DNA from: Pedobacter arcticus A12
GTDB lineage: Bacteria > Bacteroidota > Bacteroidia > Sphingobacteriales > Sphingobacteriaceae
DNA length: 64,000 bases
Assembly: GCF_000302595.1 (NCBI RefSeq)
Contig: NZ_JH947125.1
Location: 766,299 to 830,298 of the forward strand
Reading direction: 5' to 3'
In this document: one piece after another, positions 1 through 64,000 of the stretch
Layout of the letters: each line of letters opens with the position of its first letter
Numbering within the stretch: the stretch's first letter is position 1
Notes under the pieces: model-generated
Databases searched by the model: none
Told to the model about the DNA's origin: nothing
What the model saw: the letters and a program-made list of their open reading frames with translations, nothing else
Translations under genes and position numbers: made by a program

Positions 1-17
1 TTGCGATATAGGCCACG

Positions 18-491
18 TTACTGCACCATTTTATTAGCACAATATGAACTTGCAAAAGCTTCTGGTTTAGCTTTAAACACAAATCCCATCCCTAAAATAT
101 AACCCATCGCTTCATGCAGTGCTACGTTCGACTTAAAACTCGGACTCGTATTAATATCTGCATGTACTTCTAAATCTACATGGTATAAATCCAATAACGG
201 GCAAATAGCATAAGCGCATTCAATAGATTTTTGTACTTCAGAAAGCATACGTTCCTTAATTGTCATCTTTTGCGAAGTTCTTTCTTGGTTGATGTACATA
301 AATCCGCCACGGTGCTCTCTTAAAAATACAATTACGGTTGCAAAATCAGTTACGGAGCCTTTTACCTGCGAGTCGGTACCAATACAAACCTTTAGTCGGT
401 TACCTTGCAGGTACTCCCGCTCAATCGTACTTTCAACTTCTTTTAAAATAGGGTTATGGAGGATTTCCCCGCTAAATTTTTTCCAAGACAT
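18..491 (-). CDS. YkuK/DUF458-family RNase H-like protein
   Basis: A 157-residue soluble protein. It matches my memory of the YkuK (DUF458) family, which is predicted to have an RNase H-like fold. The glycine-Thr-Asp stretch around residues 37-40 (IGTDSQ) and the acidic run near 106-112 (D106, E108, D112) are placed as metal-binding acids would be in such a fold. No biochemical role is established for the family, so a nuclease function is inference. The ATG start lies next to a divergent spacer shared with gpsA, and the stop is 17 bases from the window edge, so the downstream neighbour is not visible. It could alternatively be called a conserved hypothetical protein. Confidence 0.75.
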   Translation of the reverse strand: MSWKKFSGEILHNPILKEVESTIEREYLQGNRLKVCIGTDSQVKGSVTDFATVIVFLREHRGGFMYINQERTSQKMTIKERMLSEVQKSIECAYAICPLLDLYHVDLEVHADINTSPSFKSNVALHEAMGYILGMGFVFKAKPEAFASSYCANKMVQ

Positions 492-712
492 AATGGTAGA
501 TTTATCTGACCCATTGTTGAGACTTATAAAAATAACTGATTTTTATTTTAAAATTTGTTAGATCATAGTAATTTAATTCTTAACATCTTTCTTGTTATCA
601 ACTATTTACGGATATTTAAACTAAAATTCAACCATTGTAGTGGATAACAAGCTAGTCAATTGTCGGAAAGATTTATTTAATTTGTGACTATTAGCGTTTT
701 TGAGCTGGTTTT

Positions 713-720
713 TATTTTTG
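713..720 (+). promoter_or_regulatory. Bacteroidota -7 box upstream of gpsA
   Basis: TATTTTTG matches the Bacteroidota -7 consensus TAnnTTTG. It ends 8 bases before the gpsA ATG, so the transcript would have only a few leader bases. No convincing TTTG -33 box lies about 19 bases upstream. Confidence 0.45.
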
Positions 721-728
721 ATGTAGGA

Positions 729-1739
729 ATGACTGATAAGAAAGAAAATAAGATTGCAATAATTGGGGGAGGAAGTTGGGCGACTGCCATTGTAAAAATG
801 CTTTCTGATAATATTGAACAGAAAGAGATTTTTTGGTGGCTTCGCGATGAGGATGCAGTAGCTCATATTTCAAAATACAAGCACAACCCTACTTATCTTT
901 CATCAGTTGAACTTAAAGTAGATGCAAAAAATGTATCTACAGATATTAAGCACATCATCTCTTCTGTTGATACTGTGGTGTTGGCAGTTCCTGCGGCTTT
1001 TTTAAAGTCGGCTTTGGCAGGATTAAGCGTGGCAGATTTTAAAGACAAAAAAATTGTTTCTGCCATAAAAGGAATTGTGCCAGATAGCAATCAGATTATT
1101 GGAGATTTTATCCATCAAGAATACCATATTCCTTTAAAAGACGTAGCGGTAATCAGCGGACCCTGCCATGCCGAAGAAGTTGCGCTCGAAAAACTGAGCT
1201 ACTTAACCATTGCTAGTCAGGATGTGGATTTGGCAACTTATTTTGCTGCTTTAATAAACACGCGTTATATCAAAACCAATGTCTCTAATGATATTTATGG
1301 TACAGAATATAGCGCTGTTTTAAAAAATATATACGCTGTGGCTAGTGGTATTTGCCATGGTGTAGGCTTTGGCGATAATTTTCAGGCTGTTTTGGTTTCA
1401 AACGCAGTGCAAGAAATGAGCCGTTTTGTAGATGCCGTACATCCGATAGATCGGGATATTAAAGAGTCGGCTTATTTAGGCGATCTTTTGGTTACTGCCT
1501 ATTCGCAGTTTAGTCGGAACAGAACTTTTGGCAACATGATAGGGAAGGGATATACGGTAAAATCAGCGCAGTTAGAGATGAACATGGTTGCTGAGGGTTA
1601 TTATGCGGTAAACTGTATCCATCAGATTAATAAGATATATAAGGTAAATATGCCGATTGCTAGGGCGGTTTACGCAGTGCTTTATGAAAGGCATGCGCCA
1701 CATACAGAGATGAAGCTTTTGGCAGAAGAAATTTCTTAA
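729..1739 (+). CDS. gpsA: NAD(P)H-dependent glycerol-3-phosphate dehydrogenase
   Basis: The 336-residue enzyme reduces dihydroxyacetone phosphate to sn-glycerol 3-phosphate, the backbone precursor of membrane phospholipids, in the cytosol. The N-terminal dinucleotide-binding loop IAIIGGGSWATA (residues 9-20), the AVPAAFL region, the ISGPCHAEEVA motif and the LKNIYAVASGICHG stretch carrying the catalytic lysine are all present and in order. I chose the ATG at 729 because the Rossmann loop then begins near residue 9, as is usual. An upstream in-frame GTG at 684 would add 15 residues unlike the family. Length is normal. The gene stands alone between a divergent YkuK gene and a short gene with its own promoter. 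Confidence 0.93.
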   Translation: MTDKKENKIAIIGGGSWATAIVKMLSDNIEQKEIFWWLRDEDAVAHISKYKHNPTYLSSVELKVDAKNVSTDIKHIISSVDTVVLAVPAAFLKSALAGLSVADFKDKKIVSAIKGIVPDSNQIIGDFIHQEYHIPLKDVAVISGPCHAEEVALEKLSYLTIASQDVDLATYFAALINTRYIKTNVSNDIYGTEYSAVLKNIYAVASGICHGVGFGDNFQAVLVSNAVQEMSRFVDAVHPIDRDIKESAYLGDLLVTAYSQFSRNRTFGNMIGKGYTVKSAQLEMNMVAEGYYAVNCIHQINKIYKVNMPIARAVYAVLYERHAPHTEMKLLAEEIS

Positions 1740-1745
1740 GCTTTA

Positions 1746-1776
1746 TTTGGATTTAATCTAAATTGCCTTATTTTTG
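1746..1776 (+). promoter_or_regulatory. Canonical Bacteroidota promoter, leaderless type
   Basis: A TTTG box (1746-1749), a 19-base spacer and TATTTTTG (1769-1776) fit the Bacteroidota -33/-7 arrangement exactly. Only four bases separate the -7 box from the ATG at 1781, so transcription should start at or next to the A of the start codon. Confidence 0.65.
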
Positions 1777-1780
1777 CAAT

Positions 1781-2134
1781 ATGGATTGCACATCGTTTAT
1801 AGAAGTTTTTAGCAATAATTCTGGCGTTGTATACCAGTGCGATAATGAATTGTGCTTTTACGTAGAATTTGAAGGCAGAAGAGCGAAGTACAGCGTTAGA
1901 AACTTAAAGCAGTTAAAAGTTAAACTGAATAACTTCAAAATCGAAGAAATTTTTGCTGTTGATTCGCTAAACCCAAGCGGAACCGAGATTGTAACCATTT
2001 CTACCACCAACTACTGCTATATCTTAAATCCATTGCAGATTATTCGTTTCAGAGAACTGCTTGCTCAAACTTTTTTCAATTTACACGTTAATCAAGTGTT
2101 GAGAGATAAGTTACATTACGCCGTGTTCGCTTAA
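1781..2134 (+). CDS. Conserved hypothetical protein, 117 aa
   Basis: I do not recognise this protein. It is a small soluble product with no signal peptide or membrane segment. It has several cysteines in the first 30 residues (MDCTSF, YQCDNELCF) and a C-terminal region rich in aromatic and hydrophobic residues. The ATG at 1781 is preferred over an in-frame TTG at 1763 because the promoter -7 box overlaps that TTG. The gene is expressed from its own promoter, 41 bases after gpsA, and is followed by a ferritin gene. The cysteines alone are not enough to call a metal-binding site. Confidence 0.6.
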   Translation: MDCTSFIEVFSNNSGVVYQCDNELCFYVEFEGRRAKYSVRNLKQLKVKLNNFKIEEIFAVDSLNPSGTEIVTISTTNYCYILNPLQIIRFRELLAQTFFNLHVNQVLRDKLHYAVFA

Positions 2135-2181
2135 TTAGTTTAATTCTTTATTGCATAAAAATGTCTCGTAATAAATTTGGA

Positions 2182-2199
2182 TTACCTATTTTTAGGTAA
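2182..2199. promoter_or_regulatory. Perfect palindrome before the ferritin gene
   Basis: TTACCTA-TTTT-TAGGTAA has perfect 7-bp arms and a 4-base spacer, and ends 11 bases before the ferritin ATG. Its position suggests an operator for a metal-responsive repressor (Fur or DtxR family) or a leader hairpin. The base pairing is directly visible; the regulator is inference. Confidence 0.45.
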
Positions 2200-2210
2200 G
2201 TACAATAATT

Positions 2211-2744
2211 ATGAAAGATTTACTTCGGGTTAAAAGTTTGATTTCTACGGAGCTAGAAACCTTATTAAATAGTCAGATAAAAAAAGAGGCACATTCTAGT
2301 GCTCAATATTTAGCCATGTCATCTTGGTGTGATCAAAATGGCTTCGAAAATTCAGCAGATTATTTCTTTGCCCAAGCATCAGAAGAAAGAGAACACCAGC
2401 TTAAATTATTTAAATATGTTTTGGATATGGGCGGGCAGGCACTATCGCCAGAAGTTAGTTCCTTAAAACATGAGTTTGAAAGCTTTAGAGAAGTATTTGA
2501 ATTTGCTTTAGAAACCGAAATCGCCATTACACAATCGTTTAAAAAAATTGCTTCAACTTGTCATAAAGAACAAGATTTTGTAACGATGGAGTTCTTAAAT
2601 TGGTTTTTAAAAGAACAACGCGAAGAAGAGTACAAAGCCAGACGAGCTGTTGAGTTATTCGATGTTATCGGTGAAGAAGGTACAGGGCGTTGGGAAATTG
2701 ATAAGGCAGTTACTAAAATAAGCTATACCAGCGAGCAAGGTTAA
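2211..2744 (+). CDS. ftnA: Non-heme ferritin
   Basis: The 177-residue iron-storage protein forms 24-mer cages that oxidise Fe(II) and store it as ferric mineral. The four-helix ferritin pattern is clear. The ferroxidase ligands E26, E59 and H62 (in SEEREHQ) line up with E17, E50 and H53 of E. coli FtnA, and the WFLKEQREEE segment carries the equivalents of Q127 and E130. Length matches bacterial ferritins and no heme-binding methionine typical of bacterioferritin is obvious. A palindrome lies directly upstream. The stop codon overlaps by four bases with the stop of the convergent [2Fe-2S] gene. Confidence 0.9.
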   Translation: MKDLLRVKSLISTELETLLNSQIKKEAHSSAQYLAMSSWCDQNGFENSADYFFAQASEEREHQLKLFKYVLDMGGQALSPEVSSLKHEFESFREVFEFALETEIAITQSFKKIASTCHKEQDFVTMEFLNWFLKEQREEEYKARRAVELFDVIGEEGTGRWEIDKAVTKISYTSEQG

Positions 2745-3007
2745 GATTCTTTTTTAACAAGGTGAAGTACTTTAGCTAGTATTTCATCTTGCTTATACAT
2801 CAGCATCCACTTGTTTTCTGGCTGGTAACATGCTACTGGCGCAAGTTTACACCGATCGGTACATTCCGTACGTATAATCTCCACGTTTTTACTCTTCGAG
2901 CTTTTAATTATTTTTTTGCCTTTCTTGTAGCATTCTTTTCCTCCTTTTTTGTCGCATTTGCTACCTGTACAGATGTATATGATATGGTCGGGCTGATTCA
3001 TTTTCAT
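2741..3007 (-). CDS. Thioredoxin-like [2Fe-2S] protein
   Basis: This 88-residue protein has the cysteine pattern of thioredoxin-fold [2Fe-2S] ferredoxins: a first pair in the ICTGSKCDKKGG segment (C13, C18) and a second pair in TECTDRCKLAP. It resembles the NuoE C-terminal fold and stand-alone electron-transfer proteins. Its partner is unknown. The gene is convergent with ferritin, sharing the four bases TTAA in which both stop codons lie. A shorter start two codons in (MNQPDH) is equally possible. The pairing with ferritin suggests iron metabolism, but that is inference. Confidence 0.75.
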   Translation of the reverse strand: MKMNQPDHIIYICTGSKCDKKGGKECYKKGKKIIKSSKSKNVEIIRTECTDRCKLAPVACYQPENKWMLMYKQDEILAKVLHLVKKES

Positions 3008-4231
3008 TGTTTTTATTTTTGATTGTTCCCAGTATTAATTCAAAAATGATGCGAGGAATTGTCTCGTCATCATTTAAATAAGTTGTTTTTTTTGAGCTTT
3101 TCTTTTTTATATACTGTTGACAAAAAAGAAAGCGCCAAATTAGCCATCTGCACAGCCCTTTTTTACTTTTTTCTTTGTTTTTCATAAACTCAAGAATATA
3201 ATGTATTCCCTGCCCTCTGCGGTAGGCAGGCAACCGCCAAGGATCATGTCATTAAGGTAATTAAAATCGCCGTAGTTGAGGTTTGATATATTTCATAAAA
3301 ATCAATATTAAATGACGTTACTTAATTGTTGATGATTTTTTTCGGTTTCGCCATTGAGATTAATCTTTTGACAATAAGCCTCGTAGAGGCTACTGCTTTG
3401 TAAGTTGATATACGACAGGAAATGCTCCGTAGGAGCTTCCCAGGGCCATTTGTGGATAAAAGACTACAAAGGGTAGCTCCTACGGAGCAGACACCTACAT
3501 AGTAGCTGAGGTTACAAAGCGGTAGCTCCTAACGGAGCAGGCATGTTCTTTTAGCGTTTTTTTTCTCTCTCTATTTCCACATTGATAAAAAATAATAATC
3601 GTTTGAACAAAAAACGTCAATGGTAGCGGAATCGAAGAGAGCTTCCGGTTTTATGCTTAGACTTCACTACGTAAGACAATACTAAAGTGTCAGTCTGAGC
3701 GGAGTCGAAGACAAACGAAGAGTTATTCAGCATGATAGAGAAGTAGAGAAATTCCAGCTATATGGGCGTAGTGGTTTAGCGAACGACTATATGCTTCGAC
3801 TGAGTTTATCCTGAACTTGTTGAAGGGCTCAGCAGGGCAAAATGGCTATGCTCTTAATAGCTTAATTAACAGATGGTTATTAAATAACGTCAATTTAGCG
3901 GAGTCGAAGGGGAGCGATACATTATTTAAGAGATTGCCTCTTCACGGCGTCATCGTTGAGGATACGAGACATCTCACACGCTAGGTCTACGTATAGCATG
4001 TGACACCTGTTTGTGAGATATCTCAAGTCGTTCGATATGACGAACGCCTTTACTAAATGACATTAGTCGAAGGGGTGTATGGGACTCAAACTTTGCATAC
4101 GGAAAATGCTTCGACTCCGCTCAGCATGACAAACGACTGATACCCTGAACTTGTTGAAGGGCTCAGCAAAATGGCTCTGCTCAGACTTGATAAGACTGAT
4201 GAACCCAAACCTGCTGTTGAACTGTCCAAAC
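3008..4231. repeat. Non-coding spacer with short palindromic intergenic repeats
   Basis: No credible gene lies in this 1.2-kb stretch. It holds several families of short repeats. Copies of a CTCCGTAGGAGC-type palindrome lie near 3423-3437, 3471-3488 and 3521-3540. Copies of the GGAGTCGAAG / CTTCGACTCCGCTCAG element lie near 3691-3713, 3899-3910 and 4110-4131. Two copies of CTGAACTTGTTGAAGGGCTC lie near 3811-3833 and 4145-4167. These look like REP-type elements widespread in Bacteroidota intergenic DNA. An apparent open frame at 4063-4251 on the minus strand is a translation of them (it contains CHAERSRSI). Confidence 0.75.
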
Positions 4232-4262
4232 AAAAAATCCTGATTTTTCAATCAGGATTTTT
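4232..4262 (-). terminator. Rho-independent terminator of sucC
   Basis: A 13-bp perfect stem (AAAAATCCTGATT / AATCAGGATTTTT) with a TTTC loop lies about 50 bases after the sucC stop. The A-run at 4232-4237 gives the U-tract on the minus strand. Confidence 0.8.
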
Positions 4263-4309
4263 CTATTCAGTTTAAGCTTTTAACTTTCCACTTTTAACTT
4301 TCCGCCTTA

Positions 4310-5500
4310 CTACGCTAATACTTCAGAAACTAAATCAGCAGCCTCTTTCAATAAAATTGCAGAAAATACCTTTAATCCAGAATCGTCAATTAATTTTTTA
4401 GCTTCAACAGCATTTGTACCTTGTAGTCTTACAATAATTGGAACAGTAATATTGCCCATTTCTGTGTAAGCATCAATTACGCCTTGTGCAACTCGATCAC
4501 AACGTACAATACCGCCAAAAATGTTGATCAGAATTGCTTCAACTTTAGGATCTTTCAAAATAATTTGGAAAGCAGCCTTTACCGTTGTAGCGTTTGCAGT
4601 TCCACCAACGTCTAAAAAGTTTGCAGGTTCGCCACCAGCAATCTTAATAATATCCATGGTAGCCATCGCTAAGCCAGCTCCGTTAACCATACAGCCAACG
4701 TTTCCGTCTAACTTAACATAGTTAAGGTTTGATGCTGATGCTTCAACTTCTGTTGGATCTTCTTCCGTTGTATCACGCATTGCTGCATAATCCGGGTGAC
4801 GGAAAAGTGCGTTATCATCTAAATTAACTTTAGCATCAACCGCTAAAATTTTATCGTCAGATGTTTTTAATACGGGGTTAATTTCAAACATTGCAGAATC
4901 TGTAGCCTCATATGCTTTGTAAAGAGAAGCTATAAACTTCGTCATGTCTTTAAAAGCAGCACCAGATAAACCTAAGTTAAAAGCGATTTTACGAGTTTGG
5001 AAAGCTTGCAAGCCAACTTTAGGGTCAATTTCTTCTTTAAATATTAAGTGTGGGGTATGTTCAGCAACTTCTTCAATGTCCATTCCGCCTTCGGTAGAAT
5101 ACATAATGATGTTTTTACCGCTAGAACGGTTTAACAATACAGAAACATAAAACTCTTTAGTTTCAGACGCTCCAGGATAATAAACATCCTGTGCAACTAG
5201 AACCTTGCTCACCAACTTACCTTCGGCACCGGTTTGCGGAGTAACCAATTGCATCCCGATAATGTCGGTAGCTCTTTGTTTTACTTCTTCTAAATTTTTA
5301 GCCAGCTTTACACCGCCACCTTTTCCTCTTCCACCAGCATGAATTTGTGCCTTAATTACAACCCAGTCAGAATTGTAATCTTCCTTCAGTTTCTTGGCAG
5401 CTTCTACCGCTTGTTCTGGCGTATCAGCTACAATACCTTCTTGTATCCTAACACCAAAACTTTTAAGAATTTGTTTACCTTGATATTCGTGAATGTTCAT
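4310..5500 (-). CDS. sucC: Succinyl-CoA synthetase (ADP-forming) beta subunit
   Basis: The 396-residue TCA-cycle subunit couples succinyl-CoA cleavage to nucleotide phosphorylation, together with SucD (not in this window). The N-terminus MNIHEYQGKQ is the family signature. The ATP-grasp region includes QIHAGGRGKGGGVKLA. The C-terminal CoA-ligase domain contains GNVGCMVNGAGLAMATMD and the FLDVGG and NIFGGIVRCD segments. Length is standard. It is transcribed alone, ends in a strong terminator, and is divergent from the LolD-type ATPase gene. As in many Bacteroidota, sucD is not adjacent. Confidence 0.95.
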   Translation of the reverse strand: MNIHEYQGKQILKSFGVRIQEGIVADTPEQAVEAAKKLKEDYNSDWVVIKAQIHAGGRGKGGGVKLAKNLEEVKQRATDIIGMQLVTPQTGAEGKLVSKVLVAQDVYYPGASETKEFYVSVLLNRSSGKNIIMYSTEGGMDIEEVAEHTPHLIFKEEIDPKVGLQAFQTRKIAFNLGLSGAAFKDMTKFIASLYKAYEATDSAMFEINPVLKTSDDKILAVDAKVNLDDNALFRHPDYAAMRDTTEEDPTEVEASASNLNYVKLDGNVGCMVNGAGLAMATMDIIKIAGGEPANFLDVGGTANATTVKAAFQIILKDPKVEAILINIFGGIVRCDRVAQGVIDAYTEMGNITVPIIVRLQGTNAVEAKKLIDDSGLKVFSAILLKEAADLVSEVLA

Positions 5501-5612
5501 CGTCTAAAAATTTGATGTGAAATTACGAATACCATCCTAATAAAGAAAGTTTAAGCTTAATAATTTACTGTTTTTTACATTTTTAAGCCCTTTTTTTGAT
5601 AATACTTTTATC

Positions 5613-5620
5613 TATTTTTG
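5613..5620 (+). promoter_or_regulatory. -7 box four bases before a start codon
   Basis: TATTTTTG fits TAnnTTTG and ends four bases before the ATG at 5625. This is the same spacing as at 1769-1781 and again predicts a leaderless transcript. A T-rich TTTG lies 14 bases upstream, which is shorter than the usual spacer. Confidence 0.5.
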
Positions 5621-5624
5621 AAAA

Positions 5625-6281
5625 ATGCTAAAAGCCTTAAATATTGTAAAAAACTATGGTGCCCTCCAAATTTTAAAAAACGTTAGTTTAGACGTTGTTA
5701 AAGGCGAAATCGTGAGCATTGTAGGTGCTTCGGGAGCGGGGAAAAGCACTTTGTTACATATTATCGGTACTTTGGATAAACCAGATAGTGGTCAGGTTTT
5801 TATAAACGATACTGATATTACCAAACTTAGTGCAAAAGCTTTAAGTGCCTTTAGAAATAAACATATCGGATTTATATTTCAGTTTCACCATTTACTGCCA
5901 GAGTTTACCGCTTTAGAAAATGTTTGTATGCCAGCTTTTATTGCCAAACAGCCTAAAGCCGAAGCAGAAAAAAGAGCATTAGAATTACTGACTTTGCTTG
6001 GTTTAAAAGATAGGGCACACCATAAACCGGCAGCAATGTCTGGCGGAGAGCAACAACGTGTGGCCGTTGCCCGGGCTTTAATCAACAAGCCAGATTTGAT
6101 TTTGGCCGATGAGCCTTCGGGGAATTTAGATTCGCACCACGCAAAAGAGCTGCATCAACTGTTTTTTGATTTACGCGATCGTTTTAACCATACTTTTATT
6201 ATCGTAACGCACAATGAAGAGCTGGCAGATATGGCCGACCGCAAAATTGTGATGAAAGATGGTTTAATTTATAACAATTAG
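5625..6281 (+). CDS. lolD: LolD-type ABC transporter ATP-binding protein
   Basis: The 218-residue ATPase belongs to the LolD/MacB group that powers lipoprotein release or related export at the inner membrane. The Walker A (GASGAGKST), Q-loop ([18 protein letters not shown]), signature ([15 protein letters not shown]), Walker B ([13 protein letters not shown]) and H-loop ([10 protein letters not shown]) motifs are all intact. The [16 protein letters not shown] stretch is typical of LolD. No LolC/LolE-like permease lies next to it. Instead it is followed two bases later by an unrelated 233-residue gene, then by a HAD-like gene, in what looks like one operon. Assignment to LolD rather than FtsE or MacB is likely but not certain. 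Confidence 0.85.
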
Positions 6282-6283
6282 GT

Positions 6284-6985
6284 TTGAAAGTTTTAATTAC
6301 AACATCACAACATGTTGCCAGTTTCCAGTTGGCAGCGCTTTTAAAAGGTAGCGAGATTATATTTGGAGATCACTTTACCGATTATCCAACAGATGCAAGC
6401 AACTCCATAGCACATCAAATTCTTAAATTCTGTTTAGATCACCAAATAGAAAAAGTGTTTCCTTTAGCTTTTGCAGAAGTTGCAGAACTTCGAAAATCAA
6501 TAATCCTGTTTGATGAATTTGGGATTGAGGTTATGCTTAGCGCCGATAGCCGTAGATTTTTTACGGAAGCTAGTAAAATTGTAAACTCGTTTGCCAACTT
6601 GTCTGCTGGTTTAATAAGTTTGGGTTATCCCACCAAAAAGATAGCGATAGCTAATGTCGAGGGAAGGGGAGAACTGATTTTAATTGATGATGCGGTTAAG
6701 GATAATCTACAGATTTGGAACCGGGTGAAAGCGATAAACTTTAACCAGCTGGGCAAATGGTTTAACCAGAGTAATTTCCAACCCGTTGCACTTTATCAGC
6801 CAGGTGATGGTTTTCAAGCTTTTTATATGTTGGTTGAAAACGGAGAGCTTAAGTGCTTTAATCCAGTTGCAGAAGATACTCGCAAAATACTCGCACACGT
6901 TATACAAACCAATAACATGAAAGGTTTTTACCATGTAGCTATCGCTAACCGAACAGTTTTAAGAATCGTTAACGCCAGTTTTTAA
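6284..6985 (+). CDS. Conserved hypothetical protein, possible pre-ATP-grasp fold
   Basis: I do not recognise this 233-residue protein with confidence. The start MKVLITTSQH followed by alternating hydrophobic and charged stretches looks like a nucleotide-binding (Rossmann or pre-ATP-grasp) N-terminus. No complete ATP-grasp domain follows. The start codon is TTG, two bases after the lolD stop. No nearby ATG exists, and the MKVLIT start reads as a natural strand beta-1. It abuts the next gene with zero spacing, so the three genes are surely co-transcribed. The product is probably cytosolic, with no signal peptide or membrane helix visible. Confidence 0.6.
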   Translation: MKVLITTSQHVASFQLAALLKGSEIIFGDHFTDYPTDASNSIAHQILKFCLDHQIEKVFPLAFAEVAELRKSIILFDEFGIEVMLSADSRRFFTEASKIVNSFANLSAGLISLGYPTKKIAIANVEGRGELILIDDAVKDNLQIWNRVKAINFNQLGKWFNQSNFQPVALYQPGDGFQAFYMLVENGELKCFNPVAEDTRKILAHVIQTNNMKGFYHVAIANRTVLRIVNASF

Positions 6986-7591
6986 ATGCTAAAATTCAGC
7001 CAAATAAATTCTTCTAAAAAAGCAATCATTTTTGAATTAGATGATGTTCTGGTTCCTCAAAAAGATTACGATTTACAGGTTTACTATCTTTTTTCAAACT
7101 TTATCGAATACTTAGAAACTTTTCCGCCAGCACAGGAAATGTTAGCTTTTATAAAAAAAAGATATGAAGTTCATGGCAATGAAGGCATGTTTGATGAGGT
7201 AGCGAATACTTTTGGAATAGCCGAGAAATTTAAAGAGAACCTTGCCTTACTGTTCAATAATGCAAAACTGCCATTAAAGATGTTGCTTTACAAAGAAGCT
7301 TTAGATCTGCTACAGGAGTTGGTGGTAAACAGAAACGATATCTATATTTTAACATCGGGAAAGCCAGAACAACAACTGAATAAAATTAAGCAGACCGAAT
7401 GGAATGGGTTGGACAAGTATTTAAAGGTTTATTTTGCTGATGAATTTGCGAACGAATTGCCGAATGAAGCTTTAACATACCTGATGAAAGAGAATAATTT
7501 GGTTGCTGATGAAGTATTGATTGTTGGAAATTCCGATGATCAAAAAGAGAAGGCAAATTTAGCTGGAATAGATTTTCTGCCAATTAAATAG
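6986..7591 (+). CDS. HAD-superfamily protein with altered nucleophile
   Basis: The 201-residue protein has a HAD Rossmann core with a helical cap. Motif I reads IIFELDDVL (residues 14-22), motif II YILTSGKPE and motif IV LIVGNSDDQKEKANLAG. In ordinary HAD phosphatases motif I is DxD and the first aspartate is the nucleophile. Here that position is Glu17, followed by the normal Asp19. The rest of the active site looks preserved, so the protein may be a binding or regulatory relative rather than an active phosphatase. It starts on the base after the previous stop. It shares an operon with the LolD-type ATPase and the 233-residue protein. Confidence 0.75.
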   Translation: MLKFSQINSSKKAIIFELDDVLVPQKDYDLQVYYLFSNFIEYLETFPPAQEMLAFIKKRYEVHGNEGMFDEVANTFGIAEKFKENLALLFNNAKLPLKMLLYKEALDLLQELVVNRNDIYILTSGKPEQQLNKIKQTEWNGLDKYLKVYFADEFANELPNEALTYLMKENNLVADEVLIVGNSDDQKEKANLAGIDFLPIK

Positions 7592-7626
7592 TAACGCTTA
7601 AACTAAAAAACCGTAAATCAGCGTTT

Positions 7627-7634
7627 TACGTTTG
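7627..7634 (+). promoter_or_regulatory. -7 box upstream of the S41 protease gene
   Basis: TACGTTTG fits TAnnTTTG and lies 14 bases before the ATG at 7649. This gives the protease gene a likely promoter of its own, separate from the upstream operon. Confidence 0.45.
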
Positions 7635-7648
7635 TAAAATAAAAACCA

Positions 7649-9223
7649 ATGAATAACATTTCATTAGCATTAAGGTTAGCTGTTTTTGGTGCGTTTGCGC
7701 TAGTTGCCTGTAAAAAAGATAAAGCCTTACCTAAAGAAGCCGGACCAACGCCAACAACAAATAGAAACGAGCTCAGCAAAGATTCTATGTTTTTGTATGC
7801 CAAGGAGGTTTATTTATGGAACGATGCGCTACCGGCTTACGGTGTTTTTGATCCGCGAAGTAAATTTAACGGGTCTTCTGACCATTTTACAAACTTGAAT
7901 GCAGAACTTTTCGCTTTAACACGATATGGGATAAACCCTTTGACGGCTCTTCCGTACGAATACAATCCCGAGGAGAAAGACCAAACCAAGTACTCTTTTA
8001 TCGAAGATCTGGTTGCAGAGGGTAAGCTCGCGGTTTTAAAAAACTCAAAAAGTAATATCGACTTTAACGGCGACGGTGACGATTTAGGTTTTTCTTTGGC
8101 TTTAACCGGTTACCGCGACAACTATAGAATATACCTCAGGTTTAGCTCTCCAGGTTCTCCTGCTGCGTTGGCCGGATTAGACAGAGGAGATTATATCAAC
8201 AACATAAATAATAAAAGTATAGGAACAGATTTTGACTCGGAGGAGAGTTATATTAATGACGCAATCAATAAAAGTACCATAAAGATTAGTGGTAAAAAAA
8301 GAAACGGAACCAGCTTTAATGTCACTTTAAATAAAACTAAATACAATAGTAGTCCTATTTTTAAAGATACTGTTTTGGTGACTGGAGGTAAAAAAATAGG
8401 TTATTTGGCTTACGCCAGATTTACTGACGATGAAAACTCTTTTGCACCATTAACTGCTGTATTCGCTAAGTTTTCTGCAGCAGGCGTATCTGATCTGGTA
8501 ATTGATTTGCGCTACAATCCTGGGGGATATGTAAATACTGCAGAGCATTTAATTAACCTAATTGCACCAAGTAGTCTAGACGGAAAAACCATGTTTGAAC
8601 AGACTTATAATGCAACCATGGAAGCAGGGAAAGCCACAATTTTAAAAAATCAGCCATTAAGAGATCAGCAAGGAAAAATACTTTATGATAACGGGAGAAT
8701 GCTTACGTATGCAGATGAATCGTTTAAAAAAGCGGATAATAAAACAGTTTTTAGCAAAGAAGGAGCGTTAGATAATATAAGTAAAGTAGTTTTTATAACC
8801 ACCGAAGGAACGGCTTCTTCAAGCGAATTGGTGATCAATAGTTTAAAACCTCATATTACAGTTAAAACAGTAGGCAGTACTTCTTACGGTAAACCGGTGG
8901 GTTTCTTCCCAATCCGGATTGATAAATATGATCTTTACCTCTCTTCTTTTTTTACCACCAATGCGAACGGAGAGGGTAATTATTTTGCAGGAATTACACC
9001 CGATGCAGTACGTGAGGATGACGTAGAAAAGGGATTTGGAGACCCAAACGAAGAATCTCTGTCCTCTGCGATTTCTTTTTTGACCGTTGGAAAATTTACC
9101 ACAAGCACTTCAACCAAAAAGGTTAACAGCGAAAGTACAAAAGCCAGCAGTTCTGCCGTACTTAAGGTTTATGGACCGGCTGTATTGAAAGGAATGATTG
9201 AAACGCCGAAGGTTAGGAGGTAA
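7649..9223 (+). CDS. S41-family (C-terminal processing type) protease lipoprotein
   Basis: The 524-residue lipoprotein starts with a signal peptide ending in the lipobox ALVAC (Cys21), so it should be anchored in an outer or inner membrane leaflet facing the periplasm or surface. A PDZ-like segment (SPGSPAALAGLDRGDYI) precedes the S41 catalytic domain. That domain shows VIDLRYNPGGY, the serine-containing TASSSELV (about residues 389-396) and the lysine-containing SYGKPVG. These form the Ser-Lys dyad of tail-specific proteases. Substrates are unknown. The gene is monocistronic and followed directly by a tandem repeat array. Confidence 0.88.
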   Translation: MNNISLALRLAVFGAFALVACKKDKALPKEAGPTPTTNRNELSKDSMFLYAKEVYLWNDALPAYGVFDPRSKFNGSSDHFTNLNAELFALTRYGINPLTALPYEYNPEEKDQTKYSFIEDLVAEGKLAVLKNSKSNIDFNGDGDDLGFSLALTGYRDNYRIYLRFSSPGSPAALAGLDRGDYINNINNKSIGTDFDSEESYINDAINKSTIKISGKKRNGTSFNVTLNKTKYNSSPIFKDTVLVTGGKKIGYLAYARFTDDENSFAPLTAVFAKFSAAGVSDLVIDLRYNPGGYVNTAEHLINLIAPSSLDGKTMFEQTYNATMEAGKATILKNQPLRDQQGKILYDNGRMLTYADESFKKADNKTVFSKEGALDNISKVVFITTEGTASSSELVINSLKPHITVKTVGSTSYGKPVGFFPIRIDKYDLYLSSFFTTNANGEGNYFAGITPDAVREDDVEKGFGDPNEESLSSAISFLTVGKFTTSTSTKKVNSESTKASSSAVLKVYGPAVLKGMIETPKVRR

Positions 9224-9241
9224 AGGGTTTATCGAGCCTTG

Positions 9242-9790
9242 CGCTGTTCGAGATGTTAGCATAGCGCATCTCGAACTGATAAATATGGCGGATTTGAAAT
9301 CCGCGTTTTTCAAAAAATGACTTTAGATAAACCTAAGTGGCGGATTGCAAATCCGCATCATCATTAGTTCGACATGACCCTTCGGAACATGTCGAATTCG
9401 GAACATGTCGAACAGCCAGTGTCCGTCAGAAATTGTATTCTCGCTGTTCGAGATGTTAGCATAGCGCATCTCGAACTGATAAATATGGCGGATTTGAAAT
9501 CCGTGTTTTCCAAACAATGCCTTTAGATAAACCCTAAGTGGCGGATTGCAAATCCGCATCATCATTAGTTCGACATGACCCTTCGGAACATGTCGAACAG
9601 CCAGTGTCCGTCAGAAATTGTATTCTCGCTGTTCGAGATGTTAGCATAGCGCATCTCGAACTGATAAATATGGCGGATTTGAAATCCGTGTTTTCCAAAC
9701 AATGCCTTTAGATAAACCCTAAGTGGCGGATTGCAAATCCGCATCATCATTAGTTCGACATGACCCTTCGGAACATGTCGAATAGCCAGA
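9242..9790. repeat. Tandem array of a 185-200 bp hairpin-rich unit, three copies
   Basis: Three copies begin at 9242, 9442 and 9627. Copy 1 is 200 bp and copy 2 is 185 bp; copy 3 is cut off at about 9790 where the acetyltransferase gene ends. Copies 2 and 3 are almost identical. Each unit carries four inverted repeats: GTTCGAGATG-N11-CATCTCGAAC, an imperfect palindrome around GCGGATTTGAAATCCGC, GCGGATT-GCA-AATCCGC, and GTTCGACATG-N11-CATGTCGAAC. Copy 1 has an extra 16 bases repeating the last arm. Open frames seen here on the minus strand are near-copies of one another and are not genes. Confidence 0.9.
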
Positions 9791-9793
9791 TTT

Positions 9794-10199
9794 TTAGTGC
9801 TCATGTCCTTGATAAATCCACATTGGTTTTGTTTCTCCCGCTTTTCTAAATCCGCTTTTTTCGTAAAAATCTATTGCTTTTCCGTCAGCAATTAAAATTT
9901 GTTGATGGAAGTCTGCGTATTTTTCTTGAAGTTTTTTTAAGATAAGCTTACCAATTCCTTTTCCTTGAAAGTCGGGATGAATAATTAGGTGAGGATAATA
10001 AACAACCAAATGTCCGTCAGAAATTGCATTTCCTAATCCAACAAGTTTTTCATTGTGCCATGCAGTAACAAAGGAATGGGAATTTAATAAAGCTTTGTAA
10101 AGATTCTGGCTTTTCAGCAGAAGACCATTGATTCGCTTTATAAATTTCAATGATGTCGTCTTGTTTGATGTTTTTGGTTTCTTTTATGATGAAGTTCAT
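9794..10199 (-). pseudogene. Frameshifted GNAT acetyltransferase
   Basis: The minus strand encodes a GNAT N-acetyltransferase of about 135 residues in two frames. The first part starts at the ATG at 10199 (MNFIIKETKNIKQDD...NQWSSAEKPESL). The second part carries the core (TAWHNEKLVGLGNAISDGH, the acetyl-CoA loop HPDFQGKGIGKLILKKL, FYEKSGFRKAG). The frame changes near 10098-10105, where the reading passes from AEKPESL to LYKALLNSHS. Loss of two bases or gain of one explains it. From the second frame alone only a TTG start at 10150 with an unrelated leader would be available. It may be a true pseudogene or a sequencing error. Confidence 0.75.
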
Positions 10200-10243
10200 C
10201 CTCGATTTAATTTAAGGTTACTGCTAACATATAGCTTGCAGAC

Positions 10244-10276
10244 AAAAAAAGCCAGAGAATCCTCTCTAGCTTTTTA
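10244..10276 (-). terminator. Terminator of the phosphohexomutase gene
   Basis: AAAAAGCCAGAGA and TCTCTAGCTTTTT form a 13-bp stem with one mismatch around a 4-base loop. It lies 16 bases past the stop on the minus strand and is followed there by a T-run. Confidence 0.75.
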
Positions 10277-10291
10277 AATTTCGATGTTTTC

Positions 10292-12028
10292 CTAAACCGC
10301 CAAATCCTTCATAATAGTATCAACTTTATCTTCCAGCTCCTGATTCACTTTATAAAAATCCGCTTTAGAAGCTAAAGGCTTGTTTACACTGCAATAGAAC
10401 TTTATTTTTGGTTCTGTACCAGATGGGCGGGCAGAAATAATACAGCCATCTTCAGTAATAAACTGTAAAACATCCGATTTCGGCAATGGAATTTCTGAAG
10501 TAGTGTTATCAACCAAATTGGTTTCTTTTCTTTGTCCGTAATCTTTTAAAGTAACCACTTTTGAGCCACCTAAACTTTTTGGTGGGTTGTTTCTAAAACG
10601 TTCCATCATGGCTACAATTTCTTCAGCGCCTGATTTGCCTTTTTTGGTAATTGAAACTAGTTTTTCTTTATAGAAGCCGTACTTCACATACATGTTAATC
10701 ATGGCTTCGTATAAACTACTGCCTTGATCTTTATAAAAAGCGGTCATTTCTGCAATAAAAGCGGCAGAAACCACAGCATCTTTGTCTCTTACAAAATCGC
10801 CAACCAAGTAACCGTAGCTTTCTTCGCCACCTACAATAAAAGTTTCTTTACCTTCTAATTCGGTCATAATCTGACCTATAAATTTAAATCCGGTTAAAGT
10901 GTTGTAGCATTTAACTTTTTTATCGGCTGCAATTTTATCAATCAAATAAGAAGTAACAATGGTTTTAATTACATACTCTTTGCCTGTGAATTTTCCTTCT
11001 TTTTCCCAAGCCTCTAACATGTAATTAATCAATAAGCTGCCTGTTTGATTTCCGTTCAACAGTTCAAACTCACCTTTCAAGTTTTTTACAGCAATACCCA
11101 CGCGATCGGCATCTGGGTCTGTTGCCATCACCAAATCAGCATCGGTTTCTTTAGCTTTTTTAAGCGCTAAGGTGAGAGCTTCTTTTTCTTCTGGATTTGG
11201 ATAAACTACTGTAGGGAAATCGCCATCTGGTGTGGTTTGTTCCTCAACCAAAATTACGTTTTCAAATCCAAAACGCTTTAAGGCAGCGGGAACCAAGGTA
11301 ATTCCAGTTCCGTGTATTGGTGAAAAAACTATTTTTAAATCTTTTTGACGTTTAATGGCATCCGGCGAAACCGAAAGCGAAGTAATTTTGTTTAAGTAGT
11401 CTTCGTCCATTTCTTCGCCTATGTAAGAAATGTTCTCTGGTTTTGCATCAAACTTTATATCGTCTACGCTTTCTACTTTGGCAACCTCATCCATTACCAG
11501 TTGATCATCAGGCGCAACAAATTGTCCACCATCTTCGCCATAGGCTTTATAACCGTTATATTCTTTTGGATTGTGCGATGCCGTTAACATTACGCCACTT
11601 TTGCAGCCTAATGTGCGTACAGCAAAAGAAAGTTCTGGCGTAGGGCGTAAAGCTTTAAAAAAGTAAACATGTATTCCGTTTGCAGAAAAAACATCAGCTG
11701 TAATTTTACCCAAAACATCAGAGTTGTTGCGGCTATCATGCGCAATGGCAACTTTGATTTTTTCCCCCGGATATTTATTGATCAGGTAGTTTGCTAAACC
11801 TTGCGTTGCAGCGCCAATGGTGTATTTGTTAACTCTATTAGAACCAGCTCCCATAATGCCTCTTAAACCACCTGTCCCAAATTCTAAACTTTTATAGAAA
11901 GAATCTGTTAATTCTGTAACGGCATTGCTATCAACTAAAGCTTTAATTTCTGCTTTGGTTGCTTCGTCGTAATTTCCGTTTAACCATTGGTTTACGCGGT
12001 CTTGTGTGGCTTTATCTAATTCTTGCAT
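10292..12028 (-). CDS. Phosphoglucomutase/phosphomannomutase
   Basis: The 578-residue alpha-D-phosphohexomutase interconverts hexose 1- and 6-phosphates in the cytosol, feeding glycan and nucleotide-sugar synthesis. The catalytic phosphoserine loop TASHNPKEYNGYKAY, the metal-binding loop DPDADRVGIAV, the sugar-binding GGEESYGYLVGDFVRDKD and the phosphate-binding RPSGTEPKIKFY are all intact. The length fits the long PGM2-like form common in Bacteroidota. The gene is alone, with a terminator downstream and a spacer upstream that separates it from a divergent lipoprotein gene. Whether glucose or mannose phosphate is preferred cannot be read from the sequence. Confidence 0.92.
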   Translation of the reverse strand: MQELDKATQDRVNQWLNGNYDEATKAEIKALVDSNAVTELTDSFYKSLEFGTGGLRGIMGAGSNRVNKYTIGAATQGLANYLINKYPGEKIKVAIAHDSRNNSDVLGKITADVFSANGIHVYFFKALRPTPELSFAVRTLGCKSGVMLTASHNPKEYNGYKAYGEDGGQFVAPDDQLVMDEVAKVESVDDIKFDAKPENISYIGEEMDEDYLNKITSLSVSPDAIKRQKDLKIVFSPIHGTGITLVPAALKRFGFENVILVEEQTTPDGDFPTVVYPNPEEKEALTLALKKAKETDADLVMATDPDADRVGIAVKNLKGEFELLNGNQTGSLLINYMLEAWEKEGKFTGKEYVIKTIVTSYLIDKIAADKKVKCYNTLTGFKFIGQIMTELEGKETFIVGGEESYGYLVGDFVRDKDAVVSAAFIAEMTAFYKDQGSSLYEAMINMYVKYGFYKEKLVSITKKGKSGAEEIVAMMERFRNNPPKSLGGSKVVTLKDYGQRKETNLVDNTTSEIPLPKSDVLQFITEDGCIISARPSGTEPKIKFYCSVNKPLASKADFYKVNQELEDKVDTIMKDLAV

Positions 12029-12207
12029 ATATCTGGTTTTTTATATAACCAAAGTTAAACTTTACATATTATAAGTGAAACATATTATAATTAATTATGG
12101 TGTGTTTTTTGTTTTACTGCATGCAACCACTGATGCTGTTTTTTCGTCTTCCATATAACTAGGCAATTATGGCATCTTTATTCAATTCACCTTTTAACAA
12201 AACAGCA

Positions 12208-12636
12208 ATGAAAAAATTATCTCTTTTTATAATAGGCTTTATGATACTTGGAGTATCGGCCTGCCGTAAAGTAACCAACGAGTATTATACCACGCCAAAC
12301 CAAACTATTTATACAACAGTGGCTGCTAATAGCTGGGTTAAATCAAGCAATGCTGGAAACGAAACCTACTCTGCCGATATCAAATTTGCCAATACTGATA
12401 TTTATCAAAATGGTTTTGATGGGGTTTTGGTGTACTTAAGTTACGATGGCGGTACAGATAATACGAATAGTACATGGGAGCCAATTCCACAGACTTATGA
12501 AGGTTTATCTTATAGTTATATTGTTACCCAACAAAAAATAACAATTCAAGTACAGCCTTCTAGTGGTACAGGTTCTTTTACAAATGCTCCTGGCGCTGTT
12601 AGAGCTAAAGTAGTGATGATATTATCTGATTTGTAA
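12208..12636 (+). CDS. Small hypothetical lipoprotein
   Basis: The 142-residue protein begins MKKLSLFIIGFMILGVSAC, a lipoprotein signal with the cleavage cysteine at residue 19. I chose this ATG because a longer frame from 12169 would put 13 unrelated residues before the signal. The mature part is rich in Ser, Thr, Tyr and Asn and looks like an extracytoplasmic beta protein; I recognise no domain. It ends 12 bases from the convergent histidine kinase gene. Function is unknown. Confidence 0.65.
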   Translation: MKKLSLFIIGFMILGVSACRKVTNEYYTTPNQTIYTTVAANSWVKSSNAGNETYSADIKFANTDIYQNGFDGVLVYLSYDGGTDNTNSTWEPIPQTYEGLSYSYIVTQQKITIQVQPSSGTGSFTNAPGAVRAKVVMILSDL

Positions 12637-12648
12637 TTAAAATAATAA

Positions 12649-13965
12649 CTAAACGGAGTCCGCTTTTTGGACTTCGTTTGGTTGTTTAAAACTTACAGAA
12701 AAGTGGTGTTTTGCATTGATATATTCGTAGTTAATCGAAAAACCGTGAGCATTTGCAATTTTATTAGAAATTGCCAAGCCTAAACCATTTCCTTTTTGAT
12801 CTTTCTCGATGGTTTTAGAAAACCTCGAAAATAACTTCTCCTCACTAAAATCCAGTTTTGGTCCTTCATTTACAAAGGATAAAGAACGCTCTGTCAACAA
12901 AATATTTACAATACTTCCTTTGGGCGAATATTGGATGGCATTAATTGTTAAGTTCTGTATCATCTGATCTATCAGCACTTGGTTTCCTTTAAAAACTTTA
13001 GCTTCTGGTCTTGGGAAAAGGAGTTGTTGATATTTAGCCTCTGCAAAAAAGTTTAAACTTGCTACAACTGTACTCACTGTTTTAATGCAATCAACTTTAT
13101 CCTTCAGTTCAAACTGCTGATTTTCAATTTTTGATAACAATAATAAGTTTTTATTTAAGTCAGTTAATCTTTGCAATACATGGTAAATCTGATCGATCAA
13201 TAAGCTTTGGTTGCTGTTAAGGTCTTTGTCTTGTATTAATAAATCCAGTTTAGATTTGATAATTGCAATAGGGGTTTGAAGCTCATGCGCAGCATTCTCG
13301 GTAAATTCTTTTTGCAGTTGATACGCTGTGTTTTTTTGCTGTAACAGGTTTTTTATATCAGCATTCAAATCGTTAAGCTCATCAATTTCTATGTTTTCTG
13401 CTTCCTCTTCTTCTCCTTCATGAGATATTTCTTCATTTGCTTCCTGTTGTTTTAAGGCATCAAGTGTTTTATTAAATGGTTTCCAAATTTTTGCATTCAC
13501 CCTTCTGTTTACAATTAAAAAGCCAATTAAAATAATTACCAGAATAAAGAGCTGAACAATTATGATATTTCTTAATACAGTTTCTTTATTTGTTAAGGAT
13601 GTTTTAATGGTGACTGTATGGTTTACCCCAAATATTTTAATTTGTTTTTGTAGGTAGCGATAGTTTTCTACTTCTTTAGTTTCAGAATTAAGCACTTTTG
13701 TGGTAAAAGGTTTTTCTTCAAAACGGCTGAGGTCAAAAAAAGAAATGGTAATGTTCTTGTCCAACTTTTTCCATAGATCTAAATCATCTGGAGTTTTAAT
13801 TTCTTTAAGCTGTTCCGGAATTAAGGCTAAGCGATTTATCAAGGCATCATCTGTTGCCCTTAAAAGAAGCATCTTTACGATCAAATAAAAAATAGGGATA
13901 CTTAATAAAACTAACAGTGATGATAGCCATAAGTGTTTTCTTGAACTGTAGGTAAGTAGTTTCAA
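12649..13965 (-). CDS. Sensor histidine kinase
   Basis: The 438-residue membrane kinase has two transmembrane segments (about residues 13-35 and 138-160) around a roughly 100-residue periplasmic sensor region of no recognised type. A HAMP-like linker follows with a highly acidic stretch (EEEEAEN). The HisKA phosphoacceptor is H227 in AAHELQTP. The HATPase domain shows an N-box near LTINAIQYSP and a G-box GNGLGLAIS. Its gene starts one base after the stop of the response regulator gene, so the pair form one operon. The signal is unknown. Confidence 0.9.
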   Translation of the reverse strand: MKLLTYSSRKHLWLSSLLVLLSIPIFYLIVKMLLLRATDDALINRLALIPEQLKEIKTPDDLDLWKKLDKNITISFFDLSRFEEKPFTTKVLNSETKEVENYRYLQKQIKIFGVNHTVTIKTSLTNKETVLRNIIIVQLFILVIILIGFLIVNRRVNAKIWKPFNKTLDALKQQEANEEISHEGEEEEAENIEIDELNDLNADIKNLLQQKNTAYQLQKEFTENAAHELQTPIAIIKSKLDLLIQDKDLNSNQSLLIDQIYHVLQRLTDLNKNLLLLSKIENQQFELKDKVDCIKTVSTVVASLNFFAEAKYQQLLFPRPEAKVFKGNQVLIDQMIQNLTINAIQYSPKGSIVNILLTERSLSFVNEGPKLDFSEEKLFSRFSKTIEKDQKGNGLGLAISNKIANAHGFSINYEYINAKHHFSVSFKQPNEVQKADSV

Positions 13966-13966
13966 A

Positions 13967-14632
13967 TTATTCTAATTTATATCCGGTACTGTATATTGCT
14001 TGTATGTAAGTGCCAGCAGTACCTAGTTTCGTCTTTAAGTTTTTGATGTGCGAAGTTATAGCATCAAAGTTATCAAAATATAAAGCAGAGTGGCTACTTA
14101 AATTTTCTGCAATGGCATTTTTAGAAACTACCTTGTTCTTGTTAAGTAATAAAAATAAAAAAAGCGTAAATTCTGTTGCGTTCAGCTCCGTGTCTTCACC
14201 GTTGATTTTAACTTCTTTTGACTCTAAATTAAGGGAAATGTTTTTATAATCTAAAATAGTGGGGCTTTTAAGGTTTCGCTTTCTAATTGTAGACTGTATT
14301 CTGGCACTTAGTTCGGCTAAATGAAAAGGTTTAGCCAAATAATCATCGGCACCCAAATTTAGAGACTTTATGCTGTCGTCGACGGAGTTTTTTGCTGATA
14401 CGATAATAATTCCGGCTTGTTTTCCGGTGCTTTTTAATTCCTGCAAAAGTATTAAGCCACTGCCCAAGGGTAACATTACATCTAAAACGATACAATCGTA
14501 ACTGAAGATTTCCATTTGCTCGCGAGCTTCATCAGCATTATAAGCTAAATCACATTGGTACTCCTCGCTTTTTAGGTAGTGAAAAATACTGTTACTGAGC
14601 TCCACTTCATCCTCAACAATTAAAACTCTCAT
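13967..14632 (-). CDS. OmpR-family response regulator
   Basis: The 221-residue regulator pairs with the downstream kinase. The receiver domain has the acidic pocket E8/D9, the phosphoacceptor D51 in CIVLDVMLP and K101 in LAKPF. The C-terminal winged-helix domain (LNATEFTLFLFLLLNKNKVVSKNAIAEN cut into two helices, then the SHIKNLKTKL recognition helix and the STGYKLE wing) binds DNA. I start at the ATG at 14632 because MRVLIVEDE is the standard receiver start; a frame from 14659 adds nine residues. Target genes are not evident. Confidence 0.9.
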   Translation of the reverse strand: MRVLIVEDEVELSNSIFHYLKSEEYQCDLAYNADEAREQMEIFSYDCIVLDVMLPLGSGLILLQELKSTGKQAGIIIVSAKNSVDDSIKSLNLGADDYLAKPFHLAELSARIQSTIRKRNLKSPTILDYKNISLNLESKEVKINGEDTELNATEFTLFLFLLLNKNKVVSKNAIAENLSSHSALYFDNFDAITSHIKNLKTKLGTAGTYIQAIYSTGYKLE

Positions 14633-14959
14633 TAAGGTAAAAGTATAGATTTTAAACAAAAAAGCGGAGTTTGGTTATTTGTTTGGTTTGTATGAGGGAA
14701 AATAATGTTAAAACTTAAGAAAATACAGGGTTAAATTTTGTTGCAAAAAATGCCGCGAGTGTTAAAATTATAAAGTAATACAAGTATTTAGCCGGCAAAA
14801 TGGGAATTAAACTGCAGATAAAATTGAACAAATTATAGCAGTAAGTGAGAAGTCAGAAAATATATTGAGGAAAAGAAATTAGGCAATACAAATCCAGTTA
14901 CTAAGTAGGGCTACTTAATAGTTGCGAAATAGCGTTAAAAAATGGGAAGGTATAACATG
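14633..14959. other. Spacer with a small hairpin
   Basis: No gene is visible in this AT-rich spacer. AAGTAG-GG-CTACTT at 14903-14916 is a perfect small inverted repeat near the end of the next minus-strand gene. It has no adjacent T-run. Confidence 0.5.
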
Positions 14960-15229
14960 TTATAACCTAACCCACTTAAAAACTAAAATGTTTATCAAAA
15001 GAACCGCCGAGCCTAAAAGGAACTGAAAAATATGCCCAAAAGGTAAAATATTGAGCGATACTACCCAAAGTACAATGCTTACTAACGAAAGCGCAAACAA
15101 AAAACCTGTGTAAATTTTAGATTTTATTGCTACTGATTTTCTTGGTTCGGCTTGGTTGTAAGAATTAAGAATTGAGAATTCTCCACCGTAGTTCTCTGAC
15201 TTAAAAAATTGTTTGTTTATCGTATCCAT
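14960..15229 (-). CDS. Small hypothetical membrane protein
   Basis: The 89-residue product begins MDTINKQFFKSEN and has two hydrophobic segments in its C-terminal half (TGFLFALSLVSIVLWVVSL and a second around FQFLLGSAVLLINILVF), so it should be a two-helix membrane protein. An in-frame start at 15316 would add 29 residues of unlikely composition. I do not recognise the family. It is divergent from the B12 uptake operon, and its start lies about 220 bases from the riboswitch. Confidence 0.5.
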   Translation of the reverse strand: MDTINKQFFKSENYGGEFSILNSYNQAEPRKSVAIKSKIYTGFLFALSLVSIVLWVVSLNILPFGHIFQFLLGSAVLLINILVFKWVRL

Positions 15230-15441
15230 ATCTTTAATTTTTATATAATTTCTAATGCCATAAGTGTACCAAGATCTGTAGTTGAGTAAGTTTATTACAA
15301 CCTCATGTTCAAACACGCTATCCTTACCTTTTTACTGCTAATGATGTGCTAAATTGTCAACATCATAAAACTCATGACTGTCTTGTATAACATCTTTTAC
15401 AATTTTAAGTTTTCGATATGTCTTAATTATAAATATAATGT

Positions 15442-15449
15442 TACTTTTG
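15442..15449 (+). promoter_or_regulatory. -7 box of the B12 uptake operon
   Basis: TACTTTTG fits TAnnTTTG and lies directly before the riboswitch. Transcription would start at about 15453-15455, the first bases of the aptamer. Confidence 0.55.
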
Positions 15450-15452
15450 CAG

Positions 15453-15620
15453 CGTTATGGTTTCCTACTTCGGTCGGAATTAAAAGGGAATAAGGTGTAA
15501 ATCCTAAACTGTCCCGCAGCTGTAAGCTCTAGAAGGTTTTTCAATCTAATGGTCACTGTTCTGATAATCGGAATGGGAAGGCCGAAAAACTAGGAGTAAG
15601 TCAGAAGACCTGCCAAACAT
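15453..15620 (+). ncRNA. Cobalamin riboswitch
   Basis: The conserved elements appear in order: AAGGTGTAAATCC near 15492-15504, ACTGTCCCGCAGCTGTAA near 15508-15525, CACTG near 15554, GGGAAGGCCG near 15575-15584 and the B12 box AGTCAGAAGACCTGCC at 15599-15614. Adenosyl- or another cobalamin binding should repress the downstream uptake genes. Its placement between a promoter and btuB fits the expected role exactly. Confidence 0.95.
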
Positions 15621-15699
15621 TTTTAATTCATAGCTTTCGGGGATTGGAGCTTTTGAGTGTAGGTACCTCGCAGTATTTTCATTTCAATTAATTTCCTGT

Positions 15700-15718
15700 A
15701 AGCTTATTTTTTAAGCTT
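15700..15718 (+). promoter_or_regulatory. Hairpin next to the btuB start, likely expression platform
   Basis: AAGCTTA-TTTTT-TAAGCTT has perfect 7-bp arms and ends one base before the btuB ATG. It could occlude the start codon region and serve as the translational switch of the riboswitch. A T-run is absent after it, so it is not a terminator. Confidence 0.5.
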
Positions 15719-15719
15719 T

Positions 15720-17705
15720 ATGTATTCAAAAATTTATTTTTTTGCCTGTTTTAGTCTGTTGTTGGTTTCAACCCAATGTGTGTTTGCGCAAAAAATAGAT
15801 TCTGTTCAAAAAGTAAAAGAAGTAAGTGTTAAAGCAAGTGCAAATAAGCCAAGTTTAAGAGCTACCCAAAAAGCAGATTCAGCTTCGTTTTTAAAAACAA
15901 GTTCTTACAATGTTGCGGATGCCATTAGAAACTTTGCAGGCGTGGTGATTAAGGATTATGGTGGAATAGGGGGTTTAAAAACAGTTTCTGTCCGCAGTTT
16001 AAGTGCCATGCATACGGGAGTTCAGTATGATGGAATCAATATTGGCGAAGCGTCAACTGGGCTAATCGATTTAGGGAAGTTGGCCTTGGATAATGTAGAG
16101 TCAATTTCTTTGTATCAGGCCCAGCCTGATGATTTGCTAACAAATGCCAGATCTTTTTCGTCTGCAAGTTTAATCGTTGTAAAAACTAAACTGCCCAGTT
16201 TTGAAGAAGGCAGATCCAATAAATTGATGCTTAAATATACGGGTGGTTCTTTTGGATTGATAAACCCAGTTATCCGTTACGATCAAAAAATAACTAAAAA
16301 TTGGGCCTTCAATATCAATTCTGCTTGGCAAAAAGCTACTGGAGACTACAAGTTTCAAGTTATTGGCGATGGTTCCGATACCTTATCTACCAGAGAAAAT
16401 TCGGCAATTAATGCCATACAGTTAGGTGGTGGAGTGGATGGAAAGCTGAGCGAAAAAAGTAGTTTAGCTGTTAGGGTTAGCTATTATGATTCTAAAAGAG
16501 GATTACCAAACGCAGTTATTTTTTACAATCCAACCGGCAGTCAAAAACTTTGGGATAAAGATTTTTACGCTCAGGCGCAATACAAACAGAAGCTCGGCGA
16601 AGACTGGAATATTTTGGTAGCCGCAAAGTACTCAACAATCTGTACGCGTTACAACGATCCCGATTACTTAAATCAACAAGGCGAGCTGGATAATAGATAC
16701 ACCCAGAAAGAATATTATCAATCGGCATCAACAACCTACAGCCCTATTAAAAATCTTACTTTTAATTACGCTGCAGATGTTTTTTTTACCACGCTATACA
16801 CTAACTTATACCAGTATGCCTACCCAACCCGTACCTCTATTTTGCAGGTGTTAGGTGGTAAATATCAGCTTAACAAATTTACGTTTGAAGGCAATGTGCT
16901 TAACACTTATATTAAGGAGAAAGTGAAAACCGGCAAACATTCGCCGGAGCGACTAGTTTTTAACCCAACGGTTTCTCTGGGTTATCAGGTTACTTCAGAT
17001 GTAATATTGCGGGGTTTTTATAAAAATATTTTTAGATACCCAACTTTTAACGATTTGTACTATACCAATTTCGGTAACAGAAAGCTAAACCCTGAAAAAA
17101 CGAAGCAATACAACTTAGGTTTTTTATATGATAAATTTAGGGATGCAAAATTAAATTGGATATCGCTTAGCGCCGATGTTTATTTTAACCAGGTTAATGA
17201 CAAAATTATCGCTTTGCCTAATAAAGATTTGTTTATCTGGACAATGTACAACTTGGGCAAAGTGAATATTTACGGAGCAGATTTCACCAGTAAGTTTAAT
17301 TATACCTTAAATCAGAAATCAGAAATTCAAGCCAATCTTAATTATAGCTATCAATTAGCATTAGATAAATCCGACCCTACATCATCTCTTTATAATAACC
17401 ATATTCCCTATGCACCAGAGCACACCATCGCATTTAATGTTGGTCTTCAGAAAAAGCGTTGGGGCATTTTTTATAACCAGATTTTTTCATCAGATAAGTA
17501 CTGGTTTGGGGAGAATACTCCTGATTTTTTGATTTCAGGGTTTTCGGTAAGCGATGTGTCAGCAAATTATCGCACAAAAGTGTATGCTAAGCCAATAATG
17601 CTTTCCGCCGAAGTAAACAATATTTTCAACTTAAATTATGATATCGTCCGGAGCTTTCCAATGCCCGGTACATCCATTCGTTTAACACTTAAAACAACTA
17701 TATAA
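15720..17705 (+). CDS. btuB: TonB-dependent vitamin B12 receptor
   Basis: The 661-residue outer-membrane receptor has a cleavable signal peptide (MYSKIYFFACFSLLLVSTQCVFAQ). A plug domain with VADAIRNFAGVVIKDYGG and GGLKTVSVRSL follows, then a 22-strand barrel ending in SIRLTLKTTI. It lacks the carboxypeptidase-like N-terminal domain seen in SusC proteins, as expected of BtuB. Specificity for cobalamin is inferred from the riboswitch directly upstream and the BtuG-like gene four bases downstream. Energy would come from TonB-ExbBD encoded elsewhere. Confidence 0.92.
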   Translation: MYSKIYFFACFSLLLVSTQCVFAQKIDSVQKVKEVSVKASANKPSLRATQKADSASFLKTSSYNVADAIRNFAGVVIKDYGGIGGLKTVSVRSLSAMHTGVQYDGINIGEASTGLIDLGKLALDNVESISLYQAQPDDLLTNARSFSSASLIVVKTKLPSFEEGRSNKLMLKYTGGSFGLINPVIRYDQKITKNWAFNINSAWQKATGDYKFQVIGDGSDTLSTRENSAINAIQLGGGVDGKLSEKSSLAVRVSYYDSKRGLPNAVIFYNPTGSQKLWDKDFYAQAQYKQKLGEDWNILVAAKYSTICTRYNDPDYLNQQGELDNRYTQKEYYQSASTTYSPIKNLTFNYAADVFFTTLYTNLYQYAYPTRTSILQVLGGKYQLNKFTFEGNVLNTYIKEKVKTGKHSPERLVFNPTVSLGYQVTSDVILRGFYKNIFRYPTFNDLYYTNFGNRKLNPEKTKQYNLGFLYDKFRDAKLNWISLSADVYFNQVNDKIIALPNKDLFIWTMYNLGKVNIYGADFTSKFNYTLNQKSEIQANLNYSYQLALDKSDPTSSLYNNHIPYAPEHTIAFNVGLQKKRWGIFYNQIFSSDKYWFGENTPDFLISGFSVSDVSANYRTKVYAKPIMLSAEVNNIFNLNYDIVRSFPMPGTSIRLTLKTTI

Positions 17706-17709
17706 AATC

Positions 17710-18780
17710 ATGAAAACAATTAACTACAATTTGAAAACTCTTTTTGTCGCTGCGATAGCGGTATTAACAATTAGTAGCTGTACTAAAGACGACGGTTATG
17801 TGGAACTTCCGGTAGTAAGATCCGGCTATTACATTTTAAACGAAGGTGGTTTCAACTCTAATAACTCAAGTATGAGCTATTATAATTTAGAAAACGGCTC
17901 AGTAGTAAATGGCTTTTTTGCTCAGAAGAATGGAAGAGGCTTAGGCGATACAGGTAATGATGCGCAAATTTACGGTTCAAAAATGTATATCGTGGTAAAT
18001 GCTTCAAACACAGTTGAAATAGTTGATGCGGTTACTTTGAAAAGTATTAAGCAATTAGACTTTAAAAACAATGGTGTTGGAAGACAGCCACGTTACGTTG
18101 TATTTAATAAAAATAAAGCATTTGTATCTTCTTATGATGGTACCGTTGCAGTTATTGATACTGCAAGTTTAGCTATTGAAAAATACATAACTGTAGGTCC
18201 AAATCCAGAGCAAATGGCAATTGCAAATAATAAAATCTATGTTGCAAACTCTGGTGGTTTAAATTACCCAAACTATGACAACACGGTTTCGGTAATTGAT
18301 CTGAACACCTTGACTGAAATTAAAAAAATTGAAGTAGTATTAAATCCAGGTGGTGTTACTGCCGCGGCAGACGGAAGGGTTTACGTAAAATCGACAGGTA
18401 ATTATGGCAATATAAAGCCTTCTTTAACCATTATTGATAGTAAAACAGATTTAGTGAAATCTACTAAAGTGTTTTCCGGAAGCGGAATGGTTATCAATGG
18501 GGATAAAGCGTATTTCTTATCTGGAAAAGGTATTAAGCTTTATGATATGAAAGGCGACTCTGTTTTAAAAGATAATATTATTACAGACGTTTCTGACGAA
18601 GCAAAAATTACCACACCTTCTGGATTAACGTATGATTTTGTGAATAAGCAATTTTTTGTTTGCGACGCAAAAAACTATGCCAGTAACGGACAAGTTTATT
18701 GTTTCGGACAAGATGGAATGTTGAGATATAAATTTACAGCGGGCGTAATACCAAATAGCATTATATTCCTTAACAAGTAA
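17710..18780 (+). CDS. btuG: BtuG-like surface lipoprotein (YncE/DUF5074-type beta-propeller)
   Basis: The 356-residue lipoprotein has a signal ending TISSC (Cys24) and a run of propeller-like repeats with the pattern value-VIDTASLAIEKYITVGPNPEQMAI-..., which is typical of YncE/DUF5074 propellers. In Bacteroides, BtuG is a surface beta-propeller that captures B12 with extreme affinity and hands it to BtuB. The gene order btuB-btuG under a cobalamin riboswitch makes the same role very likely here. It starts four bases after btuB. Sequence recognition of BtuG itself is by architecture and context rather than by specific residues. Confidence 0.82.
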   Translation: MKTINYNLKTLFVAAIAVLTISSCTKDDGYVELPVVRSGYYILNEGGFNSNNSSMSYYNLENGSVVNGFFAQKNGRGLGDTGNDAQIYGSKMYIVVNASNTVEIVDAVTLKSIKQLDFKNNGVGRQPRYVVFNKNKAFVSSYDGTVAVIDTASLAIEKYITVGPNPEQMAIANNKIYVANSGGLNYPNYDNTVSVIDLNTLTEIKKIEVVLNPGGVTAAADGRVYVKSTGNYGNIKPSLTIIDSKTDLVKSTKVFSGSGMVINGDKAYFLSGKGIKLYDMKGDSVLKDNIITDVSDEAKITTPSGLTYDFVNKQFFVCDAKNYASNGQVYCFGQDGMLRYKFTAGVIPNSIIFLNK

Positions 18781-18836
18781 ATTTTAATACCGTAAAAAGA
18801 ATTTGTAGTTTTACAGCTTAAATCCAAAAAATAATT

Positions 18837-19412
18837 ATGTCTTTAAAAAATTGGAACGCTAGAAACTGGGTACTGTTTTTAATAATTTTAGTAGCAGCGG
18901 CAACACGTTTTATACCTTTAATGGGAGATGCAAACTGGTTCAACTTTACGCCAGTCGGTGCAATCGCTTTATTTGCAGGTACGCATTTTAAAAACAGATG
19001 GAAAGCTTATTGCTTGCCACTATTGCTTTTGTTTGTGAGCGATATTTTTATTAACTACATGTACACAGGTCAATGGAGTGCTTTTTATGGTGGTTTTGCT
19101 ATAGTTTATCTTTGCTTTGCAGCAATGGTATTTATAGGTAGCCTTATTAAAAAAGTAAGCGTAGGCAGTGTGCTTTTAGCGTCTTTAGTTGGGGTGTTAA
19201 TTCATTGGTTAGCTACAGATATTGAGCCTTGGTTATCATCACCATTGTATAGTAAAGATATTACAGGTTACTATCAATCTTTAATTGCGGCAATTCCTTT
19301 CGAGCGAAACTTGTTGTTAGGTAATTTAGTTTTTGGCGCTGTACTTTACGGAGGCTTTGAATTAGCGAAATCTAGATTCACGGTTTTACAAACTAAAAAG
19401 GAGATCGCTTAA
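18837..19412 (+). CDS. DUF6580-family membrane protein, putative cobalamin permease component
   Basis: The 191-residue protein is very hydrophobic, with about five or six membrane helices and a first helix followed by TRFIPLMGDANWFNFTPVGAIALFAG, which I recall as characteristic of DUF6580. Such proteins resemble the substrate-binding S components of ECF vitamin transporters. It is the third gene after the cobalamin riboswitch and is closed off by a terminator, so a role in moving B12 or a precursor across the inner membrane is plausible. No ECF ATPase or T component and no BtuCDF genes are nearby. Confidence 0.75.
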   Translation: MSLKNWNARNWVLFLIILVAAATRFIPLMGDANWFNFTPVGAIALFAGTHFKNRWKAYCLPLLLLFVSDIFINYMYTGQWSAFYGGFAIVYLCFAAMVFIGSLIKKVSVGSVLLASLVGVLIHWLATDIEPWLSSPLYSKDITGYYQSLIAAIPFERNLLLGNLVFGAVLYGGFELAKSRFTVLQTKKEIA

Positions 19413-19437
19413 ACGCGGAAAATATATTATTTAAGAG

Positions 19438-19468
19438 CGTCTCGGAATCAATTTTCGAGACGTTTTTT
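19438..19468 (+). terminator. Terminator of the B12 uptake operon
   Basis: CGTCTCG and CGAGACG form a perfect 7-bp stem around an 11-base loop, followed by six T residues. It lies 25 bases after the stop of the DUF6580 gene. Confidence 0.85.
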
Positions 19469-19516
19469 GTTTTTAATAATTCACCAATTAATGACATCCA
19501 TTTTAAAGGATAAAGT

Positions 19517-19524
19517 TAGCTTTG
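19517..19524 (+). promoter_or_regulatory. -7 box of the M16 peptidase operon
   Basis: TAGCTTTG fits TAnnTTTG and ends 18 bases before the ATG at 19543. It overlaps an in-frame TTG at 19522, which argues against the longer start. Confidence 0.5.
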
Positions 19525-19542
19525 TTTGCAAGGAAAATATTT

Positions 19543-20778
19543 ATGGTTCAGTTTGAAAGATTTACTTTAGAAAACGGTTTAAGGGTTTTGGTGCATGAAG
19601 ACCATACCACACCCATGGCTGTTTTAAATATATTATATGATGTTGGTGCAAGAGATGAAAACCCCGAACAAACAGGGTTTGCCCATCTTTTTGAGCATTT
19701 AATGTTTGGTGGTTCGGTTAATATTCCATCTTACGATGAACCTTTACAACGAGTTGGTGGCGAAAATAACGCCTTTACCAGCAACGATATGACCAACTAT
19801 TACATCACTTTACCAGCTGCAAATTTAGAAACTGCTTTTTGGTTAGAGTCAGACAGGATGTTGAGTTTGGCTTTTTCTGAGAAAAGCCTAGCCGTACAAC
19901 GTGATGTGGTTTGCGAGGAGTTTAAACAACGTTATTTAAATCAGCCTTATGGCGATGTTTGGCTCAAACTAAGACCATTGGTTTACAAAGAACACCCTTA
20001 TAAATGGGCAACCATTGGTAAAGAGCTTTCGCATATTGAAGATGCTAAAATAGAAGATGTAAAAGCATTTTTTAAAAAGCATTATAATCCAAAAAATGCC
20101 ATTATGGTAGTTGGCGGAGCGGTCAATCTGGAAGATGTTAAAAAATTAGCCGAAAAATGGTTTGCGCCAATTGAAGGCGGTACAAAGCCAGAGCGTAACT
20201 TACCTAACGAACCTATTCAAACAGAAGAAGTAAAAGCTACGGTTACAGCAGATGTGCCAACAAATGCAATTTACAAAGTGTTTAAAATGCCGGGTAGGAT
20301 GGAAGACGGTTATGCGGCTACAGATTTAATTTCTGATATTTTATCGCAGGGAAAATCATCTCGCTTATACCAAAACTTGGTACAGCAGAATGCGGTTTTT
20401 TGTGATATCAATGCGTACATCTACGGAAGTATTGATACCGGTATGTTTGTGGTTGAAGGTCGTTTATTGCCCGATGTGGAAATGGGTTATGCAGAGGAAT
20501 GTATTTGGAAAGAACTTGATTTTTTGAAATCTCAAACTGTGCTTGCAGATGAGTTGACCAAGGTTAAAAACAAGTACGAATCTACCAAGGCTTTTGGCGA
20601 AATGAGTTTGTTGGATAAAGCAATGAACCTAGCTTTCTACGAGCTTTTTGGCGATGCAAACCTGATCAATACCGATATTGAAAATTACCTGAAGGTTTCT
20701 GCAGAAGATATTCAAGCGCAAGCAAACACATTGTTTAAAAAAGAAGCAGCCACAACCCTATATTATTTAGCCAAGTAA
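19543..20778 (+). CDS. M16 zinc peptidase, catalytic subunit
   Basis: The 411-residue protein has the inverted zinc motif HxxEH (H48, E51, H52 in GFAHLFEHLMFGG) and the distal glutamate region VVCEEFKQR, so it should be a catalytically competent insulinase/processing-peptidase subunit. There is no signal peptide; location is probably cytosolic or uncertain. The next gene, 52 bases downstream, is the companion subunit without the zinc motif, the usual heterodimer arrangement of small bacterial M16 enzymes. Substrates are not known. Confidence 0.9.
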   Translation: MVQFERFTLENGLRVLVHEDHTTPMAVLNILYDVGARDENPEQTGFAHLFEHLMFGGSVNIPSYDEPLQRVGGENNAFTSNDMTNYYITLPAANLETAFWLESDRMLSLAFSEKSLAVQRDVVCEEFKQRYLNQPYGDVWLKLRPLVYKEHPYKWATIGKELSHIEDAKIEDVKAFFKKHYNPKNAIMVVGGAVNLEDVKKLAEKWFAPIEGGTKPERNLPNEPIQTEEVKATVTADVPTNAIYKVFKMPGRMEDGYAATDLISDILSQGKSSRLYQNLVQQNAVFCDINAYIYGSIDTGMFVVEGRLLPDVEMGYAEECIWKELDFLKSQTVLADELTKVKNKYESTKAFGEMSLLDKAMNLAFYELFGDANLINTDIENYLKVSAEDIQAQANTLFKKEAATTLYYLAK

Positions 20779-20830
20779 CGAATAGATAAGTCTTTTTGAC
20801 TTTCTACTTTTGACTTTTATTTTAAAAAAA

Positions 20831-22102
20831 ATGTTAAACAGAGCACAGCAACCAGAATTTAAACAAGTTGAAGATATCAATTTTGTAAAAGCAACAAAGC
20901 ATGAATTAGCAAATAAGATTCCTGTTTTTGAGATAAATGCTGGCGAACAAGATTTGATTCGGATTGAATTTATTTTTCAGAACCGTGGTTGGGACGTTAA
21001 AAAACCTTTATTGCCTGGCGTAACAAATAGCATGTTAACCGAAGGCACACATTCACTTTCGTCGGCTCAAATTGCTTCTAAAATTGATTATTACGGCGCT
21101 TTTTTTCAAACAGAATACAGCCAAGATCAGTCGTCTTTAACTTTATATTCTCTCAATAAATACCTGCCACAAACGCTCCCGATTATTAAGGAGATGTTGA
21201 CAGGGTCTATTTTTCCCGAAAAAGAATTAAAAACCTTTTTGCGTAACCAAAAGCAAAAACTAAAAGTTGGTTTAGAGAAGAACTCCGTTTTAGCGAGAAG
21301 AGCTTTTGGAGAAGCTTTATTTGGAGATAGCTTGTATGGTTACGCTACACGGCTTTCCGATTATGACAAGCTTGATCGCGTAGATTTATCAGCGTATTAT
21401 AAGGAAGTTTATCACCCAGCAAACTGTACCGTGGTAATGTCGGGTAAAATTGAAAGCAGCACATTATCCTTAATTGATGAGCTTTTTGGCACTTGGGATA
21501 ACAGTGAAGCGGTTGATGCAATTGATATGACTTATCAAAGTTCATTGGAAAAGCTACACTATACCGAAAAAATAGATGCCTTACAATCGGCAATACGAAT
21601 CGGTATTCCATTGGTAAACCGTACACACCCAGATTTTATTGGTTTGCAAATTTTAAATACTGCATTGGGTGGATATTTTGGTAGCCGTTTAATGGCAAAC
21701 ATCCGCGAGGATAAAGGTTATACTTACGGCATTGGTTCTGGAATTGCATCGTTACAGCAAGCAGGCTATTTCTTTATTTCAACGGAAGTTGGTGTTGATG
21801 TTACCGCTGCAACTTTAACAGAGATAGAAAAGGAAGTTAACCTACTAAAAAACGAACTAATTGCAGATGAAGAGCTTGCGCTGATCAAAAATTACATGAT
21901 GGGTAGTTTGCTCGGAAGTTTAGAAAATGCTTTTAGTCATGCAGATAAGTTTAAAAATATTCACTTTTTTGGTTTAGGTTACGATTATTACGAACGCTAT
22001 ATCCAAACCGTGAAAGATATCAGTCCTCAAAAACTGAGAGATTTAGCCAATAGGTATTGGGATTATGATGCTTTTTATAAAGTTGTAGTAGGGAAAATGT
22101 AA
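20831..22102 (+). CDS. M16 peptidase-like partner subunit lacking the zinc motif
   Basis: The 423-residue protein has the two-domain M16 fold, with GSRLMANIREDKGYTYGIGSGIASL as the typical C-terminal substrate-binding Arg/Tyr region (read in two parts). No HxxEH motif is found in the N-terminal domain. It therefore probably pairs with the preceding catalytic subunit and helps enclose the substrate. I start at the ATG at 20831; an in-frame TTG at 20810 is less likely because it overlaps a TACTTTTG box. Confidence 0.88.
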   Translation: MLNRAQQPEFKQVEDINFVKATKHELANKIPVFEINAGEQDLIRIEFIFQNRGWDVKKPLLPGVTNSMLTEGTHSLSSAQIASKIDYYGAFFQTEYSQDQSSLTLYSLNKYLPQTLPIIKEMLTGSIFPEKELKTFLRNQKQKLKVGLEKNSVLARRAFGEALFGDSLYGYATRLSDYDKLDRVDLSAYYKEVYHPANCTVVMSGKIESSTLSLIDELFGTWDNSEAVDAIDMTYQSSLEKLHYTEKIDALQSAIRIGIPLVNRTHPDFIGLQILNTALGGYFGSRLMANIREDKGYTYGIGSGIASLQQAGYFFISTEVGVDVTAATLTEIEKEVNLLKNELIADEELALIKNYMMGSLLGSLENAFSHADKFKNIHFFGLGYDYYERYIQTVKDISPQKLRDLANRYWDYDAFYKVVVGKM

Positions 22103-22160
22103 TTAGCTAACAGTTTTACGAATTGTTGTAATCTGTACGAAGCTATTAACTCAAATCCGA

Positions 22161-22502
22161 ATGAAATTTCACTATCATAATAAAAAATTTAGACCAATAA
22201 GCGGCTCTCCAAATTCGGAAACAACACAAGAAACTATTTTTGTTTATCAACAAGAACAGAACGTGTTGACATCTGAATATTCGGGAGGAGAAATTTTAAA
22301 GGGCCATTTAATTGGTTTGGTAAATGATGATGGTAGCATAGAAATGTGCTATCATCAGGTTAACCTTAGCGGAGAATTAATGACTGGCATTTGTTTTTCT
22401 AAACCAGAATTACTTCCCAACGGTAAAATAAGGCTCCATGAACGTTGGAAGTGGACTTCTGGTGATTTCTCTGAAGGCGAATCTGTATTGGAAGAGGATT
22501 AA
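22161..22502 (+). CDS. Conserved hypothetical protein (often mislabelled N-acetylglutamate synthase)
   Basis: The 113-residue protein reads as repeated short beta strands (TIFVYQQEQNVLTSEYSGGEI, GHLIGLVNDDGSIEMCYHQVN split here). I recall closely similar small proteins annotated as n-acetylglutamate synthase in Bacteroidota without evidence of that activity. There is no acetyl-CoA-binding motif of a GNAT enzyme. It has no signal peptide. It sits alone between the M16 pair and guaB; no function should be assigned. Confidence 0.65.
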   Translation: MKFHYHNKKFRPISGSPNSETTQETIFVYQQEQNVLTSEYSGGEILKGHLIGLVNDDGSIEMCYHQVNLSGELMTGICFSKPELLPNGKIRLHERWKWTSGDFSEGESVLEED

Positions 22503-22654
22503 TAGCTTCCGAGTGGCGAAATATTAAGGTGAGTCTCCCTGAAAAATCAAAGCATATTGATAACAGTGTTTCTGTAATCTTAATGAAATATTTATAGTCC
22601 GAACATGGGTAAACACGTTCCAATTTAAGATTACTGAATTTTTAATAATAATAA

Positions 22655-24176
<1,522 letters not shown>

Positions 24177-24178
<2 letters not shown>

Positions 24179-24200
24179 TTAGTTAGTTAGTTAGTTAGTT
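24177..24200. repeat. AGTT tetranucleotide microsatellite
   Basis: Six perfect AGTT units begin inside the guaB stop codon region and run up to its terminator. The repeat contains stop codons in one or more frames of each strand. It lies outside the coding sequence, so slippage would not alter the protein. Confidence 0.9.
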
Positions 24201-24217
24201 TTTAGTTTTAAAATATA

Positions 24218-24253
24218 AAATAGTCCGTAAGTATTTTACGGACTATTTTTTTT
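24218..24253. terminator. Bidirectional terminator between guaB and the Rrf2 gene
   Basis: AAATAGTCCGTAA and TTACGGACTATTT form a perfect 13-bp stem around a 5-base loop, with a T-run on the plus side and A residues on the other. Its right arm overlaps the last codons and the stop (24236-24238) of the convergent Rrf2 gene. Confidence 0.85.
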
Positions 24254-24682
24254 ATCAATCATTTCTTTCTCTTGATTCATTAAATCAGCGATGCTGGTAT
24301 TTCCCATAATAGCAATAGAGGCATCTCTTACTTTTACCATCATCTTTCTTATACTGCAAGTAACCTCATCCTTACATTCTTCACAGCGTTGATAAAAATT
24401 TAAACTCACACAAGGAAGTAATGCAATTGGCCCGTCTAAAATTCTAATAATTTCAGAAACCATAACATCTGAGGAATTTTGCATCAAAAAATAACCTCCG
24501 CCAGCTCCCATTTTACTGTTCAAAACTTTCGCTCTTTTTAAATCCAATAAAATAGATTCTAAAAACCTTTTGGGTAAACCTTCTTGCGTAGCTATTTCTG
24601 CAATTAGCATTGGCTTATTGTCTATGCTTCTGGCTAATGCAATCAGCGCTTTAATGGCGTACTTGGTTCTTTTGGTAAGCAA
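24236..24682 (-). CDS. Rrf2-family transcriptional regulator, probable sulfur or cysteine regulator
   Basis: The 148-residue winged-helix regulator starts MLTKRTKYAIKALIALAR, typical of the family. The start codon is TTG at 24682, at exactly the position where relatives begin. The DNA-binding helix region is LIAEIATQEGLPKRFLESILLDLKRAKVL, with the wing GAGGGYFL. Four cysteines follow in the pattern C-X10-C-X2-C-X5-C (PCVSLNF...RCEECKDEVTC), different from the CX6CX5C spacing of the other Rrf2 protein here. I recall this Cys pattern in Rrf2 regulators next to sulfate-assimilation genes of Bacteroidota. Divergence from a TonB/TauE pair supports that. Confidence 0.82.
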   Translation of the reverse strand: MLTKRTKYAIKALIALARSIDNKPMLIAEIATQEGLPKRFLESILLDLKRAKVLNSKMGAGGGYFLMQNSSDVMVSEIIRILDGPIALLPCVSLNFYQRCEECKDEVTCSIRKMMVKVRDASIAIMGNTSIADLMNQEKEMIDKKNSP

Positions 24683-24998
24683 TGGGTTATGTTTTTATCA
24701 AAAATAACATCTTTTATTTGATTTTTTATTTATCATCTTATTTCATTGTTAATCAGTTATTTATGTTCTTCAAATTAAGATGCCTTAGTTATAATCTATA
24801 TAATCAGTAGATTTTATATTTTGTTTTAAAAATATCTTCGTATAATTGTCGACTAGTTTAGTAGATTATTAAGAATGAAGTTCAAAAGCTATCCATCACA
24901 TCATTATTATATTGTCTTTGATTCCCGATGTTGTTGATTATTAGAATTCAAAAACCAAGGAACAATCACACAATATCAAATCGTTAAAAAATCAAAAA
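24683..24998. promoter_or_regulatory. Divergent control region with an inverted repeat
   Basis: This 316-bp spacer separates the Rrf2 gene from the TonB receptor gene. It holds the inverted repeat AATCTA-N9-TAGATT (24793-24813) and a second copy of the half-site AGTAGATT at 24860-24867 (first copy at 24806-24813). These are candidate Rrf2 operators. I saw no riboswitch. Confidence 0.4.
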
Positions 24999-27908
24999 AT
25001 GAAACTTATATATTACACAATTTTATTCATTCTTATATCCTTTGGTACAAAAGCCCAAGGCAATAATTTCATTATTATTTCAGGCACTATCATCAATCAG
25101 GATGACCAACTTCCTTTACCGGGAGCTAGCGTTACTATAAAAAATACAGTCAATGGATCATCTACAGATGCTAACGGAAAATTTCAACTCAAAACAAAAG
25201 CAGTTTACCCGTTTTATCTGTTAGTTACCAGTTTAGGTTTTAAACCTCAACAATTTGAGGTAAAAGGACCAGGGTCAGAGTTGAAAATTGCGTTAATTAC
25301 CCAATCGCAATTGGGGCAAGAAGTAGTAGTAACTGCTTCTCGGGTAGAAGAAAGTATTTTAAAATCGCCAGTAGCTATTGAAAAATTAGACATCCGGGCA
25401 ATCCGCGAATCTCCAGCACCAAGTTTTTACGATGCGCTCGAAAATGTAAAAGGCGTACAAATGACCACCTCTAGCTTAACCTTTAAAGTGCCTAACACCA
25501 GAGGTTTTAACATTCCTAATAACTTCCGCTTTGTACAATTGGTAGACGGTGTGGATATGCAAGCCGGTACTTTAGGTGTGCCACTTGGTAATGCAATTGG
25601 TCCAACGGAGTTAGATATTGCAAGTATAGAAATTACACCGGGGGCGGCGTCTGCTTTATACGGAATGAATGCCATTAACGGAATGGCCAACTTATTAACC
25701 AAAAGTCCGTTTTATTACCAGGGATTAAGCGTTTATCAAAAAACAGGTCTAAATCATGTGGGTGGCGGTACCGGCAGAGATTTAAGTAACCTTACCGAAA
25801 CTGCGGTCAGATACGCCAAAGCCTTTAACAATAAAGTGGCTTTTAAGTTAAATGTAGATTATTTGAGAGGAACCGACTGGTTGTCTAATACAACGACCAA
25901 TCAAAACCCTAATAACTTAAATACTGCAAATCCCAAATTTCCGGAGTTAAATGCAGACGCCGATAACCCAGCCTATGATGCCTGGAATAAATACGGAGAT
26001 GATAATGGAAGTAACGCCGTTACGCTTAGTGGGCTAACTATTCCTGGTAAAACAGGGAGCCAAAGCATTTTGGTAAGGAGAACAGGTTATTGGGAAAAAG
26101 ATGTAACCAATCCAACGGTAGATAATTTAAAATTTGATGCGGCTTTGCATTATCGTTTTAACGATAAAGCTGAACTTTCTTACAGCTACCGTTATGGGAA
26201 ACTAGACGGACTTTTTCAGCGAGGAAATAAAATCCAGATGGATAATGTGGTGGTTCAAAACCATAAGTTGGAACTAAAAGGAACTGATTATTTTGTGAAA
26301 TCATACATTTCTACGGAGAACAAAGGAGATTCTTACAACATTAAACCTTTGGTAGATAACTTAGAAATTACCAGCGGTGGAACAAATTCAGTTTGGGGTG
26401 CAAAGTATAAAACTGCTTTACAAAATGAATTAAATTCCGGAACTCCGCTTGTTGACGCGTTGAGAATTGGTAGAGCTGCGGCAGATGCAAGTAGGGTGGA
26501 GCCGGGAACATCAGAATTCAACCAATTGAAGAAAACCATTATTGGAATTAATAATTGGGATAACGGGGCGGTAATCACAGGAGCACCAGCAACTGGCGGT
26601 GCATGGTTAACGCAAAAAAGCAGAACTTATCACACAGATGCGCAATGGGACTTATCTAAAAAAGTAAAATACTTTGATTTGCTGATTGGCGCTGATGCGA
26701 GAATTTATGAGGTAATTCCTGATGGAAATAACTTCGTAGATTTTTCAAGACCAGTTGCGGAAAGAAACACGCCATTAGCAGATGGTACTTTCGGCGACAA
26801 CGTTTACTATAAAAAGTTTGGTGGTTTTGCACAAGCTACCAAAACATTCTTCGAAGAAAAATTAAAGCTTTTTGGATCTTTAAGATTGGATTATAACCCA
26901 GAGTTTCAAGCCAAGTTTAATCCAAGATTAGCTACTGTTTATACCCTTGCAGAGCGTCATAATTTTAGAGTGTCTGTGCAAAACGGATACCGTTTCCCAG
27001 CCTTATTTGAAGCACTGTCTTTTGTGAATAACGGAAATGTAAGGCGTGTGGGAGGTTTATCTTACATTAATGATGGTTTAAATTATTTAGATAATTCTTA
27101 TACTTTAGCATCAAGCGACGTATTTAACGCAGCATTAAATACAGATCTGGCTAACGGTTTAACCCCACAACAAGCAGCTTTAAAAAACAGAGATCTATTA
27201 CAGGTAACTAACCTTTCTGCTACCAGACCAGAGCGTATTAACTCTTTAGAGGCCGGTTATAAAAGTATCTTGCTTGATAACAAATTAGTGGTTGATGTGG
27301 ATACGTACTTAAACCAATATGATGGTTTCTTGGGCCAAGTAGAAGTTTCTGTCCCTTATACAACCGGCTTTGATCAGCAAGTAGAAGTTGGTTCTAATGA
27401 AGCTGTTTACGCCATGATCAGAGCAAATCGTGATAAACAACAAACCCGCTACCGCGTTTATACCAATGCTAAAAACACTTATAATAATTATGGCTCTTCC
27501 TTGGGCTTAACTTATAATTTCTTCCAGAAATATACGGTTGTCGGAAATATAAGCTACAATGCAATCTCCGAAAATAAGCAAAAAGACGTATTTGTAACCG
27601 GCTTTAATACACCTGCTTGGGCTACCAATCTGTCTTTCGGAAACAGGGAAATTGCTAAAAACCTAGGGTTCAATATCGTTTGGAAATGGCAGGATGCGTT
27701 CTTGTGGGAAAGCCCCTTGGTTAATGGCGAGGTTAAAGCTTTTAATACATTTGATGCCCAAGTTACCTACAAAGTTCCTCAGGCAAAAGCAACTATTAAA
27801 GCTGGCGGTACAAATCTTCTTAACACTAAATATGTGCAATACGCAGGCGGACCAACTTTGGGCGGTTTGTATTATATAGCCATAACGTTTGATGGATTAT
27901 TAAATTAA
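24999..27908 (+). CDS. TonB-dependent receptor with carboxypeptidase-like N-terminal domain
   Basis: The 969-residue outer-membrane receptor has a signal peptide (ending FGTKAQG), a CarboxypepD_reg-like domain at about residues 27-105 (SGTIINQDDQLPLPGASVTI), a plug domain (VVVTASRVEESILKSPVAIE) and a long barrel ending GGLYYIAITFDGLLN. It is not a SusC protein; no SusD partner follows. The divergent Rrf2 regulator and the following TauE/SafE permease suggest it imports a sulfur-containing compound or one linked to sulfur status. Substrate is inference. An imperfect GC-rich hairpin lies between it and the permease gene. Confidence 0.88.
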   Translation: MKLIYYTILFILISFGTKAQGNNFIIISGTIINQDDQLPLPGASVTIKNTVNGSSTDANGKFQLKTKAVYPFYLLVTSLGFKPQQFEVKGPGSELKIALITQSQLGQEVVVTASRVEESILKSPVAIEKLDIRAIRESPAPSFYDALENVKGVQMTTSSLTFKVPNTRGFNIPNNFRFVQLVDGVDMQAGTLGVPLGNAIGPTELDIASIEITPGAASALYGMNAINGMANLLTKSPFYYQGLSVYQKTGLNHVGGGTGRDLSNLTETAVRYAKAFNNKVAFKLNVDYLRGTDWLSNTTTNQNPNNLNTANPKFPELNADADNPAYDAWNKYGDDNGSNAVTLSGLTIPGKTGSQSILVRRTGYWEKDVTNPTVDNLKFDAALHYRFNDKAELSYSYRYGKLDGLFQRGNKIQMDNVVVQNHKLELKGTDYFVKSYISTENKGDSYNIKPLVDNLEITSGGTNSVWGAKYKTALQNELNSGTPLVDALRIGRAAADASRVEPGTSEFNQLKKTIIGINNWDNGAVITGAPATGGAWLTQKSRTYHTDAQWDLSKKVKYFDLLIGADARIYEVIPDGNNFVDFSRPVAERNTPLADGTFGDNVYYKKFGGFAQATKTFFEEKLKLFGSLRLDYNPEFQAKFNPRLATVYTLAERHNFRVSVQNGYRFPALFEALSFVNNGNVRRVGGLSYINDGLNYLDNSYTLASSDVFNAALNTDLANGLTPQQAALKNRDLLQVTNLSATRPERINSLEAGYKSILLDNKLVVDVDTYLNQYDGFLGQVEVSVPYTTGFDQQVEVGSNEAVYAMIRANRDKQQTRYRVYTNAKNTYNNYGSSLGLTYNFFQKYTVVGNISYNAISENKQKDVFVTGFNTPAWATNLSFGNREIAKNLGFNIVWKWQDAFLWESPLVNGEVKAFNTFDAQVTYKVPQAKATIKAGGTNLLNTKYVQYAGGPTLGGLYYIAITFDGLLN

Positions 27909-27926
27909 CAATTTATAGAAAATGTG

Positions 27927-27960
27927 ACGGTCGGAATTAAAACACCGGCCGTTTTAATTT
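27927..27960 (+). terminator. Hairpin between the TonB receptor and TauE/SafE genes
   Basis: ACGGTCGG and CCGGCCGT pair with one mismatch around a 10-base loop and are followed by TTTTAATTT. It may be a partial terminator that lowers permease expression relative to the receptor. Confidence 0.5.
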
Positions 27961-27968
27961 GAAAAAAA

Positions 27969-28901
27969 ATGATACCCCAAAAAGAATATATAAATACTTC
28001 CTCAGAAATTTCGAGTTTTTCAGAATGTAAATGGAAAAAAACTGCAACCATTAGTTTAGTGATTTTGGGAGCAATCATAATCGTGGCATCAATTATTCAA
28101 TATTATTCCTTTGAGGAAATAGAAGCATTTTTTGTCAAACATGTAGATAATGCTTTTCTATTTATGCTTGCGGTAGGCTTTTTTGCGCAATTGGTTGATG
28201 GCGCTTTGGGTATGGGTTACGGCGTTATCTCTACTACATTATTGTTGTCTGGTGGATTAAGTCCCGCAGTAATCTCTGGAAGTATACACACTGCAGAAAT
28301 GTTTTCGAGTGGTGCCTCCGGTTTTAGCCATTACAAATTTGGCAACGTAAACAACAAGTTGTTCAAAACACTTTTAATCCCTGGAGTATTAGGGGCAATT
28401 GGTGGTGCTATTTTATTAAGCTATGCAGGTGATAGTTTCGGAGGTTATATAAAACCTATTATTTCAGTTTATACGCTAATATTAGGCATCCGAATTTTAT
28501 CTCACGCTTTCAAAAAAGAAAAAAAACCTAAAAAAATAAAACGGGCAGGCTGGCTTGCTGGTTTCGGTGGGTTTTTAGATTCTTTTGGCGGTGGTGGTTG
28601 GGGACCAATTGTGACCAGTACTTTAATTTCAAAAGGAAAAACAGCTAAATACGTCATCGGTTCGGTAAGTTTAACAGAGTTTTTTGTAACCATGTCCAGT
28701 GCAATAACTTTTTTCGTGATCTTAGGAGTAAGTCATGTAAGCACTATTTTAGGATTAATTACCGGAGGATTGTTAGCAGCACCAATTGCCGCAAAGTTAG
28801 CTGGAAAACTGCCTGTTAGAAAGATGTTTATCGGCGTGGGAATTGTAGTATTGATTTCTAGCATCCGTATCTTGTGGATATCTGTTCATCAGTTCTTATA
28901 A
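27969..28901 (+). CDS. TauE/SafE-family sulfite or organosulfur permease
   Basis: The 310-residue inner-membrane protein has about eight hydrophobic segments and the glycine-rich repeats of the TauE/SafE family (VDGALGMGYGVISTTLLLSGG; GGFLDSFGGGGWGPIVTSTL, shown in parts). An extra N-terminal stretch of about 50 residues contains one more helix. Family members move sulfite, sulfoacetate and similar anions. It sits 60 bases after the TonB receptor gene and is likely in the same Rrf2-controlled unit. Confidence 0.88.
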   Translation: MIPQKEYINTSSEISSFSECKWKKTATISLVILGAIIIVASIIQYYSFEEIEAFFVKHVDNAFLFMLAVGFFAQLVDGALGMGYGVISTTLLLSGGLSPAVISGSIHTAEMFSSGASGFSHYKFGNVNNKLFKTLLIPGVLGAIGGAILLSYAGDSFGGYIKPIISVYTLILGIRILSHAFKKEKKPKKIKRAGWLAGFGGFLDSFGGGGWGPIVTSTLISKGKTAKYVIGSVSLTEFFVTMSSAITFFVILGVSHVSTILGLITGGLLAAPIAAKLAGKLPVRKMFIGVGIVVLISSIRILWISVHQFL

Positions 28902-28988
28902 AATGCAATGATTTAATAATAGACAAAGCTATTTCCATAATTAAAGCGTTAAATTTAACATCAACATTTATACATTAATCTATACAAA

Positions 28989-29882
28989 ATGAAACCTATT
29001 TATTTAAGCGATGCCGGACCAAAAGTTTCTCCTGCAGTATACGGATTTTACAGATGGAATGACCTGGAGAGTGACCTTCCTAAAACGATGGAAGAAATCT
29101 TTAACCTTTGTATCAGTTTAGGAATTAATACTTTTGATCATGCAGATATTTACGGAAATTATTCTTGCGAGGAAGAGTTTGGTAAAATGCTAAAGAATAG
29201 CTCCGTTAAAAGGGAAGATATTGTACTGTTCACTAAATGTGGTTTGTGCGAACCTCATCCATCAAGGCCACATATTAAAACTCGCTACCTGGATTCTTCT
29301 GCAGAGCATATCAACGCAACTTTACACCAATCCTTAAAAAATTTAAAAACGGACTATGTCGATGTTTTTTTGTTGAACAACTTAGATCCAACTGCTAATT
29401 TGGAGGAAACCGCAGCGGAATTGTTGAAACTTAAACAAGCAGGAAAGATTAGAACGGTTGGTTTAAGCAATTTTACGGTGTTTCAGCACCAGCTTTTAAC
29501 CTCTTATCTTAAATTACCAATTGTAACCAACCACGTAGAGCTAAATTTACTGAACACCAGCGCTTTAGAAAACGGACAGATTGATTATATGAAAGAGAAA
29601 TACATGCGTCCGTTTGCTTTGGCGCCGTTAGCCGAAGGTAGAATTGCCATGGGTATGGATATTTCTGAAGTTGTGATTCGTGAAAAACTGGATGTTTTAG
29701 CGACAAAATACAATACAACTATTGAATCTGTAGCGATAGCTTGGCTATTGAAATTAGGCGCTTTGCCGTTAATTGGTACCAGAAACGAGGGTAGGATAAG
29801 AAATATCGTTGCTGCATTTGATATCGAGCTTGACAGGCAGGATTGGCATAATCTTTACAACAGCACTCGTTTATCCAAATAG
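28989..29882 (+). CDS. Aldo/keto reductase
   Basis: The 297-residue TIM-barrel oxidoreductase resembles the YdhF group. The catalytic tetrad region is visible: Asp and Tyr in FDHADIYGNY, Lys in LFTKCGL, and VFLLNNLDP in place of the usual HxP segment. The LIGTRNEGRIRNIV loop should hold the NADPH phosphate. The expected histidine (normally in LLHRPD) is replaced by asparagine in LLNNLD, which is worth noting. It likely acts on carbonyl compounds in the cytosol with NADPH. It lies 23 bases before the LOG gene. Confidence 0.85.
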   Translation: MKPIYLSDAGPKVSPAVYGFYRWNDLESDLPKTMEEIFNLCISLGINTFDHADIYGNYSCEEEFGKMLKNSSVKREDIVLFTKCGLCEPHPSRPHIKTRYLDSSAEHINATLHQSLKNLKTDYVDVFLLNNLDPTANLEETAAELLKLKQAGKIRTVGLSNFTVFQHQLLTSYLKLPIVTNHVELNLLNTSALENGQIDYMKEKYMRPFALAPLAEGRIAMGMDISEVVIREKLDVLATKYNTTIESVAIAWLLKLGALPLIGTRNEGRIRNIVAAFDIELDRQDWHNLYNSTRLSK

Positions 29883-29904
29883 TTCTAAAACATCAATTCT
29901 AACA

Positions 29905-30492
29905 ATGATCAAATCCATTTGCGTTTACTGCGGAGCCAATTTCAATGGTGATGAAAATTTAAAAGCCGTTATTGAAGAATTAGCTACGTTGATGGTTGCC
30001 AATAATATCAAATTAGTTTTTGGAGGCGGAAGCGTGGGCGTAATGGGGCTAATTGCCGATGCTGTTTTAAATAGAGGAGGAGAAGCTATCGGCGTTATCC
30101 CTCAGTTTTTAATGGATAAAGAAGTTGGGCATAAAGGCTTAACAGAAATGATTGTAACAGAAAATATGCATCAGCGAAAGCAAAAAATGGCTGATATCGC
30201 TGATGCATTTTTAATTCTTCCCGGCGGGTTTGGAACCTTAGAAGAGTTTTTTGAAGTGTTAACTTGGTTGCAGTTGGGCTTACACCAGAAAGCAATAGGC
30301 GTTTTAAACTTTAATGGCTTTTACGATTTTCTGTTTAAACAGATGGATGTAATGGTGGAGCACAAATTTTTGAAACCCATAAATAGAGATTTGGTGATCA
30401 ATGACTCATCACCTCAAAAGATTATAGACGCCATGAACATGTTTTCCGCTAAACCGGATGAAGTTTGGTTTAGAGATCGGAATTTGAGCTAA
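29905..30492 (+). CDS. LOG-family nucleoside 5'-monophosphate phosphoribohydrolase (TIGR00730)
   Basis: The 195-residue protein has the lysine-decarboxylase-like fold with GGGSVGVMG near residue 42 and the diagnostic PGGFGTLEE motif near residue 104. Family members cleave nucleoside monophosphates or cytokinin ribotides to the free base and ribose 5-phosphate. The old label lysine decarboxylase is wrong for this family. The ATG at 29905 gives MIKSICVYCGAN, the standard start; a longer frame overlaps the preceding gene. Confidence 0.9.
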   Translation: MIKSICVYCGANFNGDENLKAVIEELATLMVANNIKLVFGGGSVGVMGLIADAVLNRGGEAIGVIPQFLMDKEVGHKGLTEMIVTENMHQRKQKMADIADAFLILPGGFGTLEEFFEVLTWLQLGLHQKAIGVLNFNGFYDFLFKQMDVMVEHKFLKPINRDLVINDSSPQKIIDAMNMFSAKPDEVWFRDRNLS

Positions 30493-30514
30493 AAAATCTA
30501 TTCTACCTTTTCGA

Positions 30515-30564
30515 TTTCATAAATAGGTCAGATCTATTTTATGAAATGAGACCTTATTTTTTTT
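30515..30564 (+). terminator. Hairpin after the LOG gene, probable terminator
   Basis: TTTCATAAATAG and CTATTTTATGAAA form a long stem with one bulged T around a 7-base loop (30515-30546). A T-run follows about ten bases later. Confidence 0.45.
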
Positions 30565-30632
30565 GGATTTTAACTCTTGGCAAAGGAATTGAATAGTGTG
30601 TCCAAAATGTACAATCATTAAAAAACAACAGC

Positions 30633-31451
30633 ATGAAAAAAAGTAATTACTTCAGCATTTTAATACTTTCCATATTTATTTCCACAAACCTACTGGCTCA
30701 ATCAGAGTCACCATACGAAACTAGTTTCAAATATGACGGGCCTGCAGTGGCTGCAGGTTTAGGATTAAGCTATTTAGGAGTAACATTGATCAAAAATAAA
30801 AGTGAATTAACCCCATCAGAAGTTTTAAGTAAATCAAAAGACGATGTCTTTTTTATAGATCGGTTTGCTGCAGGTAATTATTCTGAGCAAGCAGATAAGG
30901 ATAGTTACATTCCTTTTTATGCTTCATTTGCAGTAGCGCCAATTGTAGCATTGATTGATGGAAAGCAAAGAAGTCATTACGGACAAGTTTCTGTGATGTT
31001 TTTAGAGACAATGTCTGCCGCTGCAGCCTCTTTTACAATTGCAGCCGGCTTGGTAGAACGTAGTCGCCCATTGGTTTACAACACCTCGTTACCAGTTGCG
31101 GACAGACAGGATAAAGACGAGCAACGTTCTTTCTTCGCTGGTCATACAACTGCAACTGCCGCTGCAACGTTTTTCGCGGCTAAAGTATTCAGTGATTTTA
31201 ACCCCGATTCTAAATTGAAACCTTACGTTTGGGCTGCGGCAGCGGCGGTTCCTGCTTTAGTAGGCTATCAAAGACTAAGAGCGGGAAAGCATTTTTTAAC
31301 AGATAATATCTTAGGTTATGGTGTTGGTATGGCTTGCGGTATTTTAATTCCGCAACTTCATAAAAAAACAAACAACACAAATTTATCTGTTGCACCAGTG
31401 GTAGGTTTCAATTATCAAGGCATGGGACTTACTTACAAATTTAAAAACTAG
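30633..31451 (+). CDS. PAP2-family phosphatase, exported
   Basis: The 272-residue protein has a signal peptide (MKKSNYFSILILSIFISTNLLAQ, shown only here in outline) and the PAP2 motifs in order: KQRSHYGQ, ERSRPL, RSFFAGHT and RLRAGKHFLTD, with the conserved arginine, two histidines and aspartate. It should hydrolyse lipid phosphates, for example phosphatidate or undecaprenyl pyrophosphate, in the periplasm. It stands alone with a terminator 18 bases after the stop. Confidence 0.87.
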   Translation: MKKSNYFSILILSIFISTNLLAQSESPYETSFKYDGPAVAAGLGLSYLGVTLIKNKSELTPSEVLSKSKDDVFFIDRFAAGNYSEQADKDSYIPFYASFAVAPIVALIDGKQRSHYGQVSVMFLETMSAAAASFTIAAGLVERSRPLVYNTSLPVADRQDKDEQRSFFAGHTTATAAATFFAAKVFSDFNPDSKLKPYVWAAAAAVPALVGYQRLRAGKHFLTDNILGYGVGMACGILIPQLHKKTNNTNLSVAPVVGFNYQGMGLTYKFKN

Positions 31452-31469
31452 TTTCAAAAAATTAATTTT

Positions 31470-31506
31470 AAAAGACTCACTACAACATTTGTATTGAGTC
31501 TTTTTT
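31470..31506 (+). terminator. Terminator of the PAP2 gene
   Basis: AAAAGACTCA and TGAGTCTTTT form a perfect 10-bp stem around a 15-base loop, followed by a T-run. Confidence 0.8.
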
Positions 31507-31520
31507 GTTTCTATATTTCA

Positions 31521-32033
31521 ATGATGATTGAATTACAGACCATTATTCATCAGTTTGACGAAAAAGGTGAGAAAACCGGCTGGACTTATCTGGATATTCC
31601 CCAGGCTATCGCGACCGAATTAAAACCAGATTGCAAAGTTAGTTTTAGAATAAAAGGAAAAATAGACAATACACTTGTTAAGGGAATTGCCTTAGCCCCA
31701 ATGGGGGGTGGCGATTTCATTTTACCGTTAAAAAAAGCGATTCAAAAACAAATTGGAAAGGGAAAAGGAGCAATTGTAAACCTGTTGATAGAAGAAGACA
31801 AAGATTTTAAACTGGAAATGCCAGAAGATCTGAATGTTTGCTTATCAGACTTGGAGGGTAGTATGGAGCAGTTTAATGCAATGCCTAAATCACATCAAAA
31901 CTATTATTTTAATTGGATCAACGCCGCAAAAACAGAGTTAACCAGGGTAAAGCGGATTGCACAAACCGTTGATGCCATGGAGAAGAAAATAGACTTTGGT
32001 GAAATGATTAGATATAACAAAGCCAAAAAATAG
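31521..32033 (+). CDS. YdeI/OmpD-associated, DUF1905-type protein
   Basis: The 170-residue protein combines an N-terminal DUF1905-like beta domain (TGWTYLDIPQAIATELKP, VKGIALAPMGGGDFILPLKK, roughly residues 1-90) with the C-terminal helical YdeI/OmdA segment (FNAMPKSHQNYYFNWINAAK, TRVKRIAQTVDAM). Relatives have been linked to bacteriocin protection and stress, but the mechanism is unclear. Two consecutive ATGs (31521 and 31524) are possible starts. The Rieske gene begins four bases after the stop. Confidence 0.8.
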   Translation: MMIELQTIIHQFDEKGEKTGWTYLDIPQAIATELKPDCKVSFRIKGKIDNTLVKGIALAPMGGGDFILPLKKAIQKQIGKGKGAIVNLLIEEDKDFKLEMPEDLNVCLSDLEGSMEQFNAMPKSHQNYYFNWINAAKTELTRVKRIAQTVDAMEKKIDFGEMIRYNKAKK

Positions 32034-32037
32034 ATTA

Positions 32038-32361
32038 ATGAAATGGTTTACAATCCCACTCTCATCTTTAAGCAGTGCAGATGTGCAACTAATAGTAGTC
32101 AATAGTAAAAAACTGACGTTGGTGCAACACCAAGGAAATTATCATGTTTTTGCTAATAAATGTCCTCACGCTGGTGGCGATTTAACGAATGGCTGGTGCA
32201 CAGAAGGATTTTTAGTTTGTCCTATCCATAGATATCAATATAATTTAGAAAACGGGAGAGGGGCAATTGGTCAGGGAGACTATCTGAGAAAATATCCAGT
32301 TAAAATAGTTGGAGAAAATTTGATGGTTGGTTTTAAAAAGCTGTGGTTTAAGTTTTGGTAA
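32038..32361 (+). CDS. Rieske [2Fe-2S] ferredoxin-like protein
   Basis: The 107-residue soluble protein has both Rieske cluster loops: NKCPHAGGDL (CxH) and LVCPIHRYQYN (CxxH). The spacing and lack of a membrane anchor match stand-alone Rieske ferredoxins that pass electrons to oxygenases or reductases. It is four bases after the YdeI-like gene and about 100 bases before the Rrf2 operon. Whether it serves the oxidase cluster is not shown by the sequence. Confidence 0.87.
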   Translation: MKWFTIPLSSLSSADVQLIVVNSKKLTLVQHQGNYHVFANKCPHAGGDLTNGWCTEGFLVCPIHRYQYNLENGRGAIGQGDYLRKYPVKIVGENLMVGFKKLWFKFW

Positions 32362-32440
32362 TTCCCCAATGAACTGGTAATATTTATAATTCAGTTGATA
32401 ATGTTGCGCTTTAAATAAAAGACAAAAAACTCTTTTATTA

Positions 32441-32472
32441 TTGATGGTAGTCCATTATATTTGTACCATCAA
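32441..32472 (+). promoter_or_regulatory. Rrf2 operator overlapping its own promoter
   Basis: TTGATGGTA (32441-32449) and TACCATCAA (32464-32472) are perfect 9-bp arms around a 14-base spacer. The -7 box TATATTTG (32456-32463) lies inside the spacer and the ATG begins at the next base, 32473. A bound Rrf2 dimer would cover the promoter and start site, implying direct autorepression of the whole operon. Confidence 0.75.
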
Positions 32473-32910
32473 ATGGGGATTTTTTCAAAAACTTGCGAGT
32501 ACGCTATCAGATCTGTTTTTTTTATTGCACATCGTACAGAAAACGGCAGTAGGGTTGGTATTAAAGAAATTGCTACGGGGATTAGTTCTCCAGAACATTT
32601 TTTAGCTAAAATTTTACAGGATTTAAGTAAAAAAGGAATTGTAAAGTCTGTTAAAGGTCCGCATGGCGGTTTTTATATGGATGAAAGTACTTTACAAAGA
32701 CCTTTAGCAGATGTGGTTGAGGCAATTGATGGAAACGGCCTTTTTACCGGTTGTGGCTTAGGTCTGGTTTCTTGTTCAGAAAGCAAACCCTGTCCGCTGC
32801 ATAACGAATTTAAAGTAATCAGAAAAAACATCCATGAAATGCTACTTAAAACAACTATTAAAGAGTTCAATGGCGATTTAAATTTGGGTGTAACAAATTT
32901 GAAAAAGTAA
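32473..32910 (+). CDS. Rrf2-family regulator, NsrR/IscR-like
   Basis: The 145-residue winged-helix protein starts MGIFSKTCEYAIRSVFFIAH. The DNA-binding helices are VGIKEIATGISSPEHFLAKILQDL and the wing is GPHGGFYM. Three cysteines follow as CX6CX5C (TGCGLGLVSCSESKPCPLH), close to the cluster-binding pattern of IscR and NsrR, so an Fe-S cluster sensing NO, oxygen or redox state is likely. It heads the oxidase/globin operon and its own promoter carries a large inverted repeat. NsrR would fit the globin and hemerythrin neighbours best, but the ligand is inference. Confidence 0.85.
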   Translation: MGIFSKTCEYAIRSVFFIAHRTENGSRVGIKEIATGISSPEHFLAKILQDLSKKGIVKSVKGPHGGFYMDESTLQRPLADVVEAIDGNGLFTGCGLGLVSCSESKPCPLHNEFKVIRKNIHEMLLKTTIKEFNGDLNLGVTNLKK

Positions 32911-32959
32911 TCTTTAAAAACAATAAAGGATAAAAAGGTATTAATATCAATTAAGTAAT

Positions 32960-33292
32960 ATGTATTTACAAGTGATAGATTTATATATTTCGAGTCTGTG
33001 CCAAGTGTATTCAATAAAAGGCTTAGCATTTGTTTTAGCACTCCAAACGCAAGATTATCGTTTCTTAATCAATAGCCTATTGGTTATTGCTATTGTAGTG
33101 ATGATTCTGTTACTCGCTGTGATGGCGAAAAGTTTGAGGAACTTAAAAGAATCTTCCTTAAGCAGTAAAGAAAAAGGATCAGCGTGGATCAATCATAAAC
33201 TATATGACTTTGATGCTGAGCAATTAAAAATCTTAATTAAAAAAATCAATAAAGCAGACAAAAATGATCAACAGGTTGAAACCAAAAATTAG
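32960..33292 (+). CDS. Small membrane protein of the oxidase operon
   Basis: The 110-residue protein has one strong hydrophobic helix (FLINSLLVIAIVVMILLLAVMA) followed by a charged cytosolic tail with a long Lys-rich end. I do not recognise a family; it could be the operon's equivalent of a small oxidase subunit such as CcoQ or an assembly factor. Its 3' end overlaps the next gene by 29 bases, which implies translational coupling. It follows the Rrf2 gene by 49 bases. Confidence 0.55.
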   Translation: MYLQVIDLYISSLCQVYSIKGLAFVLALQTQDYRFLINSLLVIAIVVMILLLAVMAKSLRNLKESSLSSKEKGSAWINHKLYDFDAEQLKILIKKINKADKNDQQVETKN

Positions 33293-35096
33293 TAAACAAG
33301 GCAGTTTTGTGCTGATTTTTCTTTTGTTATCAAGTATCTGCGCTTTCGGGCAAGAGCAGAAAACGAAAGATATCATTACAAACCCCGGGGTGTTAATTAC
33401 TATAGTTTTGATATTAATTCCGCTTCTGATAGCTGTTTATTTAGCTACTGCGAAGGTGAGAAATCTGGTAAAGAAGGTAAAAGCACAGGATGTTAATGAA
33501 CAGAAAACTGCTATTTCACAAAGTTTGCGTGAGGATGAGCTGAAAACCCTAAGGCAGTCTCTAGAAAATAGAAAAACGGCAGTTGAGTATAAATTAACCA
33601 ATAAAGAACTGGGTGGAGATTTACCTCCAGAGGATGCGAAGGGTATGATCCATCGGGTAAGCGAAGTAAATATTGCTCGTTTTATTCCTGATAAAAAGCG
33701 ATCTACCAAAAGACCATCAGTAAACCCCGAATTAGCTAAATTAATCATCTGGTATTTGGGCGGCGCCGCGTTCTGGTTGGTTTTAGGGACTTCCATTGGT
33801 GAGTATTTAGGGATAAAATTTGTAGCACCAGATGTTGATCATATCAGTTGGTTAAGTTTTGGTAGGTTACGCCCGGTGCATACCAATATGGTTTTCTGGG
33901 GCTGGTGTTCTTTAGCGATGATTGGCTTGGGTTATTACGTGGTTTATACGGTTAGTAATACCATAGTTAAATCGCTAAAAAGTGCTTGGTTAGCTTTCTG
34001 GCTCATCAATGCGTCCGTAATGCTGGGCTCCCTGTCTTTAATGGCAGGAATCAACAATGGTGGTGGCGAATATCGCGAGTATATCTGGCCAATCATGTTG
34101 CTTTTTGCAATTGGCGTGGTTATCACTTTAATAAATTATTTGAACATCATCGCTAAAAGAGCTACAAAAGAAATTTATGTTTCCAACTGGTACATTGTAT
34201 CGGCTGTAATATTTACCATCGTAATTACTTTGGTTGCTTACTTGCCTTTTTGGCAAAATGGCTTGGGAGAAACCATTGCGCAGGGTTATTATATGCACCA
34301 AGGCGTAGGAATGTGGTTTATGCTTTTTGTGTTAGGCTTAGTTTATTATTTCCTTCCGCAACAGCTTAACACGCCAATCTATTCTTACAGTTTAGGAATT
34401 TTAGCTTTTTGGACGCAGATTTTGTTTTACACGGTAATTGGAACGCACCATTTTATTTTTAGTGCAATTCCTTGGTGGTTGCAAACTACTGCAATTGTGG
34501 GTAGTGTGGGTATGTTAATTCCAGTAGCGGCCGGTACCACCAACTTTTTGATGACCATGCGTGGTAACTTTCATAAAGTGGGCTCAAGTTATACCTTGCC
34601 GTTTTATTTAGTAGGTATTGTTTTCTATTTTACTGGTTCTTACCAAGGAACAGCCGAAGCATTTAGATCTGCCAATTTATACTGGCACTTTACAGATTTT
34701 ACCGTGGCACACTCGCATTTGACCATGTATGGGATCATTACATTTTTTCTTTGGGCATTTATCTATACGTTGGTGCCTAGGTTAACTGGTAAAGAACCAA
34801 CCCATGGTTTGGTTGGTGCGCATTTTTGGATGGCCTTAATTGGGATGATGTTTTATACCGTTCCGTTAATGATCGGTAGTACGTTGCGTGGTGTAGAATG
34901 GATGGAAGGAAAACCATTTATTGATACAGTGGCTAACATGGCGCCTTACTGGGTGTGGAGAGCAATTGGTGGTTCTTTAATGTGGGCATCGCATTTGATT
35001 TTTGCTTATAACCTTTACACAATGACAAGGAAAAGTGGTGACATTGATACACAAACCGTACTTTTTAATCAGTTAAACCGAGAAGATAATATTTAG
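33264..35096 (+). CDS. cbb3-type heme-copper oxidase subunit I (CcoN-like) with N-terminal extension
   Basis: The 610-residue protein has a signal-like start (ending CAFGQ), a helix at about 41-62, a charged segment to about 150, and then a 12-helix heme-copper core. Ligands are visible: H206 (RLRPVHTN) and H485 for the low-spin heme, H483 (AHSH) for the active-site heme, and H345, H395 and H396 for CuB. Y389 lies six residues before the HH pair, the place of the cross-linked tyrosine in cbb3 oxidases. That tyrosine favours oxygen reduction; NO reductases lack it. The extension of about 150 residues is unlike standard CcoN. It could still reduce NO, as some cbb3 oxidases do. Confidence 0.87.
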   Translation: MINRLKPKISKQGSFVLIFLLLSSICAFGQEQKTKDIITNPGVLITIVLILIPLLIAVYLATAKVRNLVKKVKAQDVNEQKTAISQSLREDELKTLRQSLENRKTAVEYKLTNKELGGDLPPEDAKGMIHRVSEVNIARFIPDKKRSTKRPSVNPELAKLIIWYLGGAAFWLVLGTSIGEYLGIKFVAPDVDHISWLSFGRLRPVHTNMVFWGWCSLAMIGLGYYVVYTVSNTIVKSLKSAWLAFWLINASVMLGSLSLMAGINNGGGEYREYIWPIMLLFAIGVVITLINYLNIIAKRATKEIYVSNWYIVSAVIFTIVITLVAYLPFWQNGLGETIAQGYYMHQGVGMWFMLFVLGLVYYFLPQQLNTPIYSYSLGILAFWTQILFYTVIGTHHFIFSAIPWWLQTTAIVGSVGMLIPVAAGTTNFLMTMRGNFHKVGSSYTLPFYLVGIVFYFTGSYQGTAEAFRSANLYWHFTDFTVAHSHLTMYGIITFFLWAFIYTLVPRLTGKEPTHGLVGAHFWMALIGMMFYTVPLMIGSTLRGVEWMEGKPFIDTVANMAPYWVWRAIGGSLMWASHLIFAYNLYTMTRKSGDIDTQTVLFNQLNREDNI

Positions 35097-35102
35097 ATTA
35101 AG

Positions 35103-36110
35103 ATGGAAATTTACAATAATCATAAACGCTTATTTATTGTTGCAACGGTTATGTTTCTTGCATTAACATTGTATGCAGCATTAATTCCAGCATATAGGGC
35201 GCAAGAGGATAATGCGCCATTACCCAATAGCAAGCCATTAACAGAACAAGAACTCGCTGGTAAAGCAGTTTACGTGAAAGAAGGATGTATAGCTTGCCAT
35301 ACACAACAGGTGCGTAACGTAGATATGGATAAAGTTTGGGGAGAACGCCCAAGTATCGCATCCGATTATGCAAGAAATAAGAGAACAGATTTTTGGCGTA
35401 ACACTGCAAATCTGTTAGGGTCTGAGCGTACTGGACCGGATTTGACCGAAATTGGAAAACGTCAGCCTAGTAAAGAGTGGAATTTAATCCACCTTTTCAA
35501 TCCGCGTTCGGTAGTTGGGCAATCGGTTATGCCAGCTTACCCATGGCTTTTTGAAATTAAGGAAAGTGCAGCTGCTGCAGATGTAATTGTTCAAGTTCCG
35601 GAAGAATATAGAAAAGGAATCACGGGCGATATTGTGGCTACAGAAGATGCTTTAAATTTAGTGGCTTACCTACAATCTTTAAAGCAGGTAAGTTTGCCTG
35701 ATGGTAGACCAGTGCCCAAGTTCTTATATCCGAAAGAAGCAACACCAGCTTTGGCGGGCATGCCAGCAGCGGAAAGTGGAGGACTTGACGGAGCAAGTCT
35801 GTATGCTGCAAACTGTCAAAGCTGTCACCAAGCAAACGGAGAAGGTTTGCCAGGTGCTTTTCCTTCTCTTAAAGGAAGTAGTATTGTTTTAGATCCAGAC
35901 CCAACAGCACTGATTACGGTAATTATGAAAGGGTATAATGGAAGAGCGAAGGAAGGTTTTCCAGAAATGCCGGCAATTGGTACAAACAATAATTTGAAAC
36001 CAGAAGAAATTTCTGCAATCATCAGTCACGAGCGTACCAGTTGGGGTAATGATGCAAAAAAGGTTTCAGTAGAAGAGGTAAAGGCAATTTTAGATCAAAT
36101 AGGGAAATAA
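35103..36110 (+). CDS. Fused CcoO/CcoP-like two-heme cytochrome c subunit
   Basis: The 335-residue protein is anchored by one N-terminal helix (about 10-30). The first cytochrome domain carries C62-X2-C65-H66 in GCIACHTQQVR, the CcoO signature, with M143 (SVMPAYPW) as the likely axial ligand. The second domain carries C238-X2-C241-H242 with M289 (PEMPAIG), resembling one CcoP heme domain. Standard cbb3 oxidases use separate CcoO (one heme) and CcoP (two hemes), so this is a reduced fusion. It starts six bases after the CcoN-like gene and ends in TAATG, shared with the next start. Confidence 0.87.
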   Translation: MEIYNNHKRLFIVATVMFLALTLYAALIPAYRAQEDNAPLPNSKPLTEQELAGKAVYVKEGCIACHTQQVRNVDMDKVWGERPSIASDYARNKRTDFWRNTANLLGSERTGPDLTEIGKRQPSKEWNLIHLFNPRSVVGQSVMPAYPWLFEIKESAAAADVIVQVPEEYRKGITGDIVATEDALNLVAYLQSLKQVSLPDGRPVPKFLYPKEATPALAGMPAAESGGLDGASLYAANCQSCHQANGEGLPGAFPSLKGSSIVLDPDPTALITVIMKGYNGRAKEGFPEMPAIGTNNNLKPEEISAIISHERTSWGNDAKKVSVEEVKAILDQIGK

Positions 36111-36400
36111 TGATTATGACTCAACTAAAAAAATATAAAAGTTTTTTACTGACTGTTTTGCTGATGGTTACGGCCAGTCTTACAACGTTTGCTTGTGAGG
36201 TTTGTAATAAAAACCAGCCAAAAATTTTAAGAAACATTACTCACGGAAGTGGACCACAAAGTAACTGGGATTATTTTGTGGTAATTGCAATGGTGCTTAT
36301 TGCTGTTTATACTTTATACGCAACAATCCGCTGCTTTTTAAGCCGCAAAACGGAGAGCAAATATAACGACATCAAAAACACAATTTTAACACCACAATAA
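36110..36400 (+). CDS. Small membrane protein with CxxC motif
   Basis: The 96-residue protein has a signal-like first helix (about 10-28) ending TTFACEVCNKNQP, a CxxC just after the likely export boundary, and a second helix at about 52-70. The CxxC could bind a metal or take part in heme or copper delivery to the oxidase; this is inference. The start ATG shares its A with the stop of the previous gene; a second ATG two codons on is possible. It is also coupled one base to the next gene. Confidence 0.6.
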   Translation: MIMTQLKKYKSFLLTVLLMVTASLTTFACEVCNKNQPKILRNITHGSGPQSNWDYFVVIAMVLIAVYTLYATIRCFLSRKTESKYNDIKNTILTPQ

Positions 36401-36810
36401 TGAAAAGTAAAAGCGAAGTAACTTTATTTATTGACGATGAATTACAGCCAGTAGGGGTTTTTCCGACGCCAGTTTCTTTTGATTTGGATACTACAAAATT
36501 ACCCGACGGCCAGCATATTCTTAAAATTGTTAGTAAAGACCATAAAGGTAAAGAAGGTATTAAAAAAATTCCTTTTGTTGTTAGAAACGGACCAGCAATA
36601 GCTATTGAGGGCTTAAAGAAAGATGAAGTTGTTGATGGTATTGTACCATTAATGATTAACTCGTACGGTAAAGGAGATCAAACTTCGTTTGTATTACATG
36701 GTAGTGAAACACCACGCAGTATCCCAATCTGGATTATTATTCTTTTGATATTGTTTGTCGGCTGGGCAGCGTTTTTTACAATCACATCTGATTCAATCTC
36801 GTTATTTTAA
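36400..36810 (+). CDS. Ig-like domain protein with C-terminal membrane helix
   Basis: The 136-residue protein has a beta-rich N-terminal domain (VTLFIDDELQPVGVFP, LPDGQHILKIVSKDHKGKEG) that looks like a bacterial Ig-like fold, then a C-terminal membrane helix (SIPIWIIILLILFVGWAAFF). There is no signal peptide, so orientation is uncertain. I do not recognise a named family. FixH/CcoH, a cbb3 assembly protein, has a different layout. The gene overlaps its neighbour by one base and precedes the globins, so it is an operon-specific accessory protein. Confidence 0.6.
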   Translation: MKSKSEVTLFIDDELQPVGVFPTPVSFDLDTTKLPDGQHILKIVSKDHKGKEGIKKIPFVVRNGPAIAIEGLKKDEVVDGIVPLMINSYGKGDQTSFVLHGSETPRSIPIWIIILLILFVGWAAFFTITSDSISLF

Positions 36811-36830
36811 CGAGCTTTAAAATTTGCAGT

Positions 36831-37214
36831 ATGAAAGATATTGAGGGATTGGAAGAGATAAAGGTTTTTGTAGACGATTTCTACCAGAAGGTTAGAGAAG
36901 ACGATTTTATAGGGCCTATTTTTATGAATGCCATTACCGACTGGGGGCCACATTTAGAACAGATGTATAAGTTCTGGAATGCCGCTTTGTTCGGGGTTCC
37001 GGGCTTTAGAGGAAATCCTTTCGCCAAACATGCGCCATTAGGTATTATACCTGCTCATTTTGATAGATGGCTGGTGCTTTTTGATGAAACTATAGATAGC
37101 AAATTTGAAGGTATAATGGCAGACGATGCTAAAAACAGGGCGCAGTTAATGGCAACCATGTTTATGAAAAGATTAGCAACCTTAGGCGGAGATGATAAGA
37201 AAGTAATCTATTGA
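36831..37214 (+). CDS. Truncated hemoglobin, group III-like
   Basis: The 127-residue globin shows the B-helix FYQKVREDDFIGPIF, the E-helix WGPHLEQMYKFW and the proximal histidine in PAHFDRWLVLF, the pattern of group III truncated hemoglobins (YjbI/GlbO relatives). Such globins bind O2 and NO and can detoxify NO when a reductant is present. It lies 20 bases after the Ig-like gene and two bases before a second, divergent globin gene. Confidence 0.9.
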   Translation: MKDIEGLEEIKVFVDDFYQKVREDDFIGPIFMNAITDWGPHLEQMYKFWNAALFGVPGFRGNPFAKHAPLGIIPAHFDRWLVLFDETIDSKFEGIMADDAKNRAQLMATMFMKRLATLGGDDKKVIY

Positions 37215-37216
37215 GG

Positions 37217-37597
37217 ATGATGGACTCCGATAAGCAAGATATCGCTACAGTTGCCGATATTGAAAACCTGGTTTATAGTTTTTACGATAAAGTACGGGCA
37301 AACGAAAGTTTATTCGCTGTTTTTGATCCCATTATAAAAAATAATTGGCCCGCCCATTTAGCCAAAATGGTGAGTTTTTGGTCTACACTGCTTTTATATA
37401 CACGAGAGTACAAAAGCGATCCTTTAACAAGTCATATGCCTTTACCCTTAACTAAACAACACTTTGAAACATGGATGTTGTTATTTACAGAAACCTTAGA
37501 TGAATTGTTTAAAGGCGAAATAGCGGAAAATGCTAAAAAAAGAGCGTTTAGCATAGCCCGGATAATGAAAGCAGTGAAAAACATCGACGTGAAATAA
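37217..37597 (+). CDS. Second truncated hemoglobin, group III-like
   Basis: The 126-residue globin is a diverged paralogue of its neighbour. It keeps FYDKVRANESLFAVF, the E-helix WPAHLAKMVSFW and the proximal histidine in KQHFETWMLLF. I start at the ATG at 37217 (an adjacent ATG at 37220 is equally good); a TTG at 37211 would overlap the previous stop. Two tandem globins with different distal regions suggest distinct ligands or redox roles. This gene probably ends the long operon; 109 bases follow before the hemerythrin gene. Confidence 0.88.
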   Translation: MMDSDKQDIATVADIENLVYSFYDKVRANESLFAVFDPIIKNNWPAHLAKMVSFWSTLLLYTREYKSDPLTSHMPLPLTKQHFETWMLLFTETLDELFKGEIAENAKKRAFSIARIMKAVKNIDVK

Positions 37598-37644
37598 GTT
37601 TATTTTATAGAATAGCATAAGTTCTTCTAATTATTATCCCGGAT

Positions 37645-37658
37645 GTGACGGAAGTCAA
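37645..37658 (+). promoter_or_regulatory. CRP/FNR-type operator candidate before the hemerythrin gene
   Basis: GTGAC-GGAA-GTCAA is an inverted repeat with TGAC/GTCA arms around four bases. This layout resembles CRP/FNR-family sites used for NO or low-oxygen control. It lies 48 bases before the ATG at 37707. Confidence 0.4.
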
Positions 37659-37706
37659 TTTTTTATTGTTCTAAAAATTCGACATTGGAAGTCCTAAATT
37701 AAAATA

Positions 37707-38180
37707 ATGGCAATTAAAAGTAATTCTTATATCGCAAGGCTTTCTCAAGACCATCATCTAGAGCATTCTTTTTGTAAAAGAATTGAAAAGGGAATCGAGC
37801 TAGATGTTTCTTTAGACCGCATCCGTAATTACGTTAGTTTTTTTTGGGAACAACATTTAAGAAAACATTTTTTAGAAGAAGAACAGCTTTTGTTTAAGAG
37901 TATAGATGATGTTTTTTGTACCAAAGGAAAAGAAGACCACATCTCCATAATTTCAGAAATCGAAAAAATTGTTTCGGGAAATAATGTAGGGAAGCATAAT
38001 TATCTTCATTTGGTGTCCTCAATTTACCAGCACATCAATTTCGAGGAAAGAGTTTTATTTCCACATTTAGAGCTTTTACTACCCGAAGAAGAACTCAAAA
38101 ATATTCAAGAACGTTTGTCGCAGTCACACTTAGATAGTTTTGAGGATGACTTTAGCGATGAATTTTGGCAGAGCAATTAA
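37707..38180 (+). CDS. Hemerythrin HHE-domain protein
   Basis: The 157-residue helical protein has the hemerythrin ligand pattern: DHHLEH near residues 15-20, the HLRKHFLEEE segment near 50-60 and HINFEERVLFPHLE near 110-123, supplying histidines and acids for a di-iron site. Such proteins (compare YtfE/Ric) sense oxygen or repair Fe-S clusters damaged by NO. The ferredoxin gene overlaps its last 23 bases, so the two are co-translated. Confidence 0.83.
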   Translation: MAIKSNSYIARLSQDHHLEHSFCKRIEKGIELDVSLDRIRNYVSFFWEQHLRKHFLEEEQLLFKSIDDVFCTKGKEDHISIISEIEKIVSGNNVGKHNYLHLVSSIYQHINFEERVLFPHLELLLPEEELKNIQERLSQSHLDSFEDDFSDEFWQSN

Positions 38181-38502
38181 TATCAGTTTGGATAATATCT
38201 CTTTTGAAATAATATACGACGGCGAACCTCACCAAATTACTACCCGTAACAATGAGTATGTAAATTTAATGATGTTGATTTATGATCGCTTTGCAGATGA
38301 AGAGTTTGGCGACTGCCGAGGAATGGGAAAATGTGGTACTTGTATGGTGGAGATATTAAACGCAAGAGAAAAGCTAGCGAGTTTCGACAGGAATGAAGCA
38401 ACAACATTAGCTAAAATGGATGTAAATCAGCAAAATATCAGACTATCCTGTCAACTGATGATTGATAAAAACCTAAACGGACTACAGATTAGAGTTTTGT
38501 GA
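38158..38502 (+). CDS. [2Fe-2S] ferredoxin
   Basis: The 114-residue protein has the plant/adrenodoxin-type cluster motif C-X5-C-X2-C (GDCRGMGKCGTCMVEI) and a fourth cysteine in RLSCQLM. It should carry electrons in the cytosol, perhaps to the hemerythrin, globins or Rieske protein. Starts at 38140 (TTG), 38146 (ATG) and 38158 (ATG) are possible; I choose 38158 because MNFGRAINISLDN leads naturally into the first beta strand. It overlaps the hemerythrin gene. Confidence 0.83.
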   Translation: MNFGRAINISLDNISFEIIYDGEPHQITTRNNEYVNLMMLIYDRFADEEFGDCRGMGKCGTCMVEILNAREKLASFDRNEATTLAKMDVNQQNIRLSCQLMIDKNLNGLQIRVL

Positions 38503-38553
38503 TTTTAACATATTGAGATCGATCTGTTGATGCTATAATTAGCTAAAAACAAA

Positions 38554-38581
38554 AAAGCCAATGTTGAAAAACATTGGCTTT
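38554..38581. terminator. Bidirectional terminator between the ferredoxin gene and gyrB
   Basis: AAAGCCAATGTT and AACATTGGCTTT form a perfect 12-bp stem around a GAAA loop. An A-run lies on the left and T residues on the right, serving both convergent genes. Confidence 0.85.
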
Positions 38582-38602
38582 CACTTTATACATTAAAATC
38601 GA

Positions 38603-41024
<2,422 letters not shown>

Positions 41025-42512
41025 ATGAAAAAGAATTTTTACTTACTATTATTCACACTTAGTATTTTTGCAGTTGCTTGTACAAAAGAGCAGTTGCCAG
41101 GTGTTTCTCCATATTCCGGACAAAAGGAGCTGGTGGAATTTGTATTTCTAAAAGCTAACAACCCAACTTTAGACAAAGATTATAAAGCAAGTTTTGACGG
41201 ACAAGCGATAAATATAGAAGTGCCTAAAGGGATAGACTTAACGGCATTGGTTCCAACTTTTGAATTGTCAGAAAAGGCTACTTTAATGATTGGCGACACC
41301 AAGGTTGAGAGTGATAAAACTCCAGTCAATTTTTCCAAGCCACTTTCAATTACTGTTGTGGCGCAGAATAAAAGTATTTTTAAGTATTACCCATCTGTTT
41401 TGTTGGTTGGCGTAACGCAGGATTTTGAAGCGAACAGCAAGACCTCATACCATAACTATATCACAAATAATTTATACATCGATTTGTCAACGGCTATTCA
41501 AAAAACCGCTTTGGGTGTAAACTATTACGAGGATGCTTATAATGCAAGAGCGTACGGAGATTTTGACAAAGATGGTGATTTGGATATCATAGGAGGTACA
41601 AGTAATGCATATGGCACTAATGCGTTAGAACTGGAGTATTTTAGAAATGATGTTTTTGAATTTAAAAAGGATCAAAGTGTGTTTAGCAATGGCATGCCTA
41701 AAATGTTGAATGCCAGAAAGGCGATTGTTGCGGATTTAGACAATAACGGATGGTTAGATGTGGTATTCGTAGGTTCTGGATTTGATCAGAGTCCTTATAG
41801 TGGCGAAACCATCAAAATTCTGATGAATTATAACGGTAAATTCGCTGTAAAAGACTTAAATATCAATAAAAGCTACTTTGCATCTGTAACTGCCGGCGAT
41901 ATTGATAACGATGGTGATATTGATCTGTTTGTAACTGATAACAAGTCCATCAGTAAGTTTTTAATTAATGATGGAGCAGGTAATTTTAATGAAGATTTAG
42001 CAATTTATCCAGGTGAATTATGGGGTAAGGCATATTATTCCTCTGAGCTTTATGATATCAATAAGGATGGTTATTTGGATTTGGTAACCGGTGGACATGA
42101 GCACAATAATGCAAATACAATTATTCTTTTAGGGAATGCAAGTGGAAACTTTATAACTTCTAGAATGGTTACTATACCAGCTATATCTGGCTTTGGCGTA
42201 GTGGTTGATATTGATTTTATTGATTATGATAAAGATGGTAAAACGGATGTTCTGATTACAAGAACAGGTGATGGTAAGTTGGAGCAGGGATATTATAAAG
42301 GTTATTATCTACAGTTATTGAAGAACGGCGGTGATAAATTTGAAGACGTAACTAAAACGGTGTTGAGCAACAATGCAAGCAATAGCGCAAGATGGATTAA
42401 TTTGGTGCGGGTGCATGATGTGGATAATGATGGCGATATGGATATTACAACAGATGATAAGTTATATGGCTTATCTTGGATTAACAATAATGGTACATTC
42501 TTAAAAAAATAG
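41025..42512 (+). CDS. VCBS/FG-GAP repeat lipoprotein
   Basis: The 495-residue lipoprotein has a signal ending FAVAC (Cys19). A DUF5018-like beta domain is likely at about 30-130 (FVFLKANNPTLDKDY, a Bacteroidota surface-protein motif), followed by FG-GAP/VCBS repeats carrying calcium-type loops DFDKDGDLDI, DLDNNGWLDV, DIDNDGDIDL, DINKDGYLDL, DYDKDGKTDV and DVDNDGDMDI. These form a beta-propeller likely facing the surface, possibly for adhesion or glycan binding. Function is otherwise unknown. A strong terminator follows. Confidence 0.82.
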   Translation: MKKNFYLLLFTLSIFAVACTKEQLPGVSPYSGQKELVEFVFLKANNPTLDKDYKASFDGQAINIEVPKGIDLTALVPTFELSEKATLMIGDTKVESDKTPVNFSKPLSITVVAQNKSIFKYYPSVLLVGVTQDFEANSKTSYHNYITNNLYIDLSTAIQKTALGVNYYEDAYNARAYGDFDKDGDLDIIGGTSNAYGTNALELEYFRNDVFEFKKDQSVFSNGMPKMLNARKAIVADLDNNGWLDVVFVGSGFDQSPYSGETIKILMNYNGKFAVKDLNINKSYFASVTAGDIDNDGDIDLFVTDNKSISKFLINDGAGNFNEDLAIYPGELWGKAYYSSELYDINKDGYLDLVTGGHEHNNANTIILLGNASGNFITSRMVTIPAISGFGVVVDIDFIDYDKDGKTDVLITRTGDGKLEQGYYKGYYLQLLKNGGDKFEDVTKTVLSNNASNSARWINLVRVHDVDNDGDMDITTDDKLYGLSWINNNGTFLKK

Positions 42513-42535
42513 GGTTAAATAGTTGGTTTGATAGG

Positions 42536-42564
42536 GCAGGATGTTTACACATCCTGCTTTTTTT
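42536..42564 (+). terminator. Terminator of the VCBS lipoprotein gene
   Basis: GCAGGATG and CATCCTGC form a perfect 8-bp stem around a 6-base loop, followed by seven T residues. Confidence 0.85.
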
Positions 42565-42596
42565 GTTTTAGAACTATTTTTTTGTTTATTTATACA

Positions 42597-43517
42597 ATGG
42601 CGAACACGACAGTTGATTTGGCCGAAAACATCAGTTTCGGAAATTTGGAGTTATTGGCAAAGCAAGTTGTAGAAGGATTTGTAACAGGTTTGCACAAAAG
42701 TCCTTTTCACGGGTTTTCTGTAGAATTTGCCGAGCATCGTTTGTACAACAACGGAGACTCTCTTAAAAACATCGATTGGAAACTGTTTGCCCGTACCGAT
42801 AAGCTGTTTGTTAAGCGATTTGAGGAGGAAACTAATTTACGTTGCCATTTATTGATAGATCGCTCCTCGTCCATGTATTATCCCGAAAAGGGAATCAACA
42901 AGTTTGCTTTTAGTGCATTGGCGAGCGCTGCCATTATCAATCTTTTAAAAAGACAGCGAGATGCTTTTGGTCTAACACTTTTTGCAGAAGAAATTGAGTT
43001 CCATTCGGCAGCCAAGTCTACCACAAGCCACCAAGCTTTTTTGTTGAACGAATTAGCTACAAGGTTAACAGAGCAGAAGAAAAGCGTAAAAACCAGTCTG
43101 ATAGCTAACATTCATGCTATTGCTGATAAAATCCCAAAACGTTCATTTGTGATTTTGTTTACAGATATGTTTTCTGCCGAAGCAGACGACACTTATTTAG
43201 ATGAAGTTTTTGTTGCGCTACAGCATCTTAAATATCAGAAAAATGAAATTATTATTTTTAATGTGAACGAACAGAAACATGAGCTGGACTTTGATTTTGA
43301 AAACAGACCTTATCATTTTGTTGATGTTGAAAGCGGGGCAGAAATAAAGCTAAATCCATTACAGTTTAAAGAAATGTATCTTCAGAAAATAAAAACTTTT
43401 AAAGAGAAACTCCATTTAAAATGCGGGCAGTTTAAAATCAATTTTGTTGATGCAAAGATTGAAGATGGTTTTTACCCTATATTGAATGCTTGGTTGCTAG
43501 CCCGAGCGAAGAAGTGA
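42597..43517 (+). CDS. DUF58 domain protein (vWA-like)
   Basis: The 306-residue protein has the DUF58 signature GFSVEFAEHRLYNNGDSLKN (compare the D-x-R-x-Y-x-x-G-D core) followed by IDWKLFART. A vWA-like fold with the MIDAS motif LLIDRSSSM comes next. Such proteins usually act with MoxR ATPases in metal-dependent protein assembly or stress, but no moxR gene is nearby. I begin at ATG 42597 because the longer frame would run back through the terminator hairpin. Confidence 0.85.
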   Translation: MANTTVDLAENISFGNLELLAKQVVEGFVTGLHKSPFHGFSVEFAEHRLYNNGDSLKNIDWKLFARTDKLFVKRFEEETNLRCHLLIDRSSSMYYPEKGINKFAFSALASAAIINLLKRQRDAFGLTLFAEEIEFHSAAKSTTSHQAFLLNELATRLTEQKKSVKTSLIANIHAIADKIPKRSFVILFTDMFSAEADDTYLDEVFVALQHLKYQKNEIIIFNVNEQKHELDFDFENRPYHFVDVESGAEIKLNPLQFKEMYLQKIKTFKEKLHLKCGQFKINFVDAKIEDGFYPILNAWLLARAKK

Positions 43518-43598
43518 TTGAACCAAATACTCCTCGAACAAAAAAATCTTTTAAATTGGGATTTCAATTAATTCTTGAACCATTAATTTCAAACTAAA

Positions 43599-45014
43599 AT
43601 GATGAATAAAACGAAAGCTACGCTACTCATACAATTTGCTTTATTGCTGAGCTTTACGAGCTTGTTAGCCGATGTGAAATTACCCGCAATTTTTGCCGAT
43701 AACATGGTGTTACAGCAACAGAGTGAAGTGGCTATTTGGGGAAAAGCCAAAGCAAATGCCAAGGTAAAGCTGACTACATCTTGGAATAAGGAGAGTTATA
43801 ACGTTACCACAACAAGCGATGGTAGTTGGAAAGTTAAGGTTGCCACGCCAAAAGCTGGTGGTCCGTATCAGATAAATATTAACGATGGTAAAACGATTAC
43901 CTTAAAGGGTGTATTGATTGGCGAGGTTTGGGTTTGCTCTGGTCAGTCGAATATGGAAATGCCGATGAAAGGTTTCCGTAACCAAGCAGTTTCAGGCTCG
44001 GCGGCAGCGATAGCTTTTTCTGAAAATCCACAGATTCGTTTGTTTACCGTTAAAAAGAGTAAAAGCTTAACACCGTTAAATGATTTTGACGCCCAATGGA
44101 GTTTGTGCGAGCCGGAAAGTGTGAATAATTTTAGCGCCGTGGCTTACTACTATGGATTGATGTTACATAAAAAACTACAAGTTCCTATCGGATTAATACA
44201 AGCTACCTGGGGCGGTACACGCATTGAACCTTGGATTAGTGAAATGGGTGTGAAAAATTTTGATTGGCTAAAACTTCCAGAAGAGAAGCCAGTTGATAAC
44301 CTCTCACAACAAACGCCTACTGTCCTGTTTAATGCGATGATTAATCCAATGGTAGGTTATGGCATTAAGGGAGCAATCTGGTACCAAGGCGAATCTAACA
44401 GAAAAGAATATGTGGAATATGAGAAATTAATGCCGGGTTTAATCAATGACTGGAGGAGCGCTTGGAACGTTGGCGATTTTTCATTTTATTATGTACAGAT
44501 AGCACCCTATAACTATAAAACAACTACTGCAAATTCTGCTTATTTACGCGAGGCACAATTAAAGGCATCTACCAGTTTGCCTAATATTGGTATGGCAAGC
44601 ATTCTTGATATTGGCGACGAGGCTTTTATCCATGCGCCAAATAAAGAAACAGTAGGACAACGGCTTGCATTTATGGCTTTAGAAAAAACTTACGGGGTTA
44701 AAGGAATACAATCAGGAAGTCCGGTTTTAAAGGAAATGAAAATAGCTGACGCTAAAGCGATGCTAACTTTTAGTAATGCGCCACTTGGATTAACATCTTA
44801 CGGGAAAAAGCTACTAAATTTTGAGATTGCCGGGGCCGATCAAAAATATTACCCAGCAGATGCGGTGCTCACCAATATTGGAGTTGATGTGTCATCGAGT
44901 TTAGTTAAAGAGCCTGTTGCGGTACGTTACGCATTTAAAGATTTTGTAATTGGCGACTTATTTGGTTTAAACGGCTTTCCTGTGTCGTCTTTCCGTACAG
45001 ATAATTGGAATTAA
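43599..45014 (+). CDS. Sialate O-acetylesterase-like SGNH esterase
   Basis: The 471-residue exported enzyme has a signal peptide (ending SLLADVKLP) and the sialate O-acetylesterase layout: the motif LPAIFADNMVLQQ, an inserted beta domain, the SGNH block CSGQSNMEMPM with the catalytic serine, GAIWYQGESN and the late region DIGDEAFIHAPNKETVGQRLA with the catalytic Asp/His. It should remove acetyl groups from sialic acids or plant and microbial glycans in the periplasm. It is not next to a glycan-uptake gene, so the substrate is open. A hairpin terminator follows. Confidence 0.88.
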   Translation: MMNKTKATLLIQFALLLSFTSLLADVKLPAIFADNMVLQQQSEVAIWGKAKANAKVKLTTSWNKESYNVTTTSDGSWKVKVATPKAGGPYQININDGKTITLKGVLIGEVWVCSGQSNMEMPMKGFRNQAVSGSAAAIAFSENPQIRLFTVKKSKSLTPLNDFDAQWSLCEPESVNNFSAVAYYYGLMLHKKLQVPIGLIQATWGGTRIEPWISEMGVKNFDWLKLPEEKPVDNLSQQTPTVLFNAMINPMVGYGIKGAIWYQGESNRKEYVEYEKLMPGLINDWRSAWNVGDFSFYYVQIAPYNYKTTTANSAYLREAQLKASTSLPNIGMASILDIGDEAFIHAPNKETVGQRLAFMALEKTYGVKGIQSGSPVLKEMKIADAKAMLTFSNAPLGLTSYGKKLLNFEIAGADQKYYPADAVLTNIGVDVSSSLVKEPVAVRYAFKDFVIGDLFGLNGFPVSSFRTDNWN

Positions 45015-45067
45015 TAGGTCTGTTTTTTTAGATAAGTTAAAAGAATGTTTGAAAAGTGGGTAAACCC

Positions 45068-45110
45068 AGAGCTTAATATTGTGAACCCGATATAAGCTCT
45101 CGGTTTTTTA
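45068..45110 (+). terminator. Terminator of the esterase gene
   Basis: AGAGCTTA and TAAGCTCT form perfect 8-bp arms (45068-45075, 45093-45100) followed by CGGTTTTTT. A competing smaller stem CCGA/TCGG overlaps the right arm. Confidence 0.6.
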
Positions 45111-45127
45111 CACAAATCAAAATAGGT

Positions 45128-45802
45128 TCAAAGTTGCCAATCGATCGCATCTTTGCCATTCTTTACTAAATAGGCATTTGCCTTGCTAAAAGGTTTAGAA
45201 CCGAAAAAACCGTTATACGCCGAAAAAGGAGAGGGGTGAGGAGATTTTATAATCAAATGTTTTTGGGTATCAATTAGTGCTTCTTTTTGTTGTGCATAAT
45301 TGCCCCACAATATAAAAACAATATTTTCTGTGCGATTGGAGATGGTTTTAATCACTTCATCGGTAAAAATTTCCCAACCCTGTTTTTGATGCGAAGCTGG
45401 CTTGCCAGCAGCAACTGTTAAAGTGGCATTTAATAAAAGAACACCTTGGTTTGCCCACTTGCTCAAATTACCGTTTTGTGGGGCCGTAAAATTCTGAAAT
45501 TCGGCCTGTAGCTCTTTAAATATGTTGCGTAAGGATGGCGGAAGCTTAATGCCATCTTGAACGGAGAAAGAAAGACCATGTGCTTGTTTTGCACCATGAT
45601 ATGGGTCTTGTCCTAAAATTACCACTTTAACCTTATCAAAGGGAGTGAGTTCAAAGGCATTAAAAATTACATTATTTGCTGGGTAAATTAATTCCCCATT
45701 TCTCTTTTGCATTTCCAAAAAGCTTTTCAGATTAGCGAAATAGGGTTTGTCAAACTCCGCTTTTAATAGTGTAAGCCAAGAAGATTCTAATTTAACCGAC
45801 AT
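45128..45802 (-). CDS. ung: Uracil-DNA glycosylase
   Basis: The 224-residue family-1 enzyme removes uracil from DNA. The catalytic motif GQDPYHG carries D66 as the water-activating aspartate, the uracil-binding HGLSFSVQ segment follows, and the C-terminal HPSPFSAYNGFFGSKPFS holds the catalytic histidine loop. The ATG at 45802 (MSVKLESSW) is the natural start; a frame from 45853 adds 17 residues not found in the family. The gene is divergent from the small membrane protein gene at 45880. Confidence 0.95.
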   Translation of the reverse strand: MSVKLESSWLTLLKAEFDKPYFANLKSFLEMQKRNGELIYPANNVIFNAFELTPFDKVKVVILGQDPYHGAKQAHGLSFSVQDGIKLPPSLRNIFKELQAEFQNFTAPQNGNLSKWANQGVLLLNATLTVAAGKPASHQKQGWEIFTDEVIKTISNRTENIVFILWGNYAQQKEALIDTQKHLIIKSPHPSPFSAYNGFFGSKPFSKANAYLVKNGKDAIDWQL

Positions 45803-45879
45803 ATTTATCGTTTTTATTGATTTAAAGCCTAAATAAATAGATATTTGCGCCACTAAAATAAAACAATTAATAAGCAGCT

Positions 45880-46440
45880 ATGCCAAATTTTATAAGAATA
45901 ATTATTGCCGGTTTAATATTGGGTACGGCAATTACGCTAATCGTTTTCTCTTTTTGGGGATGGGGAATATTATTGATTTTTATAGCCATATTGGTGTTCG
46001 TTACCTTTATTTTTAACGAAAGAATGCTTTTGGCGCAATGGTATTTGCGTAAAGAAAATATGGATAAAGCAGAAACTACTTTGTTGAGTATCAAAAATTA
46101 CGAAAGAGAACTGTACAAAGGGCAATACGGCTATTACAACCTTTTGATGGGGCTAATCGAATCTCGCAGATCGCCGATGAAGTCGGAAAAGTTTTTTAAA
46201 AAATCTTTAAGCTTAGGTTTAACCATGGATCATAACATCGCTTTAGCTAACTTAAGTTTAGCGGGAGTTGAGATGGGTAAAAGAAATAAAAGAGAAGCCC
46301 AAAGGTTATTGAAAGAAGCTGAGAAAGCAGACAAAAATAAATTGCTTGCCGATCAAATAAAGATGATGAAAGGCCAAATGTCTATGTTGGACAAAACCCA
46401 ACAGGTACGTGGCGGAAAAGGAAGCTACAGACAGTTTTAG
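45880..46440 (+). CDS. Hypothetical membrane protein with TPR-like region
   Basis: The 186-residue protein has two N-terminal helices (about residues 4-24 and 28-46), then a cytosolic helical part with pairs of helices resembling two or three tetratricopeptide units (KAETTLLSIKNYEREL, KSEKFFKKSLSLGLT, REAQRLLKEAEKAD). No named family is recognised. It is divergent from ung and has a terminator after it. Confidence 0.6.
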   Translation: MPNFIRIIIAGLILGTAITLIVFSFWGWGILLIFIAILVFVTFIFNERMLLAQWYLRKENMDKAETTLLSIKNYERELYKGQYGYYNLLMGLIESRRSPMKSEKFFKKSLSLGLTMDHNIALANLSLAGVEMGKRNKREAQRLLKEAEKADKNKLLADQIKMMKGQMSMLDKTQQVRGGKGSYRQF

Positions 46441-46462
46441 TAAGCTGTTTTAAATTATATGT

Positions 46463-46498
46463 AAAAGCAAATTGGCGATGAGTCGGTTTGCTTTTTTT
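46463..46498 (+). terminator. Terminator after the TPR-like membrane protein gene
   Basis: AAAAGCAAA and TTTGCTTTT pair perfectly around a 15-base loop, and a T-run follows. Confidence 0.7.
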
Positions 46499-46546
46499 AT
46501 TTAGGTGCAATGATTAATTGTTGTAGGAGGAAATTGATTATTGAAA

Positions 46547-47422
46547 TTAACCCGCAAATTTTCTTGATGCTACAACACAAAGAATCACACCAATGGTAAC
46601 CAACATCATCAATGTACTGACTTCTTCCTGCAGTAAGCTGGTTGCCAGCGCTAAACCAAAAAAAGGTTGCAGTAACTGTAATTGACTAACGGACGCAGTA
46701 CCACCTTGTGCCAATCCTCGGTACCAAAAAATAAATCCTATAAACATGCTAAATACCGAAACATAACCTAAACCTAGCCAAGAAGCTATGCTGATTCCCC
46801 TCAGTGTAGGTGGAAAAAAATAGAATAATAATAAAATCATCAGTGGTAAAGCAATCGCCAAGGCCCAAGAAATTACCTGCCAACCACCTAAACTTTTCGA
46901 GAGTTTTGCGCCTTCGGCATAGCCCAACCCACATAAAACAACCGCTAAAAGCATGAGTAGGTTACCCGTCGGAGAATTTGAAACTCCTTGATAGACGGCA
47001 AAACCAACGACCAATGATGCGCCTAGAATGGAGAATAGCCAAAATGCTGGGTGAGGCTTTTCCTCGTTGCGAATTACTCCGAAGATTGCAGTTAATAAAG
47101 GAAGTATGCCAATAAATACCACAGAACTGGCAGACGTGATATGCTTTAGCGCCATTGCACTAAAAAGTGGGAAACCGATTACGACTCCAATTGCGGTGAC
47201 TATTAATTGCGAGAATTGCTTTTTGGTTGGCCTTCTTTGATTAAAAAACAACAGCACAAAAACGGCTAACAGTCCAGCAACGGAAGCCCTGGCAACGGTT
47301 ACAAAGATTGGATTAAAGCCCATGACAGCTATCCGCGTTGCCGGTAAAGATCCACTAAAGATCAATACGCCAATAAATCCGTTGACCCAACCCTTGCTTG
47401 ATTTTTCTGGCAGTTTTTCCAT
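46547..47422 (-). CDS. EamA/DMT-superfamily transporter
   Basis: The 291-residue protein has ten hydrophobic helices in two homologous halves, the EamA layout. Recognisable pieces include FSGSLPATRIAVMGFNP, the SASSVVFIGILPLLTAIFG helix and the second-half QLLQPFFGLALATSLLQEE. It probably exports amino acids or other metabolites across the inner membrane; the substrate cannot be read. I start at the ATG at 47422; a TTG three codons upstream is the alternative. Confidence 0.85.
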   Translation of the reverse strand: MEKLPEKSSKGWVNGFIGVLIFSGSLPATRIAVMGFNPIFVTVARASVAGLLAVFVLLFFNQRRPTKKQFSQLIVTAIGVVIGFPLFSAMALKHITSASSVVFIGILPLLTAIFGVIRNEEKPHPAFWLFSILGASLVVGFAVYQGVSNSPTGNLLMLLAVVLCGLGYAEGAKLSKSLGGWQVISWALAIALPLMILLLFYFFPPTLRGISIASWLGLGYVSVFSMFIGFIFWYRGLAQGGTASVSQLQLLQPFFGLALATSLLQEEVSTLMMLVTIGVILCVVASRKFAG

Positions 47423-47905
47423 TGGGCTCAAAAGTAAACAACAGAATGGGAAAATATAGTTCGACGGTTTTCTTTTTGATTAACACTATCCCCACAGAAA
47501 AACCTCAAAATTATAGTCAATAAACGCCTTTCAGCTAAAGAGACCTTAAAGTTGCATCTGGAGACAAAAAGAAATACAGCGTGGAATTGTTCTCGAAGTG
47601 AAATACGTCCGCTATGGAAAGAGGAACACCATTAGGTTCCATGTGAAATTTGAAAGGAATATAAAACGGTGATAAAAAAACGGTGAGCAAAATTGCCCAC
47701 CGTATAAATATACTCCCCATTGCGGTGAGTACACTTCCAACTAAACTAAAACTAATCGCTTAAATCCACTCTAGTGTTTGTAATTGAGTTGCGTTTCATT
47801 ACATAGAGTCCATTATTTAATTTCACAATCAATCATTATAATGTATTATTATATAGGTTTTTAGCGTTAGGCTTTGTGCATTCTGCTTTTAGCCTTTATG
47901 TAATA
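47423..47905. other. Spacer with a minus-strand terminator
   Basis: This stretch has no convincing gene. A 61-residue frame at 47535-47720 runs straight through a terminator hairpin and is rejected. The rest is AT-rich DNA that separates the EamA gene from the end of the SusC/D operon. Confidence 0.55.
47673..47703 (-). terminator. Terminator of the SusC/D operon
   Basis: ACGGTGAGCAA and TTGCCCACCGT form an 11-bp stem with one mismatch around a two-base turn. The A-run at 47674-47680 gives a U-tract on the minus strand. It lies about 200 bases after the last gene of the operon. Confidence 0.7.
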
Positions 47906-48283
47906 TTATTTTGATTGTTTGATGTTTAATAAAACAGGAGCCAAACTAGCATTGGTTGAAACTAATTTTATTTGCGTTGTACGATCTAAACCTGTTGCGT
48001 TTGCATTAATTGTCAGTTTTAATTTGAAGTCTCCAGCACCAAAGTTCTTTTCTGTAATGCACCAAGTATTGGTTGGATTCTGGGTGATAGACCATCCATT
48101 TGTTCCTGCAATGATATTGATATTTGTAATTGTTTGGGTAGGAGGGAAAAGTGCAGAAGGATCTTCTACCACTGCGGTGAACGTAGCGCTCTGAATAGGT
48201 TTTATCGGCTGATCCTGTTTTTTACATCCCGTCGCTGCAAAAGCAATTAAAAGAACTATTGCACAATATTTTATAATTTTCAT
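47906..48283 (-). CDS. Small lipoprotein downstream of SusD
   Basis: The 125-residue lipoprotein has a signal ending FAATGC (Cys18 or so). The mature part is beta-rich (NGWSITQNPTNTWCITEKNFG, KLTINANATGLDRTTQIKLVS, split in two), resembling a BACON-like or carbohydrate-binding sandwich. It follows SusD by 29 bases and is likely a surface accessory protein of the same uptake system. Starting at 48283 avoids a longer frame that overlaps SusD. Confidence 0.6.
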   Translation of the reverse strand: MKIIKYCAIVLLIAFAATGCKKQDQPIKPIQSATFTAVVEDPSALFPPTQTITNINIIAGTNGWSITQNPTNTWCITEKNFGAGDFKLKLTINANATGLDRTTQIKLVSTNASLAPVLLNIKQSK

Positions 48284-48312
48284 CTGATTTAAATTTAAAG
48301 TATAAATAATTA

Positions 48313-50139
48313 TTACCAGCCAGGGTTTTGAACCCACTTTTCACTTGTTAATTGTAACATCCTTTGCTGAATTGGCAATAGATAATCCCGACCTATATTA
48401 AACTTATAGCCTGTAGGCAATGTGTTTTTAAAAGGGTCGATGTAACGTACCGCATCTCCAGATGTACCGGTTAAGTAAAGGTTGATTGATTTTCCAGTGG
48501 GGGCAGTATCATAATAAAGTGCTCCTTTATAAAAACCTGTAGGTACGTTTTGGGTGGCCATATCGCTGCCTACAAAAAGACTTCCTAAGGGTCTTTTGCC
48601 AACCAACAAGTCGTCCGCAACAGCCCATCTAAAAATATCATCTACACGGAAACCCTCGCATGCAAGCTCTACTCTACGCTCCCTCCTTACTGCTTGTAGT
48701 ACTGATGAAAGATTTTTGAAAGGATAATCGGCTGCTGTGTTGTATTCTCTTGCAAAATCAACGGCAGGCATGCCACAGCGATCTCTTAATGGTTTTAATG
48801 CATTTGCAATCAAGGTTGCGTCACCCCCTAATTCAGCCATAGCTTCTGCATAGTTCAACAGTACCTCGGCATATCTAATAGCAATGGCTGGTGTCATGCT
48901 TTTAAAATCGTCGGAAGTTGCCGGTACACTGCTGTATTCTAAAAACTTATGCAGTGGAAAACCTGTAGTGTTTCTGTTAAAGCCGGTTTGATCTATCGGT
49001 GGATAATTAGGCACAACTATATTTACCGGACGTAAAGGCTGACCAGGAACACCCACTGTTTGCGATAAGCGAGAATCTCGCTGGCTTGCCAATAGCTCTT
49101 TTGAGTAGATTTGCTGTGCATTAGATCGTTCTGTACCTAGAAAGGGTCTGCCGTCGGCAGTTAAATAATCGTCTACTAAAGAAAGTGCAACTCCTAAATC
49201 TCCTCCGTCTGTTGAAGTGTACTTTGAAACACTATGGCCAATGTTGTCTGCTATATTATATTTTCTCCATAACATCACTTCACGGTTGGCCGAAAGGTCA
49301 TAGGTAGTAAATAAATCAGAATAATCTTGTTGTGGTTTACCTGTATTGTGAATTGCCCAACGTCCGCTTGATATTACAGTAAGTGCTGCATCACGAGCCT
49401 GTGTGAGGTAGGCCTGAATTTTAGCATCGGTGATACCTATGGTAAAAAACTTATCGTTTTTTAGTTTATGGTATTTTTGCCAAGTACCTTCGTAAAGTGC
49501 AATTCGTGATTTATAAGCTAAAGCAACATCTTTATGTACACGTAAGCTCGAACTATTAGAAGCTGTTGGTAGTAGCGAAATAGCCACATCCAAATCGTTC
49601 AAAACAGAGTCAATTACCAAGGTGCGAGGATCTCTGGGTACTTTCATTACTTCCGGATCTTCTGGTAGAACTTTATTTACCCAAGTTAAATCTCCGTAGC
49701 TTTTTACCATGTTGAAATATGTAAGCGCTCTAAAGAACCGAGCTTCGCCCACATATTGGTTAATCGAACTCTGGCTTCCTACTGCATTTTTATAGTTGCC
49801 CAAAAAATAGTTCAGGTTTCTTATAGTGGTATAACCGCTTAAGGTACTTGCGTTGCTCAATGCAAGCTGACCAGTTAATCTGGTGTTTACCGATGAGAAA
49901 ATAAGATTATCCGTACCTGCATCATCAAAAGCAATTCCTGCACCGCCAACTGTAGTTGGTTGTGTAGGCAGAATGCTATAGAATTGATTTACATACAAAC
50001 GCAATTCATTAGTACTTGCTAAAGGATTAGCAGTACTCAGTGCGTCCAAAGGTTTGCGCTCTAAAAAATCTTTGTTACAAGAACAGACTGTTAGCGCCAC
50101 TAAAAAAAGCACTAATTTAGTTATATTGATTTTTTTCAT
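48313..50139 (-). CDS. SusD/RagB-family nutrient-binding lipoprotein
   Basis: The 608-residue surface lipoprotein has a signal ending VCSCNKDF (lipid Cys about 20), then the RagB/SusD helical TPR scaffold with NYFLGNYKNAVG, GEARFFRALTYFNMVKSYGD and the C-terminal RRERRVELACEGFRVDDIFRW. It forms a lid on the SusC barrel and captures the substrate. The gene starts 11 bases after SusC. The binding residues vary between family members, so the substrate cannot be named. Confidence 0.93.
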   Translation of the reverse strand: MKKINITKLVLFLVALTVCSCNKDFLERKPLDALSTANPLASTNELRLYVNQFYSILPTQPTTVGGAGIAFDDAGTDNLIFSSVNTRLTGQLALSNASTLSGYTTIRNLNYFLGNYKNAVGSQSSINQYVGEARFFRALTYFNMVKSYGDLTWVNKVLPEDPEVMKVPRDPRTLVIDSVLNDLDVAISLLPTASNSSSLRVHKDVALAYKSRIALYEGTWQKYHKLKNDKFFTIGITDAKIQAYLTQARDAALTVISSGRWAIHNTGKPQQDYSDLFTTYDLSANREVMLWRKYNIADNIGHSVSKYTSTDGGDLGVALSLVDDYLTADGRPFLGTERSNAQQIYSKELLASQRDSRLSQTVGVPGQPLRPVNIVVPNYPPIDQTGFNRNTTGFPLHKFLEYSSVPATSDDFKSMTPAIAIRYAEVLLNYAEAMAELGGDATLIANALKPLRDRCGMPAVDFAREYNTAADYPFKNLSSVLQAVRRERRVELACEGFRVDDIFRWAVADDLLVGKRPLGSLFVGSDMATQNVPTGFYKGALYYDTAPTGKSINLYLTGTSGDAVRYIDPFKNTLPTGYKFNIGRDYLLPIQQRMLQLTSEKWVQNPGW

Positions 50140-50150
50140 TTTCGTTAAAT

Positions 50151-53100
50151 TTATAGTGAAACAGCTAGACCAAATGCATATACTTTACTTAACGGATAAG
50201 ATTTACCCGTTCCATTTGAGCCCGACAATCCTTCTGGATCAAACATTTTTGCCAGATTGGTAAACACGAACAGGTTTTCCCCGGTTACAAATACATTGAC
50301 TCTGCTAAGCTTAAGCTTGTTAATAATTTGTGAAGGCAATACATAGTTAAGTGTTAGGTTCTTTAACCTTAAGTAGGAAGCGCTTTGGAGAAACCTGTCT
50401 GCAACTTGCTGCGTTTTGTTTGCAAAAGAAGGCTGAGTGCCTCCAGGTGAAGCATATGGATTAGGATAATAAGCATTGGTATTTTCGGGTGTCCAATAAT
50501 CTAAATGTTGTTTAAAGACCGTAACTTGAGCCAAAGATCCAGACCCCCAAAAATAAACATCACCTAAGCCTGGCGCAAAGTCCTTTTTGCCAATACCTTG
50601 CAAAATACAAGACATGGTAAGCCCTTTCCAGCTAATACTTCCGTTTAATGCATAAGAGTAACGGGGCGTGGTATTTCCTATTACTGACAGATCACCCATA
50701 TCGCCAAGTTTGTTGCTGCCGTTATTTATCTTCCCATCGTTGGATGTATCTAAATATTTCACATCACCAGGTATCCAGTCTCGGGCAGATAAAAAGCTTC
50801 GATTTAGTTTGTTGTACTCAGTAGCATCTGCGGCGTTTTGAATAAGTCCGCCGGTTTTGTATCCCCAAATCTCACCAATGTTTTTACCCTCGTAAAAGGT
50901 GCCACCAGGATTCGTAAAAGTAGGATTCTGGTACCTGGTTACTACAGATTTATAATCAGATAGCACTCCGCCTACTCGGTAGTTAATATCCTTATTGATA
51001 TTACCACGCCAGTTTAAGCTCAGCTCCCAGCCTCTAGTCCGTAAATCTGCGTTGTTGCTAGATGCCACGGCACCTCCAAACATGTCTGCGATGTCAAACG
51101 ATGGACCTAACATGTCTTTGGTGTTTCGTTGGTAAACATCCGCACTACCAGTTAAACGATTACTCAGAAGCTCAAAGTCGATTCCAACGTTACTGCTCAA
51201 TACCCTTTCCCAAGTTAGAGACGGGTTATAAGGTGCAGGAGCTAAAATGTTTCCTTCACGACCGTTCTGGTAATACCATCTTGGTCCTGCACCACTTGGT
51301 CCAGGTACCGCGATAGACATAGTTTGTGCGTAAGAGTAAATTGGTGCACCAGCCTGATTTCCAAGCGTACCATAAGAACCTCTTATTTTTAAGAGATTGA
51401 TTTTATTGCCTAAATTTTTAATAAAATCTTCTTCAGCAAGGTTATAGCCAACAGACATTGATGGGAAAAATCCCCATCTGTTGTTGGAGGCAAAACGGGA
51501 AGAACCATCGTATCTTGCATTGGCTTCAAAGAGGTATTTGTTTTTATAATTATAGCTTACACGACCGAAATAACCCTTGGTTGCCCACTCATTTCTTGCT
51601 TCCTTAGATACCCCTGGCGTAGTAGTTAATACCAAACCTGGTGTAGAAAAACTGATTAAATCTTGCGCACTTGTACCTAATGAATCAAATCTGCTCAGTT
51701 CCTGTTGATATCCAGCAAGCAAATTTATCTGGTGTCCATCACCAATTTTTAGATCATACGAAGTGTAAATATTTGGAGAAATGTATGTGTTTGTAGAGCC
51801 AGACCTACCGTAACTGCCGGAAAGTACAATTCCAAACTCTGACCTATTTACCAATTTTGGTGTGCCATCAATCCCGTAAATAGTACCAGGTAGTAATAAA
51901 GCAGAATTATCAATATTGGTTCTCTGAAGGTTAAAATCAAGGTTAATGTTCCAATTTTTAACAGGGGTAATTTTCAAACTCGGTGAAATACTCAATGAAT
52001 TCTCTATGGTCTCATTTTTTGACCCTGCTTTTAAGTAAGGCACACTCGAGATTTCGTTGAAGTTCCCACTTAAATCATACGGAGATATATTAGGTCTCAT
52101 CCTTAGCATATTATGGAAAAACAAGTTTTCGAAGCCTGGAGAAAACGGACTATTATAAGTGCTTTGTGAGTATTTAGAGTTAACAGATGCCTTAATCCAT
52201 TTCGCTACGTTAGCACTTACGGAAGTATTAAAATTATAACGCTTATAGTTAATGTCAGCATATCTTAATGATCCACCCTCACTATTGCTTCCTCCAGAAA
52301 CATAATATTGGATATCTTTTGTGCCACCGCTTACGTTTAAATTATGCGTTTGACGGAGGGCAGAAGGTTTATAATTGAAATCAAGCCAGTTGGTGTTAGC
52401 TATCCCGTTTGCGGTATTTTCCCAATTAGAAAGATAATTATCATTCGCTTCGGGAAGAACCGGAAAACCAGACGGATCTGCTATAAATGCCTTTAGTTTG
52501 GCTAGTTTATCATCGGTATATTGTTTGCTCCCTGTTGCATTAAAGGTAGAGGCGTTAAAATACTGCGCAAAATCGTAAGAATTAACCAGTTCTGGAAGTT
52601 TTGTAGGAGAAGTAAGTCCAACATTGTTTGAATAAGTAATCTTCGTTTTGCCTTCTGAGCCTTTTTTTGTAGTAATCAGGATTACGCCATAAGCGGCCCT
52701 GGCCCCATAAATAGCAGAAGCTGCAGCATCCTTTAAAACAGATATAGATTCTATGTCATCTGGGTTTACCCGGTCAAGTGGCATGGGCGTACCATCAACC
52801 AAAACAAAAGGATTATCCGTGTTACTTAAATTTCCAACTCCTCTAATATTTATAGCATAACTTTGACCAGGTTTTGTGTTCCCGGTAGCGTTTACGTTTA
52901 ATCCAGGCACAATGCCCGCAAGTCTTTGGCTGGCATTGGTTACGGGTCTGTTTTCCAGATCTTCGCCTTTCACTACAGATACTGCTCCGGTAAGGTTTAC
53001 CTTTTTCTGCGTACCGTAACCTATCACAATAACGTCGTTTAAGGAACCTGATATTGCTTTAAGTTTGATAATTAAATCCTTTCCTGATGTCGCTTTTACT

Positions 53101-53672
53101 TCAATAGTTTGATAACCAATACTTGATATTGTTAACGTCTGTCCTTCATCTAAGTCTACCAGTTTAAAATTACCACCAACATCGGTAACAGTGCCTTTTG
53201 TGGTGCCTGTTACTCTTAAAGATGCGCCAGGAATCCCTGTGCCGGTTTCATCAACTATCTTTCCTCGCACATCTATTTTATTTGCTTTTTCAATATCTGC
53301 AAAAGCATTTTTTGATAGTTCTTTTACGATTACCGTTTTTTCTGTGATGGTATACGTAAATGGTTGGTCTTTAAAACAGATATCTAAAGCTGATGTTAGA
53401 CTTGTTTGTTTAAAATCTACCGTTACAAGCTTGTCTTTTTTGAGTAAGTCTATGTTATAAAAGAAATCGTAGCCTGTTTGGATATTTATTTGTTCAAATA
53501 CTTTTTCTAGATGCGCATTTTTTAGCTTTAAAGTAATGGTTTGAGCATAAATACTGGCAGCATTTACCTGCATAATTCCCATCAAAAGCAGAAAAGACAT
53601 TAGTTTCATTATTCGAAAGAATTTAAGAGTGCAGCGAGACTCACTGCTGAAAATTTTCCTGTAAAATTTCAT
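50151..53672 (-). CDS. SusC-family TonB-linked outer-membrane transporter with STN domain
   Basis: The 1173-residue transporter has a signal peptide, an N-terminal secretin/TonB short domain (STN, about 45-115: LEKVFEQINIQTGYDFFYN), a CarboxypepD_reg-like domain (about 130-205), a plug with the SusC signature VIVIGYGTQKKVNLTGAVS and a large barrel ending VYAFGLAVSL. The STN domain is the part that contacts a FecR anti-sigma factor, and the fecR and sigma genes lie directly upstream. It thus both imports an unknown nutrient and signals its presence. Confidence 0.94.
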   Translation of the reverse strand: MKFYRKIFSSESRCTLKFFRIMKLMSFLLLMGIMQVNAASIYAQTITLKLKNAHLEKVFEQINIQTGYDFFYNIDLLKKDKLVTVDFKQTSLTSALDICFKDQPFTYTITEKTVIVKELSKNAFADIEKANKIDVRGKIVDETGTGIPGASLRVTGTTKGTVTDVGGNFKLVDLDEGQTLTISSIGYQTIEVKATSGKDLIIKLKAISGSLNDVIVIGYGTQKKVNLTGAVSVVKGEDLENRPVTNASQRLAGIVPGLNVNATGNTKPGQSYAINIRGVGNLSNTDNPFVLVDGTPMPLDRVNPDDIESISVLKDAAASAIYGARAAYGVILITTKKGSEGKTKITYSNNVGLTSPTKLPELVNSYDFAQYFNASTFNATGSKQYTDDKLAKLKAFIADPSGFPVLPEANDNYLSNWENTANGIANTNWLDFNYKPSALRQTHNLNVSGGTKDIQYYVSGGSNSEGGSLRYADINYKRYNFNTSVSANVAKWIKASVNSKYSQSTYNSPFSPGFENLFFHNMLRMRPNISPYDLSGNFNEISSVPYLKAGSKNETIENSLSISPSLKITPVKNWNINLDFNLQRTNIDNSALLLPGTIYGIDGTPKLVNRSEFGIVLSGSYGRSGSTNTYISPNIYTSYDLKIGDGHQINLLAGYQQELSRFDSLGTSAQDLISFSTPGLVLTTTPGVSKEARNEWATKGYFGRVSYNYKNKYLFEANARYDGSSRFASNNRWGFFPSMSVGYNLAEEDFIKNLGNKINLLKIRGSYGTLGNQAGAPIYSYAQTMSIAVPGPSGAGPRWYYQNGREGNILAPAPYNPSLTWERVLSSNVGIDFELLSNRLTGSADVYQRNTKDMLGPSFDIADMFGGAVASSNNADLRTRGWELSLNWRGNINKDINYRVGGVLSDYKSVVTRYQNPTFTNPGGTFYEGKNIGEIWGYKTGGLIQNAADATEYNKLNRSFLSARDWIPGDVKYLDTSNDGKINNGSNKLGDMGDLSVIGNTTPRYSYALNGSISWKGLTMSCILQGIGKKDFAPGLGDVYFWGSGSLAQVTVFKQHLDYWTPENTNAYYPNPYASPGGTQPSFANKTQQVADRFLQSASYLRLKNLTLNYVLPSQIINKLKLSRVNVFVTGENLFVFTNLAKMFDPEGLSGSNGTGKSYPLSKVYAFGLAVSL

Positions 53673-53743
53673 ACATTTGGTTAGTTTAGGTTTAAAATTG
53701 TGACTCTTTAATTAAGAAAAGTTTGAAAGCCTGAGCATTCTGA

Positions 53744-53776
53744 GGGAATCCTGATTGCAGTCAGGATCCCTTTTTT
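53744..53776. other. Strong hairpin between fecR and susC
   Basis: GGGAATCCTGA and TCAGGATCCC form a stem with one bulged base around a 6-base loop, and TTTTTT follows on the plus side. In the operon's own direction (minus) there is no U-tract after the stem, so it is more likely an RNA-processing or stability element than an operon terminator. Confidence 0.5.
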
Positions 53777-53783
53777 GTCCAAA

Positions 53784-54944
53784 TTACTTCATTACGGTTA
53801 CCCTCCTTCCTGAAATTTTGAAATGAACATTTCCTGTTTCTTCTATTATTTTTAAAACACTTGAAATACTTTTAGTTTGGGATATTTTACCAGCAAAAAT
53901 TAGATTAGGATTTTTTCCGGTTTCAAAAACCACATCTATATCATACCAGCGTTCTAGTTTCCGCATGATACTTTCTAAATCTTCATTAGTAAACGTGAAG
54001 TATCCACTTTTCCACGCAACAACATGCTCAACATCTACTTGCGAGATTTCTAAATGATTTGCCTGTAATACGGATTGCTCTCCAGGTTTTAAAATGGTAG
54101 ACTGTTTAGCAGTTTTACTGTTTATTTTTACACTCCCTTCCAGTAAAGTTGTTTTTACTGATGATTCGTTTTCGTAAGCACTAACATTAAAATGTGTTCC
54201 TAATACCTCTATTTCTTGTGTATTAGTAATTACTTTAAATGGTTTGGATTTATTTTTTGCTACTTCAAAGTAAGCTTCTCCATACAATTGAACCAATCTT
54301 CGGTCTTGTTCAAACTGCACCGGAAATTTTAAAGAAGAACCTGCATTTAGCCAAACTTTAGTCCCGTCTGAAAGACAAATGGTGAATTTTTGACCAACAG
54401 GTGTTCGGATTTCGTTATAAACAGTTTTTTCAGAGGGGCTATTTGAAGGCTCATTGTTATAGGAATAAACCAGTTGTCCCGTATCATCTTTAGTAACTGC
54501 CACATCTTTTTGATGGTTAATCGTACCTTCCTTAATTTTAGACAGATTTATTTCTGAGCCATCTTCTAGTATTAATACAGGAGCGGAAACTTCTTTTTTG
54601 TTATGGATTATTTCCTGTTTAGGACTGTAAGCTGTATTTTTAAGTTTATCAGTCGTTTTTAAACTAATTAACACGCCAATGGCGAATAAAATTGTTGCGG
54701 CAGCAGACCACATCCATATCCGGTAAGTCGATTTGTCTTTTACTAACTTAACTTGGATTATACGGTATAAAAAACTCTTATAGTCTTGTTCTGAGCCATT
54801 GAATTTATGAGGTATTTTAAAGATGTCCGAATTATCTTCGTTATAGAACTGATATAACTCTTGCTCTTCCGCTTCAGTAATGTCGCCTGAGAGCCACTTC
54901 GCAGAAAGTTCATTATATCGTTTTGCCATTTCGGGTGTATGCAT
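53784..54944 (-). CDS. FecR-family anti-sigma factor
   Basis: The 386-residue regulator has an N-terminal cytosolic sigma-binding part (about 1-85, AKRYNELSAKWLSGDITEAEEQEL in outline), one membrane helix (about 88-105: SAAATILFAIGVLISL), a periplasmic FecR domain (EIRTPVGQKFTICLSDGTKVWLNAGSSLKFP in two parts) and a C-terminal DUF4974 domain (DLESIMRKLERWYDIDVVFE). It relays substrate binding at SusC to the sigma factor. It sits 53 bases after the sigma gene and about 110 before susC. Confidence 0.93.
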   Translation of the reverse strand: MHTPEMAKRYNELSAKWLSGDITEAEEQELYQFYNEDNSDIFKIPHKFNGSEQDYKSFLYRIIQVKLVKDKSTYRIWMWSAAATILFAIGVLISLKTTDKLKNTAYSPKQEIIHNKKEVSAPVLILEDGSEINLSKIKEGTINHQKDVAVTKDDTGQLVYSYNNEPSNSPSEKTVYNEIRTPVGQKFTICLSDGTKVWLNAGSSLKFPVQFEQDRRLVQLYGEAYFEVAKNKSKPFKVITNTQEIEVLGTHFNVSAYENESSVKTTLLEGSVKINSKTAKQSTILKPGEQSVLQANHLEISQVDVEHVVAWKSGYFTFTNEDLESIMRKLERWYDIDVVFETGKNPNLIFAGKISQTKSISSVLKIIEETGNVHFKISGRRVTVMK

Positions 54945-54997
54945 ATTTCCAAGTATCTAATATTAAGTACTACTTGGACGCGTTTACCCTTAGTGTT

Positions 54998-55555
54998 TTA
55001 TAAAAAAAATATAAAATGGTGGCGTAGACTCGATTTTAAAGTCTTTAAGGCTTTGCTGATATGCGCTTCCACTGTCTTTTGCGATATTCCCAATATCGAG
55101 GCAATTTGTTTTTGACTCATTCCGTCTTCCCTGCTTAGTTCAAAAACGACCCGACACTTCTCGGGCAAATTTAGTATTGCGTTTTTTAAATCAAGATTAA
55201 GCTCTTTAAGGCTTATCGAATCCTGGATTACTTGTTGCGGTTGTGCAGTTTTGAAATTTTGATATTGAGCGTCTTGATGCCTCCTTGCCCAAATTTTTAT
55301 AACCTGATATTTTAGTGCGAGGTGTAAATAGCTTTTTAGGCAAACAATTGATGGCAGTTTCTCTCTTCTTTTCCATAAAGAAACAAACAAATCAGTTAAA
55401 ATATCTTCCGCTTCTTCGGTATTAGAAAGCTTTTGACCTGCCTTTGTTAATAGAATTTTCCAATACCTTGTGTAAATTTCCTGAAAAGCTTTCTCGTCGT
55501 CTTCTTTTAGCAAATCCAGTAAAACCGGATCAGGTAATGAGGAATAAATAGGCAT
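54998..55555 (-). CDS. ECF sigma-70 factor of the SusC/FecR system
   Basis: The 185-residue sigma factor has region 2 (AFQEIYTRYWKILLTKAGQ, EAEDILTDLFVSLWKRRE) and region 4 (LPEKCRVVFELSREDGMSQK, IASILGISQKTVEAHISKAL), with no region 3, the FecI-like type used by Bacteroidota for nutrient uptake. It should direct RNA polymerase to the susC promoter when released by FecR. The spacer of about 860 bases upstream has no other gene. Confidence 0.93.
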   Translation of the reverse strand: MPIYSSLPDPVLLDLLKEDDEKAFQEIYTRYWKILLTKAGQKLSNTEEAEDILTDLFVSLWKRREKLPSIVCLKSYLHLALKYQVIKIWARRHQDAQYQNFKTAQPQQVIQDSISLKELNLDLKNAILNLPEKCRVVFELSREDGMSQKQIASILGISQKTVEAHISKALKTLKSSLRHHFIFFL

Positions 55556-56318
55556 ATCGAAATTAGGTTTTCTTGGTTTGGTCCGATAAATTTAGAAGAT
55601 TAAAATTATAATCGTTTAAGAATTTAGAAAAAATATTACAGATACTTATTGATGTTTTAAATTTTTTTGAGAAAAACAAGTGTAGTTTTTTCCAAAGATG
55701 TTCTATGAGGTAATGTGTACTGTGTTTTTTTGAAGTATAATGAATTGGTACTACATTGATCCAGCTTTGTAGGGCATATTTTTAAATGTTTTTCTCGGTT
55801 TTCGAAGCGAAAAAAAAGCCTACAATTATTTGATCAACAGGCTTTTGATAAAGTTTGATGTGAGTATCAGCGGAGAAGATGGGATTTGCGCTTTGTTTTT
55901 AACCTACTGAAAATAATAGGTTTAATGGGTGTCTTCGCTGCTTACTCTCGATATACTCTACTTTGCTTTGATCTTGTTTGTCTGCGTTTATTAGGAGTTA
56001 AATATAAAGTAAACTGACGATATAGGTAACTTTCTATGTATAAAGCATGCCCTCTTAATTGTTTTAATGCGCTTATTTGACGTTAGGTAAGTTACAGCAA
56101 AATTTGTAATTCGATAAACTAAGCGAAAATCAGGAGTGTTGGGAGGGGACTCAACCTATGCTCTATTCTCTTTAAACCAATATTTTGCAATATTTATAAC
56201 TTAATGCTCACCAAATGCTCACCTTTTTTCTGTAACTAATTGTCTGCAATTGAATGCTAAAATCAACCATTTTATATGAAGGAAGCAAAAATAGCCAACC
56301 GCTTGTTAGTAGTAATGG
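55556..56318. other. Long spacer with hairpins and possible recombination-site remnant
   Basis: No gene is visible. An inverted repeat AAAAGCCT/AGGCTTTT at 55814-55846 and a smaller AACCTA/TAGGTT pair near 55901-55924 lie in AT-rich DNA. Near 56139-56158 GTTGGGAGGGGACTCAAC resembles a degenerate tRNA T-arm on the minus strand. Two direct repeats AATGCTCACC at 56203-56212 and 56214-56223 are offset by 11 bases, one helical turn. Together these recall tyrosine-recombinase attachment sites, but no integrase gene is present. Confidence 0.35.
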
Positions 56319-56411
56319 TCCCGATAAGGTATAATTATGGCATGTAAAATGAATATAATCCCGATAGGGTATAATTGGATAATTTATTTTATATTTGTAC
56401 CCGAAAGGGTA
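56319..56411 (+). promoter_or_regulatory. Three HipB operators at 40-bp spacing, with promoter
   Basis: The sites TCCCGATAAGGTA (56319), TCCCGATAGGGTA (56359) and TACCCGAAAGGGTA (56398) share a (T/A)CCCGAtaGGGTA core, and the CCCG begins at 56320, 56360 and 56400, exactly 40 bases apart. The third site is a perfect palindrome. The -7 box TATATTTG (56390-56397) sits just before site 3, so bound HipB would block initiation. Confidence 0.75.
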
Positions 56412-56416
56412 TAGAT

Positions 56417-56620
56417 ATGTTGTCAGAATATTTAAAGAGCAAAAGAAAAGCCTTAAATCTCACTCAGCAGGATCTCGCTTTAAAAGCTGGGGTCGGTCTA
56501 AGAGTTGTCCGTGAGATGGAACAAGGAAAGCCGACATTAAGAATGGATAAGGTCAATCAAGTTTTGATGTTGTTCGGCGCAGAACTAGGAGTGATATCAA
56601 AAGTAAAAGAGGATGAGTAA
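56417..56620 (+). CDS. hipB: HipB-like antitoxin, helix-turn-helix repressor
   Basis: The 67-residue Xre-family protein is a minimal HTH domain (LSEYLKSKRKALNLTQQDLALKAGVGLRVVREMEQGKP; helix 3 around VGLRVVREME). It should bind the three upstream operators and repress the operon. The ATG at 56417 follows site 3; a TTG at 56375 would place the promoter inside the gene. It overlaps the next gene by eight bases, which indicates translational coupling. Confidence 0.88.
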   Translation: MLSEYLKSKRKALNLTQQDLALKAGVGLRVVREMEQGKPTLRMDKVNQVLMLFGAELGVISKVKEDE

Positions 56621-56936
56621 GAAAGGTTTAGTTTATTTCAAGAACACGCTGGCGGGGATAATTGCGGAAACTGATGAAGGTTATGAATTTAGTTACGATG
56701 ACGATTACTTGGAGAATAAAAACGCAAGACCCGTGAGCTTAACACTCCCGCTTTCCTCTCTGAAATATGAAAGTAAAGTGCTTTTTGCTTTTTTTGATGG
56801 ATTGATACCTGAGGGTTGGTTATTGGATTTGGCAACAACACACTGGAAGGTCAAAAGCAATGACCGGTTTGAACTGTTGCTTTTAACATGCCGGGATACA
56901 ATTGGGGCGGTGACAGTTACACCTGAAAAAGATTAA
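56613..56936 (+). CDS. hipS: HipS-like protein (detached HipA N-subdomain 1)
   Basis: The 107-residue protein corresponds to the N-terminal subdomain of HipA alone: GLVYFKNTLAGIIAETDEGY, ARPVSLTLPLSS and FFDGLIPEGWLL are characteristic of that region. The kinase part is encoded by the separate next gene, two bases downstream. In the E. coli HipBST system the equivalent protein HipS acts as the antitoxin. It has a complete stop and no sign of frameshift at the junction, so the split is an organised gene structure rather than a broken hipA. Confidence 0.85.
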   Translation: MSKKGLVYFKNTLAGIIAETDEGYEFSYDDDYLENKNARPVSLTLPLSSLKYESKVLFAFFDGLIPEGWLLDLATTHWKVKSNDRFELLLLTCRDTIGAVTVTPEKD

Positions 56937-56938
56937 TT

Positions 56939-57862
56939 ATGGCAAATTGTTGGTTTTGTTATCAGGATGCGGGTACATCCTCATATCATGAAAAATGTTC
57001 AAAGCATTTTTTTGGTACTACCAAAGTACCTGAGCTAGAATTGAACAATAAGCTACTGAAATCGTTGGCTGACCAGACCATCAACGAGAGGATTGCTATG
57101 ACCGGAGTTCAGCCTAAACTCTCCGTTACACTGGAAAAGAAGAAAGAACAGAACCGGTTGACTATAGTAGGACTTTGGGGAGAATACATACTCAAACCAC
57201 AGCATCCTGATTTTCCGGAAATGCCACAGTCAGAAGATTTGACCATGCATTTGGCGACTGTATTTAAAATGCCTACTTGCGATCATACTTTAATGGAAGC
57301 GTCAGGCGGCAGTTTAGTTTATTTGGCCAAAAGATTTGACAGGGTGAAAGGCCAAAAAGTTCATATGGAAGATTTCTGCCAACTTTCTGAATTTTTAACA
57401 GAAAGTAAATACAAGGGATCTTATGAAAAGATTGGCAAGCTCATCCTAAAATACTGCACTCAAACTGGCTTTGATGCGCTCACCTATTTTGAGCTGGTAT
57501 TATTTTCTTACTTAACAGGAAACAATGATATGCACTTAAAGAACTTTTCTGTGCTACATACAGACCAAGGAATAAATCTAAGTCCTGCTTATGACCTTCT
57601 CAATGTGAATCTCGTTAATCCACAAGATGATGAAGAATTAGCCATGACATTGAACGGCAAAAAGAAAAAAATAAAATTAGCTGATTTCGATTTGTTGGCA
57701 AAAATGATGAATATACCTGGAACCACTGTTAGGAATACCTACAACAAATTTTCCGCTAGTAATAAACAAGTTGAAGAAATGATCGAGTTATCATTCTTAA
57801 GCGCTGATAAAAAAGAATTATATCAAGAAATCTGGAATAAAAAGCAAGGGCTATTTAATTAA
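56939..57862 (+). CDS. hipT: HipT-like serine/threonine kinase toxin
   Basis: The 307-residue protein is the HipA kinase domain without subdomain 1. The glycine-rich loop region is TGVQPKLS (55-62), the ATP-binding lysine K86 is in YILKP, KRFDR is at 131-135, the catalytic GNNDMHLKNF (D197, N202) and the metal-binding AYDLL (D219) follow. An N-terminal element with C4, C7, H17 and C20 (CWFCYQ...HEKCSKHFFG) may bind zinc. HipA and HipT phosphorylate aminoacyl-tRNA synthetases, halting growth; the target here is unknown. Confidence 0.85.
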   Translation: MANCWFCYQDAGTSSYHEKCSKHFFGTTKVPELELNNKLLKSLADQTINERIAMTGVQPKLSVTLEKKKEQNRLTIVGLWGEYILKPQHPDFPEMPQSEDLTMHLATVFKMPTCDHTLMEASGGSLVYLAKRFDRVKGQKVHMEDFCQLSEFLTESKYKGSYEKIGKLILKYCTQTGFDALTYFELVLFSYLTGNNDMHLKNFSVLHTDQGINLSPAYDLLNVNLVNPQDDEELAMTLNGKKKKIKLADFDLLAKMMNIPGTTVRNTYNKFSASNKQVEEMIELSFLSADKKELYQEIWNKKQGLFN

Positions 57863-57899
57863 CAGCAATCCACTTTTACCTATCTTTCAAAGTGTTAGG

Positions 57900-58260
57900 T
57901 TGTCGCAAAAACTATTACCGAAAAGGCTTCAAAATAAATTGGGTAGAATATTATTTATAAGTAGTGAATCAGGTGTTAATATACCCGAAAATATGATTCA
58001 TTATGGAATGAATAAGGTTGCGATGATGGCTATTAGTAATGGCTTATCAAAACTAACGAAAGGTGCAGAGGTAACAGTAAATACGATTTTGGGCAGACCT
58101 ACCTATTCAAATGGTGTAGCCACAACTGTTACAAAGCTTGCAAAAGCGAACTGTCTATGCGTAGAACTAATGAAATATCTATCATTCAACAAACAAATCC
58201 AAATTCACTTTTAAGCAGATGGTGGAACTTTGAGAATAATCTATATAAGATTTTATATAT
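57900..58260 (+). pseudogene. Decayed short-chain dehydrogenase remnant
   Basis: The reading frame 57900-58214 matches the second half of an SDR oxidoreductase: GRILFISSESGVNIPENMIHYGMNKVAMMA contains the Ser and the YxxxK pair in outline, and KGAEVTVNTILGRPTYSNGVA follows. The N-terminal Rossmann part is missing and the only start is a weak TTG. Near 58175-58195 the family sequence continues in another frame (TNPNSLLSRW instead of the current SFNKQIQIHF), so there is also a frameshift. It looks like debris at the edge of the hip island. Confidence 0.75.
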
Positions 58261-58570
58261 CTTGAAAGAGGTTTTTTCAGCATGTTTTACTACTTTATTG
58301 ACCATTCCTTCAAAAAAAAACTACTCGAGTCTGTAGTGATTTTTAAAAACGAATAAGTTTTAGTAAAATAACTTTCTATGTTTGCGTTCTACGGCTTGAG
58401 AATTTGCGAAAACTGAGTGCCACATAAAAACTTATTTGGGAATCATTAAAGGGAGAATTACAGGATATAGGTTTTTTTAAAAAAAAATACTTTGAGGTTT
58501 TAAAGCATTAATTGCAACCCAAAAGAAGTTAAATCATTCAATAATTATAAAACACATATAATCTTTATTT
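58261..58570. other. AT-rich spacer
   Basis: I see no gene, repeat or clear promoter box in this stretch. It separates the decayed dehydrogenase from the carbohydrate cluster. Confidence 0.4.
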
Positions 58571-59875
58571 ATGAAAAGAATCCAAATTCTCTTATTTATA
58601 TATATTGTTCTATTTTCTTTTGGAACGATGGCGCAAAGTAAAAATCGCCCAAATTCGCAAGCCGGGAACACCAAAAAGGACTCAGTGGAGGGTGTAAATC
58701 TTTTCAAAATCGCCTATTTTGGGTCTTCAGTACCTTATGGTCAAGGTGCCACAAATAACGATGGGTATACCAACATCTATACTAAAATTTTAGATGAGCG
58801 GACTAAAAATGGAGGTTATCCGTGGGAAACCGTTAACATTAGTATTCCTGGAAATAATACAGTTGGCGTATTAAACCGATACACTCGTGACCTTACGTCT
58901 AAAAAATTAAAATATGTGATTTTTGCACTTGCCTTAGGCAACGAAGGTATTCACGAAAACGGGGAGCCTGCTTTTGATCAGTTCAAAAAAAACATCAAAA
59001 TATTGGTAGAGAAAGCCAGAGCTGACGGAATGACTCCCGTAATAACGAACAGCTACACCCGTAATGACTATAATTTGGTGGATTACGGATATATTAAACA
59101 GATGAATTTATTTATTCACCTGTTAGATGTGCCAAGCGTTAATTTATTAGGAGCTGTGGATGATTTAAAAGGGCGCTGGAGTAATGGTTACTGGGCGGAT
59201 AGCGCCCATCCAAATGACAAAGGACACAGAGAGATGGCTTATACATTAGTGCCATCGTTATTTGATGCACTTAACAATAAAAAGCCAATACCTAAAAAGC
59301 TAGATAGTTCATCGTCAATACTTAAGAAACGAAACCATACTGTGTTGAGTTTTGTGCCAGAGAACATTGTACATCCATTCACTGTTGCATTTACTTTTAA
59401 TTCATCTTCATCGGGTAAATTGATGGCAATAGAGGGAGCTGATGGAGAATCTACAATATCTAATGAAAACGGTGTATTGAAATATACGTCCCCAAAAGGC
59501 AATGCCATCATCGGTAAAACACCGATAAATGATGGTAAATGGCATAAGGTTGTTTTTACACACTATCACGCAGAAGGAGTCTCCACATTATACTGCGACA
59601 GTACTGCCCAAGGTAATGTTAAGGGAAAGCTTTTTATAAATAGTATAAAGTTTGGAGGGAACGAAATGCCTAAAAAAGTTTTTTATAGAGATCTGATGTT
59701 TTGGCGATCAGGGATGAATTCAGAGGAAGTAAGATACATCACCAGAGATTCCTTATTAAAATCTAGTTTAGAATTATACGCTCCACTGAGTGGGGCAAGG
59801 AAGAAACTGAATAAAGCTAACATTGTTAATTTGGCACAAAGTAGAAATAAACTGGTACTAATCGAAAAAGACTAA
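58571..59875 (+). CDS. SGNH/GDSL hydrolase with C-terminal lectin-like domain
   Basis: The 434-residue exported protein has a signal peptide (ending GTMAQSKN). An SGNH esterase domain follows, with block I FGSSVPYGQGA, block III near LGNEGIHENG and block V DSAHPNDKGH. The C-terminal half (about 265-420: HPFTVAFTFNSSSSGKLMAI, DGKWHKVVFTHY) looks like a concanavalin/LamG-type sandwich. It likely deacylates glycans in the periplasm or at the surface. It is the first gene of a cluster with a mannosidase and a sugar kinase. Confidence 0.82.
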   Translation: MKRIQILLFIYIVLFSFGTMAQSKNRPNSQAGNTKKDSVEGVNLFKIAYFGSSVPYGQGATNNDGYTNIYTKILDERTKNGGYPWETVNISIPGNNTVGVLNRYTRDLTSKKLKYVIFALALGNEGIHENGEPAFDQFKKNIKILVEKARADGMTPVITNSYTRNDYNLVDYGYIKQMNLFIHLLDVPSVNLLGAVDDLKGRWSNGYWADSAHPNDKGHREMAYTLVPSLFDALNNKKPIPKKLDSSSSILKKRNHTVLSFVPENIVHPFTVAFTFNSSSSGKLMAIEGADGESTISNENGVLKYTSPKGNAIIGKTPINDGKWHKVVFTHYHAEGVSTLYCDSTAQGNVKGKLFINSIKFGGNEMPKKVFYRDLMFWRSGMNSEEVRYITRDSLLKSSLELYAPLSGARKKLNKANIVNLAQSRNKLVLIEKD

Positions 59876-60146
59876 ACTTATTATTGCGTTTTTCTTCTCT
59901 CCTAAAAGCGGGGCGAGTAAAAAGATGAGATTATTTTTAATAAGATTCATATTTAGACTAAGCACAAGAAAGCGAATTTCGATAAGTATAAATGGAATGT
60001 AATTGGATATTTAGTGATTTATAATTATCATTGCTAAATCGTTTTATTTAATTTTTTAGGACATATAGCTCATTAGTAGTCTTACATTTTATTTTGAAGG
60101 GTGTTGACGGGAGATACACCAATAATTAAAAAAAAACCAAAAATCG

Positions 60147-62726
60147 ATGATGAAGCGTTTTCTACTTTTTGTACCACTTATATTTATTTTTTATGGTAAT
60201 AGTTTGTATTCTCAAACGGCATACTTTGTTGATGGTTTCCACGGTGGTATTTGGGGGCATTATCCTGAAAAATACACAAGTTTTATAATTACTCAACTAG
60301 ATAAACATCCGCAGTGGAATATAAACTTAGAAATTGAGCCTGAAACCTGGGACAACGTAGCCATTACAGATAAAGAAGCTTATCTACAGCTTCAGTCTCT
60401 TGTGAAAAATCAATCTAAACGTAAAAGAATTGAATTTGTTAATCCAGCTTACGGGCAAAGTTATATGTTTAATATCTCCGGAGAAAGTATTATTAGACAG
60501 TTTAGTTACGGAATTGATAAGATTAGATTCCATTTCCCAGAGGTTCAATTCCATACTTATTCTTCAGAGGAGCCTTGTTTTACCAGTGCACTACCAGGTA
60601 TATTACGGTCATTTGGGTTTAAATATGCTTCATTAAAAAACCCTAATACATGTTGGGGCGGTTATACCAGAGCGTTTGGTGGCGAATTAGTAAACTGGAT
60701 TGGTCCCGATGGCACAAGTATTTTAACTGTTCCCCGCTATCAAATCGAGCTATTAAAAGAATCATCTACTTGGGAGACTATCGCAAACGATAACGCCGTT
60801 GACTTTCTTCAATCAGCATTTAAGTTTGGGATAAAGTCGCCAGTAGGAATGTGCTTGCAAGATGCCGGTTGGAGGTTTGGGCCTTGGCTAAGGAAAGACT
60901 TTTATATGCCTACAGAATATACCACTTGGGCAAATTATTTTGAGAACGTAGCTGACCGATCAAAAGTTACCGACTGGAATTTTAGCCAAGAAGATTTGCA
61001 GGTAAGTTTGGTGTGGGGAGCGCAGATTCTTCAGAAACTAGCACAAAACGTAAGAATAGCCGAAAATAAAATTGTTCAGGCAGAAAAAGTTGCTTCCATC
61101 AAAACGCTAGATAGTAAAACTGTTTATCCTGCTGTTTCTCTTGATAATGCATGGAAATCATTATTGTTAGCTCAACATCACGACTCATGGATTGTGCCTT
61201 ACAACGTGTTGGATGGGCAAACATGGGCAGATAAGGTTAAAAGTTGGACAGCTTTTACTGATACAGTAAGCGATAGTATTATCAGGACAAAAACCGACGA
61301 AATAAAGTTTGATAATAAAGTACTTAAAATTTATAACACAACTTTAAGTGCTAGAGAGGAATGGGTTTCGGTAGCTATTCCTCACGGCTGGAATCCTCAC
61401 AGAACTTCAATTGCTGATGAAAATCATAAACTGTTAGATGCTCAGGTGGTTGGGTCTGATAAAACCCAGATTAAACTTTTATTTAAGGCTAAAGTGAAAC
61501 CCTTTGGGTATAATAAATTCTATTTTAAAAAAGGTATACGAACTAAGTTTTCTGGAGCAGAGGTCAAAAAATTAGCAGATGGTGATTTTGTAATGGAAAC
61601 CAATTTATACAAGCTTGTTATAGACAGCAAACGAGGTGGCATTATCAAAAACCTAATTGCAAAAAACATGAATAATAAGGATTTTGTGGACAACCTATCT
61701 GATAGAGGTTTTAATGAGTTACGTGGATATTTCTATAATAAGGGAGGCTATCATTCAAGTGGGGATAAGTCTGTAGAAATTGCCATAGTCGAAAACGGAC
61801 CAGCCAGAATTAGTTTGTCTATTACAGGTGAAATTGCCGGTGAAAAATTTCAACAGCTTATTACCATGGATCAAGGGCAAGAAAGAATTGACTTTAAACT
61901 AAACATAGACTGGAAATCAAATCAAGGAATAGGTGCCTATAAAGAAAACAATTATCAAGATGCTGAACATAAGAAAGCATTTTATAACGATAAGTATAAA
62001 CTGCTCACCTTGTTTCCTTTAAACTTAAAAGGACAAAAAGTTTTTAAAAATGCACCATTTGATGTTACTGAAAGCAAGTTAAAGAATACTTTTTTTAGCT
62101 CGTGGGATAGCATTAAAAATAACATCATTTTAAACTGGGTGGATGTTGTTGATGAAAAGGGAGAATATGGTTGTGCTTTATATACCGATCATACTACAAG
62201 TTACACCCATGGAGAAAACTTCCCGCTAGGGTTGAATGTTCAATACTCTGGAAAAGGACTTTGGGGTATGGACTATACAATTAAGGAGGCAACCGAAATT
62301 TGTTATTCGTTAATTCCGCACAAAGGAGACTGGAAAGTTGCTGAATTATGGCAAAAGAACGAGCTGATAAATGAGCCATTACTAGCCGTTAATTCAGGAG
62401 AAAATAGGTTAATGAGTCCAAATCCACTACTCACTACAGATCAAAAAGGATGGGTGCTATCTTCAAGTGTTTTTGATGGTAATGATCTTTTGGTTAGAAT
62501 ATTTAATGCGAGCGGTAAAGATACGGCGGGAGATTTAAAATTGGGCTTCAATGCTTCAAAAGCACAAACGGAGGAGTTAAATGGTGTTTTAATCCAATCG
62601 CTCATGATTGGGAAAGCTAATAATTCTATAGCCAATCTAAAAATGTCTATTCCTAGTTTTGCTTTTAAAACGATTAGATTTTTTGACGTTAATAAATCAG
62701 AAAGAAAAAGAGGTGGGCTTGACTAA
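60147..62726 (+). CDS. Glycoside hydrolase family 38-like alpha-mannosidase
   Basis: The 859-residue exported enzyme has a signal peptide (FIFYGNSLYSQ) and a GH38-type N-terminal barrel (FVDGFHGGIWGHYPEKY, EIEPETWDNV, GFKYASLKNPNTCWGG). The middle helical domain holds the conserved LAQHHDSWIVPYN, comparable to the QHHDA motif of GH38. A C-terminal beta domain (VETNLYKLVIDSKRGGI-like) completes the layout. GH38 enzymes use a bound zinc ion to cleave alpha-mannosides. Substrate and catalytic aspartate cannot be fixed by reading alone. The ROK-type gene follows after eight bases. Confidence 0.8.
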   Translation: MMKRFLLFVPLIFIFYGNSLYSQTAYFVDGFHGGIWGHYPEKYTSFIITQLDKHPQWNINLEIEPETWDNVAITDKEAYLQLQSLVKNQSKRKRIEFVNPAYGQSYMFNISGESIIRQFSYGIDKIRFHFPEVQFHTYSSEEPCFTSALPGILRSFGFKYASLKNPNTCWGGYTRAFGGELVNWIGPDGTSILTVPRYQIELLKESSTWETIANDNAVDFLQSAFKFGIKSPVGMCLQDAGWRFGPWLRKDFYMPTEYTTWANYFENVADRSKVTDWNFSQEDLQVSLVWGAQILQKLAQNVRIAENKIVQAEKVASIKTLDSKTVYPAVSLDNAWKSLLLAQHHDSWIVPYNVLDGQTWADKVKSWTAFTDTVSDSIIRTKTDEIKFDNKVLKIYNTTLSAREEWVSVAIPHGWNPHRTSIADENHKLLDAQVVGSDKTQIKLLFKAKVKPFGYNKFYFKKGIRTKFSGAEVKKLADGDFVMETNLYKLVIDSKRGGIIKNLIAKNMNNKDFVDNLSDRGFNELRGYFYNKGGYHSSGDKSVEIAIVENGPARISLSITGEIAGEKFQQLITMDQGQERIDFKLNIDWKSNQGIGAYKENNYQDAEHKKAFYNDKYKLLTLFPLNLKGQKVFKNAPFDVTESKLKNTFFSSWDSIKNNIILNWVDVVDEKGEYGCALYTDHTTSYTHGENFPLGLNVQYSGKGLWGMDYTIKEATEICYSLIPHKGDWKVAELWQKNELINEPLLAVNSGENRLMSPNPLLTTDQKGWVLSSSVFDGNDLLVRIFNASGKDTAGDLKLGFNASKAQTEELNGVLIQSLMIGKANNSIANLKMSIPSFAFKTIRFFDVNKSERKRGGLD

Positions 62727-62734
62727 AAAGTAGG

Positions 62735-63601
62735 ATGAAAATTAATCTAGTTTTAGGAGTTGATATAAGTGCTTCGCACATTAAAGTTGCTTTGGTAGAT
62801 TTAGAGACCAAAAAGATCATGGACGATTCTTATGTTAGACAACCGATAAATTCATGGGGTAACGCCGATGAAATTATTAATTCGTGGACATCTATAATTT
62901 TAAGTGCATTTGATAAACAAAAAATTGCTGAAAAGTATATCCGTATTGCAATGCCAGGTCCCTTTGACTATGCAAACGGTGTATCTTTAATGCTAGGCCA
63001 AAAAAAATACGATTCGCTTTACGGGTTGAGTGTAAAACAGTTATTGGCTAAAAAATTAAATATCCCATCAGAAAATATTCGATTTTTAAATGATTCCACT
63101 TGTTTTCTTAATGGGGAATTGTCATATTCTGATGGTTTTAGAAATCAAACCGTAATTGCGCTCAATATAGGCACTGGTTTAGCAAGTGCGGTATATAAAA
63201 ATGGTATCTCGGTAGACGCCCAATTATGGAATTCATCTTTTCTTGACTATACTGCCGAAGATTACATTTCTTCTGGTTGGTTTTTGAAAGAGTACGTGAA
63301 ATTAACGGGTATTAATATCATCAATATTAAAGGTTTGCGTAGGATTTATTCCAAATCCCCAGTGGCAAGAGAGCTTTTTAAAGCTTTTTCAGTTAATCTT
63401 GCTAATTTTATTTATGAATTTGTTTTAAGGGAAGAGCCCGATTATATCATTTTAGGAGGCGAGGTGCTTGATGCCTATCCATGTTTTAAAACGGATTTGG
63501 GGAAGAATTTAATCAAAAAAAATATAAATGTACCTTTAATTCTCTCTAAAGCAGATCCGTACTCAAGCGTATTAGGTGCGGCGCTCAGCGGTGGTAATTA
63601 G
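62735..63601 (+). CDS. ROK-type sugar kinase-like ATPase
   Basis: The 288-residue protein has an ASKHA fold: phosphate-1 loop VLGVDISASHIKVALVD, the sugar/active-site region FLNDSTCFLNGE (with the catalytic aspartate), phosphate-2 IALNIGTGLASAVY and the adenosine region IILGGEV. The zinc-binding CxCGxxGC motif of classical ROK proteins is absent. It may phosphorylate the hexose released by the neighbouring GH38-like enzyme, but a non-kinase role is possible. Its start lies eight bases after the GH38 stop, so they are co-transcribed. Confidence 0.8.
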   Translation: MKINLVLGVDISASHIKVALVDLETKKIMDDSYVRQPINSWGNADEIINSWTSIILSAFDKQKIAEKYIRIAMPGPFDYANGVSLMLGQKKYDSLYGLSVKQLLAKKLNIPSENIRFLNDSTCFLNGELSYSDGFRNQTVIALNIGTGLASAVYKNGISVDAQLWNSSFLDYTAEDYISSGWFLKEYVKLTGINIINIKGLRRIYSKSPVARELFKAFSVNLANFIYEFVLREEPDYIILGGEVLDAYPCFKTDLGKNLIKKNINVPLILSKADPYSSVLGAALSGGN

Positions 63602-63826
63602 CGAGTAGCGCAGTAATTTCCGTTGATAAATCCACAATATTGAAATATAGCTAAAAGGAAGGTCGAATTTTATTTAGTTGAGTTATTGTTTAACAGATCA
63701 AAATTATGCCTCTAAAGCTGTTTAAGCCTTTTGCTAAATCGTTTTTTTTGTATAATTTAGCACTATCCAATTATAATGTCAGAGATACGTCTTTAAAGCT
63801 ATACGTCTGAAAAACTAAATGACAAT

Positions 63827-64000
63827 ATGAAACAAAGAATTGCTTCAATTATAATCATGTTAGCCCTTTCATCAGCCATGAATGCTCAAGAGGTTAAACC
63901 TTTTAATGATGGAGACAAAATTGCTTTTGTTGGCAATAGCATAACGGAAGCAGGATTTTATGAAGCTAATATTTGGCTTTACTACATGACTCGTTTTCCC
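63827..64000 (+). CDS. SGNH/GDSL hydrolase, partial at the window edge
   Basis: The first 58 codons are visible. A signal peptide (MKQRIASIIIMLALSSAMNAQ, in outline) precedes KIAFVGNSITEAGFYEANIW, which contains block I of SGNH hydrolases with the catalytic serine in GNSIT. It continues the carbohydrate cluster beyond the window. Length and further domains cannot be seen. Confidence 0.75.
   Translation, partial: MKQRIASIIIMLALSSAMNAQEVKPFNDGDKIAFVGNSITEAGFYEANIWLYYMTRFP

What the first reader, a model, noticed from the sequence alone, without database searches (positions are those of the whole stretch)
32441..37597. Single Rrf2-controlled operon joining a divergent cbb3-type oxidase with two globins
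Eight genes run the same way with gaps of 49 bases or less and several one-base overlaps: Rrf2, small membrane protein, CcoN-like, fused CcoO/CcoP-like, two unknown accessory membrane proteins and two group III truncated hemoglobins. Globins plus an NsrR-like sensor point to nitric oxide, while the oxidase active site points to oxygen. The combination suggests an undescribed respiratory module used when NO or low oxygen threatens the main oxidase. The gene order is seen; the role is inferred from known families.
Basis: partly seen in the sequence, partly recalled or inferred. Interest (0 to 1): 0.75.

Follow-up and report, generated by a model that had tools for sequence, protein, structure and literature searches.

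The report
NO-linked divergent cbb3-type oxidase operon
In many soil and water Bacteroidota, a distinct branch of the cbb3-type respiratory enzymes travels with nitric-oxide defence genes under its own local switch, so it is probably an alternative breathing enzyme for times when nitric oxide is present.

Summary
In detail: eight tightly packed genes, annotated correctly. Corrections: the operon probably runs on to 38502 (hemerythrin-like gene, 2Fe-2S ferredoxin); the small membrane protein matches the N-terminal module of the catalytic subunit, fused in many relatives; the Rrf2 protein looks Fe-S-type but is not demonstrably NsrR.

New evidence. An operator, AATAAAAGA-N8-TCTTTTATT (32414-32439), is matched at 15 or more of 18 positions in 34 of 45 scored loci with Rrf2 upstream (window included) and without mismatch only here in the genome. 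The catalytic subunit forms its own clade beside canonical cbb3. It keeps every haem/CuB histidine and the active-site tyrosine, has near-fixed substitutions (S240G, H243A, L247Q, E323Q), and lacks NO-reductase glutamates. Both 'unknown accessory' proteins are constant partners; in distant relatives the second carries a cytochrome c domain. NO-defence genes lie within 6 kb in 61 of 80 loci, against 2 of 20 canonical cbb3 loci. The host has NirK and NosZ but no COX1-family NO reductase.

Best reading: an NO-responsive alternative terminal reductase using O2 and probably NO. That it replaces NO reductase is suggestive inside the family and fails as a rule across the phylum. New variant of a known kind; no activity shown.

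The parts
32414..32439 (.). Operator palindrome AATAAAAGA-N8-TCTTTTATT, predicted Rrf2 binding site
   Evidence: 0 mismatches only at this place in the whole genome; 2-mismatch hits at the level of the reversed control. Score 15+/18 in 34 of 45 loci with Rrf2 upstream (window included), 19 of them 18/18; 0.28% of 3,900 shuffles reach 15. The motif was taken from the same loci
32456..32463 (+). Bacteroidota-type -7 promoter element TATATTTG (consensus TAnnTTTG recalled)
   Evidence: A TAnnTTTG-like box follows the operator at a similar distance in most high-scoring loci listed (by eye)
32473..32910 (+). Rrf2-family regulator with predicted Fe-S ligands C94, C101, C107, H110, and invariant C8
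   Evidence: PF02082 85.1 bits; these residues invariant in 18 of 18 (where they are numbered one lower because the start Met was left out)
32960..33292 (+). Small membrane protein corresponding to the N-terminal module of longer CcoN
   Evidence: hhalign to the N-terminus of fused CcoN: probability 95.5, E 1.4e-8, 64 columns
33264..35096 (+). CcoN-like catalytic subunit, divergent C-family haem-copper oxidoreductase
   Evidence: PF00115 271.6 bits; modelled core 30% identity to 3mk7, TM 0.91; own clade; active-site residues
35103..36110 (+). CcoO fused to a one-haem CcoP-like domain, two c haems
   Evidence: FixO 105.8 bits, Cytochrom_C 65 bits; CxxCH at 62 and 238
36110..36400 (+). Accessory protein A: signal/TM, CxxC..QP..HG motif, second TM
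   Evidence: C29, C32, Q36, P37, H45 invariant in 23 of 23; profile match in 80 of 80 named loci
36400..36810 (+). Accessory protein B: beta domain plus C-terminal TM; constant partner
   Evidence: 23-row alignment; C-terminal cytochrome c fusion in distant relatives; model pLDDT 62
36831..37214 (+). Group III truncated haemoglobin 1
   Evidence: 2ig3 E 1.2e-16
37211..37597 (+). Truncated haemoglobin 2
   Evidence: PF01152 26.4 bits against cut-off 21
37707..38180 (+). Hemerythrin-like protein, probable member of the same unit
   Evidence: PF01814 25.8 bits against cut-off 25.3; same-strand neighbour in 35 of 80 named loci
38155..38502 (+). 2Fe-2S ferredoxin-like protein, probable last gene of the unit
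   Evidence: weak NCBIfam hits to nqrF and fdx, below cut-off; same-strand neighbour in 28 of 80
38553..38582 (.). Terminator-like hairpin between the ferredoxin and a convergent gene (gyrB by recall)
   Evidence: found in the - strand scan; not significant alone

Best explanation
A nitric-oxide-responsive alternative respiratory module. Rrf2, probably holding an Fe-S cluster, sits on the palindrome beside the promoter and keeps the operon off; NO (or another insult to the cluster) releases it. The enzyme is a distinct C-family haem-copper oxidoreductase made of CcoN (split in two genes here), CcoOP, and proteins A and B. It takes electrons through the CcoOP cytochrome c and reduces O2 at haem b3/CuB, and probably also NO, when NO would block the main oxidases. 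The group III globins and the hemerythrin-like protein bind or remove NO/O2 or repair iron centres nearby. Shown here: gene order, operator conservation, residues, clade, gene linkage. Inferred: repression, the NO signal, both substrates, altered proton coupling, and the roles of A and B.
For: NO-defence genes (truncated globin, hemerythrin-like, RIC/ScdA, Hmp) within 6 kb in 61 of 80 module loci against 2 of 20 canonical cbb3 loci, Fisher p 7e-8; in distant relatives 5 of 7 on the same strand (7 of 7 on either strand, with loose Hmp and ScdA matches). Predicted Fe-S ligands of Rrf2 invariant 18 of 18. Conserved operator, unique in the genome. O2-type centre: six His and Tyr389 invariant in 78 of 78 complete named CcoN; the NOR glutamate positions are G and M/T. 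Own clade, support 100/96. cbb3 enzymes are reported to reduce NO (stated in PMC8780969 and PMC12816887, passages read).
Against: No expression or activity data. NsrR membership is not met, so the signal could be iron, redox or O2. 19 of 80 loci have none of the four NO genes within 6 kb. Among the 45 scored loci with Rrf2 upstream, 11 do not reach 15 of 18 for the operator. Many Mucilaginibacter loci lack an upstream Rrf2 and have histidine-kinase or sigma-54 regulator genes nearby, so the signal may differ there. In two genomes (this one and Pelobium) the canonical cbb3 also has RIC-like and NnrS-like genes beside it.
Confidence: 0.47

Rival explanations
1. It is primarily an NO reductase: a tyrosine-retaining kind within the C family that closes the gap between NirK and NosZ in Bacteroidota without cNOR or qNOR.
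For: The host has NirK and a nos cluster but only three COX1-family genes, none a NOR. In the family, NirK+ genomes without the module have a NOR in 10 of 10; those with it lack one in 6 of 11; Fisher p 0.012; one further genome, G695, undetermined. In 151 family genomes module and NirK co-occur in 7 (odds ratio 5.1, p 0.006), module and NosZ in 15 (odds ratio 4.1, p 0.002). The altered positions S240G/H243A could suit an enzyme without cytoplasmic proton uptake (inferred; channel assignment recalled).
Against: Both published NOR motifs are absent (motifs in PMC3084760, passages; residues) and the tyrosine that NORs lack is invariant. Phylum-wide, at least 18 of 64 NirK+ genomes have neither a recognisable COX1-family NOR nor the module (classed by bit score and frame length). 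Five of 11 NirK+ module genomes in the family also have a NOR, and so does G523 outside it. 18 of 25 module genomes have no NirK above cut-off. NO reductases of other kinds (flavodiiron and the like) were not searched. The tests ignore phylogeny; 9 of 22 NirK+ family genomes are one genus.
Confidence: 0.28
2. It is a microaerobic or iron/redox-regulated O2 reductase; the globins supply O2 and NO is not the signal.
For: Complete O2-type active site; among specific regulator models Rrf2 scores best with SUF and IscR types, all below cut-off; the globin relative Ctb has been linked to O2 metabolism (recalled).
Against: RIC/ScdA and Hmp neighbours, both over their NCBIfam cut-offs in the representatives tested, point to NO rather than O2; the genome already holds a canonical cbb3.
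Confidence: 0.2
3. A canonical cbb3 paralogue that drifted, with NO genes nearby by chance.
For: The module is patchy, 25 of 151 family genomes.
Against: Substitutions fixed in 78 of 78, constant partners A and B, own clade, conserved operator.
Confidence: 0.05

Closest known systems
cbb3-type oxidase (C-family haem-copper oxidase, CcoNOQP)
   Same: CcoN fold (TM 0.91, 30% identity to 3mk7), haem/CuB ligands, helix-VII Tyr, CcoO domain
   Different: separate clade; S240G, H243A, L247Q, E323Q; one-haem P domain fused to O; proteins A and B; no match to ccoGHIS models among the operon's proteins; Rrf2 beside it
cNOR / qNOR
   Same: superfamily, fold (TM 0.84 to 4xyd), NO-related neighbourhood
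   Different: no NOR motifs, keeps the Tyr, distant in the tree
NsrR / IscR / RsrR type Rrf2 regulators
   Same: three Cys plus His, local palindrome (ligand spacing of the known ones recalled)
   Different: below every equivalog cut-off; operator unlike the E. coli motif gATGyAT-N5-ATrCATc quoted in PMC1274295 (passages)
Campylobacter Ctb (group III truncated haemoglobin)
   Same: 2ig3 is the best solved relative of globin 1
   Different: Ctb is not encoded beside an oxidase (recalled)
nirK-cbb3 region of SAR11 (PMC12816887)
   Same: the authors raise the possibility that a cbb3 reduces NO where NOR is absent (passages)
   Different: canonical ccoNOQ-PGHIS operon preceded by crp-fnr; globins not mentioned in the text

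Membership tests
C-family haem-copper oxidase (cbb3) | COX1 fold with low-spin haem, haem b3 and CuB histidines | tested here: met
   H206, H345, H395, H396, H483, H485 invariant in 78 of 78 complete named sequences
C-family haem-copper oxidase (cbb3) | helix-VII active-site tyrosine (Tyr-II) | tested here: met
   Y389 = Y251 of 3mk7, 23 of 23 and 7 of 7, 78 of 78; definition read in PMC3084760. The cross-link itself was not tested
C-family haem-copper oxidase (cbb3) | canonical residues at 240 and 243 (proton-channel assignment recalled) | tested here: not met
   S240 and H243 in 10 of 10 correctly read canonical sequences; G and A in 23 of 23 module, G and A/G in 7 of 7 distant sequences
C-family haem-copper oxidase (cbb3) | three c haems in CcoO plus di-haem CcoP (recalled) | tested here: not met
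   two CxxCH here; distant relatives have a third on protein B
C-family haem-copper oxidase (cbb3) | NCBIfam ccoN equivalog cut-off | tested here: not met
   250.9 bits against 583.15
C-family haem-copper oxidase (cbb3) | O2 reduction | not testable with these tools
   needs membranes or purified enzyme
NO reductase (cNOR/qNOR) | H-X-Arom-X-E | tested here: not met
   HQGVG in this protein; G349 in 78 of 78
NO reductase (cNOR/qNOR) | H-H-X-Arom-Arom-X17-E | tested here: not met
   HHF(I/V/L)F in alignment A3
NO reductase (cNOR/qNOR) | NO reduction | not testable with these tools
   activity not measured
NsrR | equivalog score | tested here: not met
   29.9 against 182 bits
NsrR | three conserved Cys for an Fe-S cluster | tested here: met
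   three Cys (positions 93, 100, 106 of alignment A5) in 18 of 18; a cluster was not shown
NsrR | NO sensing | not testable with these tools
   needs expression or spectroscopic work
Group III truncated haemoglobin (globin 1) | best match to 2ig3 with its conserved Tyr, distal His, Trp (position names recalled) | tested here: met
   2ig3 E 1.2e-16; residues aligned
RIC/YtfE/ScdA (37707-38180) | TIGR03652 cut-off | tested here: not met
   16.3 against 204.7 bits; only a hemerythrin domain just over cut-off

The most novel reading that the evidence does not exclude
A C-family enzyme with two extra constant proteins that keeps the O2-reductase tyrosine but reduces NO as its main job, so that NOR status cannot be read from the known NOR genes in Bacteroidota: a new, tyrosine-bearing class of respiratory NO reductase, with proton uptake rerouted by the S240G/H243A/L247Q/E323Q set.
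Probability: 0.25. Interest if true: 0.85.

Novelty: new variant of a known kind. Interest (0 to 1): 0.62.

Why it matters
Bacteroidota are abundant in soil and wastewater (recalled), and in the samples here many carry NirK without a recognised COX1-family NO reductase, so N2O budgets inferred from their genes may be incomplete. If this enzyme turns over NO, gene surveys miss a class of NO reductase; if it is an NO-tolerant oxidase, it shows how a cbb3 scaffold was adapted to respire under NO. The fixed substitutions near the active site also give a natural test of which residues separate O2 from NO chemistry and how protons enter C-family enzymes.

Tried and rejected
Rejected: NsrR by name (score far below cut-off). 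Rejected: cNOR/qNOR membership (motifs, tree). Rejected as a general rule: 'NirK genomes have either a NOR or this module'. It held for the first 16 family genomes (9 of 9 without the module have a NOR, 5 of 7 with it lack one), weakened with 6 more and fails phylum-wide (at least 18 of 64 have neither). Led nowhere: Foldseek of protein B (best E 0.099, low-confidence model); paper searches for the system and for proton-channel residues (none); the Rrf2 gene of Melioribacter (PMC3534657, passages) is tied there to a nos operon, not to an oxidase. The operator search for a wider regulon gave, besides this site, only hits at control level. Rows dropped or misread: one canonical row (L216) was read in the wrong frame and was re-read for the tree; three other COX1 proteins (L217, L218, L221) and one near-duplicate (L032) were left out of the tree. 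In one search, 3 of 81 loci were not scored. The 80 named loci are the best 80 of 339, found with protein B as query, so B in 80 of 80 is by construction and the set leans to close relatives; it overlaps the 20 family loci. The operator consensus was taken from the loci on which it was then scored, so the shuffles guard against composition, not against that choice.
Full report
THE OBSERVATION. Searches confirm eight same-strand genes with gaps 49, -29, 6, -1, -1, 20 and -4. Pfam gives Rrf2, COX1, FixO plus cytochrome c, and two truncated globins; the three other proteins have no family above cut-off. The Rrf2 start is most likely ATG 32473 (sequence). The unit probably continues with a hemerythrin-like gene and a 2Fe-2S ferredoxin (to 38502), which are frequent neighbours in relatives; a hairpin follows at 38553-38582.

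HOST. In the CcoN tree the nearest row is L033, from genome G103; its contig C23 has the same length, 357,620, as the Pelobium manganitolerans record behind L058, so I take the host to be a close relative of Pelobium. The genome has three COX1-family genes: a caa3-like one (name by score class, not tested further), a canonical CcoNO-type one, and this one. It has NirK and NosZ in a nos cluster (names of the nos genes other than NosZ recalled). Its only two matches to the truncated-globin family are those of the operon. NO reductases outside the COX1 family were not searched.

CONSERVED MODULE. In 151 family genomes, 27 matched CcoN at 1e-60; 25 of them at 57-100% identity, the other two, canonical by score, at 32-33%. 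In the 20 family loci examined, CcoN, CcoOP, A and B were all present in the same order. In 80 named loci CcoN, CcoOP and A were found by profile beside B in 80 of 80 (CcoN is cut by the contig edge in two); named members include Mucilaginibacter, Pedobacter, Chitinophaga, Niastella, Chryseolinea, Pontibacter and Flavobacterium. In the phylum sample 16 of 395 genomes matched protein B at 1e-3, three of them weakly (E 3e-12 or worse).

SUBUNITS. The 110-aa protein corresponds to the N-terminus of the longer CcoN of relatives (hhalign probability 95.5); relatives with a fused form have CcoN of about 680-726 aa, and others (567-629 aa) lack that part. Protein A has invariant C29, C32, Q36, P37, H45 (23 of 23), a possible metal or disulphide site in the periplasm (inferred). 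Protein B has one predicted TM, at its C-terminus. In distant relatives protein B reads on into a CxxCH cytochrome c domain (seen in L151-L155, and in L147; L156 was cut from view). Because haem c is attached outside, the TM should run from inside to outside, so the beta domain should be cytoplasmic (inferred). This makes B look like a structural, CcoP-like subunit. In the two distant relatives whose A was read in full (L153, L155) it is shorter and lacks the CxxC.

ACTIVE SITE. The alignment to 3mk7 is ungapped around the key helices. In 23 module and 7 distant sequences the histidines at 60, 207, 257, 258, 345, 347 and Y223, Y237, Y251, Y317 are kept, while W203G, S240G, L247Q, T321S and E323Q are fixed in all 30; H243 is A in 29 and G in 1. 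In 80 named loci, 78 have a complete CcoN and all 78 agree at H206, H345, Y389, H395, H396, Y455, H483, H485, G378, A381, Q385 and Q461. E323Q is not unique: two other divergent C-family proteins, L219 and L220, share it. That S240 and H243 belong to the proton channel is recalled; no held paper was found for it. NOR motifs are absent (definitions in PMC3084760, passages).

TREE AND FOLD. 52 rows, IQ-TREE: module plus distant proteins form one clade (100/96), canonical cbb3 with P. stutzeri another (96/96), NORs a third (100/100). The tool warns of long branches, so the order of these clades is open. A model of the core (pLDDT 82; only 55-70 in parts of helices VI and VII, where the active site lies) fits cbb3 best (TM 0.91) and cNOR next (0.84); it therefore supports the fold, not the geometry of the active site.

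REGULATION. A 26-base palindrome lies just upstream of the promoter (32414-32439). 78 of 81 loci were scored: with Rrf2 upstream, 34 of 45 reach 15 of 18 or more, 19 perfectly (window included); without, 8 of 33 reach 16. Of 3,900 shuffles 0.28% reach 15. In the host genome it is unique without mismatch. So Rrf2 is most likely a local, self-controlling switch (inferred). Its cysteines and histidine are invariant in 18 of 18. Loci without an upstream Rrf2, many of them Mucilaginibacter, often have kinase or sigma-54 type regulator genes nearby.

LINK TO NO. Profiles for truncated globin, hemerythrin-like, RIC/ScdA and Hmp were run on 6-frame translations; the RIC and Hmp representatives pass their NCBIfam cut-offs. 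Within 6 kb, either strand: 61 of 80 module loci, 14 of 20 family loci (overlapping set), 7 of 7 distant loci (5 of 7 on the same strand), 2 of 20 canonical cbb3 loci; p 7e-8 for 61 of 80 against 2 of 20. The two canonical exceptions are this genome and Pelobium. In distant loci the Hmp profile also hits lone reductase domains and some ScdA matches are weak, so 7 of 7 is loose. By taxon label, 32 of 43 groups have at least one such gene on the same strand. 'NnrS-like' is my label from recall: that protein has no Pfam or NCBIfam hit.

THE MISSING NO REDUCTASE. Family: 22 of 399 genomes have NirK above cut-off. Module absent: 10, all with a NOR. Module present: 11, of which 6 have no NOR (the host among them). 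One, G695, is undetermined. Fisher p 0.012. NORs were classed by bit score and frame length; five qNOR and four shorter NorB proteins examined have the NOR glutamates. The four added module genomes were checked for A, B, Tyr and Gln. Phylum: at least 18 of 64 NirK genomes have neither (G178, G307, G351, G531, G424, G180, G188, G403, G436, G499, G203, G308, G309, G288, G513, G321, G429, G270), so NirK without a COX1-family NOR is common and not explained by this module alone; G523, outside the family, has NirK, the module and a NOR-class protein. Module genomes of the family without NirK: 18 of 25, which suggests defence or oxidase use rather than denitrification alone.

VERDICT. The gene set is a real, widely conserved and apparently unnamed branch of C-family oxidoreductases, with its own Rrf2 switch and tied to NO defence. 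Retention of the tyrosine in all 78 complete sequences argues against a pure NO reductase and for an enzyme that still reduces O2. I therefore favour an NO-responsive alternative oxidase that may also consume NO, and keep the NO-reductase reading as the bold alternative. Papers: I read passages only of PMC3534657, PMC1274295, PMC12816887, PMC8780969 and PMC3084760; all else on the literature is from search listings or recall. Papers outside the open-licence library, including work on new NOR classes that I recall, were not seen, so 'unnamed' is limited to these searches.

Noticed in passing
window 32441-32449 and 32464-32472: A second perfect inverted repeat, TTGATGGTA / TACCATCAA, brackets the -7 box of the Rrf2 promoter; it is not evident in the relatives listed.
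   Followed up: partly
L225:7244-12015 (own genome C1, about 912 kb): The host's canonical cbb3 gene has a divergent RIC/ScdA-like gene and an NnrS-like gene (label recalled) beside it, as in Pelobium (L222), but not in the 18 other canonical loci examined.
   Followed up: partly
L043:2589-3923: In genome G055 a qNOR lies about 4-5 kb upstream of the module, so both kinds can sit close together.
   Followed up: no
L219, L220: A different divergent C-family oxidase (524-541 aa frames) in NirK+ genomes outside the class also carries Gln at the E323 position; on its own deep branch.
   Followed up: no
L063, L066, L069, L072, L077, L081, L082: These loci, mostly Mucilaginibacter, lack the upstream Rrf2 and instead have histidine kinase and, in some, sigma-54 regulator genes nearby; the switch of the module may have been swapped.
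   Followed up: partly
G288:C10:160611-160967, G429:C40:166406-166762 and similar: Small (about 150 aa) weak COX1 matches lie near NirK in some phylum genomes without a recognised NOR; not identified.
   Followed up: no
window 32038-32361: A Rieske ferredoxin, with the two genes before it, is found upstream of the module only in L033 (Pelobium) among the 20 family loci; probably not part of the module.
   Followed up: partly
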